Below are positions 1 to 47,929 of a stretch of 47,929 nucleotides of DNA, in pieces. The stretch covers positions 1-47,929 of the forward strand of contig JABIXB010000309.1 of the NCBI GenBank assembly GCA_018666805.1, read 5' to 3'. Numbering within the stretch: the first letter of the stretch is position 1; each line of letters starts with the position of its first letter. The position numbers and the translations under genes are program-made. The notes under the pieces were generated by a model. The model had not been told where the DNA came from. It did no database searches and was given only the letters and a program-made list of their open reading frames with translations. The stretch comes from Rhodospirillaceae bacterium (GTDB taxonomy: Bacteria > Pseudomonadota > Alphaproteobacteria > UBA828).

Positions 1-75
1 GCCAGACGCCAGGCTGAGCTCTATCTGACGCAGCAAATTCAATACATCTTCATCGGAATATCGCTTCCTTGCCAT
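1..75 (-). CDS. IS3-type transposase OrfA, N-terminal fragment (cut by window edge)
   Basis: The minus strand reads ATG followed by 24 open codons to the window edge, beginning MARKRYSDEDVLNLLRQIEL. A basic start followed by a helix of the form (S/P)xEdxlxxLRqiE is typical of OrfA (the helix-turn-helix subunit) of IS3-family transposases, which binds the element ends. A GGAGG ribosome binding site lies at 83-87, about seven bases before the ATG. The rest of the element is outside the window, so subgroup and intactness cannot be judged. Identification rests on 25 residues and on pattern recognition only. Confidence 0.6.
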   Translation of the reverse strand, partial: MARKRYSDEDVLNLLRQIELSLASG

Positions 76-141
76 CCCAAAACCTCCACATGTTCGCAAA
101 ATATCACGAATTACGTGGCTCAGTTATAGGGGGGCAGGACA
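1..141 (-). mobile_element. End of an IS3-like insertion sequence
   Basis: Upstream of the transposase fragment the minus strand runs 66 bases to TGTCCTGCCCCCC at 141-129, which has the 5'-TG and the C-rich run common at IS3-family terminal repeats. I place the element boundary at about 141. Beyond it an open frame starts that looks like the end of an interrupted gene. The partner repeat and the target-site duplication lie outside the window, so the exact boundary is inferred. Confidence 0.45.
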
Positions 142-228
142 AACTATTTCATCGATGTTTGGGATGTTTCGGTGCCCGAGCTTGATGTCTATTCGGCGCT
201 CAACGGGACCGTTCCCGCAGGGCAGTAA
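142..228 (+). pseudogene. Probable 3' remnant of a sugar-binding protein gene
   Basis: From the proposed IS boundary a frame without start codon reads 28 codons to TAA at 226-228, ending in VYSALNGTVPAGQ. It lies 105 bases upstream of a CUT2-type ABC ATPase, the place normally held by the periplasmic binding protein gene, and is followed by a strong stem-loop as at the two other binding-protein/transporter junctions in this window. I infer that the binding protein was cut by the IS. The fragment is too short to recognise by itself. Confidence 0.35.
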
Positions 229-267
229 CAGGGCAGTAATATCGGCTAATTTGCCCGCTACGCGTAA

Positions 268-297
268 CAGGGCGCGGAGGCTCACCTCCGCGCCCTG
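268..297 (+). promoter_or_regulatory. Intergenic stem-loop before the sugar ABC transporter genes
   Basis: A perfect 13-bp inverted repeat (CAGGGCGCGGAGG and its complement) encloses a CTCA loop. No T-run follows, so it is not a textbook intrinsic terminator. Such hairpins between binding-protein and membrane-component genes commonly protect the upstream mRNA and lower expression of the downstream genes. Confidence 0.6.
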
Positions 298-333
298 TGT
301 CCGTAAGCACCCTATTGCCGCGTGTAAAATCCG

Positions 334-1881
334 ATGACTGACCAACCCGCGATCGCCGTGCGTATTTCGAAGCTTGCCAAAAGCTTCGGCCCGACTGTGG
401 CGTTGCAGGATCTCAGCTTGGAGATCAGGCAGGGCGAAGTTCATGCACTGCTCGGCGAAAACGGTGCCGGAAAATCGACGCTGGTTAAAATAATGAGCGG
501 CCTCAGCCGGCCCGACCATGGCGACATACACCTGTTTGAGGAGGCCGCCCATATTCGCGGCCCCAAGGATGCGCACCGCCTCGGCGTGCAAACCGCGTTT
601 CAGGTAATCTCACTGATCAATACCCTTACGGTGAGCCAGAACATGCTGTTGCCCTATGAGCCAGCCGGTGTGCACGGGCTTATCCGGCGCCGGCGCAGTG
701 AGGAAATTACTCGCGATGTTCTCGCCCGCTACGGCCTCGACGATATCGACCCGCAGCGTGAAGTGGGCGACCTGGACTTGCCGACACGGCAGAAGCTCGA
801 AATCGTGCGCGCCCTTTACCGCGACCCGCGTATCCTCCTGCTCGACGAGCCGACCTCGGCGCTATCGGCAAGCGACGTTCTGTGGCTCGGCGACCTGATC
901 GGCAAAGTCCAGCAAAGTGGCGCGACCATTGTTTTCATTTCCCACCGCATGCAGGAGGTTCGGCAATTTTGCTCGAGCCTGACGGTGCTGCGCAACGGAA
1001 CGAATGTCGGCAGCTTTCAGACCGACGGTATTTCCGACGAGGAAATTGTCGAATTGGTGATCGGCCGTTCGCTCGCCGCGACCTACCCGAAAAAACCGCC
1101 GCTCCCGCCGGACGATACTGCGCCGCCGGTGCTGTCGGCGCGCAATCTGGAAGTGGACGGCGCCTTGGAAGGAATTTCCCTCGATCTGGTTGCCGGCCGC
1201 TTACACGGCGTTGCCGGGCTGAACGGCATGGGCCAACGCGAGCTGTTCTATTCCCTCTTTGGCATGGTGCCGCTCTCCGCCGGGTCGCTTGAAATCGGCG
1301 GACAACCCGTGCTGTTGCGCTCGCCGGGCGATGCGGTGAAGGCCAATATCGGCATCAGCCTGGTGCCCGAGGAGCGAAAGACCGAAGCCCTCTTTCTTGA
1401 AATGACCGGGCGCGAAAATATCTCGCTGCCGATTATCGGCGGTTTCGTTAAAGGCGGTCTCATTCAGGGCGCCAAGGAGAGCGCCGCCGTGCGCCGGGTG
1501 CTCGATATGGTACAGGTCGAGGCGCGCGCCCTCTACACGCCGTGCAAGGATTTTAGCGGCGGCAACCAGCAAAAAATCGTCCTCGCCAAATGGCTCTTGG
1601 CCGAGAGCCGGGTGCTTCTGCTCTATGACCCGACACGCGGCGTCGATGTCGGCACCAAGGCAGAAATTTACCAGCTCATTCGCGCCTACACCGATGCCGG
1701 CGGCGCTGTTCTTCTCTATTCCACTGATGTGCCGGAGCTAGTCAATCTTTGCGATGACGTGTTGGTCATCTATCGTGGGCGCGAGGCGGCACGGCTTGAG
1801 AAGGCCGAGCTCAGCGAAGCAAATATCATGCGCGCCGCGCTCGGCAATAGCGGCTCGGCGTCCGGCGAAAACGCCGCCTGA
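334..1881 (+). CDS. Sugar ABC transporter ATP-binding protein (CUT2, RbsA/MglA type)
   Basis: This 515-residue protein has two nucleotide-binding domains, the architecture of CUT2 sugar importers (ribose, galactose, xylose type); it would drive uptake from the cytoplasmic face of the inner membrane. The first domain has Walker A GENGAGKS at residues 41-48 and Walker B ILLLDEPTSAL near 167-177, with a degenerate signature. The second has an intact SGGNQQK signature near 408 but a Walker B of the form YDPTRGVDVG near 432 and no recognisable Walker A, the usual asymmetry of this family. Its TGA stop overlaps the ATG of the permease by one base (TGATG), so the two are translationally coupled. Substrate is unknown because the binding protein appears lost to the IS. 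Confidence 0.9.
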   Translation: MTDQPAIAVRISKLAKSFGPTVALQDLSLEIRQGEVHALLGENGAGKSTLVKIMSGLSRPDHGDIHLFEEAAHIRGPKDAHRLGVQTAFQVISLINTLTVSQNMLLPYEPAGVHGLIRRRRSEEITRDVLARYGLDDIDPQREVGDLDLPTRQKLEIVRALYRDPRILLLDEPTSALSASDVLWLGDLIGKVQQSGATIVFISHRMQEVRQFCSSLTVLRNGTNVGSFQTDGISDEEIVELVIGRSLAATYPKKPPLPPDDTAPPVLSARNLEVDGALEGISLDLVAGRLHGVAGLNGMGQRELFYSLFGMVPLSAGSLEIGGQPVLLRSPGDAVKANIGISLVPEERKTEALFLEMTGRENISLPIIGGFVKGGLIQGAKESAAVRRVLDMVQVEARALYTPCKDFSGGNQQKIVLAKWLLAESRVLLLYDPTRGVDVGTKAEIYQLIRAYTDAGGAVLLYSTDVPELVNLCDDVLVIYRGREAARLEKAELSEANIMRAALGNSGSASGENAA

Positions 1882-3956
1882 TGGCGGCCATCGGCATGTT
1901 CGATTATCTCCGCAGTGCTTTCAATTGGCGCCGCCAGCGCGGTAGCATCGTGGCGCTCGGCGTCTTTGTTTTGATGCTGGTGATCCTCCAGCTCATTACC
2001 GGCCAAGGCATCAGCTATTTCGACATATCCTCGATCACCTCGGGCGCCGCAACCCTGGCACTCGCCGCGCTCGGCGAAACCCTGGTGGTGCTGGCCGGCG
2101 GCCTCGACCTTTCAGCCGGAGCGGTTGTTTCACTGGTCAATGTCATTCTCGTCACGCAATTGGCGAATTCGGAAATGGGGACCGCCGCCTACACGCTTGT
2201 CAGCATCGCGTTGGCGCTTGGCGTCGGTACGGCGTTTGGCGCCGTCAACGGCTTCCTCGTCGCCTATCTCCGCCTGCAATCGATTGTCGTCACCCTGGCG
2301 ACGATGCTGATCGCCCAGGGCAGCGCGTTGCTCATTCTTAAATTTCCGGGCGGCGAAATGCCATGGGATTTCAGCCTGATTTTCACCGGCGATGTTATTG
2401 TCGACGGCCTTCCCGCCCCGGTCGTCGTGCTGCTGGTTGCCGTGGCGTTCTGGCTGTTGCTCAAGAACACGCGCCTCGGCACGGCGATCTATGCAATCGG
2501 TAGCGACGCGGAGTCAGCCGCCAGCAACGGCATCGATGTGCGGCTCGTGCGCTTTCTCACCTTTACCTTTGCCGGCACGGCATATGGCGCGGCGGGGCTG
2601 TTTATCAGTGCCAATATGGGCGGCGGCGATCCGTTGATCGGCAGCAAGATGCTGCTCCAGATATTCGCCGCCGTGGTGCTCGGCGGAACGCTGATCGGCG
2701 GCGGCCGGGGCGGCTGCGTCGGCACGATCTTCGGCGCCCTCACCTTAACCATTCTGGTCAATATTTTCCTCGTTCTTGGCGTGCGCACCTATTACACGCC
2801 AGTCGTCGAGGGCGTGATTCTGCTGCTCGCCGTTCTCGGCTTTTCGCTCGGGGCTGATTCGCCGGTCTTCGGTCACCTGCGCTATTGGCGGCACACGCTG
2901 CAAGCGATGCGGCAAGGCACGCTTCCCGGGCGACTTTCCGCCCTCGGCGCGGCGGTGCGATTGGACCGGCTGGCGGGCGGCAAGCAGGCGGCGGATGTGA
3001 TTCCGGTCTCGTGGTTCACGCGCAATCGCGCCACGCTCAGATTTTCCGTCCCGCCCTACCTCATCTATATCCTGGTTTTGATCGCCACCATCGTGCTTGC
3101 GGGCAGTGACTTTTCGACCATTGGCTACCTCAACGCCATGCTGATATTTACCGCCTTTCTCGCCATTCTCGGGCTCGGCCAAGGCACCGTCATCATCAGC
3201 GGCGGGCTCGACCTCTCGGTTCCCTGGACCATCACCTTCACCGCCATTGTCGCGACAACGCTGACCAACGGACTTGATGCGCCTGCGGTCTGGGTTATCC
3301 CGCTCTCCCTGGCCGCCGGTATCGCCATCGGTTTTCTCAATGGCTCGGTGATCGTGCTATTCGGCCTCTCACCGGTGATTGTGACCCTGGCGATGAATGG
3401 CGTGCTGGAAGGCGTGTCTCTGCTGTTCAGCGGCGGAGCGCCGATCGGTAAGGCGCCGCCGGTGCTCGACTGGTTCGTCTCCGGCCGGCTCGGCGGTATT
3501 GCACCGGTCGGCTGGTTTCTGATTGCGTTCGTCATCGCGGCGACGCTGCTGCTCAATTACACGGCCATCGGCCGGCGCATCTTCGCCATCGGCAACAGCG
3601 CCCTGGTGGCGCGGCTCTCCGGCGTGCGGACCGGCCTTCCGACCCTCTTCGCCTATGTGCTGAGCGGATTTTGCTCGGCCATTGTCGGCATTCTTCTCGC
3701 CGGCTTCAGCTCGCAGGCCTTCTACGGCATGGGCGATCCCTATCTGCTCTCGTCAATCGCCGTGGTCGTTCTTGGCGGTACGCTGATTACCGGCGGGCGC
3801 GGCCATTATCTCGGTATTTTCGGCGGCGCGATCCTGTTTACCGCGCTCGGCATCATGCTCTCCGGCACGGTGTTGCCCGAAGCGGTGCGCAACATCATTT
3901 ACGGCGTGGTGGTGCTCGGCGCGATCATCGCCCTCAGGGAGCGGCGCGCGGCATAA
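1881..3956 (+). CDS. Fused double permease of a CUT2 sugar ABC transporter
   Basis: At 691 residues this is about twice a RbsC/YjfF-type permease. Residues about 1-335 and 385-691 each form a complete hydrophobic permease domain, and each ends with the same motif, VVLGGTLIGGGRG near 267 and VVLGGTLITGGRG near 631. A hydrophilic linker of about 50 residues rich in R, G and A joins them. In most CUT2 systems the two permeases are separate genes or one homodimer; here one chain would supply both halves of the channel. The start is fixed by the TGATG overlap with the ATPase gene. No other gene follows on this strand before the convergent operon at 3966. Confidence 0.88.
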   Translation: MAAIGMFDYLRSAFNWRRQRGSIVALGVFVLMLVILQLITGQGISYFDISSITSGAATLALAALGETLVVLAGGLDLSAGAVVSLVNVILVTQLANSEMGTAAYTLVSIALALGVGTAFGAVNGFLVAYLRLQSIVVTLATMLIAQGSALLILKFPGGEMPWDFSLIFTGDVIVDGLPAPVVVLLVAVAFWLLLKNTRLGTAIYAIGSDAESAASNGIDVRLVRFLTFTFAGTAYGAAGLFISANMGGGDPLIGSKMLLQIFAAVVLGGTLIGGGRGGCVGTIFGALTLTILVNIFLVLGVRTYYTPVVEGVILLLAVLGFSLGADSPVFGHLRYWRHTLQAMRQGTLPGRLSALGAAVRLDRLAGGKQAADVIPVSWFTRNRATLRFSVPPYLIYILVLIATIVLAGSDFSTIGYLNAMLIFTAFLAILGLGQGTVIISGGLDLSVPWTITFTAIVATTLTNGLDAPAVWVIPLSLAAGIAIGFLNGSVIVLFGLSPVIVTLAMNGVLEGVSLLFSGGAPIGKAPPVLDWFVSGRLGGIAPVGWFLIAFVIAATLLLNYTAIGRRIFAIGNSALVARLSGVRTGLPTLFAYVLSGFCSAIVGILLAGFSSQAFYGMGDPYLLSSIAVVVLGGTLITGGRGHYLGIFGGAILFTALGIMLSGTVLPEAVRNIIYGVVVLGAIIALRERRAA

Positions 3957-3965
3957 CGGCTCAGG

Positions 3966-5060
3966 TCAAAAGAAGGCCTCGCCGGTATCGCGGTCAAAAA
4001 CATGGAGTTTCTCGCTGTTGACGGCGATACCGCAAGCGTCTCCGGGCTGGCCCAATTCGGCAATCTTGCGTTTGATCGTCATGCGATCCTGGCCGAAATC
4101 AGCCTCGATAAGCATATCGCCGCCCAACGGCTCGGTGACGAAAATCTTGGCCGAAAGTTCCAGGCCGTGATCCGTGCCCATCTCGATTGTAAGGTCGTCG
4201 GGGCGGATTCCGAGGCGCACCTCGCGCGCCGCACCCTTTGTTTCGAGAATTCGCGATTGCTCGCCGCCGAGCGCCAAATTCATATTGTCATAGACCAGCG
4301 AGGCTGAATCGCCCGCACCTTCGATACGGCAATCGAGAAAATTCATCGGCGGCTCGCCGACGAATCCGGCAACGAATTCATTAACCGGGTGGTTATAAAT
4401 TTCGCCCGGCGTGCCGAGCTGCTGCAACACGCCTTCATGCATAACGGCGATGCGATCCGCCATGGTCATGCCCTCGAGCTGATCATGCGTGACATAAACC
4501 GTCGTCGTCTCGAGCCGGCGTTGCAGATGCTTCAATTCGCCGCGCATATGCGAGCGCAGCTTGGCGTCGAGATGGGCGATCGGCTCATCGAACAGAAACA
4601 CTTTGGGCTCGCGCACGATCGCCCGGCCGATGGCGGTGCGCTGTTTTTGCCCGCCACTGAGCTCGACAGGTTTGCGCTGCAAAAGCTCCTCGATTTCCAG
4701 CATTTGCGCCGCCCACACGACGCGCTCCTTGATATCCGTCTTGTTCATTCTTTGCAGCTTGAGCGGATTGGCCATGTTTTCGAACACCGTCTTATGCGGA
4801 TAGAGCGCATAATTTTCGAATACCATGGCGATATCGCGGTCGCGCGGCGGAATATCATTGACCTTGAGGTCGCCGAAAAACACCTCGCCCGAGGAGATGA
4901 ATTCGAGCCCGGCCAGCATGCGGAGCGTCGATGACTTGCCGCAGCCCGAGGGGCCCAAAAGGCAGAGAAACTCATTGTCCCGCACCTCGATATTAAGTTC
5001 CTTTACGGCCATGGTTTTGCCGTAATATTTCCAGACGTCCTTGATGGTTACAGACGTCAT
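3966..5060 (-). CDS. Carbohydrate ABC transporter ATP-binding protein (UgpC/MalK type)
   Basis: This 364-residue protein is the last gene of a binding protein-permease-permease-ATPase operon. It has Walker A GPSGCGKS at 36-43, signature LSGGQKQR at 134-141, Walker B VFLFDEP ending at about 160, an H-loop near 192 and a C-terminal OB-fold (TOBE-type) regulatory domain from about residue 240. The Q-loop reads MVFENYALYPH, so the usual glutamine is Glu82, and the D-loop reads AHLDAKL instead of SNLDAKL. Both variants suggest a divergent CUT1 subgroup. The start is the ATG after a short gap behind the permease gene. The substrate may be a polyol, sugar or glycerol phosphate; the sequence does not decide. 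Confidence 0.9.
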   Translation of the reverse strand: MTSVTIKDVWKYYGKTMAVKELNIEVRDNEFLCLLGPSGCGKSSTLRMLAGLEFISSGEVFFGDLKVNDIPPRDRDIAMVFENYALYPHKTVFENMANPLKLQRMNKTDIKERVVWAAQMLEIEELLQRKPVELSGGQKQRTAIGRAIVREPKVFLFDEPIAHLDAKLRSHMRGELKHLQRRLETTTVYVTHDQLEGMTMADRIAVMHEGVLQQLGTPGEIYNHPVNEFVAGFVGEPPMNFLDCRIEGAGDSASLVYDNMNLALGGEQSRILETKGAAREVRLGIRPDDLTIEMGTDHGLELSAKIFVTEPLGGDMLIEADFGQDRMTIKRKIAELGQPGDACGIAVNSEKLHVFDRDTGEAFF

Positions 5061-5106
5061 GTCAGCGCCTCCGCTTAAAAGGTAATTTACATGTTCCGTT
5101 CATGAC

Positions 5107-5985
5107 CTACTCCCGAACCGCGCCCATGGTGAGACCGGTCACAAGATAGCGCCGGATAAGAAGACCGAGAAACATCATCGGCACGGTGGTGACGACACCG
5201 GCGGCCATGATGCTGCCCCATTGAATCTTGACCGGCTGCACCAGCTCGGCGGTGGCAACGGGTAGAGTTTTAGCGCCGCCCGAGCCGATGATCGACGCGA
5301 AGAGAAAATCATTCCAGCCGAACAGCACGCAGAGCACGATAAAGGCACCAACGCCCGGCGCTACCAGCGGCATGATCATGCGCAATGCCTGCCAGCGATT
5401 GGCGCCGTCGCAGAGCGCGGCTTCCTCGATGGCGTAGGGCACATTGTCGAAGAAACCCTTCAGAATCCAAATCGCAAACGGCAGGTTGAAGGTGGTGTAA
5501 GCGAGGATCAGCCCGGGCAAGGTTCCGACCAGACCGGACGAGCGGAAAATGACGTAGAGCGGCACCATCACCGCAACCACCGGCGCCATGCGGGTGGAAA
5601 TGATCCAGAACAGAAGGTCCTTCTTGCCTCTGAATTCGGCGCGTGACAGCGCATAGGCGGCCATCGAGCCAAGGAACACCGAGACCACGGCCGAGCCCAG
5701 TGAGGCGATCAGACTGTTGCGCATATATTCGCCGAAATGTTTTTCGGTGAAGAGTTCGACATAGTGCGCACCGGTCGGTTTGAAATCGAACATCACCCCG
5801 ACCCCGCCCCAATCGCCCTCCGCCGGCAGCTTGAACGCGTCGAGCAAATCCTTGAACGAGGAAGTCAGCATGATGGCGAGAGGCAACACGGTCCAGACGA
5901 AGAAGATGATCAGAAACAGAATGACCAGCACCGAGAACGCCGTGCGCGCCGGCGATTTGTAGCGAACGATCTCGCGCGACGCCAT
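5107..5985 (-). CDS. Carbohydrate ABC transporter permease (MalG/UgpE type)
   Basis: This 292-residue inner-membrane protein has about six hydrophobic segments and the EAA loop (EEAALCDGANRW) that docks on the ATPase. It resembles the MalG-type second permease of CUT1 importers. It starts only three bases after the stop of the preceding permease gene and is followed, after 46 bases, by the ATPase. The two permeases form the heterodimeric channel. Confidence 0.9.
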   Translation of the reverse strand: MASREIVRYKSPARTAFSVLVILFLIIFFVWTVLPLAIMLTSSFKDLLDAFKLPAEGDWGGVGVMFDFKPTGAHYVELFTEKHFGEYMRNSLIASLGSAVVSVFLGSMAAYALSRAEFRGKKDLLFWIISTRMAPVVAVMVPLYVIFRSSGLVGTLPGLILAYTTFNLPFAIWILKGFFDNVPYAIEEAALCDGANRWQALRMIMPLVAPGVGAFIVLCVLFGWNDFLFASIIGSGGAKTLPVATAELVQPVKIQWGSIMAAGVVTTVPMMFLGLLIRRYLVTGLTMGAVRE

Positions 5986-5988
5986 GCC

Positions 5989-6969
5989 CTAATCCATCCC
6001 GTCTGTTTTGATCTTGCGGGTTGGGTCTTCGAATATTTTGGTAAGAATCAAGCCAAGCAGTATCGTCAGCAACAGCAGGGTAAAGGCGATCGCAGCACCG
6101 CGGCCAAGTTCAAAGAATTTGAACGACACATCGAACAGATAGGTCGGCAAAATCTTGGTGGCATTGGCCGGGCCGCCGCCGGTCATGATCAGGATGGTGT
6201 CGATAAAGCGGAAATTATCCATGAAGCGTAACAGGATCGCGATCAGCAGGAAGGGATACAGATTGGGCAGCGCCACGCTGAAAAAATTCCGCAGCGGCCC
6301 GGCGCCGTCGACCATATTCGCCTCAAGCTGTTCCTGCGGTACGCGCTTCAGGCCGGCCAACGTGATCAGCGCGATCAAGGGAGTCCATTGCCAGACGTCG
6401 GTGGCGACGATGCCGGCCATGGCCCAGGATTTATTGCCGAGAATCGTGCCGCCATCGAGCACGCCGAGGCTGCGCAGCAACCAGAAATACCAGCCGAACG
6501 TACCGTTATAGAGAAACATATAAAGAAAACCGGCAACCACCGGGGCCATCATCATCGGCATCAGAAATATGGTGATGAAGAGTTTTTCCAGTCGGGAATT
6601 GTTGAGAATAACGGCGACCAAAACGCCGAGCGAAATCTCAACCGAAAGACAGAGGGCGCTGTATTTAAACAGCGTGACCCAGCCGCGGGCAAAACTCTTG
6701 TCGCTGAAAAGCCGGGTGAAATTATCAACGCCGGCCCACAGATCCGACTTGCCCGGCGCCAGTTGCACTTCGTGCAGGCTCATATAAATCAGCCACACAA
6801 AGGGATAGAGAGATATCGCCGCCAGCAGCAACACTGCCGGCAGCAGCAGCCACATCAAATAATAGCGTGCCGGCTGGTTGTTGAATATCTGCGGGCTATG
6901 ATCGACCCGCCGCACACCCCGGTATGCGCTTTGCTCCGGCGGCTCGCGGTGAATGGTATTTACAGCCAT
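5989..6969 (-). CDS. Carbohydrate ABC transporter permease (MalF/UgpA type)
   Basis: This 326-residue inner-membrane protein has an N-terminal cytoplasmic stretch of about 30 residues, then six predicted membrane segments and an EAA-type loop (EANMVDGAGPLRNF). It is the first permease of the CUT1 operon and lies between the binding protein gene (124 bases upstream, across a stem-loop) and the second permease gene. Confidence 0.9.
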   Translation of the reverse strand: MAVNTIHREPPEQSAYRGVRRVDHSPQIFNNQPARYYLMWLLLPAVLLLAAISLYPFVWLIYMSLHEVQLAPGKSDLWAGVDNFTRLFSDKSFARGWVTLFKYSALCLSVEISLGVLVAVILNNSRLEKLFITIFLMPMMMAPVVAGFLYMFLYNGTFGWYFWLLRSLGVLDGGTILGNKSWAMAGIVATDVWQWTPLIALITLAGLKRVPQEQLEANMVDGAGPLRNFFSVALPNLYPFLLIAILLRFMDNFRFIDTILIMTGGGPANATKILPTYLFDVSFKFFELGRGAAIAFTLLLLTILLGLILTKIFEDPTRKIKTDGMD

Positions 6970-7023
6970 GAATGAATTCCGAACAGCACGCGCGGGTCAA
7001 TCGACATCAAACGCCAAGTGAGA

Positions 7024-7059
7024 GCCCGCTGCCACAGCCGCTTGGCGGTGACAGCGGGC
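7024..7059 (-). promoter_or_regulatory. Intergenic stem-loop between binding protein and permease genes
   Basis: An 8-bp outer stem (GCCCGCTG/CAGCGGGC) encloses further pairs CAC/GTG and CCGC/GGCG with a three-base loop, separated by one mismatch and one unpaired base. It lies in the 124-base gap between the binding protein stop and the permease start. The location is typical of elements that stabilise the binding-protein mRNA and give it more product than the permeases. Confidence 0.55.
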
Positions 7060-7093
7060 AATCCCAGCCGCAAACCCGAAGACGCCTAAACCC

Positions 7094-8620
7094 CTAGACG
7101 CCGTGCATCGCGTTGAGCTCGTCCCCGATGGACTCGCAAGCCTCCTGGGCGGAAAGTTCGCCCGAGATGCATTGCTGGGTCCCGACGCGGACGATCTCGT
7201 GATATTCGTTGGCCTTCGGCAGCTTCGGCCCGAGCACCATATTGGGCGAACGGATGCCCTTGTCATAGACCGCTTCGAAGGTCAGCGCGTTCGGCATGCT
7301 GGTCGGGCGGTTGCGCGCCGCCTTCACTTCCGGCAGGTCGAGCACGGATCTCCGTGTCGGCGTGCCGCCAACCCCTTGCAGGACCATCAGTTGCGTCTCA
7401 TGGCTGCACGCCCAGCTGGCGAAGATAAAGGCCGCCCGTTGCAGATCCGTTGAAGCGCCGGCGTTAATGCCGATACCGCCGATGCCGCAATTGGTGGCGT
7501 TCACCACATTGCTGGTCGCGACATTCCACGATTGCTCGCCCTTCGGCCCCATGGCATAGGCGGTCTTGCCGCCGGCCGCCACCGATTGCTCGGCATCTTC
7601 GACCGACGCGGCAAACTCGTGATATTGAATCTGCATCGCCACGCCGCCGGCCGCATAGACCGTGTTCAGCTCAAGCGTGCCGTTGGTCAGATTATCGGGA
7701 TGGGACACATCGGCGAGCGCTTTGTAGCCCGCCATCGATTTGACCGATTGCGCATCGCCCCAATTTGCCGGACCCGGATTTTTCGAACCCAGCGTGTCAT
7801 CGACGGCAAAGTCGAGCCATTGGTTCTGGGCATACATATGACGCTGGATATCGAGCTGGGTAGTCCAGCCGAACGAGCCATGATGCTGGCCATAGCCATA
7901 TGGAATGGACGAATCACGTTCGTGCATCATTTTGAAGAAAGCAGCGAAATCAACCATATTTTTGTAGGTCGTATCGTCGGTGAACTCCATCCGATAGCCA
8001 TAATCGGCCTCGAAATCTTTGGTCAATTTCTCGAACAGATCCTGGCGGTAGAAGGTGCACGACACCGCACAGTCATACGGAAAAGCGCGGATCGGCCCAC
8101 GCTCGTAATAGACGCCGCAGGCATCGAGAAAATTCTCGAACCAGACATTGTCGCCATATCCTTGCGGATCGAGCGGCAGGGTATCGTCGACCGAAAACTC
8201 ATTCAGGTCGGCATAGAAATCGGCGAAAGGCGAGCCAATCGGTTTGTCCTGAACATAGTTGAGCTGATAGTCCGCCTGGCCGCTTCTGAGATCGATGCCG
8301 ACTTTCTGCTGCACCGTCGGCAGGCCATCGGTGAGAATTTCCACTTCGATGCCGGTCAAATCATAGAAGGATTTAATATTGTCGCGGATGGCAAAGGATG
8401 GCGGTGTGTTCTCCGACATGAACACCAGCTTCGAGCCTTCATATTGGCGCCACTTGGCATCCATCGACGACGCCGCATGGACCGGGTGTTTGGAAATAAC
8501 CGAACCTAGCCCGACGCCGAGCGAACCCGCACCGAGGGCGACAGCGGCGCCGCCGCCAAGTTCGAGGAATTTACGCCGGCTGATTGTTTTGTAGAGCGCA
8601 TTCTTGGGAACATGAAACAT
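7094..8620 (-). CDS. Tat-exported ABC transporter substrate-binding protein (carbohydrate type)
   Basis: The 508-residue protein begins with a twin-arginine signal (SRRKFLELGG followed by an alanine/glycine-rich hydrophobic stretch, cleavage probably after the HAA near residue 52). It is the first gene of the CUT1 operon and would capture the substrate in the periplasm as a folded protein. I chose the ATG at 8620 because GGGAG sits eight bases before it and the signal peptide then has normal length; an in-frame start 21 codons upstream has no such site. The size, above most family-1 binding proteins, fits the larger CUT1 binding proteins that go with Glu-type Q-loop ATPases. The ligand is unknown. 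Confidence 0.85.
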   Translation of the reverse strand: MFHVPKNALYKTISRRKFLELGGGAAVALGAGSLGVGLGSVISKHPVHAASSMDAKWRQYEGSKLVFMSENTPPSFAIRDNIKSFYDLTGIEVEILTDGLPTVQQKVGIDLRSGQADYQLNYVQDKPIGSPFADFYADLNEFSVDDTLPLDPQGYGDNVWFENFLDACGVYYERGPIRAFPYDCAVSCTFYRQDLFEKLTKDFEADYGYRMEFTDDTTYKNMVDFAAFFKMMHERDSSIPYGYGQHHGSFGWTTQLDIQRHMYAQNQWLDFAVDDTLGSKNPGPANWGDAQSVKSMAGYKALADVSHPDNLTNGTLELNTVYAAGGVAMQIQYHEFAASVEDAEQSVAAGGKTAYAMGPKGEQSWNVATSNVVNATNCGIGGIGINAGASTDLQRAAFIFASWACSHETQLMVLQGVGGTPTRRSVLDLPEVKAARNRPTSMPNALTFEAVYDKGIRSPNMVLGPKLPKANEYHEIVRVGTQQCISGELSAQEACESIGDELNAMHGV

Positions 8621-8804
8621 CGCATCTCTCCCTAAATTTAGTTTACGCCATTTCTGGCTTATGACTGCGGACCAAACGGGCAATGCAATTCGCGATTTTT
8701 AGGACGAAGCCCTTGAGCCGCTAGCATCTCTGCGCAAAGAATAACAACGTTCAATAGAAAATTAGTCCGCGCTGTTTGTCAACGAGTCTTTCTAAAGACG
8801 CCGT

Positions 8805-9341
8805 TCAACAGCCGCCGAATAAGACGCGCAGCGACGAGGCGCGCAGCATGCGGCCGCGCGCTTCGGCGGCATAATTGAGGAGGCTCAATCCTTCGCGCTC
8901 GGCGCGGCGTCGTGCGGTGAGGATGGACTTCGCCTTTTTGTCGGATATCAGCTCAACCAGCAGCATGGTGCCGTCGCAATCAATCACATGGATCAGTATC
9001 ATGCGGATGTGAAGCTCGGCGATACGGGCATCTTCTTTCGTCACCGGGCCGCGTTCGATCAATTGATAGAGCTTGCGCAGGGTGGCGATCATCAAATCAT
9101 GCTCGGTCAGCAAATGCTCGATTTGGTTGTCCATGTAATATTTTTTGAGCGCCGGGTAGATCGCCTCTTCCTCGCAGCGCATGTGCGGTCCGACTTCTTC
9201 ATCGAAGGCTTTGAGAAGCGTTTTGATTTTGCGTTTGTCGCGCGCCGTGAAGGCGTCGATCAGGTCGAGCAATATATCGCGCACTGTGCGATGTTCGGTA
9301 CGGTACAGATCAATAATCTGTTCGCGGGGATCAGCAGCCAT
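8805..9341 (-). CDS. Hemerythrin/HHE-domain protein
   Basis: This predicted all-helical protein of 178 residues carries the spaced ligands of a hemerythrin HHE di-iron domain: His in YRTEHRT, His and Glu in GPHMRCEEEAIYP, His in LLTEHDLM and His/Asp in IHVIDCDG. Such cytoplasmic proteins bind oxygen or NO, or sense iron. The start at 9341 is chosen because GAGGGTG precedes it and the HHE domain begins directly after; a much longer upstream frame has atypical sequence. The last 40 residues are basic, without a recognisable domain. It stands alone between the CUT1 operon and the small SDR operon. Confidence 0.75.
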   Translation of the reverse strand: MAADPREQIIDLYRTEHRTVRDILLDLIDAFTARDKRKIKTLLKAFDEEVGPHMRCEEEAIYPALKKYYMDNQIEHLLTEHDLMIATLRKLYQLIERGPVTKEDARIAELHIRMILIHVIDCDGTMLLVELISDKKAKSILTARRRAEREGLSLLNYAAEARGRMLRASSLRVLFGGC

Positions 9342-9489
9342 AACACCCTCTTGTGAGCCCGTTTTGACGATCGTGAAATCGGCCCGGGCTTCGTTGTCAA
9401 GCAATTCGGCCGGGATTCCCCTACGAACCCCGAATGTGCGGGAATGATGGTATGATTTCAGGCGATAGGCAAGCGCACTAAATGTCGCA

Positions 9490-9747
9490 CTATTCCTTAA
9501 CCCGGGGCAGATCGATGACCCGGGCGGGGTCCTTCTTAACGTCGATCCGATAACCTTTGCGGACCTCGACATTACGCAAAATCACCTCAAGCGCGGTGAC
9601 ATCGAACGGGTCGAGATCAAGCGGCTCGCCATATTTTGCAATGAGGCTGTGCAACATCTCCAATTCGTTGGGCAGAAGCGCCTCCTCGACCGCCGCCGCC
9701 TGCTCGAGCGCGTCCTTGAACTCGGTATAGGCTACCAGTTTCACCAT
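9490..9747 (-). CDS. Small conserved-looking protein of unknown function (85 aa)
   Basis: The 85-residue product starts MVKLVAYTEF and ends with the charged tail RVIDLPRVKE. It is acidic and alpha-rich in the middle (EQAAAVEEALLPNELEML), without cysteines, signal or membrane segment. I do not recognise the family. Its ATG lies one base after the TGA of the SDR gene, so translation is very likely coupled and the protein probably serves the same step, perhaps as a small partner subunit. A longer frame starting at 9915 overlaps the SDR gene and is rejected. Confidence 0.6.
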   Translation of the reverse strand: MVKLVAYTEFKDALEQAAAVEEALLPNELEMLHSLIAKYGEPLDLDPFDVTALEVILRNVEVRKGYRIDVKKDPARVIDLPRVKE

Positions 9748-9748
9748 A

Positions 9749-10525
9749 TCAGGCCGCCGAATAGCCGCCGTCGATGGCAAGCTCGCTGCCGGTAACGAAT
9801 TTGCTTTCGTCGGAGGCGAGATAAAGCACGCCGGCGGCGATTTCCTCGGGCTCGCCGACGCGGCCAATCGGATGCAGCTTACCGAGCGCGGCCAGGCCGG
9901 TCGGTATATCGCCATAATCGCGCCGGCAGGTATCCTCCATCATCGCCGTGTGGATATAACCGGGATGCACAGAATTGACCCGGATGCCGCTGCCGTCGCG
10001 CCCGCATTCGAGCGCCACCGCCTTGCTAAACAGGCGCACCGCGCCCTTGGAGGCGCTATAGGCGGAGAGCTTCTCTTCGCCGGTGAGGCCAAGAATGGAG
10101 GAGATATTGATGATCGAGCCGCCGCCGGCGCGGCGCATCGCCGGCACGGCATGCTTGGTGCCGAGAAAAACGCCATCGATATTGACCGCCATCACGGCGC
10201 GCCAATCCTCGAGCGACATTTTGTCGACGCTCTCGATAATGGCGATGCCGGCATTGTTGACGAGAATATCGAGATGGCCGAAGGCGGATTCCACCGCGCC
10301 AACCGCGCCGCGCCAGGCATCTTCGTTGGTCACATCAAGCGCCATAAAAGTGGCCTCGCCGCCAGCCGCCTTTATTTCCGCCACCACCTCGCCGCCGCGC
10401 AGCGCATCGATATCGGCGACGGCAACCGCCGCACCCTCTGCCGCCAGGCGCATCGCAATCGACTGTCCAATACCGGTCGCCGCACCGCTGATCAAGGCCG
10501 CTTTGCCGGCCACCCGTCCCGTCAT
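9749..10525 (-). CDS. SDR-family NAD(P)-dependent oxidoreductase
   Basis: This 258-residue classical short-chain dehydrogenase has the cofactor motif SGAATGIG at 13-20, the NNAG motif at 90-93, a catalytic Ser at 142/143 and YSASK with Tyr156 and Lys160. An acidic residue after the second strand (DID at 38-40) favours NAD over NADP. The C-terminal IDGGYSA is typical. It would oxidise a secondary alcohol or reduce a ketone; the substrate is open. It is transcribed with the 85-residue gene and faces the metallo-hydrolase gene across only 36 bases, so the two promoters must overlap. Confidence 0.88.
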   Translation of the reverse strand: MTGRVAGKAALISGAATGIGQSIAMRLAAEGAAVAVADIDALRGGEVVAEIKAAGGEATFMALDVTNEDAWRGAVGAVESAFGHLDILVNNAGIAIIESVDKMSLEDWRAVMAVNIDGVFLGTKHAVPAMRRAGGGSIINISSILGLTGEEKLSAYSASKGAVRLFSKAVALECGRDGSGIRVNSVHPGYIHTAMMEDTCRRDYGDIPTGLAALGKLHPIGRVGEPEEIAAGVLYLASDESKFVTGSELAIDGGYSAA

Positions 10526-10561
10526 GATTTTGTTTTCCTTTATATGTGTTAAATTCGCGCC

Positions 10562-11308
10562 ATGGCCTTACCGATCGCCGATAGCTGGTTCGAGATCCGT
10601 CCCTATAGTGACGATATTACACTGATCTACGAGCCCCATGTCATTCCTGATATCCACTGCAATATGTGGCATGTGCGCGGGCGCGACCGCGACCTCTTAT
10701 TCGATACCGGCATGGGCCTGGTCAGCCTGAAGCGCCATGTCGCGCTGGTTACCGAAAAACCGATCCTCTGCGTCACCAGCCACAGCCATTTCGATCATGT
10801 CGGCAACAATCACGAATTCGACGAGCGCCTCATGCACGCGGCGGAAGCGGATATCATGACAGCACCGACACGCGATAACACGGTGATCTCGGATTATGTC
10901 AGCGCCGATATTTTCACCGCGGCGCCCTTTGCCGGTTTCGATCCCGATGCCTACACAATCCCGGCTGCGCCGCCGACGCGCTTGGTAGCGGACGGCGATA
11001 TCATCGATCTCGGCGACCGCCAATTCGAAGTGTTGCACCTGCCCGGCCATTCGCCCGGTTGCATTGCCCTCTGGGAAGCGGCGACAGGCATTATGTTCTC
11101 GGGCGATGTGATCTATGACGGGCTGCTCTATGACGAGATTTATCATTCTGTGAAAGAAGACTACGCCGAAAGCATGGCGCGCCTGCGTGAATTCAAGGTC
11201 GAGACCGTGCATGGCGGCCATTGGGAAAGTTTCGGACGCGCGCGGCTCGGCGAATTAATCGACGAATATCTCGCCGGCGCGCGCAAGCCCGGCTGCCCGT
11301 CCGATTGA
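10562..11308 (+). CDS. Metallo-beta-lactamase-fold hydrolase
   Basis: The 248-residue protein has the zinc motif HSHFDH at residues 74-79, the second His in PGHSPGC near 162, and an Asp in FSGDVIYDG near 181, the metal ligand set of the MBL superfamily. It is probably a cytoplasmic hydrolase of an ester, thioester or lactone. No clear Shine-Dalgarno sequence precedes the ATG. The gene is divergent from the SDR gene, which suggests a shared small pathway. Its TGA is directly followed by the structured repeat at 11307-11450. Confidence 0.85.
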   Translation: MALPIADSWFEIRPYSDDITLIYEPHVIPDIHCNMWHVRGRDRDLLFDTGMGLVSLKRHVALVTEKPILCVTSHSHFDHVGNNHEFDERLMHAAEADIMTAPTRDNTVISDYVSADIFTAAPFAGFDPDAYTIPAAPPTRLVADGDIIDLGDRQFEVLHLPGHSPGCIALWEAATGIMFSGDVIYDGLLYDEIYHSVKEDYAESMARLREFKVETVHGGHWESFGRARLGELIDEYLAGARKPGCPSD

Positions 11309-11450
11309 ATCCACAATGTGATGAACCCGGTTCGTCACATTGTGGCAAGCGCGACCGCGCGCCCGAGCCTATGCGAGGTAGCCAAGGACGCGGATGCGTC
11401 CGTCCGGCATTTGAGGAGCATTACAACGGGTTATTCCTATGACCCGTTGG
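11307..11450 (+). repeat. Structured intergenic element, copy 1
   Basis: This element begins inside the stop codon of the preceding gene (GAATCC) and is found again on the minus strand at 42280-42149. It has stem 1 at 11311-11345 (11 bp CCACAATGTGA, plus a nested GAAC/GTTC), an invariant 24-base block at 11344-11367, an invariant CGAGGTAGCCAAGG at 11374-11387, stem 2 at 11386-11401 (GGACGC, loop GGAT, GCGTCC) and stem 3 at 11424-11449 (11 bp, loop TCCT). The stems differ from copy 2 by compensated changes, while the blocks and several loop bases are constant. This suggests a selected RNA fold. I know no named family that matches. Confidence 0.75.
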
Positions 11451-11466
11451 AGAAAAAACCCATCTT

Positions 11467-12603
11467 TTAACTGCCCTCTATCTTTGTCACCGCGCACTCA
11501 TCCGTGCGCCACCAGAGCGAGGCGAGATCGGCAATGTCGGCGTCGCGATCCCAGATGCGTGCCTTGACCGGGCCGATATCGCAATCCAGCGTGCGATCAA
11601 CATATTTGCCTTTATAGATGGTGGCGCCGGATTGGCACGGCAGGCGGTTGACGCCGTCTTCCTGACCATTGGTCGCAGCGGCATTGCTGAGGCGGACACG
11701 CTCGGCGCGGACGGCGACGCATACTTTTGTCCCCGCCGCCGGCACATCGCCGCCGCTCCACATGCCGCTCAGCATATGCTCGCCGACGCGCACGCTGGCG
11801 TGCTCACCACTCACTGCCTCAAGCGCCCCCTCGATAAGGTTTTCAACGCCCATGAAATCGGCGACAAAGCGGTTTCTCGGGCGGTCGAACAGATCCGTCG
11901 GCGGTCCTTCCTGCACGATATTGCCGCTCCGCATCAAAATGATGCGGTCGCTCATGGTGAGCGCTTCCTCTTGGCTGTGGGTGACATAAATGAAGGTGAT
12001 GCCGAGTTTTTTATGCAAATCAAGAAGCTCAACCTGCATATCGACACGCAGTTTTTCATCGAGCGCGCCGAGCGGTTCGTCGAGCAGCAGGATGGCGGGC
12101 CGTGTCACCAGGGCGCGCGCGAGTGATATGCGTTGACGCTCACCGCCCGAAAGCTGATGCACCCGGCGGTCATATTTATCCGGCAGGCGCACCAGATTGA
12201 GCGCTTCGATGGCGCGTTCGCGGCGTTCCGATTGCGAGATGCCGCGGACGCGCAGGCCATATTCAATATTCTGCCCGACCGACATATGCGGAAACAGCGC
12301 GTAATGTTGGAACACCGTCGTGCAGTTGCGCCGCGATGCCGGAAGCGCCGCAACATCCTGGCCCTCAATCGAGATACCACCAATCTTGGTCGGCCGCTCC
12401 AGGCCGGCAATCAGCCGCAACAGGGTTGTCTTGCCCGAACCGCTCTCGCCGAGGAGGGTCAGAAATTCACCGCGCCCGGCGGTTATCGACACGTCATCGA
12501 CCGCCACCAGGCTGCCGAATTGGTGGGTGGCATGCTCGACCGAGAGAACCTCGGAACGACCCGGGGAAGGCGCGCCCGGCGCAATATTATTGTCTGACGT
12601 CAT
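11467..12603 (-). CDS. Polyamine-type ABC transporter ATP-binding protein (PotA family)
   Basis: The 378-residue protein has Walker A GESGSGKT, Q-loop VFQHYALFPHM, signature LSGGERQR, Walker B ILLLDEPLGALDEKLR and a C-terminal TOBE-type domain, the layout of PotA/FbpC-type importers. I prefer the ATG at 12603 (MTSDNN) because GGAGG lies six bases before it; an ATG five codons further upstream lacks one. The start overlaps the 3' end of the permease gene by 17 bases. It is the last gene of the binding protein-permease-permease-ATPase operon. The transported solute is probably a polyamine, or another amine or small organic cation. Confidence 0.88.
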   Translation of the reverse strand: MTSDNNIAPGAPSPGRSEVLSVEHATHQFGSLVAVDDVSITAGRGEFLTLLGESGSGKTTLLRLIAGLERPTKIGGISIEGQDVAALPASRRNCTTVFQHYALFPHMSVGQNIEYGLRVRGISQSERRERAIEALNLVRLPDKYDRRVHQLSGGERQRISLARALVTRPAILLLDEPLGALDEKLRVDMQVELLDLHKKLGITFIYVTHSQEEALTMSDRIILMRSGNIVQEGPPTDLFDRPRNRFVADFMGVENLIEGALEAVSGEHASVRVGEHMLSGMWSGGDVPAAGTKVCVAVRAERVRLSNAAATNGQEDGVNRLPCQSGATIYKGKYVDRTLDCDIGPVKARIWDRDADIADLASLWWRTDECAVTKIEGS

Positions 12604-13477
12604 TTTGGCCTCCACCAAAGGCGAGTTTAATTGCCAGGAACGTAAGTCCGATACTGCCGACCGTAATAATGGTGCTCATCGCGTAAATCAGCGGCACCGT
12701 CGTGTTGTGCGCGCCGGATTGAATCCACAGATAAAGCGGCAACGTATCCTGCCCGGCACGCATGAAAATGCTGAACGGCAATTCGTTGAAAGACAGCAAA
12801 AAGCCGAAAAAACCAGCCGCGTAGATTCCCGGCTTTAAGATCGGCATCTCAATTTGCCAAAAGCGCTGCCACGGCTTGGCGCCCAAATCTTCCGCCGCTT
12901 CCATCAGGCGCGTGTCGAAGCGCGAGGCGACCACCAGCATCGCCAACAGGGCAAACGGAAATGCCCACACAAAGTGGGCGACAACGAGCGACCAAATACC
13001 CATCTTCACGTGGATCACAAGGCGGTACCACATGAAGAGACCAACGCCGCCGACGATTCCCGGTATCATCAAAGGCATGAGAAAGCCGACCAGGAACGGG
13101 CCGCGCCACTTTATCCGCGGCAACACCGGCCCGACAATCAGCACCGCGATGACACACAAAATAGACGTAATGAAGGCCAGCATGATGCTGAGCAACAGCG
13201 GATCGCCGACGCGGAAATTACTGCCGTAAGCCTCGCCGTCGCGCTGAGCAATATCGGCAAAGATAACGTCCTCATACCAGGTAATGGTCCAGTCGCCCGG
13301 TATGCCGGTCAGCGGGTCGCCGCTGAACGACAGCAGCATCAGCATGACAATGGGGAAATAGAGAATGAACAGAACGGAATATCCGAAAATAATGCCGATT
13401 CCCGTCGGCGCCCAATCCGTCAGCCGCTGCCAAAACGGAAGGCGAAAACGAGCAAGCGTTTTATTTTCAATCGTCAT
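12587..13477 (-). CDS. Polyamine-type ABC transporter permease (PotC family)
   Basis: This 296-residue inner-membrane protein has about six membrane segments and an EAA-type loop (EAAEDLGAKPWQRFW). The ATG at 13477 lies five bases after the stop of the first permease gene; a longer frame reading into that gene is not needed. It pairs with the PotB-like protein to form the channel. Confidence 0.87.
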   Translation of the reverse strand: MTIENKTLARFRLPFWQRLTDWAPTGIGIIFGYSVLFILYFPIVMLMLLSFSGDPLTGIPGDWTITWYEDVIFADIAQRDGEAYGSNFRVGDPLLLSIMLAFITSILCVIAVLIVGPVLPRIKWRGPFLVGFLMPLMIPGIVGGVGLFMWYRLVIHVKMGIWSLVVAHFVWAFPFALLAMLVVASRFDTRLMEAAEDLGAKPWQRFWQIEMPILKPGIYAAGFFGFLLSFNELPFSIFMRAGQDTLPLYLWIQSGAHNTTVPLIYAMSTIITVGSIGLTFLAIKLAFGGGQNDVRQ

Positions 13478-13482
13478 AATCG

Positions 13483-14406
13483 TTACCGCCGCAAGCTCGC
13501 GAAAACCCCGGCAAGGCCACCCACCGGTTTTAGCGCGAACCACAGGAGAACCTGGAAGGCCAACATGATGGCCAGCACGACTGCCGCCAAGGCAGCCGCC
13601 ACCAGGAAGTTGGAAACGCCAATCAATGACTGCACCTGTGCCGCCAACATGAGAACGTTATTGCCTCCCATATGAGACGCCACAACCGCATCGCCCAACA
13701 TCGGGATAAAGGTGAACACGAAACCGGCGACAATACCGGGCAAGGCCAAGGGCAAAATAATGTGCAACAGAGTACGCAGACGGCTCGCGCCGAGATCTCC
13801 ACTGGCCTCAAGAAAATCATTATCGATCAGGCTCACGGAGAGAAAGATCGGCCAGACCATGGTCGGGAAAAAGGCGCCGATAAAGCCAAAGTGAACGGCA
13901 AATTCGGAAAAAATAAGCCACAGCACCGGCTCGTCGACAATTCCGGTACCGAGCAAAACCTGATTGACGGCGCCATTGATGCCAAACACCGAGCGCCACA
14001 CGATCACCCGCGCGGCGGGGCTTAGGAAAAAAGGAACAGTGAGGGCGGTAAAGGTGAGCAGCTTGACGGTGTTGTTTTTGCAGCCCTTGGCGAGCCACAG
14101 CGCAAAGGGAAAGGCAAGCAATAATTCGACAATCGTAACCGTGCCGGCGATGCGCACCGAGCGCGCCAGCATCTCACCGCCACCGTAAGAGAAAAACCGC
14201 TCATATTGGAGGAATGTCGGATCAAAATTTATATTGAGCCCGCGGCCCTGGAGAAACGAGACCACAATAATGGCCAGCAGAGGCAAAACGATTCCGCCGA
14301 ACCACAGAAGACTGAAGCCCGAGAGCGACCAAACACCCGCCGGCAGGCGCGGCAGGTAGTCGCGCAAACCGGCTGGTTTTCTGTAGGTATAAACGTTCGT
14401 CGTCAT
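13483..14406 (-). CDS. Polyamine-type ABC transporter permease (PotB family)
   Basis: The 307-residue inner-membrane protein has a hydrophilic N-terminus, six predicted membrane segments and the EAA loop EASGDLGASRLRTLLHI. The following PMLGDAVVASHMGG resembles the conserved segment after the loop in PotB/PotH proteins. It follows the binding protein gene across an 80-base gap holding a strong stem-loop. Confidence 0.88.
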   Translation of the reverse strand: MTTNVYTYRKPAGLRDYLPRLPAGVWSLSGFSLLWFGGIVLPLLAIIVVSFLQGRGLNINFDPTFLQYERFFSYGGGEMLARSVRIAGTVTIVELLLAFPFALWLAKGCKNNTVKLLTFTALTVPFFLSPAARVIVWRSVFGINGAVNQVLLGTGIVDEPVLWLIFSEFAVHFGFIGAFFPTMVWPIFLSVSLIDNDFLEASGDLGASRLRTLLHIILPLALPGIVAGFVFTFIPMLGDAVVASHMGGNNVLMLAAQVQSLIGVSNFLVAAALAAVVLAIMLAFQVLLWFALKPVGGLAGVFASLRR

Positions 14407-14431
14407 CGCTAATAGACCGCAAACTCAGGCT

Positions 14432-14462
14432 GCCCGCTCCGGAATTACACTCCGGAGCGGGC
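14432..14462 (-). promoter_or_regulatory. Intergenic stem-loop between PotD-like and PotB-like genes
   Basis: A perfect 12-bp stem (GCCCGCTCCGGA) with a seven-base loop fills most of the gap between the binding-protein stop at 14486 and the permease start at 14406. It has no T-run. It is the third such hairpin at a binding-protein/permease junction in this window. Confidence 0.65.
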
Positions 14463-14485
14463 AAGTCGCCAAGTTGGTGTTTGCT

Positions 14486-15703
14486 CTATGCGTTCAGAAC
14501 ACGGTCCATCTGTGCCTGCATTTCTTGCAGATTTTCAGGCACAGCGCTGAACCAGAAGTCTTCCTTGGCGAATTTGAGCGCCATCTTCTCTTGAGCGGCA
14601 TCCATGGCAGTCGTTATGTCTTCCAAGCCATTGCTGTTGTTATAATCCACAGCAAGGTCAGGACGGCCATTGAGATATCCGCGCAGCGGCGTGATTGCCG
14701 ACGCATAACCACCGCTCAGGAACCAGTTGAGCGCGGTATAGACTTCGTCGATGTTTCCGCGATCCTCCACCTGAGAGGTGATGTAAATGCCGTGCATCCA
14801 CTTGAGGTAAAACTCCTTGGCCGTCGCATAGACCCAGTCGCCGCCCGCCTTGTTGGCTTCATTGACGGCAGGTTCCCAGCAGCGGATGGCATCGACTTCG
14901 CCATTTTTCATGACCGCAACCTGATCGTCAAAAATCTTCCAGAAGAGACGGAACTGACCTGCCTCTTTCCGTTTGATCAAGAAGTCGGCGGTTGCCTTGG
15001 CTTCGGCAGGCGAGGGATTAAGAATATCCTTCACCGCCAATTGCCCGGTGTGCTTGAGGTAAGCGAGGGCCTCCCAAAGATAGATGTAATTGTCACCGGT
15101 CGACGACCGGCCCATGGTTTTCTCGTTCTCAAATACGAGTGACCAGGAGGCTTCCTCGGGCGGGCGCTTCTCACCGAGTTTCTTCGGCAGATAACCAAAG
15201 CTATCCGCATTCATCGCCAACGGAACACCCCAAACCTTGCCGGCTGAGGGGCTGAGATCACGCACCAGATACGGCATGCTCTGAATGCTCGCCGGCATGC
15301 CCGACCAGTTCGGCATGGCGCTGGTTTCCATCTGCAGAATATTGCCGCCGTCAATGAGACTTTGCTCGGTGCCGGAAAGCGTCGAAATCATATCGAAACG
15401 GTCGCCCGCATCATTGACCTGAACCTCGGTGAGAAAGATGCCGGGATCGTCCTTGATCACCGTATCTTCCATTTTGAGGCCGGTGTCCTTCTCGAAGCGC
15501 GTCCAATCGCCGGGAATCATGGTCGGCGCTGTGAACAGCATCCGTACCACGCCCTTTTCGGCGGCTTTGGCGCGTCGGGTGAGACCCTTCAGGATCGCCG
15601 GTGCACCGACGATTACCGAGCCCGCTGCGGCGCCCTTGATAAAATTGCGGCGTGAAAGATGGTAGTAGAGGTGTTTGCTTATGATTTTCTTGCTCTTTGC
15701 CAT
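14486..15703 (-). CDS. Tat-exported ABC transporter substrate-binding protein (PotD type)
   Basis: The 405-residue protein starts with a twin-arginine signal (SRRNFIKGAA and a hydrophobic stretch; cleavage probably near AKAAEK, about residue 48). The remainder has the size of PotD/PotF-like periplasmic binding proteins, with a typical GVPLAMNADSFGY segment in the hinge region. It is the first gene of the polyamine-type operon. GGGAGG lies a few bases before the ATG. About 95 bases upstream is a perfect palindrome (15797-15806) that could serve a regulator. Confidence 0.85.
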   Translation of the reverse strand: MAKSKKIISKHLYYHLSRRNFIKGAAAGSVIVGAPAILKGLTRRAKAAEKGVVRMLFTAPTMIPGDWTRFEKDTGLKMEDTVIKDDPGIFLTEVQVNDAGDRFDMISTLSGTEQSLIDGGNILQMETSAMPNWSGMPASIQSMPYLVRDLSPSAGKVWGVPLAMNADSFGYLPKKLGEKRPPEEASWSLVFENEKTMGRSSTGDNYIYLWEALAYLKHTGQLAVKDILNPSPAEAKATADFLIKRKEAGQFRLFWKIFDDQVAVMKNGEVDAIRCWEPAVNEANKAGGDWVYATAKEFYLKWMHGIYITSQVEDRGNIDEVYTALNWFLSGGYASAITPLRGYLNGRPDLAVDYNNSNGLEDITTAMDAAQEKMALKFAKEDFWFSAVPENLQEMQAQMDRVLNA

Positions 15704-15796
15704 GATGGCCTCCCTAGGAAAAGTTGAGAAAAATTTTGAACCTCACGTTCTTCGATAGTGCTCGACATACCTTCGATGGCGGGATTATGGACCAAG

Positions 15797-15806
15797 TGTG
15801 ATCACA
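15797..15806. promoter_or_regulatory. Palindrome upstream of the PotD-like operon (possible operator)
   Basis: TGTGATCACA is a perfect 10-bp palindrome in the upstream region of the binding protein gene. Its half-sites resemble those of CRP but lack the six-base spacer, so a CRP site is unlikely. A GntR- or LacI-type site is possible; chance cannot be excluded. Confidence 0.25.
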
Positions 15807-15853
15807 TGCCTATAGGGATCATGCATCGCGCTGAAAACAATTTCTACCGGCCG

Positions 15854-17104
15854 TCATCCCAGCAAGCCGACAATCAGGAAGGCCAGACTGAGAACAAAGC
15901 CGAGTATCGGAATGATTAGCGGGTAGCAAACGCCCTCGGCCGGTTTTCCATCGCGCAGGCGGATGCGGACGAGGGCGGCGTTGACGATAGTGAAAATCGC
16001 CAGCGTGATCGACGATGTCGCCTCGGCCAATCCGGCCAGGCGAAACCACAGCGCCAGGATCAACACCGCCCCGACCACCACGGCGGTGGCAATGAGAGGA
16101 GTGCGGGTGGTGGCGTTGACGCGCCCGAGAAACGCCGGCAACTGGCCCTGGTCGCTCAGGCCATAAAGCACGCGCGACGCCATGATGACCTGCACCAGCG
16201 CGCCGTTCAAAATGGCAACGATGCCGATTAAGCTGAGAAACTGTGCCGAGCCCCCGCTGCCACGCTCATAGACGAGGGCCAACGGCGCCTCGTGCGCGGC
16301 GAGTTCGCTGACCGGCACGCTCAGCACCGATACCAAGCTGATCGCCATGTAAAACAACGTCGTGACAATCAGGGTAATAATGATGGCGAGCGGCAGCGTG
16401 CGTGACGCATCGCGGGTTTCCTCGGCAACATTGACCATGTCCTCGAAGCCGATGAAGGCATAGAAGGCGAGAATCGCGCCGGCCAGGACCGAGCTCCAGG
16501 CCACCGCGCCGACACCGGGCCACATTTCGGGCAGTGCTTCAGGGAGATCGACAAGATTATCACCGCCGGCCCAGATGACGAGCGCCAAGCCGCCGATTTC
16601 AACCACCGTTAGAATGCCGGCAACGATGACCGACTGGGCGATACCCCAGGCGGCAAGGAGACCGATCGCAAGGACAATCGCAACGATAGCGGCGGCGCGC
16701 GGCAAATCGAAAAATTCATGCAGATAGCCGACAAAAGCATTGGATATGGCGGCCGAGGATACGGCGCCGGCAAACACCACCATCAGACCGATGGTGGTGG
16801 ACAAGGCACTTAATCCGGTCGCCTGCTGCACATAATGCGCTTCGCCGGCGCTTCTCGGGAAGCGCGCCGAAAGCTCGGCAAAGCTAAACGCGGTAAAACC
16901 GGCAATCAGCGCCGCGATGAGAAACGAAAACGGCGAGGCCATGCCGGCAACGCCGGCAACCTCGCCAATCAGGGCATAAATCCCGGCGCCGATGGTTGTG
17001 CCCAGGCCATAGAGCACCAACATCGGCAGCGACAGGCTGCGTTTTAGCGTGGCGGGAGAATCGGTATTTTTCACGTCGGTCTTTTTGTCCGCCGGGACAG
17101 TCAC
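15854..17104 (-). CDS. APC-family amino acid permease
   Basis: The 416-residue protein has about 12 membrane segments and begins its first one with the APC signature GLGTTIGAGIYALIGEVAG, the substrate-binding glycine loop. A second hallmark, AFIGFEDMVNVAEE near residue 205, resembles the cationic amino acid/YfnA-like subgroup. The start is GTG at 17104: GAGG precedes it by about eight bases and the upstream gene stops four bases before it. A longer frame starting inside the upstream gene is rejected. It is probably co-transcribed with the membrane protein gene at 17109-18260. Confidence 0.88.
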   Translation of the reverse strand: MTVPADKKTDVKNTDSPATLKRSLSLPMLVLYGLGTTIGAGIYALIGEVAGVAGMASPFSFLIAALIAGFTAFSFAELSARFPRSAGEAHYVQQATGLSALSTTIGLMVVFAGAVSSAAISNAFVGYLHEFFDLPRAAAIVAIVLAIGLLAAWGIAQSVIVAGILTVVEIGGLALVIWAGGDNLVDLPEALPEMWPGVGAVAWSSVLAGAILAFYAFIGFEDMVNVAEETRDASRTLPLAIIITLIVTTLFYMAISLVSVLSVPVSELAAHEAPLALVYERGSGGSAQFLSLIGIVAILNGALVQVIMASRVLYGLSDQGQLPAFLGRVNATTRTPLIATAVVVGAVLILALWFRLAGLAEATSSITLAIFTIVNAALVRIRLRDGKPAEGVCYPLIIPILGFVLSLAFLIVGLLG

Positions 17105-17108
17105 TGCC

Positions 17109-18260
17109 TTATACCTCTTGACGCCGCACCGACCAGACGAAGCCATCATACCAAAAGTGCATGATGGCAACGCACATAACGCCGGCGATGAACCATTGAT
17201 TGCTGATCAGCAGCGAATCGGCCACGAAGCCAAAAGCGAATACCGAGATTAGAAAGATTACTAACGCAGCCGGTTTGGCGGCGCGCTTCGCCTCGGACAA
17301 CCGGAACGCCCGTATCATTGTGCCCCGCTCGCGCCACCAGACGATGGCGAAATACTGCAGCGCGTGAAACACGTTCATGATGAAAAATGCCTCGCCGAAG
17401 GGGTTAAATCCCCACGCCCAAATGGAGCACAGCGCCGTCGACGCATAGAGCGCGGCCTTTTGTCGGCTCATGCGCCAACCCGCCTTCGCCATGCGCCAAT
17501 ACCACCAGAGATAAAGCGCTACAAATGGTACGCCGAAGGCAATCACCGCCCACATCAGCGCCCCCGCCGCACCCTCCGCCTGCACCGGAATGCGTGTAAA
17601 GAACACCGCGCCAATGGCCGCAAATTCATCAAAATCCCCGACATGGTCCATCAGTGTGGCGCCGGCGGCGATCGGCCCGGCATAGATAAGCAAATTGAAA
17701 GCCGCATCGAACCGGCGGCCCTTGTGCGGGTCATTTCCGGCGCGGGCATCATAAATCCGCCCGAGGCCAAAGGTTTGCATGCCGGAATGATAGACATCCC
17801 AAAAAGTGGCTGCGACGGATACGAAAACAAGCGCCGTGCTTGACAGTCCCATGGCCAAAAACAGCGCCAACGGCACCAAGGTAAATCGCAGCGGATAGCG
17901 CCTGAATACGCTCCCGTTCAGGTGGCTTCGAAATACCACAGCTACCAAATGGGCCATGATAAAGGGCCCAAGAAACCAGACCATGAGACTATTTTTCTGG
18001 CCCTGAAAACTCACCTCCGCCTGACCCAATACGGTGAAGGAAAGCCCAATACCCAATGCCATTGCTATCAAAGGTGAATATATAAAAAAGAACTTATCGT
18101 ACAACGGCCCGACGATATAGCCGCCGTTGGAGGGCGCTCGCGCTTCGGCAAGCCCGGCGGTGGGCCCGGCACCGATTACCTGTTCAGGCACCTTGAGCGC
18201 AGGCAGAAACGGGGTTAAAAGTCGCGCGAGCCGGGCGCCTTCTGTCTCTTCACTTGACAC
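17109..18260 (-). CDS. Integral membrane protein of unknown function with His-rich motifs
   Basis: The 383-residue protein has about nine predicted membrane segments after a 50-residue hydrophilic N-terminus. His-containing aromatic motifs recur at or near membrane boundaries: FWDVYHSGMQTFGLGR, NVFHALQYFAIVWW and AIMHFWYDGFVW near the C-terminus. These could bind a metal or heme in the membrane, but I cannot name the family; the pattern recalls membrane oxygenases only loosely. The start is GTG at 18260, without a clear Shine-Dalgarno sequence. It is directly followed by the amino acid permease gene, and the beta-carbonic anhydrase gene starts divergently 37 bases away. Confidence 0.7.
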   Translation of the reverse strand: MSSEETEGARLARLLTPFLPALKVPEQVIGAGPTAGLAEARAPSNGGYIVGPLYDKFFFIYSPLIAMALGIGLSFTVLGQAEVSFQGQKNSLMVWFLGPFIMAHLVAVVFRSHLNGSVFRRYPLRFTLVPLALFLAMGLSSTALVFVSVAATFWDVYHSGMQTFGLGRIYDARAGNDPHKGRRFDAAFNLLIYAGPIAAGATLMDHVGDFDEFAAIGAVFFTRIPVQAEGAAGALMWAVIAFGVPFVALYLWWYWRMAKAGWRMSRQKAALYASTALCSIWAWGFNPFGEAFFIMNVFHALQYFAIVWWRERGTMIRAFRLSEAKRAAKPAALVIFLISVFAFGFVADSLLISNQWFIAGVMCVAIMHFWYDGFVWSVRRQEV

Positions 18261-18297
18261 AATGGTGACATGTTAGCGCAGTTCGTAAAGTACCAAC

Positions 18298-18948
18298 ATG
18301 GAAAGCGATATGAGCAGTATAGAGACCCTTCTGAACGGCTTTCGAAAATTTCGCGAACTCTATTACGAAAAATCGCCAGGCCTCTACCGCGATCTGATTC
18401 ATCACGGCCAGAACCCACGCTTTGCCGTGGTGGCCTGCTCGGATTCGCGCGTCGACCCGGCGATCGTTTTGCAGACCGAGCCGGGCGATATCTTTGCCGT
18501 GCGCAACGTTGCCGCCCTGGTGCCGCCGTTTGAACAGGACGGCCTCTATCACGGCACCAGCGCAGCGCTCGAATTTGCCGTCCGGGGATTACATGTCGAG
18601 CACATCATCATTATCGGCCACGCCCACTGCGGTGGCGTTGATTCGATGATTCAGCAACAGGAGGGCGGCGAGGATTTGGGCATGTTCATCGGCGCCTGGA
18701 CCAGCCTGCTGCGCGAGGCGCGCGAGCGCGCCCTGGCCGATTCGCCCGGCCTTAAAGGCGACGCCCTGCTCGCCGCTTCTGAGCGCCACGCGGTACGGCT
18801 TTCGCTCGAAAACCTGACCACCTTTCCCTTTGTCCGCGAGGCGGTGGCCGCGGGCAAGCTCAGCCTGCAAGGCTGGTATCTCAATATTTTCGATGGCGCC
18901 CTGGAAATTTGGGATCCGGAAAGCGCAACCTTCTCACAGGTCAGTTAG
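18298..18948 (+). CDS. Beta-class carbonic anhydrase
   Basis: The 216-residue protein has the zinc-site motifs of beta-carbonic anhydrases: CSDSRVDP with Cys47, Asp49 and Arg51, and HAHCGGV with His108 and Cys111. It interconverts CO2 and bicarbonate in the cytoplasm. Length is normal for the family. ATG at 18310 (with GGAAAG before it) is an alternative start that drops four residues. Its stop overlaps that of the convergent flavoprotein gene by four bases. Confidence 0.93.
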   Translation: MESDMSSIETLLNGFRKFRELYYEKSPGLYRDLIHHGQNPRFAVVACSDSRVDPAIVLQTEPGDIFAVRNVAALVPPFEQDGLYHGTSAALEFAVRGLHVEHIIIIGHAHCGGVDSMIQQQEGGEDLGMFIGAWTSLLREARERALADSPGLKGDALLAASERHAVRLSLENLTTFPFVREAVAAGKLSLQGWYLNIFDGALEIWDPESATFSQVS

Positions 18949-20468
18949 GCCCCGTCCTTCTCCTTTTCCGGCGCCTGACAGCCATCGTCGCAGCAGCGAC
19001 CGGGCTGATCGCTCCCCTCGCCCTGCTCAGCCATTAGACCGCGATCAAGCAGGCCCTCGACCAGGGCAACTTTATCCTCGAGCGGATAGCTGCGGTAGAT
19101 TTCCATACTTGTTGCCGCCGGCGAGCCGCCGCCATGCAGGCTAATCAGCGAATACCAACCGGCCGTGTCGGAGGCGGTGATGTCGCCGAGAAAGCGCGCG
19201 ACGTCGCGCCGCCGTTCGGCCGGGATTTCGTCCCTGCCCTGCCACAACTCCTCAAGCTTTGCCGCCGTCGCCGGATTATGATCCTCCGCCGGCCCCGGCA
19301 GGGCGACGATCAGGCCGCCCGAGAGATCATGCGCGATGCGCTGCATGTCATAAATTTGGGTGGAGAGTAGCAGCTTGCCGACATTGGCGAAGATGCGCTC
19401 GGGCTCGGCGCAACCGGACGCATCGGCAACGGCATAAGTCGAACTCGCCACACCGCAGGCAAAGAAGCCCTCGACGATCTTGATCAGCTCGACCATGCGC
19501 TCGCGCAGATTATTATTGCCGCCGGCATCGAGGCCGTTGGCCTCGGCCATCATCAGCGCCGCGCCGATCAGCAGATCGCCGAAGCCGGCGCGCGCACCGA
19601 TGCAGCTATGACGGTGATGGCCGGCATAGGCCTGGATCAGGAACTGCGCGTGTTGCCATTCGCCGGCCATGAAAACGCATTGCCATGGCACAAACACATC
19701 CTCAAACACGCATACGCCGGTCGATTGGCCGTACCTTCCGCTAAATATAGCCGCATCCTCGCCGGGCCGCCCGGCCGGGCGTGTGATCACGGTCAATCCC
19801 TTGGCGTCGATCGGCACAGCGCAGCACACGGCAAAATCGGCGTCAGCTTCGACCATGTTGCGCCCCGGCATCACCAGCAGCTCATGCATATAGGGCGCAC
19901 CGGTGACGATCGCCTTGGTGCCGGAAATGACGATGCCGTCAGCGCGCCGCTCACGGATATGCACATAGGCGCCTGAATTGCTTTGTTCGTGCGGCCGCTT
20001 GGAACGGTCGCCCTTGGCATCGGTCATGGCGGCGCCAAGCGTGAGGTCCTCGGCCTGCACACGGTGCAGATAGGCGAGGAAACGCTGATGCAATTCACCG
20101 CCCGTCTCGGCGTCGATGCGGTGCGTCGCCTGATAGATGGCGTTGAGCGCATCCTGGCTGAGATAACGCTGGGCGCAGCCGACGCGCTGGCACACCAGGC
20201 GCACCGCTTCGAGCTTGTGCAAAAGATCTTCAGACGAGCGGTTGATATGGAGGAAGCGGTTGGCCTCAGCGCCGCTCGATTGTTCCGTCGCCACCATCAG
20301 CGGGCGGTGGCGCGTGTCCTTGGCGAAATTATAGGTCTCGCCGACCGCCGCGACACCCGGCGCCAAACGCGGTTCGTCAGCAACCGATTCCACCAACGCG
20401 CCGTCAAGATAGACGGTCGGTTTGTAGCGCCGCAAAGACTCGCGATATTCCCCGCCGCTGAGCAACAT
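18945..20468 (-). CDS. HpaB/AbfD-family flavoprotein (hydroxylase/dehydratase superfamily)
   Basis: This 507-residue protein aligns end to end with 4-hydroxybutyryl-CoA dehydratase and 4-hydroxyphenylacetate 3-monooxygenase: an AMTDAKGDRSKRP segment near residue 147, an FAD-binding middle domain and an AGHHRHSCIGARAGFGD segment near 280. Compared from memory with the clostridial dehydratase, the [4Fe-4S] ligand positions read Cys, Tyr (for the second Cys), His (kept) and Ala (for the last Cys), so two of four ligands are missing. This argues against a radical dehydratase and for an FADH2-dependent monooxygenase or a new activity. The C-terminus adds a short cysteine-containing tail (CCDDGC). 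No flavin reductase partner lies nearby. It precedes the N-formylglutamate amidohydrolase-like gene on the other side of a 62-base gap. Confidence 0.78.
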   Translation of the reverse strand: MLLSGGEYRESLRRYKPTVYLDGALVESVADEPRLAPGVAAVGETYNFAKDTRHRPLMVATEQSSGAEANRFLHINRSSEDLLHKLEAVRLVCQRVGCAQRYLSQDALNAIYQATHRIDAETGGELHQRFLAYLHRVQAEDLTLGAAMTDAKGDRSKRPHEQSNSGAYVHIRERRADGIVISGTKAIVTGAPYMHELLVMPGRNMVEADADFAVCCAVPIDAKGLTVITRPAGRPGEDAAIFSGRYGQSTGVCVFEDVFVPWQCVFMAGEWQHAQFLIQAYAGHHRHSCIGARAGFGDLLIGAALMMAEANGLDAGGNNNLRERMVELIKIVEGFFACGVASSTYAVADASGCAEPERIFANVGKLLLSTQIYDMQRIAHDLSGGLIVALPGPAEDHNPATAAKLEELWQGRDEIPAERRRDVARFLGDITASDTAGWYSLISLHGGGSPAATSMEIYRSYPLEDKVALVEGLLDRGLMAEQGEGSDQPGRCCDDGCQAPEKEKDGA

Positions 20469-20530
20469 TTAAGGCCTCTTTCTGCGCATTATTTCGCCTT
20501 CGAGCATAGCAGCGTTGTTACGCCAACGCC

Positions 20531-21280
20531 TCATGCTTCCGCTTCGGCAAGGCTGAATTCGCGCGTGAACACTTTCGCGAGACGCCCGGCCCAGGCCTCG
20601 GCGCCACCATCCTCGGCGATCAGGTCCTGGCGGATTTCGATGATCACATGGCGCAGCTTGCGCGGCGCAATCACCTCCTCGACCGTGTAACCCGGCATCT
20701 CAAGCGCCGAATAGGGCTGGTTATCGCCGACACATAGGGCTTCATCCTCAGCCAGTGCGGCGATCACGCGCGCGCCGCTGGCTTTATCCTCGCTCCACAA
20801 CACGCCGACATGCCATGGCCGGGCGATGCCGCCGAACACCGGTGTACAGCTATGCATGGCAATCACCACCGGGTCGGTCAAAGAATCGAGCACAGCCGCC
20901 ATTTCGCGGTGATAGGGATGGTAGGCGATGTCGGCGCGGCGCGCCTTCTCGGCCTCGTCGAGCGCCATATTGCCCGGCACGGCAACGCCGTCGCTCTCCT
21001 CGGGCGTTAATTTCTCTTTGCCGAAGGCCCGGTTGCAATCGATAAAGAGGCGCGAATAGCGCGACAGCAGCGCCGGCGCGCCGAGCAGCGCGGCCAGGCG
21101 GCGCGTGACCGCGCCAGCGCCGATATCCCAGGCGATATGTTCCTGTAGCCGGGCCGGCGCGAGACCGAGCGTGCCCCACTCCGGCGGCACCTCATTGCCG
21201 GCATGGTCGCAGAGCAGGAGAAAATTCGGGTTGCGGCCGCCCTTGATGCGTTCGAAGGCCGGTATGTCAGAATCATGCAT
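20531..21280 (-). CDS. N-formylglutamate amidohydrolase-family protein
   Basis: The 249-residue protein has the family's N-terminal LLLCDHAGNEVP motif, a RLFIDCNR segment, an internal HPYH and AMHSCTPVF, which hold the zinc-binding His/Glu residues of this family. Members release formate from N-formyl amino acids (final step of one histidine degradation route). No other hut gene is nearby, so the true substrate may be another N-acyl amino acid. Start at 21280 (MHDSDIP) is preferred; the longer form adds 12 atypical residues. Confidence 0.8.
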   Translation of the reverse strand: MHDSDIPAFERIKGGRNPNFLLLCDHAGNEVPPEWGTLGLAPARLQEHIAWDIGAGAVTRRLAALLGAPALLSRYSRLFIDCNRAFGKEKLTPEESDGVAVPGNMALDEAEKARRADIAYHPYHREMAAVLDSLTDPVVIAMHSCTPVFGGIARPWHVGVLWSEDKASGARVIAALAEDEALCVGDNQPYSALEMPGYTVEEVIAPRKLRHVIIEIRQDLIAEDGGAEAWAGRLAKVFTREFSLAEAEA

Positions 21281-21432
21281 AGCGGCAAAGATCGTCCGCC
21301 GACGGTTGCAAAACAAGAAAAAGTGACATTAGCGGGGCGATATCGCCGCTTGAAGCGAAGCGCCGGCCCCTTTACCTTCTCGGCAAGGGTAATTATTAAA
21401 CGTGCCGCACGCGGCAATAGGGAGAATTTATC

Positions 21433-22452
21433 ATGCCTACAGGTTCGATTTCATCCAGTGCGGACGCGGTTGGCGTCGCTGTTGTCAATTATCAGGTTCC
21501 GGTGGTCGAAACCCGGGCGGAGGTGCTTGACAATTGCAAGCGCATCGCTGGTTTCATCGAAGGCATGAAGCGCGGCTATCCGGGCCTCGATCTGATCGTC
21601 TTCCCGGAATATACGACGCAGGGCTTCCACCCGACCAAATGGGCCGATCTGACCACCACCATCGACGGACCCGAGGTGGCGATCTTCTCCGAAGCGTGCA
21701 AAAAGGCCGGCGTCTATGGCATTTTCTCGCTCACCGGCGAGGAGCATCCGGAAGGCCTCAACCCCTACAACACGCTGATCATGATCAATGATCAAGGCGA
21801 GGTCTGCCTGACCTACCGCAAGATTTTCCCGTGGTGCCCGCAAGAGCCCTGGACGGCCGGACATGAGACCGCCGTCGCCGAAGGCCCGAAGGGCCTGATG
21901 GTTGGCGCCACCATCTGCTATGACTGCAACCTGCCCGAGATCGTGCGCGACACGGTGGCCAAGGGGGCCGAGCTGGTGGTGCGTATTCAGGGCTATATGT
22001 ATCCGGCCAAAGAGCAGCAACGCATGGTCGCCCAGGTGCGGGCATGGGAAAACCTCGCCTATGTCGCGGTCGCCAACATGGCCGGGCGCGATCTGGTTTA
22101 TTCCTATTTCGGCCATTCCAACATTGTCGATTTCGACGGCAGTGTGCTGGCCGAATGCGGCACCGGCCCGGACGAGGCGACCTACGCCACGCTTTCGCTC
22201 ACCACCATCCGTGATGCCAGGCGCAATTGGACGGCGGAGAACCATCTCTACAATCTCCTCCACCGCGGCTATACCTCCGAGCCCGGCGGCCACGCCAAGA
22301 ACCCGTTCGGCTTCTACGATAAATGGGTTAATGATCCGGAAGGCTTGCGCGACGATGTCGAGAAATTGACGCGCGATCATGACAATCCGGACAAGGCGAC
22401 GACGCCGAACACGCCGGCACCGCCGGCGCGCGCCAAATTGAGCGCGTCCTAA
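21433..22452 (+). CDS. Aliphatic amidase / formamidase (nitrilase superfamily)
   Basis: The 339-residue enzyme has the nitrilase triad in AmiE/AmiF context: Glu59 in FPEYTTQG, Lys130 in TYRKIFPW and Cys162 in TICYDCNLPE. Length and the NLLHRGYTSEPGG segment near residue 275 match aliphatic amidases and formamidases, which hydrolyse short amides to the acid and ammonia in the cytoplasm. GGGAGA precedes the ATG by a few bases. The gene is the first of a probable operon with a lipoyl-like carrier protein and a Vps4-like AAA ATPase. The usual partners of amidases (amide sensors, urea/amide channels) are absent, so the ATPase and carrier may belong to its function. Confidence 0.9.
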   Translation: MPTGSISSSADAVGVAVVNYQVPVVETRAEVLDNCKRIAGFIEGMKRGYPGLDLIVFPEYTTQGFHPTKWADLTTTIDGPEVAIFSEACKKAGVYGIFSLTGEEHPEGLNPYNTLIMINDQGEVCLTYRKIFPWCPQEPWTAGHETAVAEGPKGLMVGATICYDCNLPEIVRDTVAKGAELVVRIQGYMYPAKEQQRMVAQVRAWENLAYVAVANMAGRDLVYSYFGHSNIVDFDGSVLAECGTGPDEATYATLSLTTIRDARRNWTAENHLYNLLHRGYTSEPGGHAKNPFGFYDKWVNDPEGLRDDVEKLTRDHDNPDKATTPNTPAPPARAKLSAS

Positions 22453-22531
22453 GCAAGTCTGGGGGCGGGAACGGGGGTCGCCGGCACAATTCGCCGCGGC
22501 CCCTGCCCTCATCTGATCGACATCCGCTGGA

Positions 22532-22807
22532 GTGGCGAAGTTGAGTGAAGCAGCGCAGCATGAAACGCTCGGCATCGAAGCCACCTGCACCTCGATCAAC
22601 GCCTATGACCTTGTCGTTACCGAAATCATGGTGGCTGTCGGCGATGCGGTCGCGGCCGAACAAATTCTCATGACGCTTGAATATACCAAGGTCGTCACCG
22701 AAGTGACGACGCCCAGCGCCGGCATTGTCGCCGCGATTCATTGCCAAAAGGGCGATGAAGTTCAGGTCGGCGACCGGATCATCGATATTCACCGCTCCTT
22801 GGCATAA
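22532..22807 (+). CDS. Single-domain biotinyl/lipoyl carrier-like protein (91 aa)
   Basis: The 91-residue protein is a stand-alone biotinyl/lipoyl-type beta-sandwich. The prosthetic-group lysine would be in LEYTKVVTEV (the position of LETDKV in lipoyl domains), followed by the second half-motif AGIVAAIHCQKGDEVQVGD. The hairpin lacks the MKM of biotin carriers, so lipoylation or no modification is more likely than biotinylation. The reading frame opens with GTG at 22532, but a TTG three codons later has GGAG at better spacing. No ligase, lipoyl synthase or 2-oxoacid dehydrogenase lies nearby; the neighbours are an amidase (upstream, 79 bases) and an AAA ATPase (14 bases downstream). Confidence 0.75.
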   Translation: MAKLSEAAQHETLGIEATCTSINAYDLVVTEIMVAVGDAVAAEQILMTLEYTKVVTEVTTPSAGIVAAIHCQKGDEVQVGDRIIDIHRSLA

Positions 22808-22821
22808 GGCGAAAATCAAGC

Positions 22822-24063
22822 ATGTCCAGCCAAGGCCCCGATGCTCTGCAACGCTCGATCGACCGCATGTTGACCGAAGCCAACACGCGTATGGCCGTCG
22901 GCAAAAATGAGGAAGCCTCGCGCTCGTATCACAAGGCGGCGCAATTCACCGAACAATTGATCGACATGTTGGAGGAGTCGGACGCACGCCGCGCCTGGTC
23001 GGTGCGCGCCGCCGAATATAAGCAGCGCGCCCGCACCCTGATCTCCAAGGGCGGCATGGATAGCAAGCGCGTCAAGCCGGTCGAAGACCACGAGGCCGAT
23101 GATGTCGCCTTTTCCGACGAGGAGGCCGATGCGCTCGAGCAGCAAATCCTGTTGCTCATTGACGATACGCCGAGCCGCGTCGACTGGGAGGCCATCGGCG
23201 GCCTCGGCGCGCTGAAAAACGAGCTCAAATTCCACTATGGCCTGGCGATGGCCAAAGTGCCCGACGGCATCGAGGTCGAAGGCTGGAACAATATCATGTT
23301 CTACGGCCCGCCCGGCACCGGCAAGACGCTCCTCGCCTGCGCCGTCGCCAACAAGCTGAGCGCTACCTTCTTCAACGTCAAAGCGAGCCAGATCGTTAGC
23401 AAATGGGTCGGCGAATCAGGCCGCCTGATCAGCACCCTCTACCGCGTGGCACGCAAATTCACCCGCGACGGGCGGCCCTCGATCATCTTTATCGACGAGT
23501 TCGATGCGCTGTGTAAAAGCCGCGGCGGCGAAGGCCAGCTTTATCATCAACAGATGCTCGCCGCCATTCTCTCCGAGATCGACGGCTTCGCGCAAAAGGG
23601 CAAGCGCGACCTGGTGATGACCATCGGCGCGACCAACCGGCCATGGGATCTCGACGCCGCCGTATTGTCGCGTTTCGAGCGCCGCATTCTGATTGATTTG
23701 CCATGCACCGAGGCGCGCGCCGACATTTTCCGCATTCACCTTGAAAGCAAGGGCATTCCGGTCGATCACCGCTCGCTCTCCTACGCCCGCCTTGCCGAAG
23801 AGACCGAGCGCTTAACGGGCCGGGAGATTGCGCGTCTTTGCAAGGAAGTAACGGCCGATATGCTGGGCGAGATGAACCCCGATATTCCGGCCCTGGTCGA
23901 TGCCGGGCTGAAGCGCATCCAGGACTATGAGATCAAGGTGCGCGCCCTCAAGCAGGGCGATTTCAGCGCCGCCCTCGAAGGCCTCGTGCCCGACACCAGC
24001 GAAGCGGACGCGCACCATTACGCCGATTGGGGCAAAGCAGTCAGCGACGGCAAAGGCGCCTAG
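22822..24063 (+). CDS. AAA ATPase of Vps4/katanin-like type with helical N-terminal domain
   Basis: The 413-residue protein has one AAA module: Walker A GPPGTGKT at 162-169, Walker B IIFIDEFD with Asp225-Glu226, and a second region of homology ATNRPWDLDAAVLSRFERRI with an arginine cluster at 284-288. ATNxPWxLDxAxxxRFxRRI is the form found in the meiotic clade (Vps4, katanin, spastin). The first 80 residues are predicted as a helical hairpin or bundle like the MIT domain of Vps4, followed by an acidic linker. It probably forms a hexamer that threads or remodels a protein. The gene starts 14 bases after the lipoyl-like carrier gene. Regulated partner unknown. Confidence 0.82.
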   Translation: MSSQGPDALQRSIDRMLTEANTRMAVGKNEEASRSYHKAAQFTEQLIDMLEESDARRAWSVRAAEYKQRARTLISKGGMDSKRVKPVEDHEADDVAFSDEEADALEQQILLLIDDTPSRVDWEAIGGLGALKNELKFHYGLAMAKVPDGIEVEGWNNIMFYGPPGTGKTLLACAVANKLSATFFNVKASQIVSKWVGESGRLISTLYRVARKFTRDGRPSIIFIDEFDALCKSRGGEGQLYHQQMLAAILSEIDGFAQKGKRDLVMTIGATNRPWDLDAAVLSRFERRILIDLPCTEARADIFRIHLESKGIPVDHRSLSYARLAEETERLTGREIARLCKEVTADMLGEMNPDIPALVDAGLKRIQDYEIKVRALKQGDFSAALEGLVPDTSEADAHHYADWGKAVSDGKGA

Positions 24064-24083
24064 ACGCGACGAATTTGCCTCCG

Positions 24084-25250
24084 TTAAGCCGCGTGCACGT
24101 AGCGGTGTTTCATGCCCTCGTCGAACATGGCGACGACATTCTCCGGCGGCACTTCAGGCTGAATATTGTGCACGCTGTTGAGCACGTAGCCACCGCCCTT
24201 GCCGAGAATGCTGATGATGCGCCGGGTTTCGGCGCGCACTTCTTCCGGCGTACCGAAAGGCAGGGTCGACTGGCTGTTGATACCGCCCCAGAAGCATATC
24301 TTGTCGCCGAATTCCTCTTTCAGGCGCTCGGGCTCCATGTTCTTCGCCGTGACCTGCACCGGATTGAGGCCATCGACGCCGATATCGATCAAATGGGGAA
24401 TGAACGAATAGGCCGAGCCGCAGCAGTGATAGACGATCTTGAGATCACTGCGGTAGCTCTTCACCGTCTCGACCATGCGGCGGTGGTGCGGCTTGATATA
24501 GGTGGCGTAGATGCCGTCGGGGTCGAACATGCAGCCCTCCTGGGTGCTGAGGTCTTCGCCGAAGAACACATTGTCGATATTTTCCGGCCCCGCCGCCTCG
24601 ATCATCTGTTTTGCCGTATCGACCCAAAAATCGCACAGCTTGGTCATTAGGCGTTGCAGCGCCTCCGGGTTTTTATAGAGATCCTTCAAATAGCGCTCGA
24701 AGCTGCGCATGGCATAACCGCGGTGAATGACGCCACCCGGCAGATAGAGCATGACGGCATATTCCTCATCCATCGCCTTGATCTCGGCGACGCGCTCGGC
24801 GACACCGCTGATGAGGCCCGGATTGTTGCCGTCCGGCCATTCGAACGCCTCAATATCGTCGATCGTCAGTTTGCCGCGATAAAACGGCCCGTCCTGATGC
24901 AGAAAATGGACCGCTTCATTGCCGACCGTGCGGTCCCAGCGCACGCCGAACGTGTCGATATAGGTGTTTTCGTCGAGCCACTGCTCATGTGGGCTGTTGT
25001 CATAGCCGCCGGGCAGCACGATGCGGGTATCGACGTCGAAGCGCTTCAGCACCTCCTCGTGCGGATGGACCACCGAGTGGATGGTCGACAACATCTTGAT
25101 CTCGTGATTCATGCCCAAATGAGCTTCAAGATTCCGGTAAGCCGGTACGGTCATGGTGCTGAACTCGGCGCCGCCGAGATCGATCGGCACCCGGTCTGCC
25201 TCCTCATGATTTAAGGCGGCTAAAATACGGTCCCGATGTGTCCAACCCAT
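24084..25250 (-). CDS. Uroporphyrinogen decarboxylase-family protein (methyltransferase-like)
   Basis: This 388-residue TIM-barrel protein belongs to the UroD/MtaA/CmuA superfamily. A HCCGS motif near residue 274 resembles the zinc-binding HxC segment of the cobalamin/CoM methyltransferase branch, while the arginine motif of true uroporphyrinogen decarboxylase at the N-terminus is not evident. It may move a methyl group from a methylated substrate, but no corrinoid protein gene is beside it, so the role is open. It is convergent with the AAA ATPase gene (20-base gap) and divergent from the histidine kinase gene. Confidence 0.75.
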   Translation of the reverse strand: MGWTHRDRILAALNHEEADRVPIDLGGAEFSTMTVPAYRNLEAHLGMNHEIKMLSTIHSVVHPHEEVLKRFDVDTRIVLPGGYDNSPHEQWLDENTYIDTFGVRWDRTVGNEAVHFLHQDGPFYRGKLTIDDIEAFEWPDGNNPGLISGVAERVAEIKAMDEEYAVMLYLPGGVIHRGYAMRSFERYLKDLYKNPEALQRLMTKLCDFWVDTAKQMIEAAGPENIDNVFFGEDLSTQEGCMFDPDGIYATYIKPHHRRMVETVKSYRSDLKIVYHCCGSAYSFIPHLIDIGVDGLNPVQVTAKNMEPERLKEEFGDKICFWGGINSQSTLPFGTPEEVRAETRRIISILGKGGGYVLNSVHNIQPEVPPENVVAMFDEGMKHRYVHAA

Positions 25251-25307
25251 GGCTCAGCTCCCTAAGACAAGCAATATCAATTCGCCCAGAATATTAGAGT
25301 ATATCCA

Positions 25308-25324
25308 TAACAAATTTATTGTTA
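25308..25324. promoter_or_regulatory. Inverted repeat in the divergent UroD-like/histidine kinase promoter region
   Basis: TAACAA and TTGTTA flank ATTTA as a perfect 6-bp inverted repeat in an AT-rich part of the 243-base gap between the divergent genes. It is a possible regulator site. Nearby, at about 25400-25430, two GGCCAA-GTT-AA half-similar direct repeats occur. No promoter boxes were clear enough to call. Confidence 0.3.
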
Positions 25325-25493
25325 AACGGCTTTGACCCGGTTATGCAAATAGCCGCACCCCAGGGGAGGGCCTTTTTCAACAAATACGGGGCCTATCGGC
25401 GGCCAAGTTTAACGGCCAAAGTTAATAACCCTTTAGGGGCTCGCCACGAGAATAGCTGGCGAGGCAGGGCGAGGCTAAGAACAGCGGAACTTT

Positions 25494-27065
25494 ATGAAGA
25501 TTCGCAATAAACTCATCATCGGATTTAGCGCCATTATCCTATTTAGTGGCGTCATGGGATTCACTGCGGTGGACGGCATCCTGCGCACCAGCCGGCTGAC
25601 CAACGAACTGTTCGAATATCCCCTGATGGCGAGCAATTTCGCGCGCAGCGCCCAGACGGCTTTCGTGCGCATACGCGTGGCCGGCGACGACGAGCCCATC
25701 ATCACCGTGCAGGAGCAGGCACTGCGTGAGGATTTGGCGATCGTCGCCGAACGTCTGCGCAACCCAGCCGGCGCGGAATTGGTCGCGCAAATCGAAAATG
25801 ATCTGCAGCGCCTGACCGCCCTCAGAGCGAAAAAGGCGCGCCTGGTCGAACAAGGCAGCCGCTTGGGTGAGACACTGCTCAGGCAACATGCCGCCTTCTC
25901 GGAAATTGATGCGGATTTGGAAACATTGGTCGAGCTGGCCGTGGTCGAGGGTTTTGATTTCATGCTCGCGGCCGAGGAAAAATCCGAAGAAGTCTTCAAC
26001 ATCCAACTCTTTCTCGTCTGTTTGGTCGTCGGGCTTGGGCTCGGCATTGCATTTTATCTTGGCCGCCAGTTCGCCAGCCCAATTCGCGCCATCACCGACG
26101 TCACCTCCCGTCTCGCCGCCGGCGATGACAAGGTGCAAATTCCGGGCGCGGAGCGGCGTGATGAAATTGGCGCCATGGCGCGCGCACTGAAGGTCTTCCG
26201 CGAAAATGTCAGGACCATCCGGCGCAACGAGGCCGAGCTGATCCGCATGCGCGACAATCTCGAGCAACGCGTCGAGGAGCGCACTGGCGAATTGGCCGAG
26301 GCGCTGCAGGCGGCGAATGCCGCGAGTGCGGCTAAATCCGAGTTCCTCGCCACCATGAGCCACGAGCTGCGCACGCCGCTTAATGCCATCATTGGCTTTT
26401 CCGAGGTCATTATAGCCAAGATGTACGGCCCGCTCGGAGATTCCAGATACAGCGAATATGTTGAATACATCAACGAATCCGGCCAACACCTGCTGCAGCA
26501 CATCAATGATATTCTCGAGCTCTCCAAAATCGAAGCCGGCAAGACCGAGCTAAAGGAAGAATATGTCGATGTGCATGACGCGCTCGATTCCTGCCTGACC
26601 ATGGTTGGCGGGCGGGCCAAAGAAGCGGATATCGAGATTGCGTGTGACGATACCTCCGGCCTACCCACGCTTTTTGCCGATGAGCGTAAATTCAAGCAGA
26701 TCATGCTCAATCTGCTGTCCAACGCGATAAAATTCACGCCGAGTGGTGGTCAGATAAAAGTCAAAGTCTGGTATCGCCGCGACAATGGCTATTTATTTCA
26801 GGTCATCGACAGCGGAATTGGTATCGCGCTTGCCGACATCCCGAAAATATTGGCGCCGTTTCAGCAGATCGAAAGCGACCTGAACCGGAGCTATGAAGGC
26901 ACCGGCCTCGGCTTGCCGCTCACCAAATCTTTCGTTGAATTACATGGTGGCTCGTTGGATCTGCAAAGCGAGGTTGGCGCCGGCACCACCGTCACGGTGC
27001 GCTTCCCGGCCGAGCGCATCGTCTTGCAAGCCGCCGCTGATATTGCACACAGCGCCAACGCATAG
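25494..27065 (+). CDS. Membrane sensor histidine kinase
   Basis: The 523-residue protein has an N-terminal membrane segment at about 7-27, a helical periplasmic sensor of some 135 residues, a second membrane segment near 166-188, a HAMP domain, a coiled-coil (RMRDNLEQRVEERT), the phosphorylated His290 in TMSHELRTPL, an N-box NLLSNAIKF near 407, and the G-boxes DSGIGI and GTGLGLPL. It would autophosphorylate and pass phosphate to a response regulator, none of which is encoded nearby, so it is an orphan. The signal is unknown. A long imperfect hairpin follows the stop. Confidence 0.92.
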   Translation: MKIRNKLIIGFSAIILFSGVMGFTAVDGILRTSRLTNELFEYPLMASNFARSAQTAFVRIRVAGDDEPIITVQEQALREDLAIVAERLRNPAGAELVAQIENDLQRLTALRAKKARLVEQGSRLGETLLRQHAAFSEIDADLETLVELAVVEGFDFMLAAEEKSEEVFNIQLFLVCLVVGLGLGIAFYLGRQFASPIRAITDVTSRLAAGDDKVQIPGAERRDEIGAMARALKVFRENVRTIRRNEAELIRMRDNLEQRVEERTGELAEALQAANAASAAKSEFLATMSHELRTPLNAIIGFSEVIIAKMYGPLGDSRYSEYVEYINESGQHLLQHINDILELSKIEAGKTELKEEYVDVHDALDSCLTMVGGRAKEADIEIACDDTSGLPTLFADERKFKQIMLNLLSNAIKFTPSGGQIKVKVWYRRDNGYLFQVIDSGIGIALADIPKILAPFQQIESDLNRSYEGTGLGLPLTKSFVELHGGSLDLQSEVGAGTTVTVRFPAERIVLQAAADIAHSANA

Positions 27066-27071
27066 AGCAGA

Positions 27072-27114
27072 ACATGGTTTGTCGGAATCGCCTCAGCGAT
27101 CCGACAGGCCATGT
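27072..27114. terminator. Long imperfect hairpin between convergent genes
   Basis: ACATGG/CCATGT at the base, then GTCGG/CCGAC and ATCGC/GCGAT around a CTCA loop, with one bulged A and a three-base internal mismatch. It lies between the convergent histidine kinase and aquaporin genes and may end transcription in both directions. No U-tract follows on either side, so factor-independent termination is uncertain. Confidence 0.5.
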
Positions 27115-27138
27115 GAATCCGATCTAGAAACCGACGGC

Positions 27139-27825
27139 TTACACGCCGCGCCCGCCAAGCGCGTGAGTGAAACGGTAGGTAAAGCCGCCCGCCGCCATGC
27201 CGATAAAGGGTCCAACCACATAGATCCAATAATGGCTGAAATCGGCTATGGCGATATAGGGACCGAAGGCGCGCGCCGGGTTCATCGCCGCACCGGCGAC
27301 GGCACCAAACAACATCACCTCGATGCCAACCACCGCGCCGACCGCCACGCCGGCGAACGGCCCGTGCGCGCGCTTGTCGAGACCAACGCCGGCGACCACC
27401 CACATCAGCAGGAACGACAGGAACAGTTCGATCAAGAGCGCCGCGAGCGGCGAAATACCAAGTTCGATATTGGGCAGGTTGGCGCCCATATTGTTAAAAT
27501 CGCCAATCGCCCATAAGAGGCACATGCCGGCCAGGGCCGAGCCGCCCATCTGGGCAATAATATAGCCAGGCAATAAGCGGCGCGGAAAATGGCCAATCAG
27601 GCAGGCCGCAAACGACAGTGCCGGATTAACATGGGCGCCGGAGATGTGGCCGAAGGCGTAGATCACCACGGTGATGACCAAGCCGGATATCAGCCCGGCG
27701 CCGACCATGCCGAGGCCGCCGCCGGTGAGACCATCGACCACCACCGCGCCGGCGGCAAAGAACACCAGGGAAAAGGTGCCAATGAACTCGGCACAATATT
27801 TTCGCCAATCGTCGCGCGCAGTCAT
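27139..27825 (-). CDS. Aquaporin-family (MIP) channel
   Basis: The 228-residue protein has six membrane segments and both NPA half-helices: N67-P-A in SGAHVNPAL and N182-P-A-R in AAMNPARAF. By hand alignment with E. coli AqpZ the selectivity-filter positions Phe43/His174/Thr183/Arg189 read Ser47/Val170/Ala179/Arg185, a wider and less polar filter than a strict water channel. Transport of larger uncharged solutes (glycerol, urea, ammonia, metalloid acids) is therefore possible. The gene has no obvious partner in the neighbourhood. Confidence 0.9.
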   Translation of the reverse strand: MTARDDWRKYCAEFIGTFSLVFFAAGAVVVDGLTGGGLGMVGAGLISGLVITVVIYAFGHISGAHVNPALSFAACLIGHFPRRLLPGYIIAQMGGSALAGMCLLWAIGDFNNMGANLPNIELGISPLAALLIELFLSFLLMWVVAGVGLDKRAHGPFAGVAVGAVVGIEVMLFGAVAGAAMNPARAFGPYIAIADFSHYWIYVVGPFIGMAAGGFTYRFTHALGGRGV

Positions 27826-27861
27826 ATTGTGGTCTCGAGGAATTGGTTCAGAAGCGCTGGA

Positions 27862-28647
27862 TCATAGCGTCACCTCACCCTCAAGGAAACGCACACATTG
27901 CCCGGCGATGGAGACTCGCTCGCCGAGATTCTCGCATACCATCGAGCCGCCGCGCGCCGATAATTGCCGCACCGCCAGGCGCTTCTTGCCAAGCCGCGCC
28001 GCCCAATAGGGCACCAACTCGGTTTGCACATTGCCGGTCACCGGATCTTCCGGAACGGCATTCTTGGGCGCGAAAAAACGCAATACGTAATCGGTCTCGC
28101 TGTCCCCGCCCGGCGCCGTTGCCACCACGCCGCGCCGGTCAAGCTCACAAAATATATCCAAATTGGGGGCGAGCGCCGCAACCTCAGCGGCGCTGTCATA
28201 AACGGCGATATAATCATCGCCCGCCAGCACTTCGGCCGGCGTCGACCCGAGGCCGGCAAGCAGCATTTCGGACGCTTCGTGCACTGCCGCCGGCTGGGCG
28301 GGAAAATCCATGACGTAATTATCGCCGTCGCGCCTCACCTTGAGGGTGCCGCTCTTGGTTTGAAACGCCACCTCCACCGCGTCCGGCTCAATATCCGACA
28401 GCACGACCTCGCCCGCCGCCAGGGTGGCATGGCCGCACAACCCAACCTCGACATTGGGGGTAAACCAGCGCAATTCATAGCCTTCCGCGCCCGCCACGAA
28501 GAACGCCGTCTCCGACAGATTATTCTCCGCCGCGATGTCCTGCATCACTCGAACCTCGAGCCATTCCGGCAACGGGCAGACGGCGGCGGGATTGCCGCGC
28601 AATATCTTGTTGGTGAAGGTATCGATCTGAATTAAAGGAAATTTCAA
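27862..28647 (-). CDS. PhzF-family isomerase-like protein
   Basis: The 261-residue protein has the two-lobed PhzF fold signatures: IDTFTNKILRGNPAAV at the start, the catalytic Glu in NNLSETAFFV near residue 46, WFTPNVEVGLCGHATLA near 65, and a second lobe with EDPVTGN near 208. PhzF-type proteins act as epimerases or isomerases on small metabolites; most homologues have unknown substrates. I chose the TTG at 28647, which gives the family start (M/L)KFPLIQIDTF with GGGGA upstream; a TTG 23 codons earlier is also open. It is divergent from selA. Confidence 0.82.
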   Translation of the reverse strand: MKFPLIQIDTFTNKILRGNPAAVCPLPEWLEVRVMQDIAAENNLSETAFFVAGAEGYELRWFTPNVEVGLCGHATLAAGEVVLSDIEPDAVEVAFQTKSGTLKVRRDGDNYVMDFPAQPAAVHEASEMLLAGLGSTPAEVLAGDDYIAVYDSAAEVAALAPNLDIFCELDRRGVVATAPGGDSETDYVLRFFAPKNAVPEDPVTGNVQTELVPYWAARLGKKRLAVRQLSARGGSMVCENLGERVSIAGQCVRFLEGEVTL

Positions 28648-28759
28648 CTTCCGTCCCCGACTTGACTGGTTGAGCGACTCCACAATAAGAGAATCACCGG
28701 CAGCGAAAAACAGCAAATTAGCCTTTCCCTCGAACCGGCAAGAGACTTAGGTTAGCGCC

Positions 28760-30172
28760 ATGGCGAAGAAAGCAAAACCCTCCCCCGCCGCCCTGCCCTC
28801 GGTCGAGCGGCTGGTCGGCGATGCGGCGCTCGCACCGTTCTGCGAAGCCTTTGGCCGGCCCTTCGTAACCGATACGGCACGGGAAGTTATTGCCGAGGCG
28901 CGGGCACGGCTGTTGGCTGGAAAAGATATCGTTACGGATGCGGACGCCCTCGCTGTCCAGGTCGGTGCGCATATCGAAACGCTGATGGCGCCTTCATTGG
29001 TGCCGGTCTTTAACCTGAGCGGCACGGTGCTGCACACCAATCTCGGGCGCGCACCCTTGCCGCCCGAAGCCGTGGCGGCAATGGCGGCGGTGGCAACGGC
29101 GCCAGCCAACCTTGAATATGATATTGCAGCGGGCAAACGCGGCGAGCGCGATGACCATGTCGAAAGCTGGCTCTGCCGCCTCACCGGCGCCGAGGCCGCA
29201 CTGGTGGTCAACAATAATGCCGCTGCCGTGCTGCTGCTGCTCAACAGTCTGGCGTTGCGCAAAAAGGTGGCGGTATCGCGCGGTGAGTTGGTCGAGATCG
29301 GCGGCGCCTTCCGCCTGCCCGACATCATGGCGCGGGCTGGCTGCAAGCTGCTCGAGGTCGGCACCACCAACCGTACGCATGGGCGCGACTTCACCGCCGC
29401 CCTCGAAGACGGCGCGGCGCTGATCCTCAAGGTACATCCGAGCAATTACCAGGTCGCGGGCTTCACGGCCGAAGTTGATACAAGTGAATTGGCCGCCTTG
29501 GCAGCGGACGTGCCGCTCGCCGTCGATCTCGGCTCGGGCGCGTTGGTCGATCTCAGCCGCTACGGCCTGCCGCCCGAGCCGACGGTCGCCGAGACGCTCA
29601 GGGCCGGCGCCGACCTCGTCACCTTTTCCGGCGACAAGCTGCTCGGCGGCCCACAGGCCGGCATCATCGTCGGCAGGCGTGACCTCATCGACCGTATCCG
29701 GCGCAACCCGATGAAGCGCGCGCTCCGGCTCGACAAAATAACGCTGGCGGCGCTCGGCGCCGTGCTCCGCCTCTATGCCAATCCGGAGCAATTGCCGGCA
29801 CGCCTGCCGGCGCTCCGCCTGTTGACCCGCAGCGAGGATGAGATACGCGCCCAGGCCGAGCGACTGCAAGCGCCCTTGGCCGAACGATTGAGCAAAATCG
29901 CCGAGGTTCAGGTGGTGACCTGCATGAGCCAGATCGGCTCCGGTGCACTGCCGGTGGAAACGCTGCCGAGCGCCGCTCTCGCGCTCATGCCACTCGGCGG
30001 CAAACGCCAGTTGGGCGGCGCGCTGAAACGCCTCGCCGCCAGCTTCCGCGCCCTGCCCCAACCGGTGATCGGGCGCACCAGCGATGGCGTTTTCCTGCTC
30101 GACCTGCGCTGCCTCGAAGACGAAGACGGCTTGCGCGGGCAATTCGCTCACCTAGACATAAACAACAGGTGA
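28760..30172 (+). CDS. selA: L-seryl-tRNA(Sec) selenium transferase
   Basis: The 470-residue PLP enzyme converts seryl-tRNA(Sec) to selenocysteyl-tRNA(Sec) using selenophosphate. The family landmarks are present: NLSGTVLHTNLGRAPL near residue 81, the segment LVVNNNAAAVLL near 150, DLGSGALVDL near 256 and the PLP-lysine motif FSGDKLLGGPQAG near 290. Length agrees with bacterial SelA. Its TGA (30170-30172) overlaps the GTG start of selB, so the two are coupled. With tRNA-Sec and selD within 7 kb, all four components of the bacterial system are in this window. Confidence 0.97.
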   Translation: MAKKAKPSPAALPSVERLVGDAALAPFCEAFGRPFVTDTAREVIAEARARLLAGKDIVTDADALAVQVGAHIETLMAPSLVPVFNLSGTVLHTNLGRAPLPPEAVAAMAAVATAPANLEYDIAAGKRGERDDHVESWLCRLTGAEAALVVNNNAAAVLLLLNSLALRKKVAVSRGELVEIGGAFRLPDIMARAGCKLLEVGTTNRTHGRDFTAALEDGAALILKVHPSNYQVAGFTAEVDTSELAALAADVPLAVDLGSGALVDLSRYGLPPEPTVAETLRAGADLVTFSGDKLLGGPQAGIIVGRRDLIDRIRRNPMKRALRLDKITLAALGAVLRLYANPEQLPARLPALRLLTRSEDEIRAQAERLQAPLAERLSKIAEVQVVTCMSQIGSGALPVETLPSAALALMPLGGKRQLGGALKRLAASFRALPQPVIGRTSDGVFLLDLRCLEDEDGLRGQFAHLDINNR

Positions 30173-32106
30173 TTATCGCCACCGCCGGCCATGTCGATCA
30201 TGGCAAAACCAAGCTGGTCGAGGCACTGAGCGGCATCGATACCGACCGCCTGCCGGAGGAAAAACAACGCGGCCTGACCATCGACCTCGGATTTGCTTAC
30301 GTACCGCAGCCCGGCGGCGGTGTGTTGGGTTTCGTCGATGTGCCGGGGCATGAGAAATTCATCCGCAACATGGTCGCCGGCGTCACCGCCATCGATTTTG
30401 CGCTTGTTGTGGTCGCTGCGGATGACGGGCCGATGCCGCAAACCCGCGAGCATCTCGCCATATTGGACCTCCTCGGCGTGCGCCACGGCGCGGTCGCGAT
30501 TACCAAGGCGGATGCCGTTGGCGGTGCGCGCATCAAGGAAGTCGAGATTGCCGTGCGTGAGCTGTTGCACGGCAGCGGGCTTGCGGCGGCGCAAATGTTT
30601 GCCCTCTCGGCCCAGACCGGCGCCGGCGTCGCGGCGCTCAAGGCACATCTCGAGCAAGCAGCGGCAGATCTTTCGGCAATGCCGCCCAGCGGCAACTTCC
30701 GCCTCGCCATCGACCGCGTCTTCAGCCTGACCGGCGCCGGCCTGGTGGTAACCGGCAGCGTTCATTCCGGCCAAGCGGCGCTTGGCGACAGGCTGCTGCT
30801 TTCGCCATCCGGCGCCGAGGTGCGGGTGCGCACCATTCACGTGCACGACCAAAAAGCGGAGCACGCGCGCCAGGGCGTGCGCGCGGCGTTCAACCTGGCC
30901 GGGCCGGGCGCGCGCAAGAGCGCTATCCGGCGCGGCGATTGGCTGGTTCACCCAGACGCGCACGCCACCAGCCGGCGCATCGATGCGCGCATTCGCGTGT
31001 TGCCGGGTGAGGTCAAGGCGCTCAAGCATGAAACAAATGCACATTTGCATCTCGGTGCGCTCGAGGCGCCGTGCCGCATCGCCATCCTCGAAGGGCGTGA
31101 AATTGCGCCCGGCGAGAGCGCCCTGGTGCAGATCATCAGCGAACGCCCAATCACCGTACACGCGCGCGACCGCCTAATCCTGCGCGACCAGTCGGCGCGC
31201 CGCACCGTGGCCGGCGGGCAAGTGATCGATCCGTTCGGGCCTGAGCGCGGGCGCGCGCGTGAAACCCGGCTGGCGATTTTACAGGCGATGTCCGGCGCCA
31301 CGCCGGCGGCGGTGCTGGCCGCCCTGTTGCCGCTCTCACCTGGCGGCCTCGATCTCGCGCGCTTTCAATTGGCCACCAATCTGAGCACGGCGGAAAGCGC
31401 GACCCTCTTTGCCGAAGCGGATATGGTGATGGCCGGCAATGCCACATCCCTGGCCGGCATGGCGCCGGATCATTGGGAAAGGCTTCGCGCAGGCATTGTT
31501 GCCGGCTTGGCGGAATGGCACGAAACCAACCCGGAGACACTCGGCCCGAATGAGTTCGAGCTACGCCGCGGCTTCGCCGAGCGGCCGCTATCGCAACTGT
31601 TCAACGCCGCCATCCTTGAATTGATCGAGCGTGGCGACGTGCGGCGCGCCGGAACCATCCTCCACCTGCCCGCTCACAAAGCCGAGCTGGCGGCGGTTGA
31701 CCACGACCTGTGGCGGCGCATCGAGCCCCTCATGCAAGCGGGCGAACTGCGCCCGCCCGTGCTGTGGGAAATTGCGCCCGTGCTCAAGATCGAAGTCGAG
31801 AAGGTCGAGCGCGTGCTGAAGCGCGCCGCCGCCCTCGGATTGGCCGTACAAGTGACAAAGAACCGCTTTTTCCTACCCGCCGCCGTAAATCGCCTGGCGG
31901 AAATCGCCGAAGAGTTGGCTGGCGAAAGCGAGGACGGCCTATTTCTCGCCGCGGCATACCGCGACCGCTCCGGCATCGGCCGTAATCTCACCATCGAACT
32001 GCTCGAATATTTCGACCGCACCGGCCTCACCCAACGCCACGGCCCGGCCCGCCGTATCCTGGGCTCGGCGGCGGCGCTGTTTGGTAGATTCGGGAAAAAA
32101 GATTAG
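30169..32106 (+). CDS. selB: Selenocysteine-specific translation elongation factor
   Basis: The 645-residue GTPase delivers Sec-tRNA(Sec) to UGA codons with a downstream SECIS hairpin. It has G1 GHVDHGKT at 7-14, G3 DVPGHEKF near 60, the G4 element TKAD near 116, EF-Tu-like beta-barrels, and a C-terminal region of winged-helix repeats (from about 400) that binds the SECIS hairpin. The GTG start at 30169 gives the family N-terminus (V/M)IIATAGHVDHGKT and overlaps selA by four bases. It is convergent with the glycosyltransferase gene. Confidence 0.97.
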   Translation: MIIATAGHVDHGKTKLVEALSGIDTDRLPEEKQRGLTIDLGFAYVPQPGGGVLGFVDVPGHEKFIRNMVAGVTAIDFALVVVAADDGPMPQTREHLAILDLLGVRHGAVAITKADAVGGARIKEVEIAVRELLHGSGLAAAQMFALSAQTGAGVAALKAHLEQAAADLSAMPPSGNFRLAIDRVFSLTGAGLVVTGSVHSGQAALGDRLLLSPSGAEVRVRTIHVHDQKAEHARQGVRAAFNLAGPGARKSAIRRGDWLVHPDAHATSRRIDARIRVLPGEVKALKHETNAHLHLGALEAPCRIAILEGREIAPGESALVQIISERPITVHARDRLILRDQSARRTVAGGQVIDPFGPERGRARETRLAILQAMSGATPAAVLAALLPLSPGGLDLARFQLATNLSTAESATLFAEADMVMAGNATSLAGMAPDHWERLRAGIVAGLAEWHETNPETLGPNEFELRRGFAERPLSQLFNAAILELIERGDVRRAGTILHLPAHKAELAAVDHDLWRRIEPLMQAGELRPPVLWEIAPVLKIEVEKVERVLKRAAALGLAVQVTKNRFFLPAAVNRLAEIAEELAGESEDGLFLAAAYRDRSGIGRNLTIELLEYFDRTGLTQRHGPARRILGSAAALFGRFGKKD

Positions 32107-32127
32107 GGCCGCCGGCGCGGCGGATAA

Positions 32128-33123
32128 TTATCCGCGCTGGATACTCTGCACGCGTTCCGCCGCCACGATGACGACAAAATAGAGGGCGAGCGAAATGGCG
32201 AGCCAAATAATGGTTTGATCCGGCATGATGATTGTCAGCACGCCGCCGCAGGCAATGAACACCAATATTACCGGCACGACAAAGACGTCGGGCAGCAACA
32301 ATGAAAGATGGTGGTGCAAATGATTATTGTCCGGTGAGAGCGGCGAGGAGCCCCTGGCGATGCGTGTCAAAATAAGGCGAAGACAGTCGAGCACCGGAAT
32401 GAGGAGCCAGACAAAAATCATATCGGATTTGAGCTCCGGCACATTGCTGTGACTAATGATCATGATCACGCAAAAAATAATCGATAACGCGTAGGCGCCG
32501 GAATCGCCGAGGAATAGTTTTTTCGTCAGGTTAAAATATAGCGTTATCGCCAGCACGGCGGCGAGAATGATCAGAAACCAGTTCAATTCATTGCCGCCAA
32601 GGATCAGCAATAGAATCGACCAAATCAATGCCTGGCCGATGGCAAGCCCGTCCATGCCGTCCGTCATGTTGAAGGCGTAAATAAACCCGATTACGGACAA
32701 CAGCGTAAACGGCCAGGCCCAGCGCCCCATGCTAAGCGAATTCTCAAACGTAAAATGCAGGATCCCGAGGATGAGATTGGGGTCGTTTGAGAGGACGCCC
32801 AGGCACAGTACGAACGTTAAAAACAATCTTATGGTCGGGCTCAAATCATGGCGGTCGTCGGCAAAGCCGATGAGAAAGGCGCCTGCGACAGCGACAGAGA
32901 GGCCAATATATACGCCCGCAATGTCACTGTTGGTCGAGAGATAAATTCCCACCCCCAGCATAGGAATCGCGATCGCCAATCCGCCAATAAGCGGCGTCGG
33001 TGATTTGTGGCGTTTGCGCTCGCCATCCGGGAGGTCCATCACCTTTAGCTTGTTGGCCAGAGGCCGCGCCAATAGGCAAATGGTCAATGTCGCGAGACAG
33101 GCCAGGATGAGCGCTAGATACAT
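32128..33123 (-). CDS. WecA/MraY-family undecaprenyl-phosphate sugar-1-phosphate transferase
   Basis: The 331-residue polytopic membrane enzyme has about ten hydrophobic segments and the family motifs: GERKRHKSPTPLIGG near residue 34, ADDRHDLSP near 91 (the Mg-binding aspartate pair), FNMTDGMDGLA near 157 and FLGDSGAYALS near 206. Such enzymes attach a sugar-1-phosphate to undecaprenyl phosphate, the first step of O-antigen, capsule or related glycan synthesis. No other glycan gene is close, and the gene interrupts the selenium island on the opposite strand, so it may be an insertion or an unrelated housekeeping gene. Confidence 0.9.
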   Translation of the reverse strand: MYLALILACLATLTICLLARPLANKLKVMDLPDGERKRHKSPTPLIGGLAIAIPMLGVGIYLSTNSDIAGVYIGLSVAVAGAFLIGFADDRHDLSPTIRLFLTFVLCLGVLSNDPNLILGILHFTFENSLSMGRWAWPFTLLSVIGFIYAFNMTDGMDGLAIGQALIWSILLLILGGNELNWFLIILAAVLAITLYFNLTKKLFLGDSGAYALSIIFCVIMIISHSNVPELKSDMIFVWLLIPVLDCLRLILTRIARGSSPLSPDNNHLHHHLSLLLPDVFVVPVILVFIACGGVLTIIMPDQTIIWLAISLALYFVVIVAAERVQSIQRG

Positions 33124-33403
33124 CTGAGCTGCCTTATGGGAGAGCTATGTGTCGGAAAAAGCGCTGCGGATAGTGCGGCAAAATTCATGTTTATGCGTGA
33201 CCAGCCTGATCAAGTTTGCCCGCCCCTTTTGTTGTGGCGGCTCGGGTGTAGCGTATGCCGAGGGAACAAGGCGGGGCAAGGCTGTTTCAAGCACCGGTTG
33301 TTGATCCCCCAGGCAATCGGAGCGGCGGGTGTATTACCGGGGATGGGCTCTTCATGTGGCCAATCCGTCGCTTGTGGGTATTATTCCTGTTGAATTGCGG
33401 CAT
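33124..33403. other. Gap of 280 bases upstream of tRNA-Sec, no gene seen
   Basis: Short frames on both strands lack family resemblance and good ribosome binding sites. The promoter of tRNA-Sec must lie here on the plus strand and that of the WecA-like gene on the minus strand, but no clear -35/-10 pair was found. Confidence 0.5.
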
Positions 33404-33499
33404 GGAGGAGGATCGCACCCCGGTGGGGCGCCCGGACTTCAAATCCGGTGAGGCGCGTGCGACGTGCCTGGTGGGTTCGACCCCCACCCTCTTCCGCCA
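33404..33499 (+). tRNA. selC: tRNA-Sec (anticodon TCA)
   Basis: The 96-base gene folds as a bacterial selenocysteine tRNA. The 8-bp acceptor stem is GGAGGAGG with CCTCTTCC (one G-T pair), followed by discriminator G and encoded CCA at 33497-33499. A six-pair D-stem with one A-G mismatch and a long variable arm (eight pairs AGGCGCGT/ACGTGCCT) are present. The anticodon arm is CCGGA, loop CTTCAAA, TCCGG, with the anticodon TCA at 33439-33441, and the T-arm is GTGGG-TTCGACC-CCCAC. The segment GGACTTCAAATCC is identical to the anticodon arm of E. coli tRNA-Sec as I remember it. It lies 91 bases before the first UGA-containing gene. Confidence 0.97.
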
Positions 33500-33589
33500 T
33501 TTTTCCTATATTTGTCAGTGCCCCTTGTGGTTTGGCACACTCCGCCAACATGTATAAGATCGCGGGAAGGATATCTGAGGAGTTATTTC

Positions 33590-34366
33590 ATGAGTGATAA
33601 TACGACCGTTGATGCGGCGGCGTTGCGGGAGGATGTCAAAGACAAATACCGCGCCGTTGCCGTCGATCCCGGCGGCACGTTCCATTTCCATACCGGGCGG
33701 CCCTTGGCCAAGCGGCTTGGTTATGACGATGCGGTGGTCGACCCCCTGCCCGATGCAGCCGTAGAATCCTTTGCCGGCGTCGGCAATCCGTTCGAACTGC
33801 GCACCCTTGAGGCCGGCGAGAAAGTCGTCGATATCGGCTCCGGCGCCGGCTTCGATTGCTTCGTTGCCGCCGCGCAAGTGGGGCCAAGCGGCCAGGTCGT
33901 CGGTATCGACATGACGGAAGAGATGCTGGCCAAGTCGCGCGCCACAGCGAAATCAATGGGTGCCGACAATGTTGAGTTCCGCGAAGGCCTGATTGAAGAC
34001 ATGCCGGTCGAAGACGGTTGGGCCGATGTGGTGATTTCCAACGGCGTGATCAACCTCTGCACCGACAAGCAGCATGTCTTTGGCGAAATCATGCGGGTCA
34101 TGCGCCCGGGCGGCACATTGCAGTTCGCCGATATCGCCAACGGCAAGGAAGTGCCTGCCTCGGCGATAGCAGACATCAACCTCTGGACATCTTGAATTGC
34201 CGGAGGCCTGCCGTGTGCAGGCTGGCGCAAGATGCTGGAAGATTCGGGCTTTACCGATATAGAGATCGGCCCGCCCGTGGATACGTTCGGCGAGGCAAAC
34301 GGCGAGAAGAACGCACGCGCCTTCGAAGTATTTGGCTACGCCTTTCGCGCGGTGAAGCCGCAGTAA
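33590..34366 (+). CDS. Selenocysteine-containing SAM-dependent methyltransferase (ArsM-like)
   Basis: Read through the in-frame TGA at 34193-34195 this is a 258-residue protein with Sec202. The SAM-binding motif VVDIGSGAGFD lies near residue 80, motif post-I Asp in VVGIDMTEEML near 104, and SNGVINLCTDK near 147 closely resembles arsenite methyltransferases. Sec202 sits in SUIAGGLPCAGW, at the place of the conserved Cys in their xGCxxGA segment, and Cys209 follows. After UGA the frame continues with family-like sequence (WRKMLEDSGFTDIEIGPP) to a TAA. GAGGAG precedes the ATG by seven bases. Role inferred: methylation of arsenite or another soft metalloid or chalcogen compound in the cytoplasm. 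Standard translation would wrongly end it at residue 201. Confidence 0.85.
34206..34222 (+). promoter_or_regulatory. Probable SECIS hairpin of the ArsM-like selenoprotein gene
   Basis: A perfect 6-bp stem GCCTGC/GCAGGC with the loop CGTGT starts ten bases after UGA. A lower stem GCC/GGC (34199-34201 with 34224-34226) is possible. Position, size and a G/U-containing apical loop agree with bacterial SECIS elements bound by SelB. The core GCCGTGTGC begins 15 bases after UGA and recurs, with one change, in the GrdB-like gene. Confidence 0.7.
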
Positions 34367-34390
34367 AAAATGTAATCAGGAGAGACGGTC

Positions 34391-35455
34391 ATGGCGGATA
34401 ACGAACTAATCCGCTTGACCGAGCTTTCCCATGGCGGCGGCTGCGGCTGCAAGATCGCGCCGGCGGTGCTCAAGAATATCCTCGCCGATCTGCCGCCCTC
34501 CTTTGCCGATCCGGCCCTGCTCGTCGGCAATGATTCAAGCGACGATGCCGCCGTCTACCAGATCGACAATGGCCAGGCGGTCGTCGCCACCACCGATTTT
34601 TTCATGCCGATCGTCGATGATCCATTTGACTTCGGCCGCATCGCCGCGACCAACGCGCTCTCCGATGTTTACGCCACCGGGGCACGGCCGATCATGGCGC
34701 TGGCGATTGTCGGCATGCCGATCGATAAGTTGCCGGTATCTGTGATCCAGAAAATTCTCGCCGGTGGCGCCGCCGCTTGCGACGCGGCGGGAATCGCCAT
34801 CGCCGGCGGCCACTCGATCGATGCGCCGGAGCCGATCTACGGCCTCGCCGCGATGGGCTTGGTCGCGCCCGAGCGCATCAAGCGCAACGACACCGCCCAG
34901 GCCGGCGATGTGCTGATCCTCGGCAAGCCGCTCGGCATCGGCATTTTGAGCGGTGCGCTACAGCGCGGTGAGCTTGACGATGCCGGCTACCAAGAAATGC
35001 TCGAAACGACGACCCAGCTCAACAAGATTGGCACGGCGCTGGGCGGTCTCTCCACCGTGCATGCCATGACCGATGTCACCGGCTTTGGCCTGTTGGGGCA
35101 CCTCTTGGAAATGTGCCGCGGCAGCAGCCTCACCGCGTCACTGGATTTTAGCGCCTTGCCGATCCTGCCAACGGCGCGGAAGTTCGCCGAGGCTGGCGCC
35201 AGCACCGGCGCGGCAACGCGCAATTGGGCGAGCTATGGCCATGAGGTACACCTGCCGGAAAATATTCCGGCTTGGGGCCAAAGCATCCTCTGCGATCCGC
35301 AAACCAGCGGCGGGCTGTTGGTCGCCTGTGCATCGCATGCGGTGGATTCGGTGCTCGCCATGTTTCACGATTGCGGCTTTGCCGCCACCGTGCGGATCGG
35401 AGAATTGACGGCGGGTGAGGCGGAAGTCAGGGTATCGTCTGGCGACAGCGCATAA
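34391..35455 (+). CDS. selD: Selenide, water dikinase (selenophosphate synthetase)
   Basis: The 354-residue enzyme makes monoselenophosphate from selenide and ATP. The catalytic segment is SHGGGCGCK with Cys18 and Lys21 matching the essential Cys17 and Lys20 of E. coli SelD, so this SelD is the Cys form and not itself a selenoprotein. An ATP-binding Asp/Gly region (DDAAVYQID near 53) and the GGHSID segment near 138 are typical. It starts 24 bases after the stop of the ArsM-like gene, preceded by AGGAGAG, and is followed 15 bases later by the GrdB-like gene, giving a three-gene operon. Confidence 0.97.
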   Translation: MADNELIRLTELSHGGGCGCKIAPAVLKNILADLPPSFADPALLVGNDSSDDAAVYQIDNGQAVVATTDFFMPIVDDPFDFGRIAATNALSDVYATGARPIMALAIVGMPIDKLPVSVIQKILAGGAAACDAAGIAIAGGHSIDAPEPIYGLAAMGLVAPERIKRNDTAQAGDVLILGKPLGIGILSGALQRGELDDAGYQEMLETTTQLNKIGTALGGLSTVHAMTDVTGFGLLGHLLEMCRGSSLTASLDFSALPILPTARKFAEAGASTGAATRNWASYGHEVHLPENIPAWGQSILCDPQTSGGLLVACASHAVDSVLAMFHDCGFAATVRIGELTAGEAEVRVSSGDSA

Positions 35456-35470
35456 CAACAAGGAGGTCGC

Positions 35471-36697
35471 ATGGCCCGGCTGCAAGACATCGACGCGCTG
35501 ATGCGCGAGGAATTGATAGAACTCGAATGCCCCAAATTCGGCAGCGACCCGTGGGTCGATGCACCGAAATTAGCCGAGAGCCGGGTGGCCGTGATCTCAA
35601 CCGCCGGGCTACAACGGCGCGGCGACCGGCCGTTCGATCTCGGCGCCGCCGATTATCGCGTCATTTTGGGCGAGACGGCGGCGGAAGATTTGGTCATGAG
35701 CCACATTTCGACCAATTTCGACCGCGCCGGCTATCAGCAGGACATGAATGTCTGCTTCCCCATCGACCGGCTCAATGAACTGGCCGAAGAAGGCGTCATC
35801 GGCTCGGTGGCGAAATACCATTATTCCTTCATGGGGGCGACGGCGCCCGAGGATATGGAAGCGCCAGCGCGCCAACTCGCCGGCCTGCTGAAAGCCGATA
35901 ACGTCAACGCGGTAATGCTCATCCCCGTCTGACCATTTTGCACGCGCGCCGTGGGCGGGCTGGCACATTATTTGGAAGAGGACGGGCTGGCGACGACGCA
36001 GATCAGCCTGATTCGCCTGCACAGCGAAAAAACCCGCCCGCCGCGCGCACTCTGGGTGCCGTTCGAACTCGGCCGCCCGCTCGGCCCGCCAAACGATGCC
36101 GCCTTTCAGCGCCGTGTGCTGATGGCGACACTGGGTCTGTTTGCCGCCAAGAGCGGCCCGGTGCTCGAGGACTACGCGGAAGACGCGGCCAAGGCGACGG
36201 AAGACGAGATGGAAGGCTGGGTGTGCCCGATCAACCTCTCCCCGCCAGCCCTGGAGTCAAACGGCGCGGCGCCGGACGCCGGGGTGATAAGCGAGATGAA
36301 GAGCCTCTGGCCATGGTACGACATGGCGCTGGAAAAGCATGGCCGCAACAATCTCGGCGCCAGCGGCTTGGCGCTTGAAGGTGCGCGCAGCGTCGTGCTG
36401 TCCTTCTCGACCGGCGAGCCCGAGGAGGCATCCGTGCCGGGTGTCTCGCGCGGCGAAGGCCTGCGCCTCGCGGTCGACGACATCAAGGCCTTCTATGTCG
36501 ATGCCGCCACGGCCCAGCCGGGCAACGCCTCGGGCAGCGACGTGCAGGATTGGTTTTGGCGCGAAACGGCGTTCGCCAGGCTGTTGCATGACATGCGCCG
36601 GAAATTGATGGCGAGCTCTGATGAGGAGCTGGCGCTGATCGGCGAATGGTTTCTTGTTCCATCCTCGCATTTGCTCGAGGAGAGCTATTACCGCTAG
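35471..36697 (+). CDS. GrdB-like selenoprotein (glycine/sarcosine/betaine reductase selenoprotein B family)
   Basis: Read through the in-frame TGA at 35930-35932 this gives a 408-residue protein with Sec154 in the redox motif UPFC (U154-x-x-C157). The segments before it (LVMSHIS..., DMNVCFPIDRLNELAEEGVIG, YHYSFMG) and after it (TRAVGGLAHYLEEDGL) are characteristic of the selenoprotein B family, which attacks or reduces C-N or C-X bonds of glycine-type compounds in clostridia. In aerobic proteobacteria the role of these homologues is not established. Residues from about 250 to 408 form an extra C-terminal region I do not recognise. AAGGAGG lies just before the ATG. Confidence 0.88.
35945..35957 (+). 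promoter_or_regulatory. Probable SECIS hairpin of the GrdB-like gene
   Basis: The sequence after UGA can fold as CGC/GCG (or CGCC/GGCG) around a loop containing GTG, with a further TGC/GCA pairing at 35939-35941 and 35963-35965. The fold is weaker than in the methyltransferase gene. The apical sequence GCCGTGGGC starts 16 bases after UGA, nearly the same distance and sequence as in the first gene (GCCGTGTGC), which supports a common SelB target. Confidence 0.5.
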
Positions 36698-36770
36698 ATA
36701 AAACACGATATAATTCATATAGTTAAACGAATTTATTCAAACGCCGCGAGAACCCGCACGAGAACCCATC

Positions 36771-37343
36771 ATGCAATGGATAAAATCCTACAAAATGGAG
36801 CAGCCGGCGATTTGCGACCGCCTTATCAACGGCTTCAAAATGGCCAAGGAGCTGGGCTTCGTCCATGCCGGCATCAGCGCCAAGGGCGTCGATAAGGAGT
36901 GGAAGGATTCTGAGGATGTCAGCCTCAGCTGCCTGCCGATCGATATTTACACCGAGGTCGTGCATACCTACCGCCAGCATGTGATGGAAAGCATGCAGCT
37001 TTACATGAAGGATTTCCCGGCGCTGGCCACAAGCGGCGCCAAGATCGGTTTTCTCGAGCCGCCGCAAATCCAGCATTACGAGCCGGGCGGCGCCTTTTTC
37101 GGCGATCACTATGAATCGAGCGGGCTCGATCTATCGCACCGTGTGCTCGCCTTCATGACCAACCTCAACACGGTAAAAAAAGGCGGCGGCACGGAGTTTC
37201 TCTATCAGGAATATATCAGTGCGGCCAAAAAGGGCGTCACCAACATCTGGCCGGCCGGCTTCACCCACACTCACCGCGGTATCCCGGCGCCGAAAGAGCA
37301 CAAATACATCATCACCGGCTGGCTCAGCTATATCGGTTCCTGA
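36771..37343 (+). CDS. 2-oxoglutarate/Fe(II) oxygenase-like protein, copy 1
   Basis: The 190-residue protein resembles prolyl 4-hydroxylase-type double-stranded beta-helix enzymes. The line YEPGGAFFGDHYE at 103-115 corresponds to YxxGxxYxxHxD, with His113 and Glu115, so the usual aspartate ligand is glutamate. The distal ligand is His168 in THRGIP and a 2-oxoglutarate-binding Lys178 follows in KYIITGW. A target (protein side chain or small molecule) is not evident. The gene starts 74 bases after the GrdB-like gene, and its second copy lies 33 bases downstream. No good Shine-Dalgarno site precedes the ATG. Confidence 0.75.
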   Translation: MQWIKSYKMEQPAICDRLINGFKMAKELGFVHAGISAKGVDKEWKDSEDVSLSCLPIDIYTEVVHTYRQHVMESMQLYMKDFPALATSGAKIGFLEPPQIQHYEPGGAFFGDHYESSGLDLSHRVLAFMTNLNTVKKGGGTEFLYQEYISAAKKGVTNIWPAGFTHTHRGIPAPKEHKYIITGWLSYIGS

Positions 37344-37376
37344 GCCCGGCGCCTTTCTGATTCAGCGAGAACCCGC

Positions 37377-37949
37377 ATGCGATGGATGAGAACCTACGAA
37401 ATGGAGCAGCCCGCCCTGTGCGAGCGCCTGATCGATGGGTTTTACGCGGCCAAGGAGCTTGGCTTTTCTCAACCCGGAATGAGCGCCCGGGGGCTCGATA
37501 AAAGCTGGAAGGATTCCGAGGATGTCAGCATCAATTGCCTGCCTATGGATGATTATTCCAACACCGTGCACGACTATTTCGCCCATGTGATGGCAAGCCA
37601 CAGGCTCTATTTGGCTGAGTTTCCCGAGCTCGCCCGGCACGGCGCCAAGGTCGGCTTTTTGGACCCGCCGCAAATTCAGCATTACGAGCCGGGCGGCGCC
37701 TTCTTCGGCGATCACTATGAATCAAGCGGGCTCGATATCTCTCACCGGGTGCTCGCCTTCCTGACCAGCCTCAACGACATCAAAGAAGGCGGCGGCACCG
37801 AATTTATCGATCAGAAATTCGTCTGCCCGCCCGAGCGTGGCGTCACAAAAATCTGGCCAGCCGGCTTCACCCACACCCACCACGGCGTGCCGGCGCCGAC
37901 GGAAGACAAATTCATCATCACCGGTTGGCTCAGCTATATCGGCTCTTGA
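37377..37949 (+). CDS. 2-oxoglutarate/Fe(II) oxygenase-like protein, copy 2
   Basis: This 190-residue protein has the same length as the preceding gene and no gaps against it; most residues agree, including the segment PPQIQHYEPGGAFFGDHYE with the HxE pair and the distal His-x-G-x-P. The 5' leaders also share GAGAACCC just before the start. The pair is a tandem duplication that has diverged mainly at the N-terminal half and around residues 45-90. The stop overlaps the 3' end of the convergent etfB-like gene by 20 bases. Confidence 0.75.
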   Translation: MRWMRTYEMEQPALCERLIDGFYAAKELGFSQPGMSARGLDKSWKDSEDVSINCLPMDDYSNTVHDYFAHVMASHRLYLAEFPELARHGAKVGFLDPPQIQHYEPGGAFFGDHYESSGLDISHRVLAFLTSLNDIKEGGGTEFIDQKFVCPPERGVTKIWPAGFTHTHHGVPAPTEDKFIITGWLSYIGS

Positions 37950-38838
37950 GGCCAACGCCCGAGGCTTGCAAAAGCCGCTCCAATTCAAGCAACACCTCTT
38001 CCGAATGACCCTCCAACAGGGCATCGCTCTTTGCCGGCCTCGGCGCCGGCGCGCCGCCGCCTTTCATCATCAGCTTGGCGCGCTCGGCGGCGGAGAGAAC
38101 CGGGTTGAACTGGGCCACCGCGCGGCGCTTCGCCTTTGGCCTTGAGAGGCGGATTATTTCGCTGCGGTTTGCAGCCGGGCCAAGCGACGCACCCGCTGAT
38201 GTGAGATCCGCAAGCCCCAGCGTATTAAGCCGCCGCTTGCCCGCCTGTAGCATCGCCGCCAAACCGGGAATGCGCGGCAGGTTGATGCCATCCTCCACCG
38301 TGAGCAGCACCGGGGCTGAACATTCGACGGTTTCCCGGTCGCCACGGTCGAGGCGGCGTTCGACGGTGATTTTTCCGGCGCTATCCGGCGCGGCGATATT
38401 GATGATTTGCGAGACATGCGGGATCGCCAGTTGCGCCGCGAGATAAGGCCCGACCAGGCCGGCATTGCTGTCGATCGCCTCACGCCCGCAGAGGATCAAT
38501 TGAAAATCCTTATGCTGCGCCCAGGCAGCCAGGATGGCGGCGCTCGCCCAGGAATCGAGCGCCGCGCAGTCATCGTAGAGAATATGGTTTACCCGGTCGG
38601 CGCCCATGGCCAAGGCACGCCTGAGCCCGGTTTCAGCCGAGGCACCGCCGAGCGAGACAATTGAAATTTCCGTCGCGGGATTCTGTTCCTTGATCCTCAG
38701 CGCCGCTTCGATTGCCGCCGCATCGGACGGATTGATCATTTCGACATAATCGCCCGGGGCAATATTGAGTTGCTTCGGGTCCGAGCCGGTCTGGGCGTGC
38801 AGGAAGCGAACGGTTTTCATGCAGATTAGAATTTTCAT
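37930..38838 (-). CDS. etfB: Electron transfer flavoprotein beta subunit
   Basis: The 302-residue protein starts MKILICMKTV and has the beta-subunit fold, with NPSDAAAIEAALRIKE near 36, ALAMGADRVNHI near 75, and the nucleotide-binding CGREAIDSNAG near 121. It is longer than the usual 250 residues, with an extra C-terminal region of about 50 residues (KSDALLEGHSEEVLLELERLL). It is the last gene of an operon with the alpha subunit (ATGA overlap) and a DgcA-like dehydrogenase, which probably donates its electrons. Confidence 0.9.
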   Translation of the reverse strand: MKILICMKTVRFLHAQTGSDPKQLNIAPGDYVEMINPSDAAAIEAALRIKEQNPATEISIVSLGGASAETGLRRALAMGADRVNHILYDDCAALDSWASAAILAAWAQHKDFQLILCGREAIDSNAGLVGPYLAAQLAIPHVSQIINIAAPDSAGKITVERRLDRGDRETVECSAPVLLTVEDGINLPRIPGLAAMLQAGKRRLNTLGLADLTSAGASLGPAANRSEIIRLSRPKAKRRAVAQFNPVLSAAERAKLMMKGGGAPAPRPAKSDALLEGHSEEVLLELERLLQASGVGLKSRYS

Positions 38839-39842
38839 GCGCCACCGCCTCTTTTTGCGCCGTTCTTGAGGTGCGCCGTGAGATTTGCAATCAGCGTGTT
38901 GACGTCAGCGACAATGCCAAGATCGGCGTGCTTGAATATGGCCGCGTCGCGGTCGCTGTTGATGGCAATTTTTGTCGCTACCTGATCGATCCCCTTGGTG
39001 AAATATTCGGAACCCGAAATGCCGCAGAGTATGGCGAGCCGGGCCGAGATTGAGCGCCCGGTTTGGCCAATTTGCCGCTTGTGCGGGAGCACCCCACTGT
39101 CGATCACCGGCCGTGAGCCGCCGAGCGCGGCGCCGATAAGCTCTGCGAATTGCTCGTAGGCGGCAATATTTTCCTTCGCGCCAACGCCGTTGCCGAGCGC
39201 CACAACGATCTCCGCCTCGCGGATATCAACAGTTTTGGGATCGGCTTTTTGGCGGCTGGTGATTTCGAGCCGGGTCGGAATCGTCGCCAGCTCGACCGTA
39301 ACCTCGTGCCGCTGTGTGACCGTATCCCGTTTTGCATCTTCTGGATCGGGTAGATATTCAGGATCAAGGGTGGCCAAATTGGTGCCGCCGCCAGACGCCG
39401 TGAATGTTGCCTGCAGCCGGCCACTCTGTACCCGTTTGGTAAATTCGATCTCCGCCGCCGTCTCGATATTGCTGCAATTCATCACCAGCGGTGCGCCAAT
39501 GGCGGCAGCCAGGCGCGGCATCAGATCGCTGCCAAGCGAAGCGGCGAGGCTGAGGAACAGACGCGGCTGGTGACGTTGCACAAGCCCGCCCAGGAGCGCG
39601 GTGTAAATCTCGGGATGGTAATCCGCCAGGCTATCATCGCGCTGGTGATAGAGCCGGTTCACGCCGAACTTGCCCAGAGTCTCTTCCAGCCTGTCGATAT
39701 CGGGGCCGAGCAATATGGCGGTGAGATCGCCCTCCAGCGCATCGGCCAGGCGCCTGCCCTCGCGCATCAGGCCGTCGGCATAGGCGCCGAGCCGACCCTC
39801 CGCCGCCGCAAGCAACAGCCAGACATCGTTGGCGCCGGCCAT
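38835..39842 (-). CDS. etfA: Electron transfer flavoprotein alpha subunit
   Basis: The 335-residue protein has the alpha-subunit C-terminal FAD domain: LPHKRQIGQTGRSIS near 240, LAILCGISGSEYF near 257, and the conserved IAINSDRDAAIFKHADLGIV near 285. Electrons from the neighbouring flavoprotein would pass through it to ETF-ubiquinone oxidoreductase. The ATG at 39842 is chosen because the family N-terminus (VWLLLAAAEGRLG) begins directly after; an upstream extension of 30 residues overlaps the previous gene. Its TGA overlaps the etfB start (ATGA). Confidence 0.92.
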   Translation of the reverse strand: MAGANDVWLLLAAAEGRLGAYADGLMREGRRLADALEGDLTAILLGPDIDRLEETLGKFGVNRLYHQRDDSLADYHPEIYTALLGGLVQRHQPRLFLSLAASLGSDLMPRLAAAIGAPLVMNCSNIETAAEIEFTKRVQSGRLQATFTASGGGTNLATLDPEYLPDPEDAKRDTVTQRHEVTVELATIPTRLEITSRQKADPKTVDIREAEIVVALGNGVGAKENIAAYEQFAELIGAALGGSRPVIDSGVLPHKRQIGQTGRSISARLAILCGISGSEYFTKGIDQVATKIAINSDRDAAIFKHADLGIVADVNTLIANLTAHLKNGAKRGGGA

Positions 39843-39858
39843 TGGCTTAGCGGCCCGG

Positions 39859-41799
39859 CTAAATTTGCCGGCCGGCCAAGGCGCCCTCATAGATGACATC
39901 GATCGGCGCACGCGGCCACACCGCATCGCCAATCAGGCGGAAATTCTCCAACGTGCCGTCCGCCGCCATTTCATCGGCGAGATGCTGGACCATATCCTGG
40001 CCCCAGGCGAACACCACCATATCGATGCCTTCGAGGGTTTCGCTTTCACCCTTGCATTGCACCTCGGCCCAATCATCGCCGATGCGCTCGACATTGGTGT
40101 TGAGCCTGACGGTAATATTTTCGTCGGCCTCGATGCGCGGCAGAACGACCATCTGCTTGATGCCACCGAGATCGGCGCCGATTGCATCGGCGTCATCGAT
40201 GACGGTGCACTTACAGCCATGCTCGGAGAGAAATTCGGCGGTGGTCAAACCGATATTCTGGCCGCCGATAACCAACGCATTGCTGCCGATCTTGGTTTCG
40301 CCGAGCAATACCTTGGCGTAATCGCTGACCAGCGGTTTATCGATACCGGGCACATAGGGCGGCATGAAGGGTTTCGTTCCGGTCGCGAGGATGGTGACAT
40401 CGGGCTTCGCTGCCTTGATATCGGCAAGCGTCATCTCCTCGCCGAGATGGACATCGACGCCCGACGCATTGACGGAGTGAATGCGGTAGCGCGCCGCCTG
40501 CCACCATTCCTCGCGGTACTGGCCCTTCGACGCCCAGCGCACGGCGCCGCCAAGCTCATCCTCTTTCTCATAAAGGCTGACCTTGTGGCCGCGCTGCGCG
40601 GCGATGCGGGCGACTTCCATGCCGGCCAGGCCGCCACCGACAACGAGCACGGATTTCTTGTGCGCGGCCGGCTTCAGCGCCATCTCGCGCTCGCGCCCGG
40701 CGCACGGGTTGACCGTGCAACGAACGCGCTGATCGCCGAACATCAAATCGATGCATTTATTACACGCCATGCACATGTTGATGTCTTCGAGCTCGCCCTT
40801 TTGTGTTTTGGTGAGAATCTCCGGATCGGCATGGAAGGCGCGCAGCATATGCACATAGTCGCACTCGTTGCGCTCCAGCGCCTGTTCGGCAATGCGCATA
40901 TCGTTGAGCCGCCCGGTGGCGATAACCGGAATATCGAGCACTTCCTTCATTCCGGCGGCATAAGGCAGCAGGCTACCGGGGGCGAAATCCATGGTGTGGA
41001 TGATCATCTGCGCCGATTCATAAATACCCGAACTGACATCGACATAATCGAGCCCCAAACCTTCGAGATGTTTGATAAAGGCGCGCGTGTCTTCCAGCGT
41101 CAGGCCGCCTTCGACGAATTCGTCCGCCGTGATGCGGTAGCCGATCGGGTGGTTGTCGCCGAGTTCGTTGCGCACGGCCTGATAGATCTCAGTGCCGAAG
41201 CGATAACGGTTTTCCAGGCTGCCGCCATATTCATCGGTGCGCTTGTTGGTGAAGGGCGACAGGAAGGAGTTCAGAATATAACCATGCGCGCCATGCAGGG
41301 TGACCATGTCATAGCCGGCTTCGCGCGCCCGCCGCGCCGCGGCGGCGTATTTCAGGGTGCACTCCTTGATGTCCTCGACGGTCATCTCGCGCGGCATATA
41401 GCCACCCGAGACGGCGCATGGGATGGGTGACGGCGCGACCGGCTGAAATCCGGTTTTATAGGTCGCGGCATTGCGCCCGGCATGTTGCAGCTCGGTAACG
41501 GCAATGGTGCCATATTCGTGCAGTGCATCGGTCAGGCGGCGGTGGCTGGCGATGTTGCTGTCGTCCCACAGGCCGAGCTGGTAGATATTTCCGCGTCCGA
41601 CCGGATCGATAAAGGTCGATTCCATGGTGATCATGCCGACATCGTTCTTGGCGCGCTCGACCATATAGTCGATATAGCGCTGGGTGACATTGCCGAGCCT
41701 GTCGCCCCATTGTTTCTCCATCGGACCCATCGAGGTGCGATTCTTGATTTTCAGATTCTTGATGTAGCCCGGTTCCAGCAGCTTCTCGAAGTCACCCAT
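39859..41799 (-). CDS. NADH:flavin oxidoreductase-type dehydrogenase (DgcA/TMADH-like)
   Basis: The 646-residue protein has an old-yellow-enzyme TIM barrel (about 1-335) with the segment HGAHGYILNSFLSP near 175, a cysteine cluster CMACNKCI...CTVNP at about 338-358 that binds [4Fe-4S], and a C-terminal FAD/NAD(P)-type domain starting with VLVVGGGLAGMEVA near 385. This is the architecture of trimethylamine and dimethylglycine dehydrogenases and dienoyl-CoA reductase. The cysteine that carries 6-S-cysteinyl-FMN in TMADH is absent (the region reads MGPMEKQWGD). With its own ETF operon, N-demethylation of a methylated amine or betaine is the best guess. Start at 41799 follows GGGGTG; a longer frame is not needed. 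Confidence 0.85.
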   Translation of the reverse strand: MGDFEKLLEPGYIKNLKIKNRTSMGPMEKQWGDRLGNVTQRYIDYMVERAKNDVGMITMESTFIDPVGRGNIYQLGLWDDSNIASHRRLTDALHEYGTIAVTELQHAGRNAATYKTGFQPVAPSPIPCAVSGGYMPREMTVEDIKECTLKYAAAARRAREAGYDMVTLHGAHGYILNSFLSPFTNKRTDEYGGSLENRYRFGTEIYQAVRNELGDNHPIGYRITADEFVEGGLTLEDTRAFIKHLEGLGLDYVDVSSGIYESAQMIIHTMDFAPGSLLPYAAGMKEVLDIPVIATGRLNDMRIAEQALERNECDYVHMLRAFHADPEILTKTQKGELEDINMCMACNKCIDLMFGDQRVRCTVNPCAGREREMALKPAAHKKSVLVVGGGLAGMEVARIAAQRGHKVSLYEKEDELGGAVRWASKGQYREEWWQAARYRIHSVNASGVDVHLGEEMTLADIKAAKPDVTILATGTKPFMPPYVPGIDKPLVSDYAKVLLGETKIGSNALVIGGQNIGLTTAEFLSEHGCKCTVIDDADAIGADLGGIKQMVVLPRIEADENITVRLNTNVERIGDDWAEVQCKGESETLEGIDMVVFAWGQDMVQHLADEMAADGTLENFRLIGDAVWPRAPIDVIYEGALAGRQI

Positions 41800-41821
41800 C
41801 TCAACACCCCACCTATCAAAC

Positions 41822-41850
41822 AAAAAAAAACCCGTCAGCATTTGACGGGT
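41822..41850 (-). terminator. Intrinsic terminator after the MoaD-like gene
   Basis: On the minus strand an 8-bp stem (ACCCGTCA/TGACGGGT) with a five-base loop is followed directly by eight or more T residues. It would end transcripts of the MoaD-like gene just before the DgcA-like gene, which therefore needs its own promoter. Confidence 0.85.
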
Positions 41851-41887
41851 CTTTCGCTCGAACGGCGTTGATGTATGTCAAATGGCG

Positions 41888-42136
41888 CTATCCGCCGCCT
41901 ATACGCGGCAGAAAATAGACCTCGCTGTCCGATTCAATGCGCTCCAAGAACGGGTCCTGGTAAATCAGGCCGTCTATGGCGACCGCCATTTCCCGGTTGA
42001 TCTCAGGTCCGATACCGGGAAATCGCTCTTCCAAAACAGCGACGAGGCGGCGCACATCCACCGCCTCGATCTCAAACTCCGTCTGGCCGCCGGCATATTG
42101 ATTGCCAAGGCCGGAAGTGAGGATGATACGCGCCAT
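41888..42136 (-). CDS. MoaD/ThiS-family sulfur carrier-like protein
   Basis: The 82-residue ubiquitin-like protein ends in RIGGG, with the terminal Gly-Gly that sulfur carriers use to form a thiocarboxylate; an extra third glycine follows. It would supply sulfur for molybdopterin or another cofactor. The ATG at 42136 (MARIILTSG) is chosen over one eight codons upstream. The position downstream of a molybdenum hydroxylase operon suggests a link to cofactor supply. A structured repeat separates it from that operon. Confidence 0.75.
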   Translation of the reverse strand: MARIILTSGLGNQYAGGQTEFEIEAVDVRRLVAVLEERFPGIGPEINREMAVAIDGLIYQDPFLERIESDSEVYFLPRIGGG

Positions 42137-42148
42137 GTTTATTTGGTA

Positions 42149-42280
42149 CCACCGGGGCATAGAAATGCCCCGTTGTATGTTCCCTCAGACGCCGGGCGGG
42201 GGCATCCGCCCCCTTGGCTACCTCGTATTAACTCGGGCGCGCGGTCGCGCTTGCCGGAATGCATGATGCATTCCGGATTC
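42149..42280 (-). repeat. Structured intergenic element, copy 2
   Basis: It begins eight bases after the TAG of the molybdenum hydroxylase gene with GAATCC, as copy 1 does. Stem 1 is CCGGAATGCA with a TCA loop (42254-42276), stem 2 is GGGGGC-GGAT-GCCCCC (42198-42213) and stem 3 has the loop TTCT (42150-42175, ten of eleven pairs). The two constant blocks equal those of copy 1. Compared with copy 1, about eight base pairs are changed on both sides so pairing is kept. It ends 12 bases before the MoaD-like start codon. Confidence 0.75.
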
Positions 42281-42288
42281 ATTTGCCC

Positions 42289-44556
42289 CTACGACCCGTT
42301 GTCGAGCGCCGCCAAAACTCTGGGCGGCGACATCGGCAGTTCGGTCAGGCGGATGCCGATGGCGCTGTCGATGGCATTGGCCACCGTTGCCATCGGCGGG
42401 ATGATCGGCACCTCGCCGACACCGCGCACACCGTAAGGGTGGGTCGGGTTGGCAACCTCGACAATCACCGTATCGATCATCGGCAAATCGGAAGCGACCG
42501 GGATGCGGTAATCAAGGAAGCTGGCATTATCGAGGCGGCCCTTTTCGTCATAGATATATTCCTCGTTCAGCGCCCAGCCGATGCCTTGCGCCGCACCGCC
42601 TTGAATCTGGCCTTCGACATAGGCTTTGTGGATCGCCTGACCGCAATCCTGCACCGCCGTATAACGCAGCACCTTAACGGCGCCGGTTTCCGGATCGACC
42701 TCGACATCGCAGATATGGGTGCCGAAACCGGGGCCGGCGCCCTCGGCGTTGAGCGACGCGGCGGAGGATATGGGGCCGCCCGTCTGGTTTGCCTTGGCCG
42801 CGAGATCGGCCAACGTAAGCGGCTCGAAATCGCCCGCATTGGCGCCCGCCGGTTTGGCCAGGCCGTCTTCCCAGATCACCGCATCGACGCTGATGTCCCA
42901 GGTCTTGGCGGCGCGTTCGCGCAATTCCAGGGCGATTTTCTTCGACGCCTCAATCACCGCCATGCCGGTGGCGAAGGTGACACGGCTGCCGCCGGTGAGG
43001 AAGGTGTAACCGAGCGACGCCGTATCGGCGACGATCGGGCGCACATCCGTCACCTCGATACCCAAGGTCTCCGCCGCCATGATCGCCATGGAAGCGCGCG
43101 AGCCGCCGATATCGGGACTGCCGGTGGCGAGCGCCAGGGTGCCGTCCTCGTTGACATTCACCGTCGCACTGCTCGAGCCGCCGATATTGAACCAGAAGCC
43201 CGAGGCCACGCCGCGGCCCTGATTGGGGCCGAGTGGCGCCGAATAATGCGGATGCGCTTTCGCCGCCGCCAACGTATCGGCAAAGCCGATGACGCCGAAT
43301 TTGGGGCCGTAGGCGGCGTTTGTGCCCTCGCGCGCCGCGTTCTTCTCGCGCAGCTCGATCGGGTCCATGCCGAGCTTCTTGGCGATCTCATCGATCACCG
43401 ATTCAACTGCATGCTCGGAAATCGGCGCGCCAGGCGCGCGGTAGGCGGCCACTTTCGACCGATTCGTCACCACGTCATAGCCCTTTACTTTGACATTCTC
43501 GATGTCATAAGGCGCAAAGGCGCACATGCAGCCGGGCTGAATCGGCGAACCGGCAAAAGCGCCGGCCTGGTATTTCAGAATGGCCTCACCGGCAACGATT
43601 GTGCCGTCATTGGTGACGCCGACCTTGACCCAGCTCGCCGCGCCCGAGGTCGGGCCGGAGGCGCGGAACACTTCATCCCGCGTCATCACGGCACGCACCG
43701 GCTTGCCCGCTTTGCGCGAAAGCATCAGCGCCACCGGCTCGAGATAGACCGTCGTCTTGCCGCCGAAACCGCCGCCGATCTCAGACGCGGTGACACGCAA
43801 ATCGGCGATATCCATGCCGAGCAATTTGGCGCAATAGGCGCGCACGACAAAATGGCCCTGGGTGCAGCACCATAGTTCCGCCTGACCGTCTTCGGAAAAG
43901 CTCGCCACGGCGGCATGCGGTTCAAGATAGGCCTGATGCACCGGCGCCGTCTTAAAGCTGCGCTCGACCACCAGATCGGCCTTGGCAAAACCGGCCTCGA
44001 CATCGCCAACCGCGATATCGACTTCCTTGAAAATGTTGGAAGCCTTGGTCGGCTTCGGCGTCACGCCGTCGGTGAACATATCGGCATGCAGAACAGGCGC
44101 ATCCGCTTCCATCGCCTCTTCGACATCGATAACGTGCGGCAGCACCTCGTAATCGACTTTGATCAGATCGAGCGCGGCATCGGCAATGGCGGCACTGGTC
44201 GCGGCCACGGCGGCGACGGCGTGGCCGTCATAAAGCGCTTTGCCGTTGGCCATGATGTTGTGCGCGAGATCGCGGAAATTGAGCTGCAATTCACCCGCCG
44301 GCACCCATTCGGATTCGAGTTCCGCGACATCGGCGGAGGTGATCACCGCCTTCACGCCGGGCAGCGCCTCGGCCTTTGAGGTGTCGATGGATTTAATATT
44401 GGCGTGGGCGTGCGGGCTCCGGAGAACCTTGCCAGTCAGCATGCCGGGCAGCATCAGATCGGCGCCGAATTTGGCCCGGCCCGTGACTTTATCGTTGCCG
44501 TCAGGGCGAACCGGGCTGGTGCCGACCCATTTATATTTTTTGCTTTCAACCGTCAT
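42289..44556 (-). CDS. Xanthine dehydrogenase-family molybdopterin-binding subunit
   Basis: This 755-residue large subunit binds the molybdenum cofactor. Characteristic segments are GKVLRSPHAHANIKSID near the start, EIGGGFGGKTTVYLEP near 265, AYRAPGAP at about 370-377, and the catalytic Glu in GVRGVGEVP near 713. The active-site loop is the AYRAPG type of general hydroxylases and not the AYxCSFR of form I CO dehydrogenase, so CO oxidation is unlikely; hydroxylation of a purine, aldehyde or N-heterocycle is more plausible. It is the last of three subunit genes, two bases after the 2Fe-2S subunit stop. Start at 44556 has GGGGAG upstream. Confidence 0.9.
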   Translation of the reverse strand: MTVESKKYKWVGTSPVRPDGNDKVTGRAKFGADLMLPGMLTGKVLRSPHAHANIKSIDTSKAEALPGVKAVITSADVAELESEWVPAGELQLNFRDLAHNIMANGKALYDGHAVAAVAATSAAIADAALDLIKVDYEVLPHVIDVEEAMEADAPVLHADMFTDGVTPKPTKASNIFKEVDIAVGDVEAGFAKADLVVERSFKTAPVHQAYLEPHAAVASFSEDGQAELWCCTQGHFVVRAYCAKLLGMDIADLRVTASEIGGGFGGKTTVYLEPVALMLSRKAGKPVRAVMTRDEVFRASGPTSGAASWVKVGVTNDGTIVAGEAILKYQAGAFAGSPIQPGCMCAFAPYDIENVKVKGYDVVTNRSKVAAYRAPGAPISEHAVESVIDEIAKKLGMDPIELREKNAAREGTNAAYGPKFGVIGFADTLAAAKAHPHYSAPLGPNQGRGVASGFWFNIGGSSSATVNVNEDGTLALATGSPDIGGSRASMAIMAAETLGIEVTDVRPIVADTASLGYTFLTGGSRVTFATGMAVIEASKKIALELRERAAKTWDISVDAVIWEDGLAKPAGANAGDFEPLTLADLAAKANQTGGPISSAASLNAEGAGPGFGTHICDVEVDPETGAVKVLRYTAVQDCGQAIHKAYVEGQIQGGAAQGIGWALNEEYIYDEKGRLDNASFLDYRIPVASDLPMIDTVIVEVANPTHPYGVRGVGEVPIIPPMATVANAIDSAIGIRLTELPMSPPRVLAALDNGS

Positions 44557-44558
44557 GA

Positions 44559-45035
44559 TCAGGCTCCCCTCATATCGGCGGCGCAATCCATGACCGCGCG
44601 GATGATTTTATCGTAGCCGGTGCAGCGGCAGAGATTGCCGGCCAGCCAATAGCGCACTTCGCTTTCGCTCGGGTCCGGGTTCTTGGCCAGCAACGCCTTG
44701 GCGGCTATCAAAACACCTGGCGTACAGATGCCGCATTGCAGCGCCGCCTCCTCAAGAAATTTCTGCTGCAGCGGATGCAAGGTATCGCCGTCAGCCATGC
44801 CCTCGATGGTCTCGATCTCCTGGCCTTCGGCCTCGGCGCCGAGCATCAGGCAGGAACAGACCAGACGGTCACCCACCGTGACGCTGCACGCGCCGCAATC
44901 GCCCGTGGCGCAGCCCTCTTTGCTGCCGGTGAGGCGCAGCTCATCGCGCAGCACGTCGAGCATGGTTTGTTGCGGCTCGCAGAGGAACTCCACCGGCTCG
45001 CCATTGATTGTCGTGGTCACATGTATTTTAGCCAT
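44559..45035 (-). CDS. [2Fe-2S] subunit of the molybdenum hydroxylase
   Basis: The 158-residue iron-sulfur subunit has the plant-ferredoxin-like cluster ligands in GCATGDCGAC (Cys42, Cys47, Cys50) with another Cys near 62, and the second-cluster ligands in CGIC (101, 104) and CRC (136, 138). It carries electrons from the Mo centre to the FAD subunit. It sits three bases after the FAD subunit gene. Confidence 0.95.
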   Translation of the reverse strand: MAKIHVTTTINGEPVEFLCEPQQTMLDVLRDELRLTGSKEGCATGDCGACSVTVGDRLVCSCLMLGAEAEGQEIETIEGMADGDTLHPLQQKFLEEAALQCGICTPGVLIAAKALLAKNPDPSESEVRYWLAGNLCRCTGYDKIIRAVMDCAADMRGA

Positions 45036-45038
45036 TTA

Positions 45039-45905
45039 TCAGCCCTCCGCGCGCTGTTGCGCGATCTTGGCGGCACGGCGTGCGAGCACGCCGGCGACTT
45101 TGATGCGGTATTCGATGGTGCCGCGTTTATCGGTGATCGGCCGGCAGGCGGCGCGCGCCGCTGCATCGAGCTTCTCCATTGCGGCACCGTCGAGTTTGCT
45201 GCCGATCAAGGCGGCGGCGCCGTCTTGCAGCAGTAATTGGGTTGGCGCGACGGCGCCGAGCGCCACGCGGGCGTCGGTGCACACACCGGCATCGTCGAGC
45301 GTTAAACTAATGCCCGCGCCGACCACGGCAATATCCATCTCGGTGCGCGGGATAAAACGCAGATAAGCATCGCCCGAACGCGCCGGACGGGCCGGAAACA
45401 GGAAATCGACGACAATCTCACCGTTGGCCAATGAGGTCTGGCCGGGCCCGGTGACGATATCCTCGACCTTCGCCTCGCGCCGGCCATTCGGTCCGGCAAT
45501 GGTGCAAACCGCATCCGCCGCGATCATCGCCGGAACGGCATCCGCCGCCGGCGAACCATTGCACAAATTGCCGCCCATGGAGGCGCGCCCCTGAATCTGG
45601 GTCGAGCCGATCAGCTCGAATGCCTCGACCACGCCGGGCCATGCGGCCTTCATGCCGTCATGCTCGCCGAGAACCGCGCCCGAGACCGATGCCCCTACAC
45701 GATAACCACCATTTTCTTCATTTATGGCAGTAAGTTCTGGGATTTTTTTAATGTCAATAATCATCGCTGGCTTGATCATACCCATGCGCAATTGGACGAG
45801 CAGATCGGTGCCGCCCGCCAGCACTTTGGCGTTGCCTTTGGCCGCAGCCAGCAATTTCACCGCCTCGTCGAGCGAGCCGGGTGATTCATATGTCAGGGCG
45901 TTCAT
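45039..45905 (-). CDS. FAD-binding subunit of the molybdenum hydroxylase
   Basis: The 288-residue subunit has the two FAD contacts of the CoxM family: VLAGGTDLLVQLR near 28-40 and the segment GRASMGGNLCNGSPAAD near 107. It begins a three-gene operon (FAD, 2Fe-2S, Mo subunits). GGACT is the only weak ribosome site. It starts about 160 bases from the glyoxalase-II-like gene end, on the same strand. Confidence 0.93.
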   Translation of the reverse strand: MNALTYESPGSLDEAVKLLAAAKGNAKVLAGGTDLLVQLRMGMIKPAMIIDIKKIPELTAINEENGGYRVGASVSGAVLGEHDGMKAAWPGVVEAFELIGSTQIQGRASMGGNLCNGSPAADAVPAMIAADAVCTIAGPNGRREAKVEDIVTGPGQTSLANGEIVVDFLFPARPARSGDAYLRFIPRTEMDIAVVGAGISLTLDDAGVCTDARVALGAVAPTQLLLQDGAAALIGSKLDGAAMEKLDAAARAACRPITDKRGTIEYRIKVAGVLARRAAKIAQQRAEG

Positions 45906-46067
45906 TTCAGTCCTTTAATGTTTGGTAATCCTGATCGCCAAGCCGGGCGGAACCGCCCAGCCGAAATTACGTGAAATCGCGCCAATGCCGTCCCCCGGGA
46001 GCGCGCGAAGGCGCCAACATACGCCGATTGCCCCCCTCGCCTCAAGCTCGGAACGCACACAATTTTG

Positions 46068-46742
46068 TTAGCCCGAGGAAGCTTCTAAAACAGCGTCGGA
46101 AACGAACGGATTACTCTCGCGCTCGGCAGCGAAATTCGACATCTCGCCATGCCCCGGAACGAACGCCGTATCGCCGCCGAGCGGCCATAATTTGCCGGTG
46201 ATCGCGCCGATCAGGGCAGCGTGATCACCGCGCGGAAAATCGGTCCGTCCGATCGAGCCCTGAAACAGCACATCGCCGACAATCGCGAGCTTGGCTTCGG
46301 CGTGGTGAAACACGACATGGCCCGGCGTGTGGCCCGGGCAATGCAGCACATCCATCTCGACATTGCCGAACGAAACCTTATCGCCCTGCTCGAGCCAGCG
46401 CGTCGGCTCGAACGGCCGCGCGCCGGGAACGCCAAATTTCTCGCCCTGCTCCGCCATCATATCGATCCAGAACGAATCCTCACGCTGCGGCCCCTCGATC
46501 GGCACATCCAACTGCTCGGCCAGTTCGGCGGCACTGCCGGCGTGATCGATATGGCCATGCGTGATGAGGATTTTCTCGATTGTGACGCCGTGCTGCTTGG
46601 CCGCGTCCAAAATGCGCTCAAGATCGCCGCCGGGATCGATCACCGCGCCCTTCATGGTCTCGGAACACCAGATCACCGTGCAATTCTGCTGAAAACCGGT
46701 CACCGGAACGATGACCGCCTGAATAGGAACTTCTTCGCTCAC
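46068..46742 (-). CDS. Metallo-beta-lactamase-fold hydrolase (glyoxalase II-like)
   Basis: The 224-residue protein has HGHIDH at 62-67, the second zinc His in CPGHTPGH near 136, Asp in VGDVLFQGSIGRTD near 157 and a last His in PGHGEMS near 198. VLFQGSIGRTDFP is typical of the YcbL-type glyoxalase II group, which hydrolyses thioesters. The start is GTG at 46742, overlapping the stop of the glutaredoxin-DinB gene by four bases. The close coupling suggests a thiol or thioester function for both. Confidence 0.88.
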   Translation of the reverse strand: MSEEVPIQAVIVPVTGFQQNCTVIWCSETMKGAVIDPGGDLERILDAAKQHGVTIEKILITHGHIDHAGSAAELAEQLDVPIEGPQREDSFWIDMMAEQGEKFGVPGARPFEPTRWLEQGDKVSFGNVEMDVLHCPGHTPGHVVFHHAEAKLAIVGDVLFQGSIGRTDFPRGDHAALIGAITGKLWPLGGDTAFVPGHGEMSNFAAERESNPFVSDAVLEASSG

Positions 46743-47518
46743 CCGTTGGCCGCCTTGGCATTCATTGGCACTTCATCGTCATAAATTTCATCCGGCAGCG
46801 GCAGTCCAGCCAATTCGGCCTCGCCGAGCGGCCCATCCGGCGCGTAGCCGCTCTGCGCCACCACTTCCATCAGCTGGCGGCAATGCTGCGCCGCGTGCCA
46901 GGCGGTGCGTTCCATCACACCCTGGGCCGGCTGCACGCCGTAATAGGTATTGACCGTCCCCGGCACGATGCCGGCGCGCCACCAGGCGGCAAAATCCTCG
47001 CGCACGCCCTGGCCATAGGCGATGACCTTCTCGACACTGTCCAATTCCGGCGGCGGCAGGCGCTCAAAATGCTCAAACGTCACCGCCCCGCCGCGCGCCG
47101 CATCGAGAAAGGCGGTCGGGATGACGAAGATGTGATAGGCGAGATCGAGGCAATTACGCTCTCGCCCCGGCAAATTGACGCGCAACCGATCCGCCGGAAT
47201 CTGCGGCAGAAAGCGCTGCGCCGCCGCCATAATCAGATCAATCTTCTGGTTAAGCTCCGCCACCGGCAACTGCTTGCGCGTCATCTCAACCCCGACAAAA
47301 TCGGCCAAATCCCTTATTTCCTGGGCAAAGGCAAATTCATCGCCGCGCGTAATCACCGGTATCGACATCGCCCCGAGGCGCGCCAAATCATCCATCGCGC
47401 CCGCATCCTCGCGCACATTGATCGATTCAAAGGCAATCCCGTTCTCCTTCAGGAACTCCTTGGCCCTGAGGCACGAAGTACAGCCCGGCTGCCAATAGAC
47501 TTTATAGCTGTCCGCCAT
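46739..47518 (-). CDS. Glutaredoxin domain fused to a DinB-like domain
   Basis: The 259-residue protein has an N-terminal glutaredoxin/NrdH-type domain (about 1-80) with the redox motif CTSC (Cys13, Cys16) and a MSIPVITRGDEF cis-proline segment. Residues about 95-240 form a predicted four-helix bundle with the His pattern of DinB/YfiT metal-dependent thiol transferases (LAYHIF and ERTAWHAAQHCRQL). Members of the DinB group move mycothiol, bacillithiol or glutathione, so the fusion may be a self-sufficient thiol-transfer or disulfide enzyme. The downstream glyoxalase-II-like hydrolase overlaps it by four bases. The start at 47518 is preferred to a longer frame 11 codons upstream. Confidence 0.72.
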   Translation of the reverse strand: MADSYKVYWQPGCTSCLRAKEFLKENGIAFESINVREDAGAMDDLARLGAMSIPVITRGDEFAFAQEIRDLADFVGVEMTRKQLPVAELNQKIDLIMAAAQRFLPQIPADRLRVNLPGRERNCLDLAYHIFVIPTAFLDAARGGAVTFEHFERLPPPELDSVEKVIAYGQGVREDFAAWWRAGIVPGTVNTYYGVQPAQGVMERTAWHAAQHCRQLMEVVAQSGYAPDGPLGEAELAGLPLPDEIYDDEVPMNAKAANG

Positions 47519-47593
47519 GATGTCGCCCTGCTGGTTGATCCCTTCAGGCAAGGTAGGTCAGCGGCGAGAGCGGGTCAAACAACGGCGCCCCCC

Positions 47594-47929
47594 CTAATCG
47601 ACCAATTTCCACTCGCCCTTCGGCTTGATGCCCTTCGCCTGCGGGATAATCTCCTCGCCGAAGCGCTGGATCTGCTCATGTTGTTCGCTGAGGCTACCGG
47701 ACGGGCACATCATCATGCAGACGACCATTGAGAAGCCGGCATCGGCGAACTGTTGTAGATGTTCGAGGATTTGTTCGGGCGTGCCGGTGCAGGTCGGGCG
47801 TTTGGCTTTTTGCGCATCCGGGTCGCTCGCATCCGTGGCGCGCGCCGTGGCGGCGGCCATCATGTGGAATTGCGTCACGTCCTTATCGAGCTTGTCGGCC
47901 TCTTTGCGGATGATGTCCTGCAGCGGCGC
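47594..47929 (-). CDS. Luciferase-like (LLM) flavin-dependent monooxygenase, C-terminal part
   Basis: The frame is open to the window edge and ends in GTPEQILEHLQQFADAGF...HEQIQRFGEEIIPQAK, the usual C-terminus of bacterial luciferase-family monooxygenases, where the helix after the GTPEQI motif closes the barrel. About 111 residues are visible; the N-terminus with the active site lies outside. An apparent GTG start inside is part of the gene. Confidence 0.8.
   Translation of the reverse strand, partial: APLQDIIRKEADKLDKDVTQFHMMAAATARATDASDPDAQKAKRPTCTGTPEQILEHLQQFADAGFSMVVCMMMCPSGSLSEQHEQIQRFGEEIIPQAKGIKPKGEWKLVD

Follow-up and report, generated by a model that had tools for sequence, protein, structure and literature searches.

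The window, that is, the whole stretch of DNA analyzed, comprises 47,929 nt of a Rhodospirillaceae bacterium (contig JABIXB010000309.1 of assembly GCA_018666805.1; genome of 3.9 Mb). It harbors two copies of a small structured element. Copy 1 is located on the plus strand; it is preceded by the stop codon of an MBL-fold hydrolase gene and followed by the 3' end of an ABC-transporter ATPase gene in convergent orientation. Copy 2 is located on the minus strand between a xanthine-dehydrogenase-type gene and a MoaD-like small gene. Both copies had been reported in a first-pass annotation and are recovered at these places and in these orientations. They are the only clear matches of a covariance model within the window, with scores of 78.9 and 67.0 bits, the next best match reaching 15.4 bits. 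Both fold more stably than all 200 of 200 dinucleotide shuffles, with z-scores of -5.4 (copy 1) and -3.3 (copy 2). The window also contains a selenocysteine tRNA gene at 33404-33495 (+), which is its sole RNA family match at gathering score (Rfam RF01852, 72 bits).

The element is built as a chain of local hairpins, which are named A to E in their sequential order. A variable hairpin A of 9-16 bp is followed by CAA, hairpin B (GCGC-GACC-GCGC), hairpin C (CCGAGY-NNNN-RCGAGG), a single T, the linker AGCCAAG, hairpin D, the tail G-CCCGGCGNNTGAGGG, and often hairpin E, which in the window copies begins with CAACGGG... or CGGGGCAT... In the tail of copy 1, the first C and the last G of CCC...GGG are jointly changed to U and A. 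The terminal TTGGTA of copy 1 is decayed to TTGGAG; copy 2 retains the 3' terminal repeat, and its matching 5' TACCA is unrecognizable. The coordinates of all parts are listed in Table 1.

Table 1. Positions of the two element copies, their structural parts, and the neighboring genes within the window.
Feature	Position	Strand	Description and basis
MBL-fold hydrolase gene	10562-11308	+	5' neighbor of copy 1
Element copy 1	11309..11451	+
Hairpin A, copy 1	11311..11345	+	16 bp; differs from the usual CCGGAATGC...GCATTCCGG type; fold
Hairpin B, copy 1	11349..11360	+	GCGC-GACC-GCGC; fold and alignment
Hairpin C, copy 1	11363..11378	+	CCGAGC-CTAT-GCGAGG; tandem G.A/A.G within the stem
Linker AGCCAAG, copy 1	11380..11386	+	class-wide alignment
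Hairpin D, copy 1	11386..11401	+	GGACGC-GGAT-GCGTCC; fold and covariation
Conserved core tail, copy 1	11402..11417	+	GTCCGGCATTTGAGGA; family consensus GCCCGGCGNNTGAGGG
Hairpin E, copy 1	11424..11449	+	CAACGGGTTAT-TCCT-ATGACCCGTTG; fold
ABC-transporter ATPase gene	11467-12618	-	convergent neighbor of copy 1
MoaD-like small gene	start 42136	-	neighbor of copy 2
Element copy 2	42147..42280	-
3' terminal repeat TGGTA, copy 2	42147..42151	-	comparison with full-length copies
Hairpin E, copy 2	42153..42172	-	CGGGGCAT-TTCT-ATGCCCCG; fold
Conserved tail, copy 2	42182..42197	-	GCCCGGCGTCTGAGGG; class-wide alignment
Hairpin D, copy 2	42198..42213	-	GGGGGC-GGAT-GCCCCC; fold and covariation
Linker AGCCAAG, copy 2	42213..42219	-	class-wide alignment
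Hairpin C, copy 2	42221..42236	-	CCGAGT-TAAT-ACGAGG; fold and alignment
Hairpin B, copy 2	42239..42250	-	GCGC-GACC-GCGC; fold and alignment
Hairpin A, copy 2	42254..42276	-	CCGGAATGC...GCATTCCGG; fold
Xanthine-dehydrogenase-type gene	ends 42289	-	neighbor of copy 2

Hairpin A has essentially different sequences in the two copies and is perfectly paired in both, and hairpin B is identical. The first pass had noted differences on both sides of the stems that keep the pairing. These are seen in hairpin D (GGACGC-GGAT-GCGTCC versus GGGGGC-GGAT-GCCCCC) as well as in hairpin E, and hairpin C adds one compensated pair (C-G versus U-A) that was absent from the earlier list. In an alignment of 29 copies and 28 pairs from the same genome, 86.7% of the cells pair and double-sided, pair-keeping changes occur in 12 of the 28 pairs; the inner pair of hairpin C, for instance, is U-A in 19 copies and C-G in 10. 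Tested for significance, as the first pass had proposed, the covariation score within this genome is 0.186 versus 0.080 for shuffled alignments, a value reached by none of 500 shuffles. The score of 52 class-wide cores is likewise far above its controls, with 0.408 compared with 0.124 +/- 0.011 for shuffles; sliding the partners gives no more than 0.110. When all columns of the class-wide alignment are compared pairwise, the strongest covariation is confined to hairpins B, C, and D, and the first pair of hairpin D is G-C in 27 cores, C-G in 22, U-A in one, and U-G in one. A pseudoknot-like GCC/GGC pairing around hairpin D was set aside because its bases hardly vary.

The stem sequences are nearly free yet complementary, whereas CCCGGCG..TGAGGG and the loop of hairpin D are fixed throughout the class, and among the 52 cores AGCC is invariant and AAG nearly so. 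The constancy of the linkers and of the GGAT loop, first remarked on from the two window copies, extends across the class, with the loop being GGA or GGAT. The loop in the 149 distinct D inserts is mainly C-GGAT-G, C-GGA-G, or C-GGAC-G. This presumably agrees more closely with the C-GNA-G/C-GNAB-G rule for highly stable mini-hairpins of DNA than with the GNRA/UNCG rules of RNA, which serves as a lead only. The reverse pattern, in which the sequence blocks persist and the stems are broken, had been named in the first pass as evidence against a structured element and is not the rule: in the 29 copies aligned first, all B stems and 86% of the D-stem cells pair. Pairs are broken in a minority of copies, and some of these breaks are tandem G.A. 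Stem changes at orthologous pairs appeared to be mostly switches between Watson-Crick pairs and G.A tandems; these were taken from hand-typed stems with one wrong entry and carry no weight.

Such covariation reflects either selection for the hairpins or copying between hairpin arms and alone is no proof of an RNA. Template switching is known to homogenize the arms of inverted repeats (PMC8604942, PMC7202029). Operating between the arms of these imperfect palindromes (quasipalindrome correction), it could compensate the stems in the absence of selection and would render the covariation uninformative on function. The D stems, being 89% Watson-Crick and 2% G.T, contain few G.U pairs, unlike many structured RNAs, and agree with this explanation. 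However, the most conserved parts are the unpaired AGCCAAG, CCCGGCGNNTGAGGG, and the D loop C-GGA(N)-G, for which arm copying offers no explanation, and tandem G.A persist uncorrected at fixed places of hairpins C and D in several genera, only in the orientation that is stable on one strand. Hence, we consider an origin of the stems without selection rather unlikely, and template switching may be the source of many of the double changes.

The mismatches also bear on the question of which strand folds. If the plus strand (the one with AGCCAAG) is folded, G.T and G.A are tolerable; folding of the other strand would instead show up as A.C and C.T. In the D stems, G.A occurs 18 times versus seven times for C.T (p 0.04), and G.T 25 times versus 15 times for A.C, a difference that is not significant (p 0.15). 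Six distinct types of hairpin D, drawn from several genera, carry tandem G.A/A.G at pairs 3-4, and none carries tandem C.T; the same G.A/A.G tandem is invariant in stem C of the window's genus. The mismatch classes thus lean toward folding of the plus strand and do not separate RNA from single-stranded DNA.

A core pattern of 40 nt occurs at 34 places in the Rhodospirillaceae genome, and its reversed control at none. A covariance model (R1) built from 29 of these 34 copies yields 84 matches with E <= 0.01 in the 3.9 Mb genome, tandem partial units included. Genomes of the same genus contain 0, 11, 32, 86, and 103 R1 matches, and other genera of the same family contain weaker relatives. In a class-wide scan with the core pattern, the matches listed include Azospirillum, Niveispirillum, Nitrospirillum, Magnetospirillum, Roseomonas, Roseococcus, Terasakiella, Erythrobacter, Qipengyuania, Sphingomonas, and others. 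With a second model (R2), core relatives are detected in 38 of the 387 alphaproteobacterial genomes sampled, representing 26 of 264 genera. The covariance-model search suggested in the first pass thereby reveals a family far larger than the two copies noted there. In a phylum-wide sample, all 12 genomes matching R2 are Alphaproteobacteria, the number of out-of-class genomes in this sample not being reported. Niveispirillum is the sole match among 72,556 plasmid records. No match is found among 50,697 phage records, and a reading of the element as phage cargo was rejected on this ground.

The B-C-D module is sometimes tandemly amplified with a unit of 72-80 bp. Pairs and triplets of the module with this period are seen on contigs C41, C158, C290, C298, C243, and C264 of the window's own genome (loci L089-L100); the first unit of these arrays is often shortened, with the linker GCCAAGCCAAG in place of hairpin C. 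In the main subtype of the window's genus (for example, L010, L011, L013, and L029 of the same genome), both hairpin E and the terminal repeat at the 3' end are lost, and an A-rich stretch after TGAGGG forms the end. Extra repeated flanks, CCACAAAGATTC-like upstream and GAGCGCGGATGCCCC.. and CCCCTTCTCCCCAACCCCTCTTCCC downstream, accompany many copies of the same-genus genome G009 (for example, at L476, L438, and L456) and L037 of the window's own genome. They suggest either a second repeat family traveling with or beside the element or homogenization inside G009.

The ends of the element are best seen in Azospirillum sp. RU38E, where full-length copies are numerous, as they are in other Rhodospirillales and Acetobacterales. 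These start with 5' TACCA, the outer 5' end reading TACCAAYCNGCC..., and end with 3' TGGTA just past hairpin E, most of them spanning 145-160 bp. The flanking 3-mers are identical in 52 of 70 full-length copies, versus a permutation mean of 15.4 and maximum of 29. In 59 copies, TNA is present on both sides; the two middle bases agree in 51 of these (15.7 expected) and are complementary in two. Since the flanking bases are equal and not complementary, they represent a target-site duplication rather than an extended inverted repeat. The TACCA...TGGTA ends together with exact TNA duplications therefore indicate that the element was inserted in double-stranded form by an enzyme that cuts TNA with a 3-nt stagger. 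At L262 and L275 of Azospirillum sp. RU38E, full-length elements are inserted right beside the end of another element with TNA in common, and existing copies may thus serve as insertion targets.

In the window's genus, most copies are without recognizable terminal repeats or duplications, these being mostly decayed; one copy of the window's genome (L021) has intact TACCAA...TTGGTA ends with CAA flanking each side. At the two window copies, the terminal repeats are partial and a target-site duplication is not demonstrable. For this reason, we infer mobility within the genus from kinship and from presence or absence at orthologous sites. The junction of copy 1 is empty in the same-genus genomes G008 and G009, where the same two genes are ~15 bp apart. 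The junction of copy 2 is empty in G006 and G007 (spacer of ~20 bp), holds an eroded remnant in G005, and is occupied by a copy of another subtype in G009. Where orthologous junctions of different species both hold the element, 12 pairs have the same orientation and one the opposite, which indicates that many copies are old and inherited and not freshly moved.

Neighboring genes were called with a simple GC3-based ORF finder. Among 50 contexts of the own genome, 15 are same-strand sense, nine same-strand antisense, 25 convergent, and one divergent, and the 39 element-free gaps in the same loci comprise 21 same-strand, three convergent, and 15 divergent ones. Hence, convergent gaps are preferred (25/50 versus 3/39, p 2e-5) and divergent gaps avoided (1/50 versus 15/39, p 7e-6); Azospirillum and class-wide loci exhibit the same trend. 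A 3' UTR stability element had been among the options of the first pass, and the location at gene 3' ends fits it. In such a reading, a cis-acting structured 3' UTR RNA for mRNA stability or processing would have been spread by transposition and would now persist at each site because of what it does to the upstream or downstream transcript. The compensated stems, the mismatch classes favoring one strand, and the persistence in the same orientation at the 12 orthologous junctions, whose flanks are ~75-88% identical over most of their length, agree with it, as does a weak sense excess of 55:36 when all sets are summed. However, the strand bias expected of a strand-specific cis RNA is not significant in any set (15:9, 12:10, and 28:17), half of the own-genome copies lie between convergent genes, and both window loci have empty orthologous sites. 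Copy 1 is devoid of an intrinsic terminator, and in copy 2 only hairpins A and E have T-rich flanks, on the strand antisense to both neighboring genes, which does not make a terminator. A per-site transcript role is plausible in principle and overall unlikely; gene-end location without orientation bias fits a tolerated element better than a strand-specific cis RNA.

An insertion sequence sharing the ends of the element was searched for in part of the genomes and with two Pfam families, and none was found. The six PF01609 matches in the element-rich Azospirillum sp. RU38E and the 30 PF13586 loci across eight element-rich genomes include no insertion sequence with TACCA...TGGTA ends, and neither do pairs of TNA-TACC...GGTA-TNA spaced 250-3000 bp apart in 1.3 Mb scanned. 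Movement of a REP-type element by a RAYT/Y1 tyrosine transposase would account for the palindromic nature, the high copy number, and the extragenic location at gene 3' ends, and in the window's genus hairpin D is coincidentally preceded by GTAG. However, five of six element-rich genomes have no Y1_Tnp, GTAG is not conserved in other genera, and the target-site duplications are unlike IS200-type transposition, which is not known to make any. A RAYT-driven element is therefore highly improbable.

Alternatively, one or a few copies could be transcribed into a small RNA that acts in trans, such as one sequestering a protein at the GGA loop of hairpin D, the remaining copies being by-products. GGA being the most conserved loop and a single folded strand being favored are consistent with this, and the irrelevance of gene orientation is what trans action predicts. 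CsrA is the best-known binder of GGA loops. Its gene is present in the window's genus (G000:C131:2003-2155 and G009:C83:12300-12452) but missing in four of six element-rich genomes tested (G016, G021, G027, and G030), and CsrA binding was rejected as a common role. Since, in addition, a crude scan reveals no sigma-70-like promoter near either window copy, a trans-acting small RNA is quite improbable.

Taken together, the element is very probably a non-autonomous, MITE-like transposon with a conserved modular core of chained hairpins. This follows from the terminal inverted repeats, the TNA duplications, the empty orthologous sites, and the ~100 copies per genome, and the mobile palindromic repeat proposed in the first pass gains its support from the same features. 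The dispersed copies inserted at TNA with a 3-bp duplication and accumulate at gene 3' ends, and they would presumably be moved by a DDE-type transposase supplied in trans. Duplication of TNA is characteristic of the IS1031 group within the IS5 family, the link here being one of duplication type and not of phylogeny. The strand with AGCCAAG...TGAGGG would fold singly, either as RNA or as single-stranded DNA during replication or transposition. A class-wide conserved core is, on the other hand, needless for a plain MITE. Because it is conserved regardless of gene context, the core fold appears to serve the element itself, and it may be selected for helping its own recognition, movement, or toleration. 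Co-transcribed hairpins would incidentally form a 3' UTR structure, and a host role at 3' ends, such as blocking 3'-5' decay as proposed for BOX, is possible by analogy and secondary. A bolder and tentative proposal, which we hold to be less than probable, is that the core represents a nucleic-acid part of the transposition machinery, i.e., a strand-specific RNA or single-stranded DNA fold needed in cis at TNA insertion and kept class-wide while its stems drift. If true, it would set the element apart from REP/RAYT, IS200/IS605, and ordinary MITEs as a different type of structured non-autonomous transposon.

As a rule, small interspersed repeats are confined to one genus, and the sequence inside them is regarded as passive. 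In this family, compensated change preserves the internal hairpins over a range from Azospirillum and Roseomonas to Erythrobacter, in up to ~100 copies per genome beside the 3' ends of ordinary genes. Hence, hundreds of natural replicates are at hand for asking what preserves the inner structure of a transposon, be it enzyme recognition, RNA function, or template-switch mutation. The family, new to Rfam, also cautions against reading strong covariation in a repeat as a sure sign of a regulatory RNA.

In Rfam 15, neither of the two copies nor eight related loci match a family at the gathering threshold, and the best sub-threshold matches by E-value are chance ones to unrelated RNAs, which bears out the earlier impression that no known RNA family is involved. 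A literature text search including core sequence strings returned no description of the family; an older one is possible, most subscription papers lying outside the search. REPs are single palindromes of 20-40 bp with a tetranucleotide tag, and the CGTC-tagged ones, common in Alphaproteobacteria and without known transposase, are described by a CGTC tag, an 8-9 bp stem, a 4-5 nt loop, and a CCA tail (PMC3733652). Like GTAG and CGTC REPs, the element is palindromic, of high copy number, and mostly downstream of genes; unlike these, it lacks a consistent tag, has terminal repeats and 3-bp duplications, and comprises 4-5 hairpins over 145-160 bp. Identity with GTAG REPs was rejected as GTAG is limited to the window's genus, the class consensus being ..AAGCCAAG, and identity with CGTC REPs by comparing the published family description with the class-wide alignment. 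The defining feature of the CIR repeats of Caulobacter and Brucella (Chen and Shapiro 2003) is a loop carrying a conserved GANTC site (PMC2229807). They are alphaproteobacterial and intergenic as well, with ~110 bp and at least two local stem-loops. The element, in contrast, is not enriched in GANTC (1.1 per kb in full-length elements and 1.5 per kb in all loci); without the GANTC loop site, identity with CIR was rejected, the two being set apart by description only. The element thus differs in the tested features from REP, CGTC-REP, and CIR and is not in Rfam.

The MITEs ERIC/IRU, RUP, and Correia/NEMIS fold mainly by end-to-end pairing and have TA at their termini (PMC2229807). The element shares with them a length of ~100-200 bp, terminal inverted repeats, a target-site duplication, a stable predicted RNA fold, and the intergenic location, and it differs in being a chain of local hairpins joined by conserved linkers, in duplicating TNA, and in having no autonomous partner known so far. 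BOX of Streptococcus pneumoniae is a modular repeat with a variable number of central modules that folds if transcribed, is enriched between convergent genes, and is proposed to move in a MITE-like manner (PMC3049150). Likewise, the element is a small interspersed modular repeat with ends, a central module of variable number, a tight fold, and enrichment between convergent genes. Unlike BOX, it belongs to another phylum and has another sequence, a B-C-D module of 72-80 bp, and 3-bp TNA duplications, and its stems diverge almost limitlessly within one genome and across the class. With its TACCA...TGGTA terminal inverted repeats (145-160 bp in Azospirillum and other genera), target-site duplication, and presence or absence at orthologous sites, the full-length form has the core features of a MITE, and its modularity resembles that of BOX.

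Follow-up and report, generated by a model that had tools for sequence, protein, structure and literature searches.

A stand-alone clade of ArsM-like methyltransferases with a predicted selenocysteine at one arsenic-ligand position

In the arsenite methyltransferase CmArsM, As(III) is bound by three cysteines (Cys72, Cys174 and Cys224), and substitution C174A or C224A abolishes methylation of both iAs and MMA (PMC3877260). An arsenite methyltransferase selenoprotein with a UxxG motif stands among the experimentally verified families in Table 1 of a 2026 review, under NF008823 (PMC13188914), and that review credits it to Fomenko 2007 (Science). The same source lists three further families with a UxxG Sec motif, i.e. 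ArsM_AhpD_UU (NF041537), ArsM_DUF2284_UU (NF041536) and MTase_UXPK_star (NF047649). In an ocean survey of 2008, arsenite S-adenosylmethyltransferase was represented by 8 Sec and 245 Cys forms, and PrdB by 235 Sec forms (PMC2398784). Sec at the UxxG position of an ArsM-like protein is already known; what is new here is a stand-alone clade in which loss of arsenic ligands goes with strict retention of Sec and an invariant Cys157. We found no description of a stand-alone clade devoid of the other arsenic ligands in the literature compared, which leaves out Haft and Tolstoy 2025.

The locus was studied in a window (the whole stretch of DNA analysed, 47,929 nucleotides) from a Rhodospirillaceae bacterium. 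The features considered below are the following:

28760-30172, + strand, selA, Sec synthase (TIGR00474, 567 bits)
30169-32106, + strand, selB, Sec elongation factor (TIGR00475, 431 bits)
33404-33499, + strand, tRNA-Sec (ARAGORN; Rfam RF01852, 72 bits)
33590-34366, + strand, predicted Sec-methyltransferase gene, 258 residues including Sec and then TAA (translation with TGA read as U)
33779-33781, + strand, Val64 codon, equivalent to arsenic ligand Cys72 of CmArsM (pairwise and clade alignments)
34043-34045, + strand, Gly152 codon, equivalent to arsenic ligand Cys174 of CmArsM (pairwise and clade alignments)
34058-34060, + strand, Cys157 codon, invariant across the Sec clade (clade alignment)
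34193-34195, + strand, UGA codon read as Sec202, at the position of CmArsM Cys224 (translation, alignment, homologues)
34205-34223, + strand, SECIS-like hairpin, stem 34205-34211 with 34217-34223 and loop CGTGT at 34212-34216
34214-34216, + strand, Cys209 codon, within the hairpin loop
34391-35455, + strand, selD, selenide water dikinase (NF002098, 533 bits, cut-off 299)
35471-36697, + strand, second predicted selenoprotein gene, PrdB/GrdB-like (TIGR04483, 4.5e-27, below cut-off), with UGA at 35930-35932 (UPFCT)

The methyltransferase frame (33590-34363) holds only one internal TGA, at residue 202, and is closed by the TAA at 34364-34366. A sequence-only reading of this DNA had proposed that coding sequence continues beyond an in-frame UGA; the single UGA within the 258-residue frame bears this out, and every coordinate that it gave proved correct. 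As it had anticipated, standard calling yields a truncated product: under table 11 the UGA is a stop, and the last 57 residues, with the active site, are lost.

The gene lies among genes of the Sec machinery. The tRNA-Sec ends 90 bases before its ATG and selD starts 24 bases past its stop, both being the neighbours that had been reported, and selA and selB, which were absent from that earlier list, lie upstream on the same strand. Among the genomes tested for a tRNA-Sec above 60 bits, 10 of 11 carriers of the gene had one versus 3 of 15 other genomes (Fisher p = 0.001, kinship between genomes not being corrected for). In the sole carrier devoid of a match (G004), the assembly is incomplete and the gene sits at the end of a contig.

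Directly past selD, the PrdB-like gene encodes 408 residues with a C-terminal extension, and standard ORF calling divides it in two. Its co-occurrence with the Sec methyltransferase was perfect across 26 chosen genomes. Within a sample of 385 alphaproteobacteria, it was found in 33, nearly always with a single in-frame TGA; these include all 8 carriers of the methyltransferase. A specific link between the two genes was set aside, the methyltransferase being present in just 8 of these 33 PrdB-like holders, and their association may reflect the Sec trait alone. One alphaproteobacterium (G300) carries multiple PrdB-like genes, of which six each contain a single in-frame TGA. Past the PrdB-like gene of the window, two adjoining similar genes of 190 residues (36771-37343 and 37377-37949) were observed, the first of which matches 2OG-Fe(II) oxygenase.

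To survey relatives, 84,980 species genomes were scanned and 80 relatives retrieved, some loci being one contig fetched twice. In all of the approximately 38 distinct relatives at 51-88 % identity (Proteobacteria, Actinomycetota and SAR324), the codon for residue 202 is UGA; no codon other than TGA was found there in relatives above 50 % identity whose match covers the site. Relatives more distant than about 50 % identity have a Cys codon at this position, with the exception of two that have UGA (L073 and L109). UGA and Cys codons thus alternate at the site across the wider family, as the sequence-only reading had suggested checking, and the Cys form was not found inside the close clade. Within the genus, the gene occurs in four further genomes (84-88 % identity), each time with exactly one TGA, at the residue-202 site, and the 8 carriers among the 385 alphaproteobacteria likewise have one TGA each. 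Carriers are chiefly alphaproteobacterial MAGs, many of them marine, and also include Betaproteobacteria, one Pseudomonadales, three Actinomycetota and one SAR324. The median dN/dS against the window gene in 41 relatives was 0.12 before the UGA and 0.15 after it. In one 77 %-identity relative (L068 5001-5567), the match ends at residue 189, possibly through a frameshift or an assembly error.

Ten bases past the UGA begins a 7-bp stem, which closes a loop of five bases, 17-21 bases past the UGA (CGUGU in the window). In an alignment of 38 distinct sequences, 95.9 % of the cells of this stem are paired, and three pairs are changed on both sides, in 10 cells. None of 500 shuffles matched the observed pairing, the covariation score or the count of double-changed cells; the count of double-changed pairs was matched by 2 of 500, and the number of pair types was unremarkable (90 of 500). 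When the stem partner was slid out of register, pairing fell to 17-45 %. The most frequent double change (G-C to U-A, eight sequences) joins a G to T change at the third base of codon 207 with a change at the second base of codon 210, the latter replacing Ala by Glu or Asp. The SAR324 sequence encodes different residues and still keeps a stem. The case for the hairpin rests on this covariation, because the folding energy gave a weak signal against synonymous-codon shuffles (mean z -0.85, one other segment of the gene reaching -0.84). The helix counted here was taken from single-sequence folds, and the RNAalifold consensus differs from it. We regard this SECIS-like hairpin as a putative SECIS that, together with the adjoining Sec machinery, would help Sec decoding. 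On sequence evidence, readthrough of the UGA as Sec could hardly be more certain, and the gene almost certainly encodes a selenoprotein.

The encoded protein is a class I methyltransferase according to Pfam (Methyltransf_31, 1.5e-33), its best sequence model is the arsenite methyltransferase PRK11873 (8.7e-68), and the closest sequences of solved structure are ArsM proteins. An AlphaFold2 model built from 64 aligned sequences (mean pLDDT 93.8) matched CmArsM best (4fr0, Z 26.3, rmsd 2.4 over 216 aligned residues; 6cx6, Z 25.9), then CrArsM (Z 24.8), the first non-ArsM structure coming at Z 21.4. The region of the SAM motif is strongly conserved, with D81, G83, G85, G87 and D107 invariant. The curated arsenite methyltransferase model NF008823 scored the protein at 228.7 bits, i.e. 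below its cut-off of 263, whereas canonical ArsM controls reached 346.6 (from the same genome) and 305.9 (Streptomyces). The protein resembles the known UxxG selenoprotein in having Sec at the same site (U-I-A-G), in being ArsM-like and in its marine occurrence; the marine Sec forms of the 2008 survey may or may not belong to its clade. With the three double-selenoprotein families it shares the methyltransferase domain (199-222 bits), at scores below their cut-offs of 460-575 bits (NF041536, 208.5 against 575; NF041537, 221.6 against 510; NF047649, 198.6 against 460); these have a second fused domain and two to three Sec, whereas the window protein is stand-alone, with one Sec in 258 residues.

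The fold is shared with CmArsM and human AS3MT (Z 26.3 and 19.4, respectively), and so is the site aligned with their Cys224 and Cys206. Pairwise alignment places Cys72, Cys174 and Cys224 of CmArsM at Val64, Gly152 and Sec202; the UGA does correspond to a metalloid-binding cysteine, as the sequence-only reading had it, and Cys occupies this position in distant relatives. The other two ligands (Cys61 and Cys156 in the human enzyme) are replaced, and the three As(III)-binding cysteines read V64, G152 and U202. This holds for the whole Sec clade, with Val at position 64 in 39 of 40 rows and Gly at position 152 in 40 of 40, whereas among other relatives Cys was found in 45 of 49 at each of these two positions. 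The designation as arsenite-methyltransferase-like therefore stands for homology and fold, and does not extend to the As(III) ligands, lost clade-wide, or to the curated cut-off. The protein is very probably derived from ArsM without being a canonical ArsM.

Two other cysteines were considered. Position 157 is Cys in all 40 rows of the Sec clade and Ser, Ala or Val in most ArsM. Pairing of Cys157 with Sec202 was complete in a first set (50/50 versus 0/6), and a strict coupling was discarded on account of two distant Gly152-type methyltransferases (L154 and L155, from Pseudomonadota and Methylomirabilota MAGs) that have UGA at the site and Ser157. The cysteine seven residues after the UGA, on which attention had been drawn, is indeed present as Cys209 (37 of 40 rows, missing from several members), and its conservation may reflect an RNA rather than a protein constraint, given that the hairpin loop contains its codon.

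Could the protein nevertheless be a true arsenite methyltransferase, Sec replacing one ligand, the others being dispensable, and Cys157 and Cys209 serving as new ligands? The PRK11873 match and the ArsM fold speak for this, as does the preserved count of three chalcogens (Cys157, Sec202 and Cys209). The equivalent of Cys174 is gone, however, and CmArsM deprived of it methylates neither iAs nor MMA (PMC3877260); the score falls under the NF008823 cut-off; and Cys209 sits in the SECIS-like loop and is absent from several members. Arsenic resistance genes were not found next to the window gene, which adjoins selenium genes instead, and a canonical ArsM gene overlapping an ArsR-like regulator gene was found elsewhere in the same genome, at locus L002:

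L002 1384-2202, - strand, canonical ArsM, with equivalents of Cys64, Cys152 and Cys202 and N-terminal CC motifs
L002 2199-2615, - strand, ArsR-like regulator

A division of labour between this canonical ArsM and the Sec enzyme would be the natural reading. We consider a true arsenite methyltransferase unlikely, and the simpler proposal of one with a single ligand exchanged is not supported, two ligands being missing.

A tree built after removal of the trait columns grouped the Sec clade (44 rows, SH-aLRT 97) and placed it, with a support of 81, as sister to haloarchaeal proteins in which Val64 and Gly152 are likewise present, together with Cys202 and Ser157. Since the tree of the entire set calls for no fewer than five switches between Sec and Cys, the two residues alternate at this site; long branches (L168, L154 and L073) make the exact number of changes unsure. 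One change falls inside canonical ArsM, in a Thermodesulfovibrionales sequence (L109) that keeps Cys64 and Cys152, unlike the window clade with its Val and Gly. This canonical ArsM (L109 / L163) has UGA at the Cys224 site and both other arsenic cysteines, apparently through an independent origin of Sec. As judged from these alignments, the stand-alone clade has lost the Cys72 and Cys174 ligands and kept the third ligand position as predicted Sec. Two actinobacterial genomes each have two Gly152-type Sec methyltransferases (L064 and L157 in Pseudonocardia asaccharolytica; L158 and L168 in a Nitriliruptoraceae) and an additional Cys152 ArsM-like copy.

The haloarchaeal sister proteins (L134-L137, 44-48 % identity) are of the same Val64/Gly152 type as the window protein and differ by Cys rather than Sec at 202 and Ser rather than Cys at 157. 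They are encoded on plasmids, where an OsmC gene is directly followed by the Cys-form methyltransferase gene; two of these plasmids also have a DUF1059 gene on the upstream side and, downstream, an uncharacterised gene of similar size. No recurrent neighbour gene was found in 39 loci outside the genus, and operon partners, which are also inconsistent among the Cys and the distant Sec relatives, were discarded as a clue to the substrate.

Our preferred interpretation, which we hold to be likely, is that of a Sec-containing class I SAM-dependent methyltransferase of the ArsM superfamily, forming its own clade without two of the ligands, which would act through a Sec adduct on a substrate other than free arsenite. 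The selenolate of Sec202, at the metalloid site of ArsM and presumably beside the methyl group of SAM, would trap, as a Se adduct, some soft electrophilic species of a metalloid, chalcogen or metal. Such an electrophile would need one or two chalcogen contacts, e.g. in a monomethylated or thiol-bound form, which we infer to fit better than free arsenite. After methyl transfer, the adduct would be resolved via a Sec202-Cys157 selenenylsulfide, to be reopened by a cellular thiol reductant. Cys157 is the best candidate for this resolution, and its pairing with Sec202 is a guess, because the distant Sec relatives L154 and L155 have Ser157. Free arsenite is unlikely to be the substrate in the cell; that the substrate contains no arsenic at all is proposed with only modest confidence. 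The detailed chemistry at Sec202 and Cys157 is offered tentatively, and it is similarly conjectural that the family at large is a widespread ArsM-derived Sec methyltransferase modifying a non-arsenic soft substrate (Se, Te, S or a metal) via a Cys157-resolved Se intermediate.

The protein could alternatively be a redox protein first and foremost, with the methyltransferase fold kept and Sec202 in a peroxidase-like or thiol oxidoreductase role. Related methyltransferases occur in NCBI-named fusions with AhpD, DUF2284 and UXPK-star selenoprotein domains, haloarchaeal Cys forms directly follow an OsmC gene, and Cys157 is invariant in the clade; the AhpD-type fusions and the OsmC-methyltransferase pair are hints of a redox context. 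Methyl transfer is probably kept, however, because the SAM motif region is so strongly conserved (D81, G83, G85, G87 and D107), and we deem a primarily redox function improbable. By far the weakest alternative, that the UGA is a genuine stop or marks a pseudogene or a sequencing error, has the table 11 reading in its favour and a negligible probability: the UGA is kept in about 38 distinct sequences with Cys in outgroups, constraint persists past it (dN/dS 0.15), the covarying hairpin and complete Sec machinery adjoin it, and sequencing error, looked for as a possible refutation, is excluded because the UGA is common to independently assembled genomes.

For the family, an ArsM-derived methyltransferase with predicted Sec raises a testable question, i.e. 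why Sec is invariant at one arsenic-ligand position despite loss of the other two. Homologues of the gene match an arsenite methyltransferase model. The answer would caution against scoring such genes as arsenic methylation genes when marine data are surveyed, and would separate the roles that Sec may play in these proteins: metalloid ligand, methyl acceptor or redox residue.
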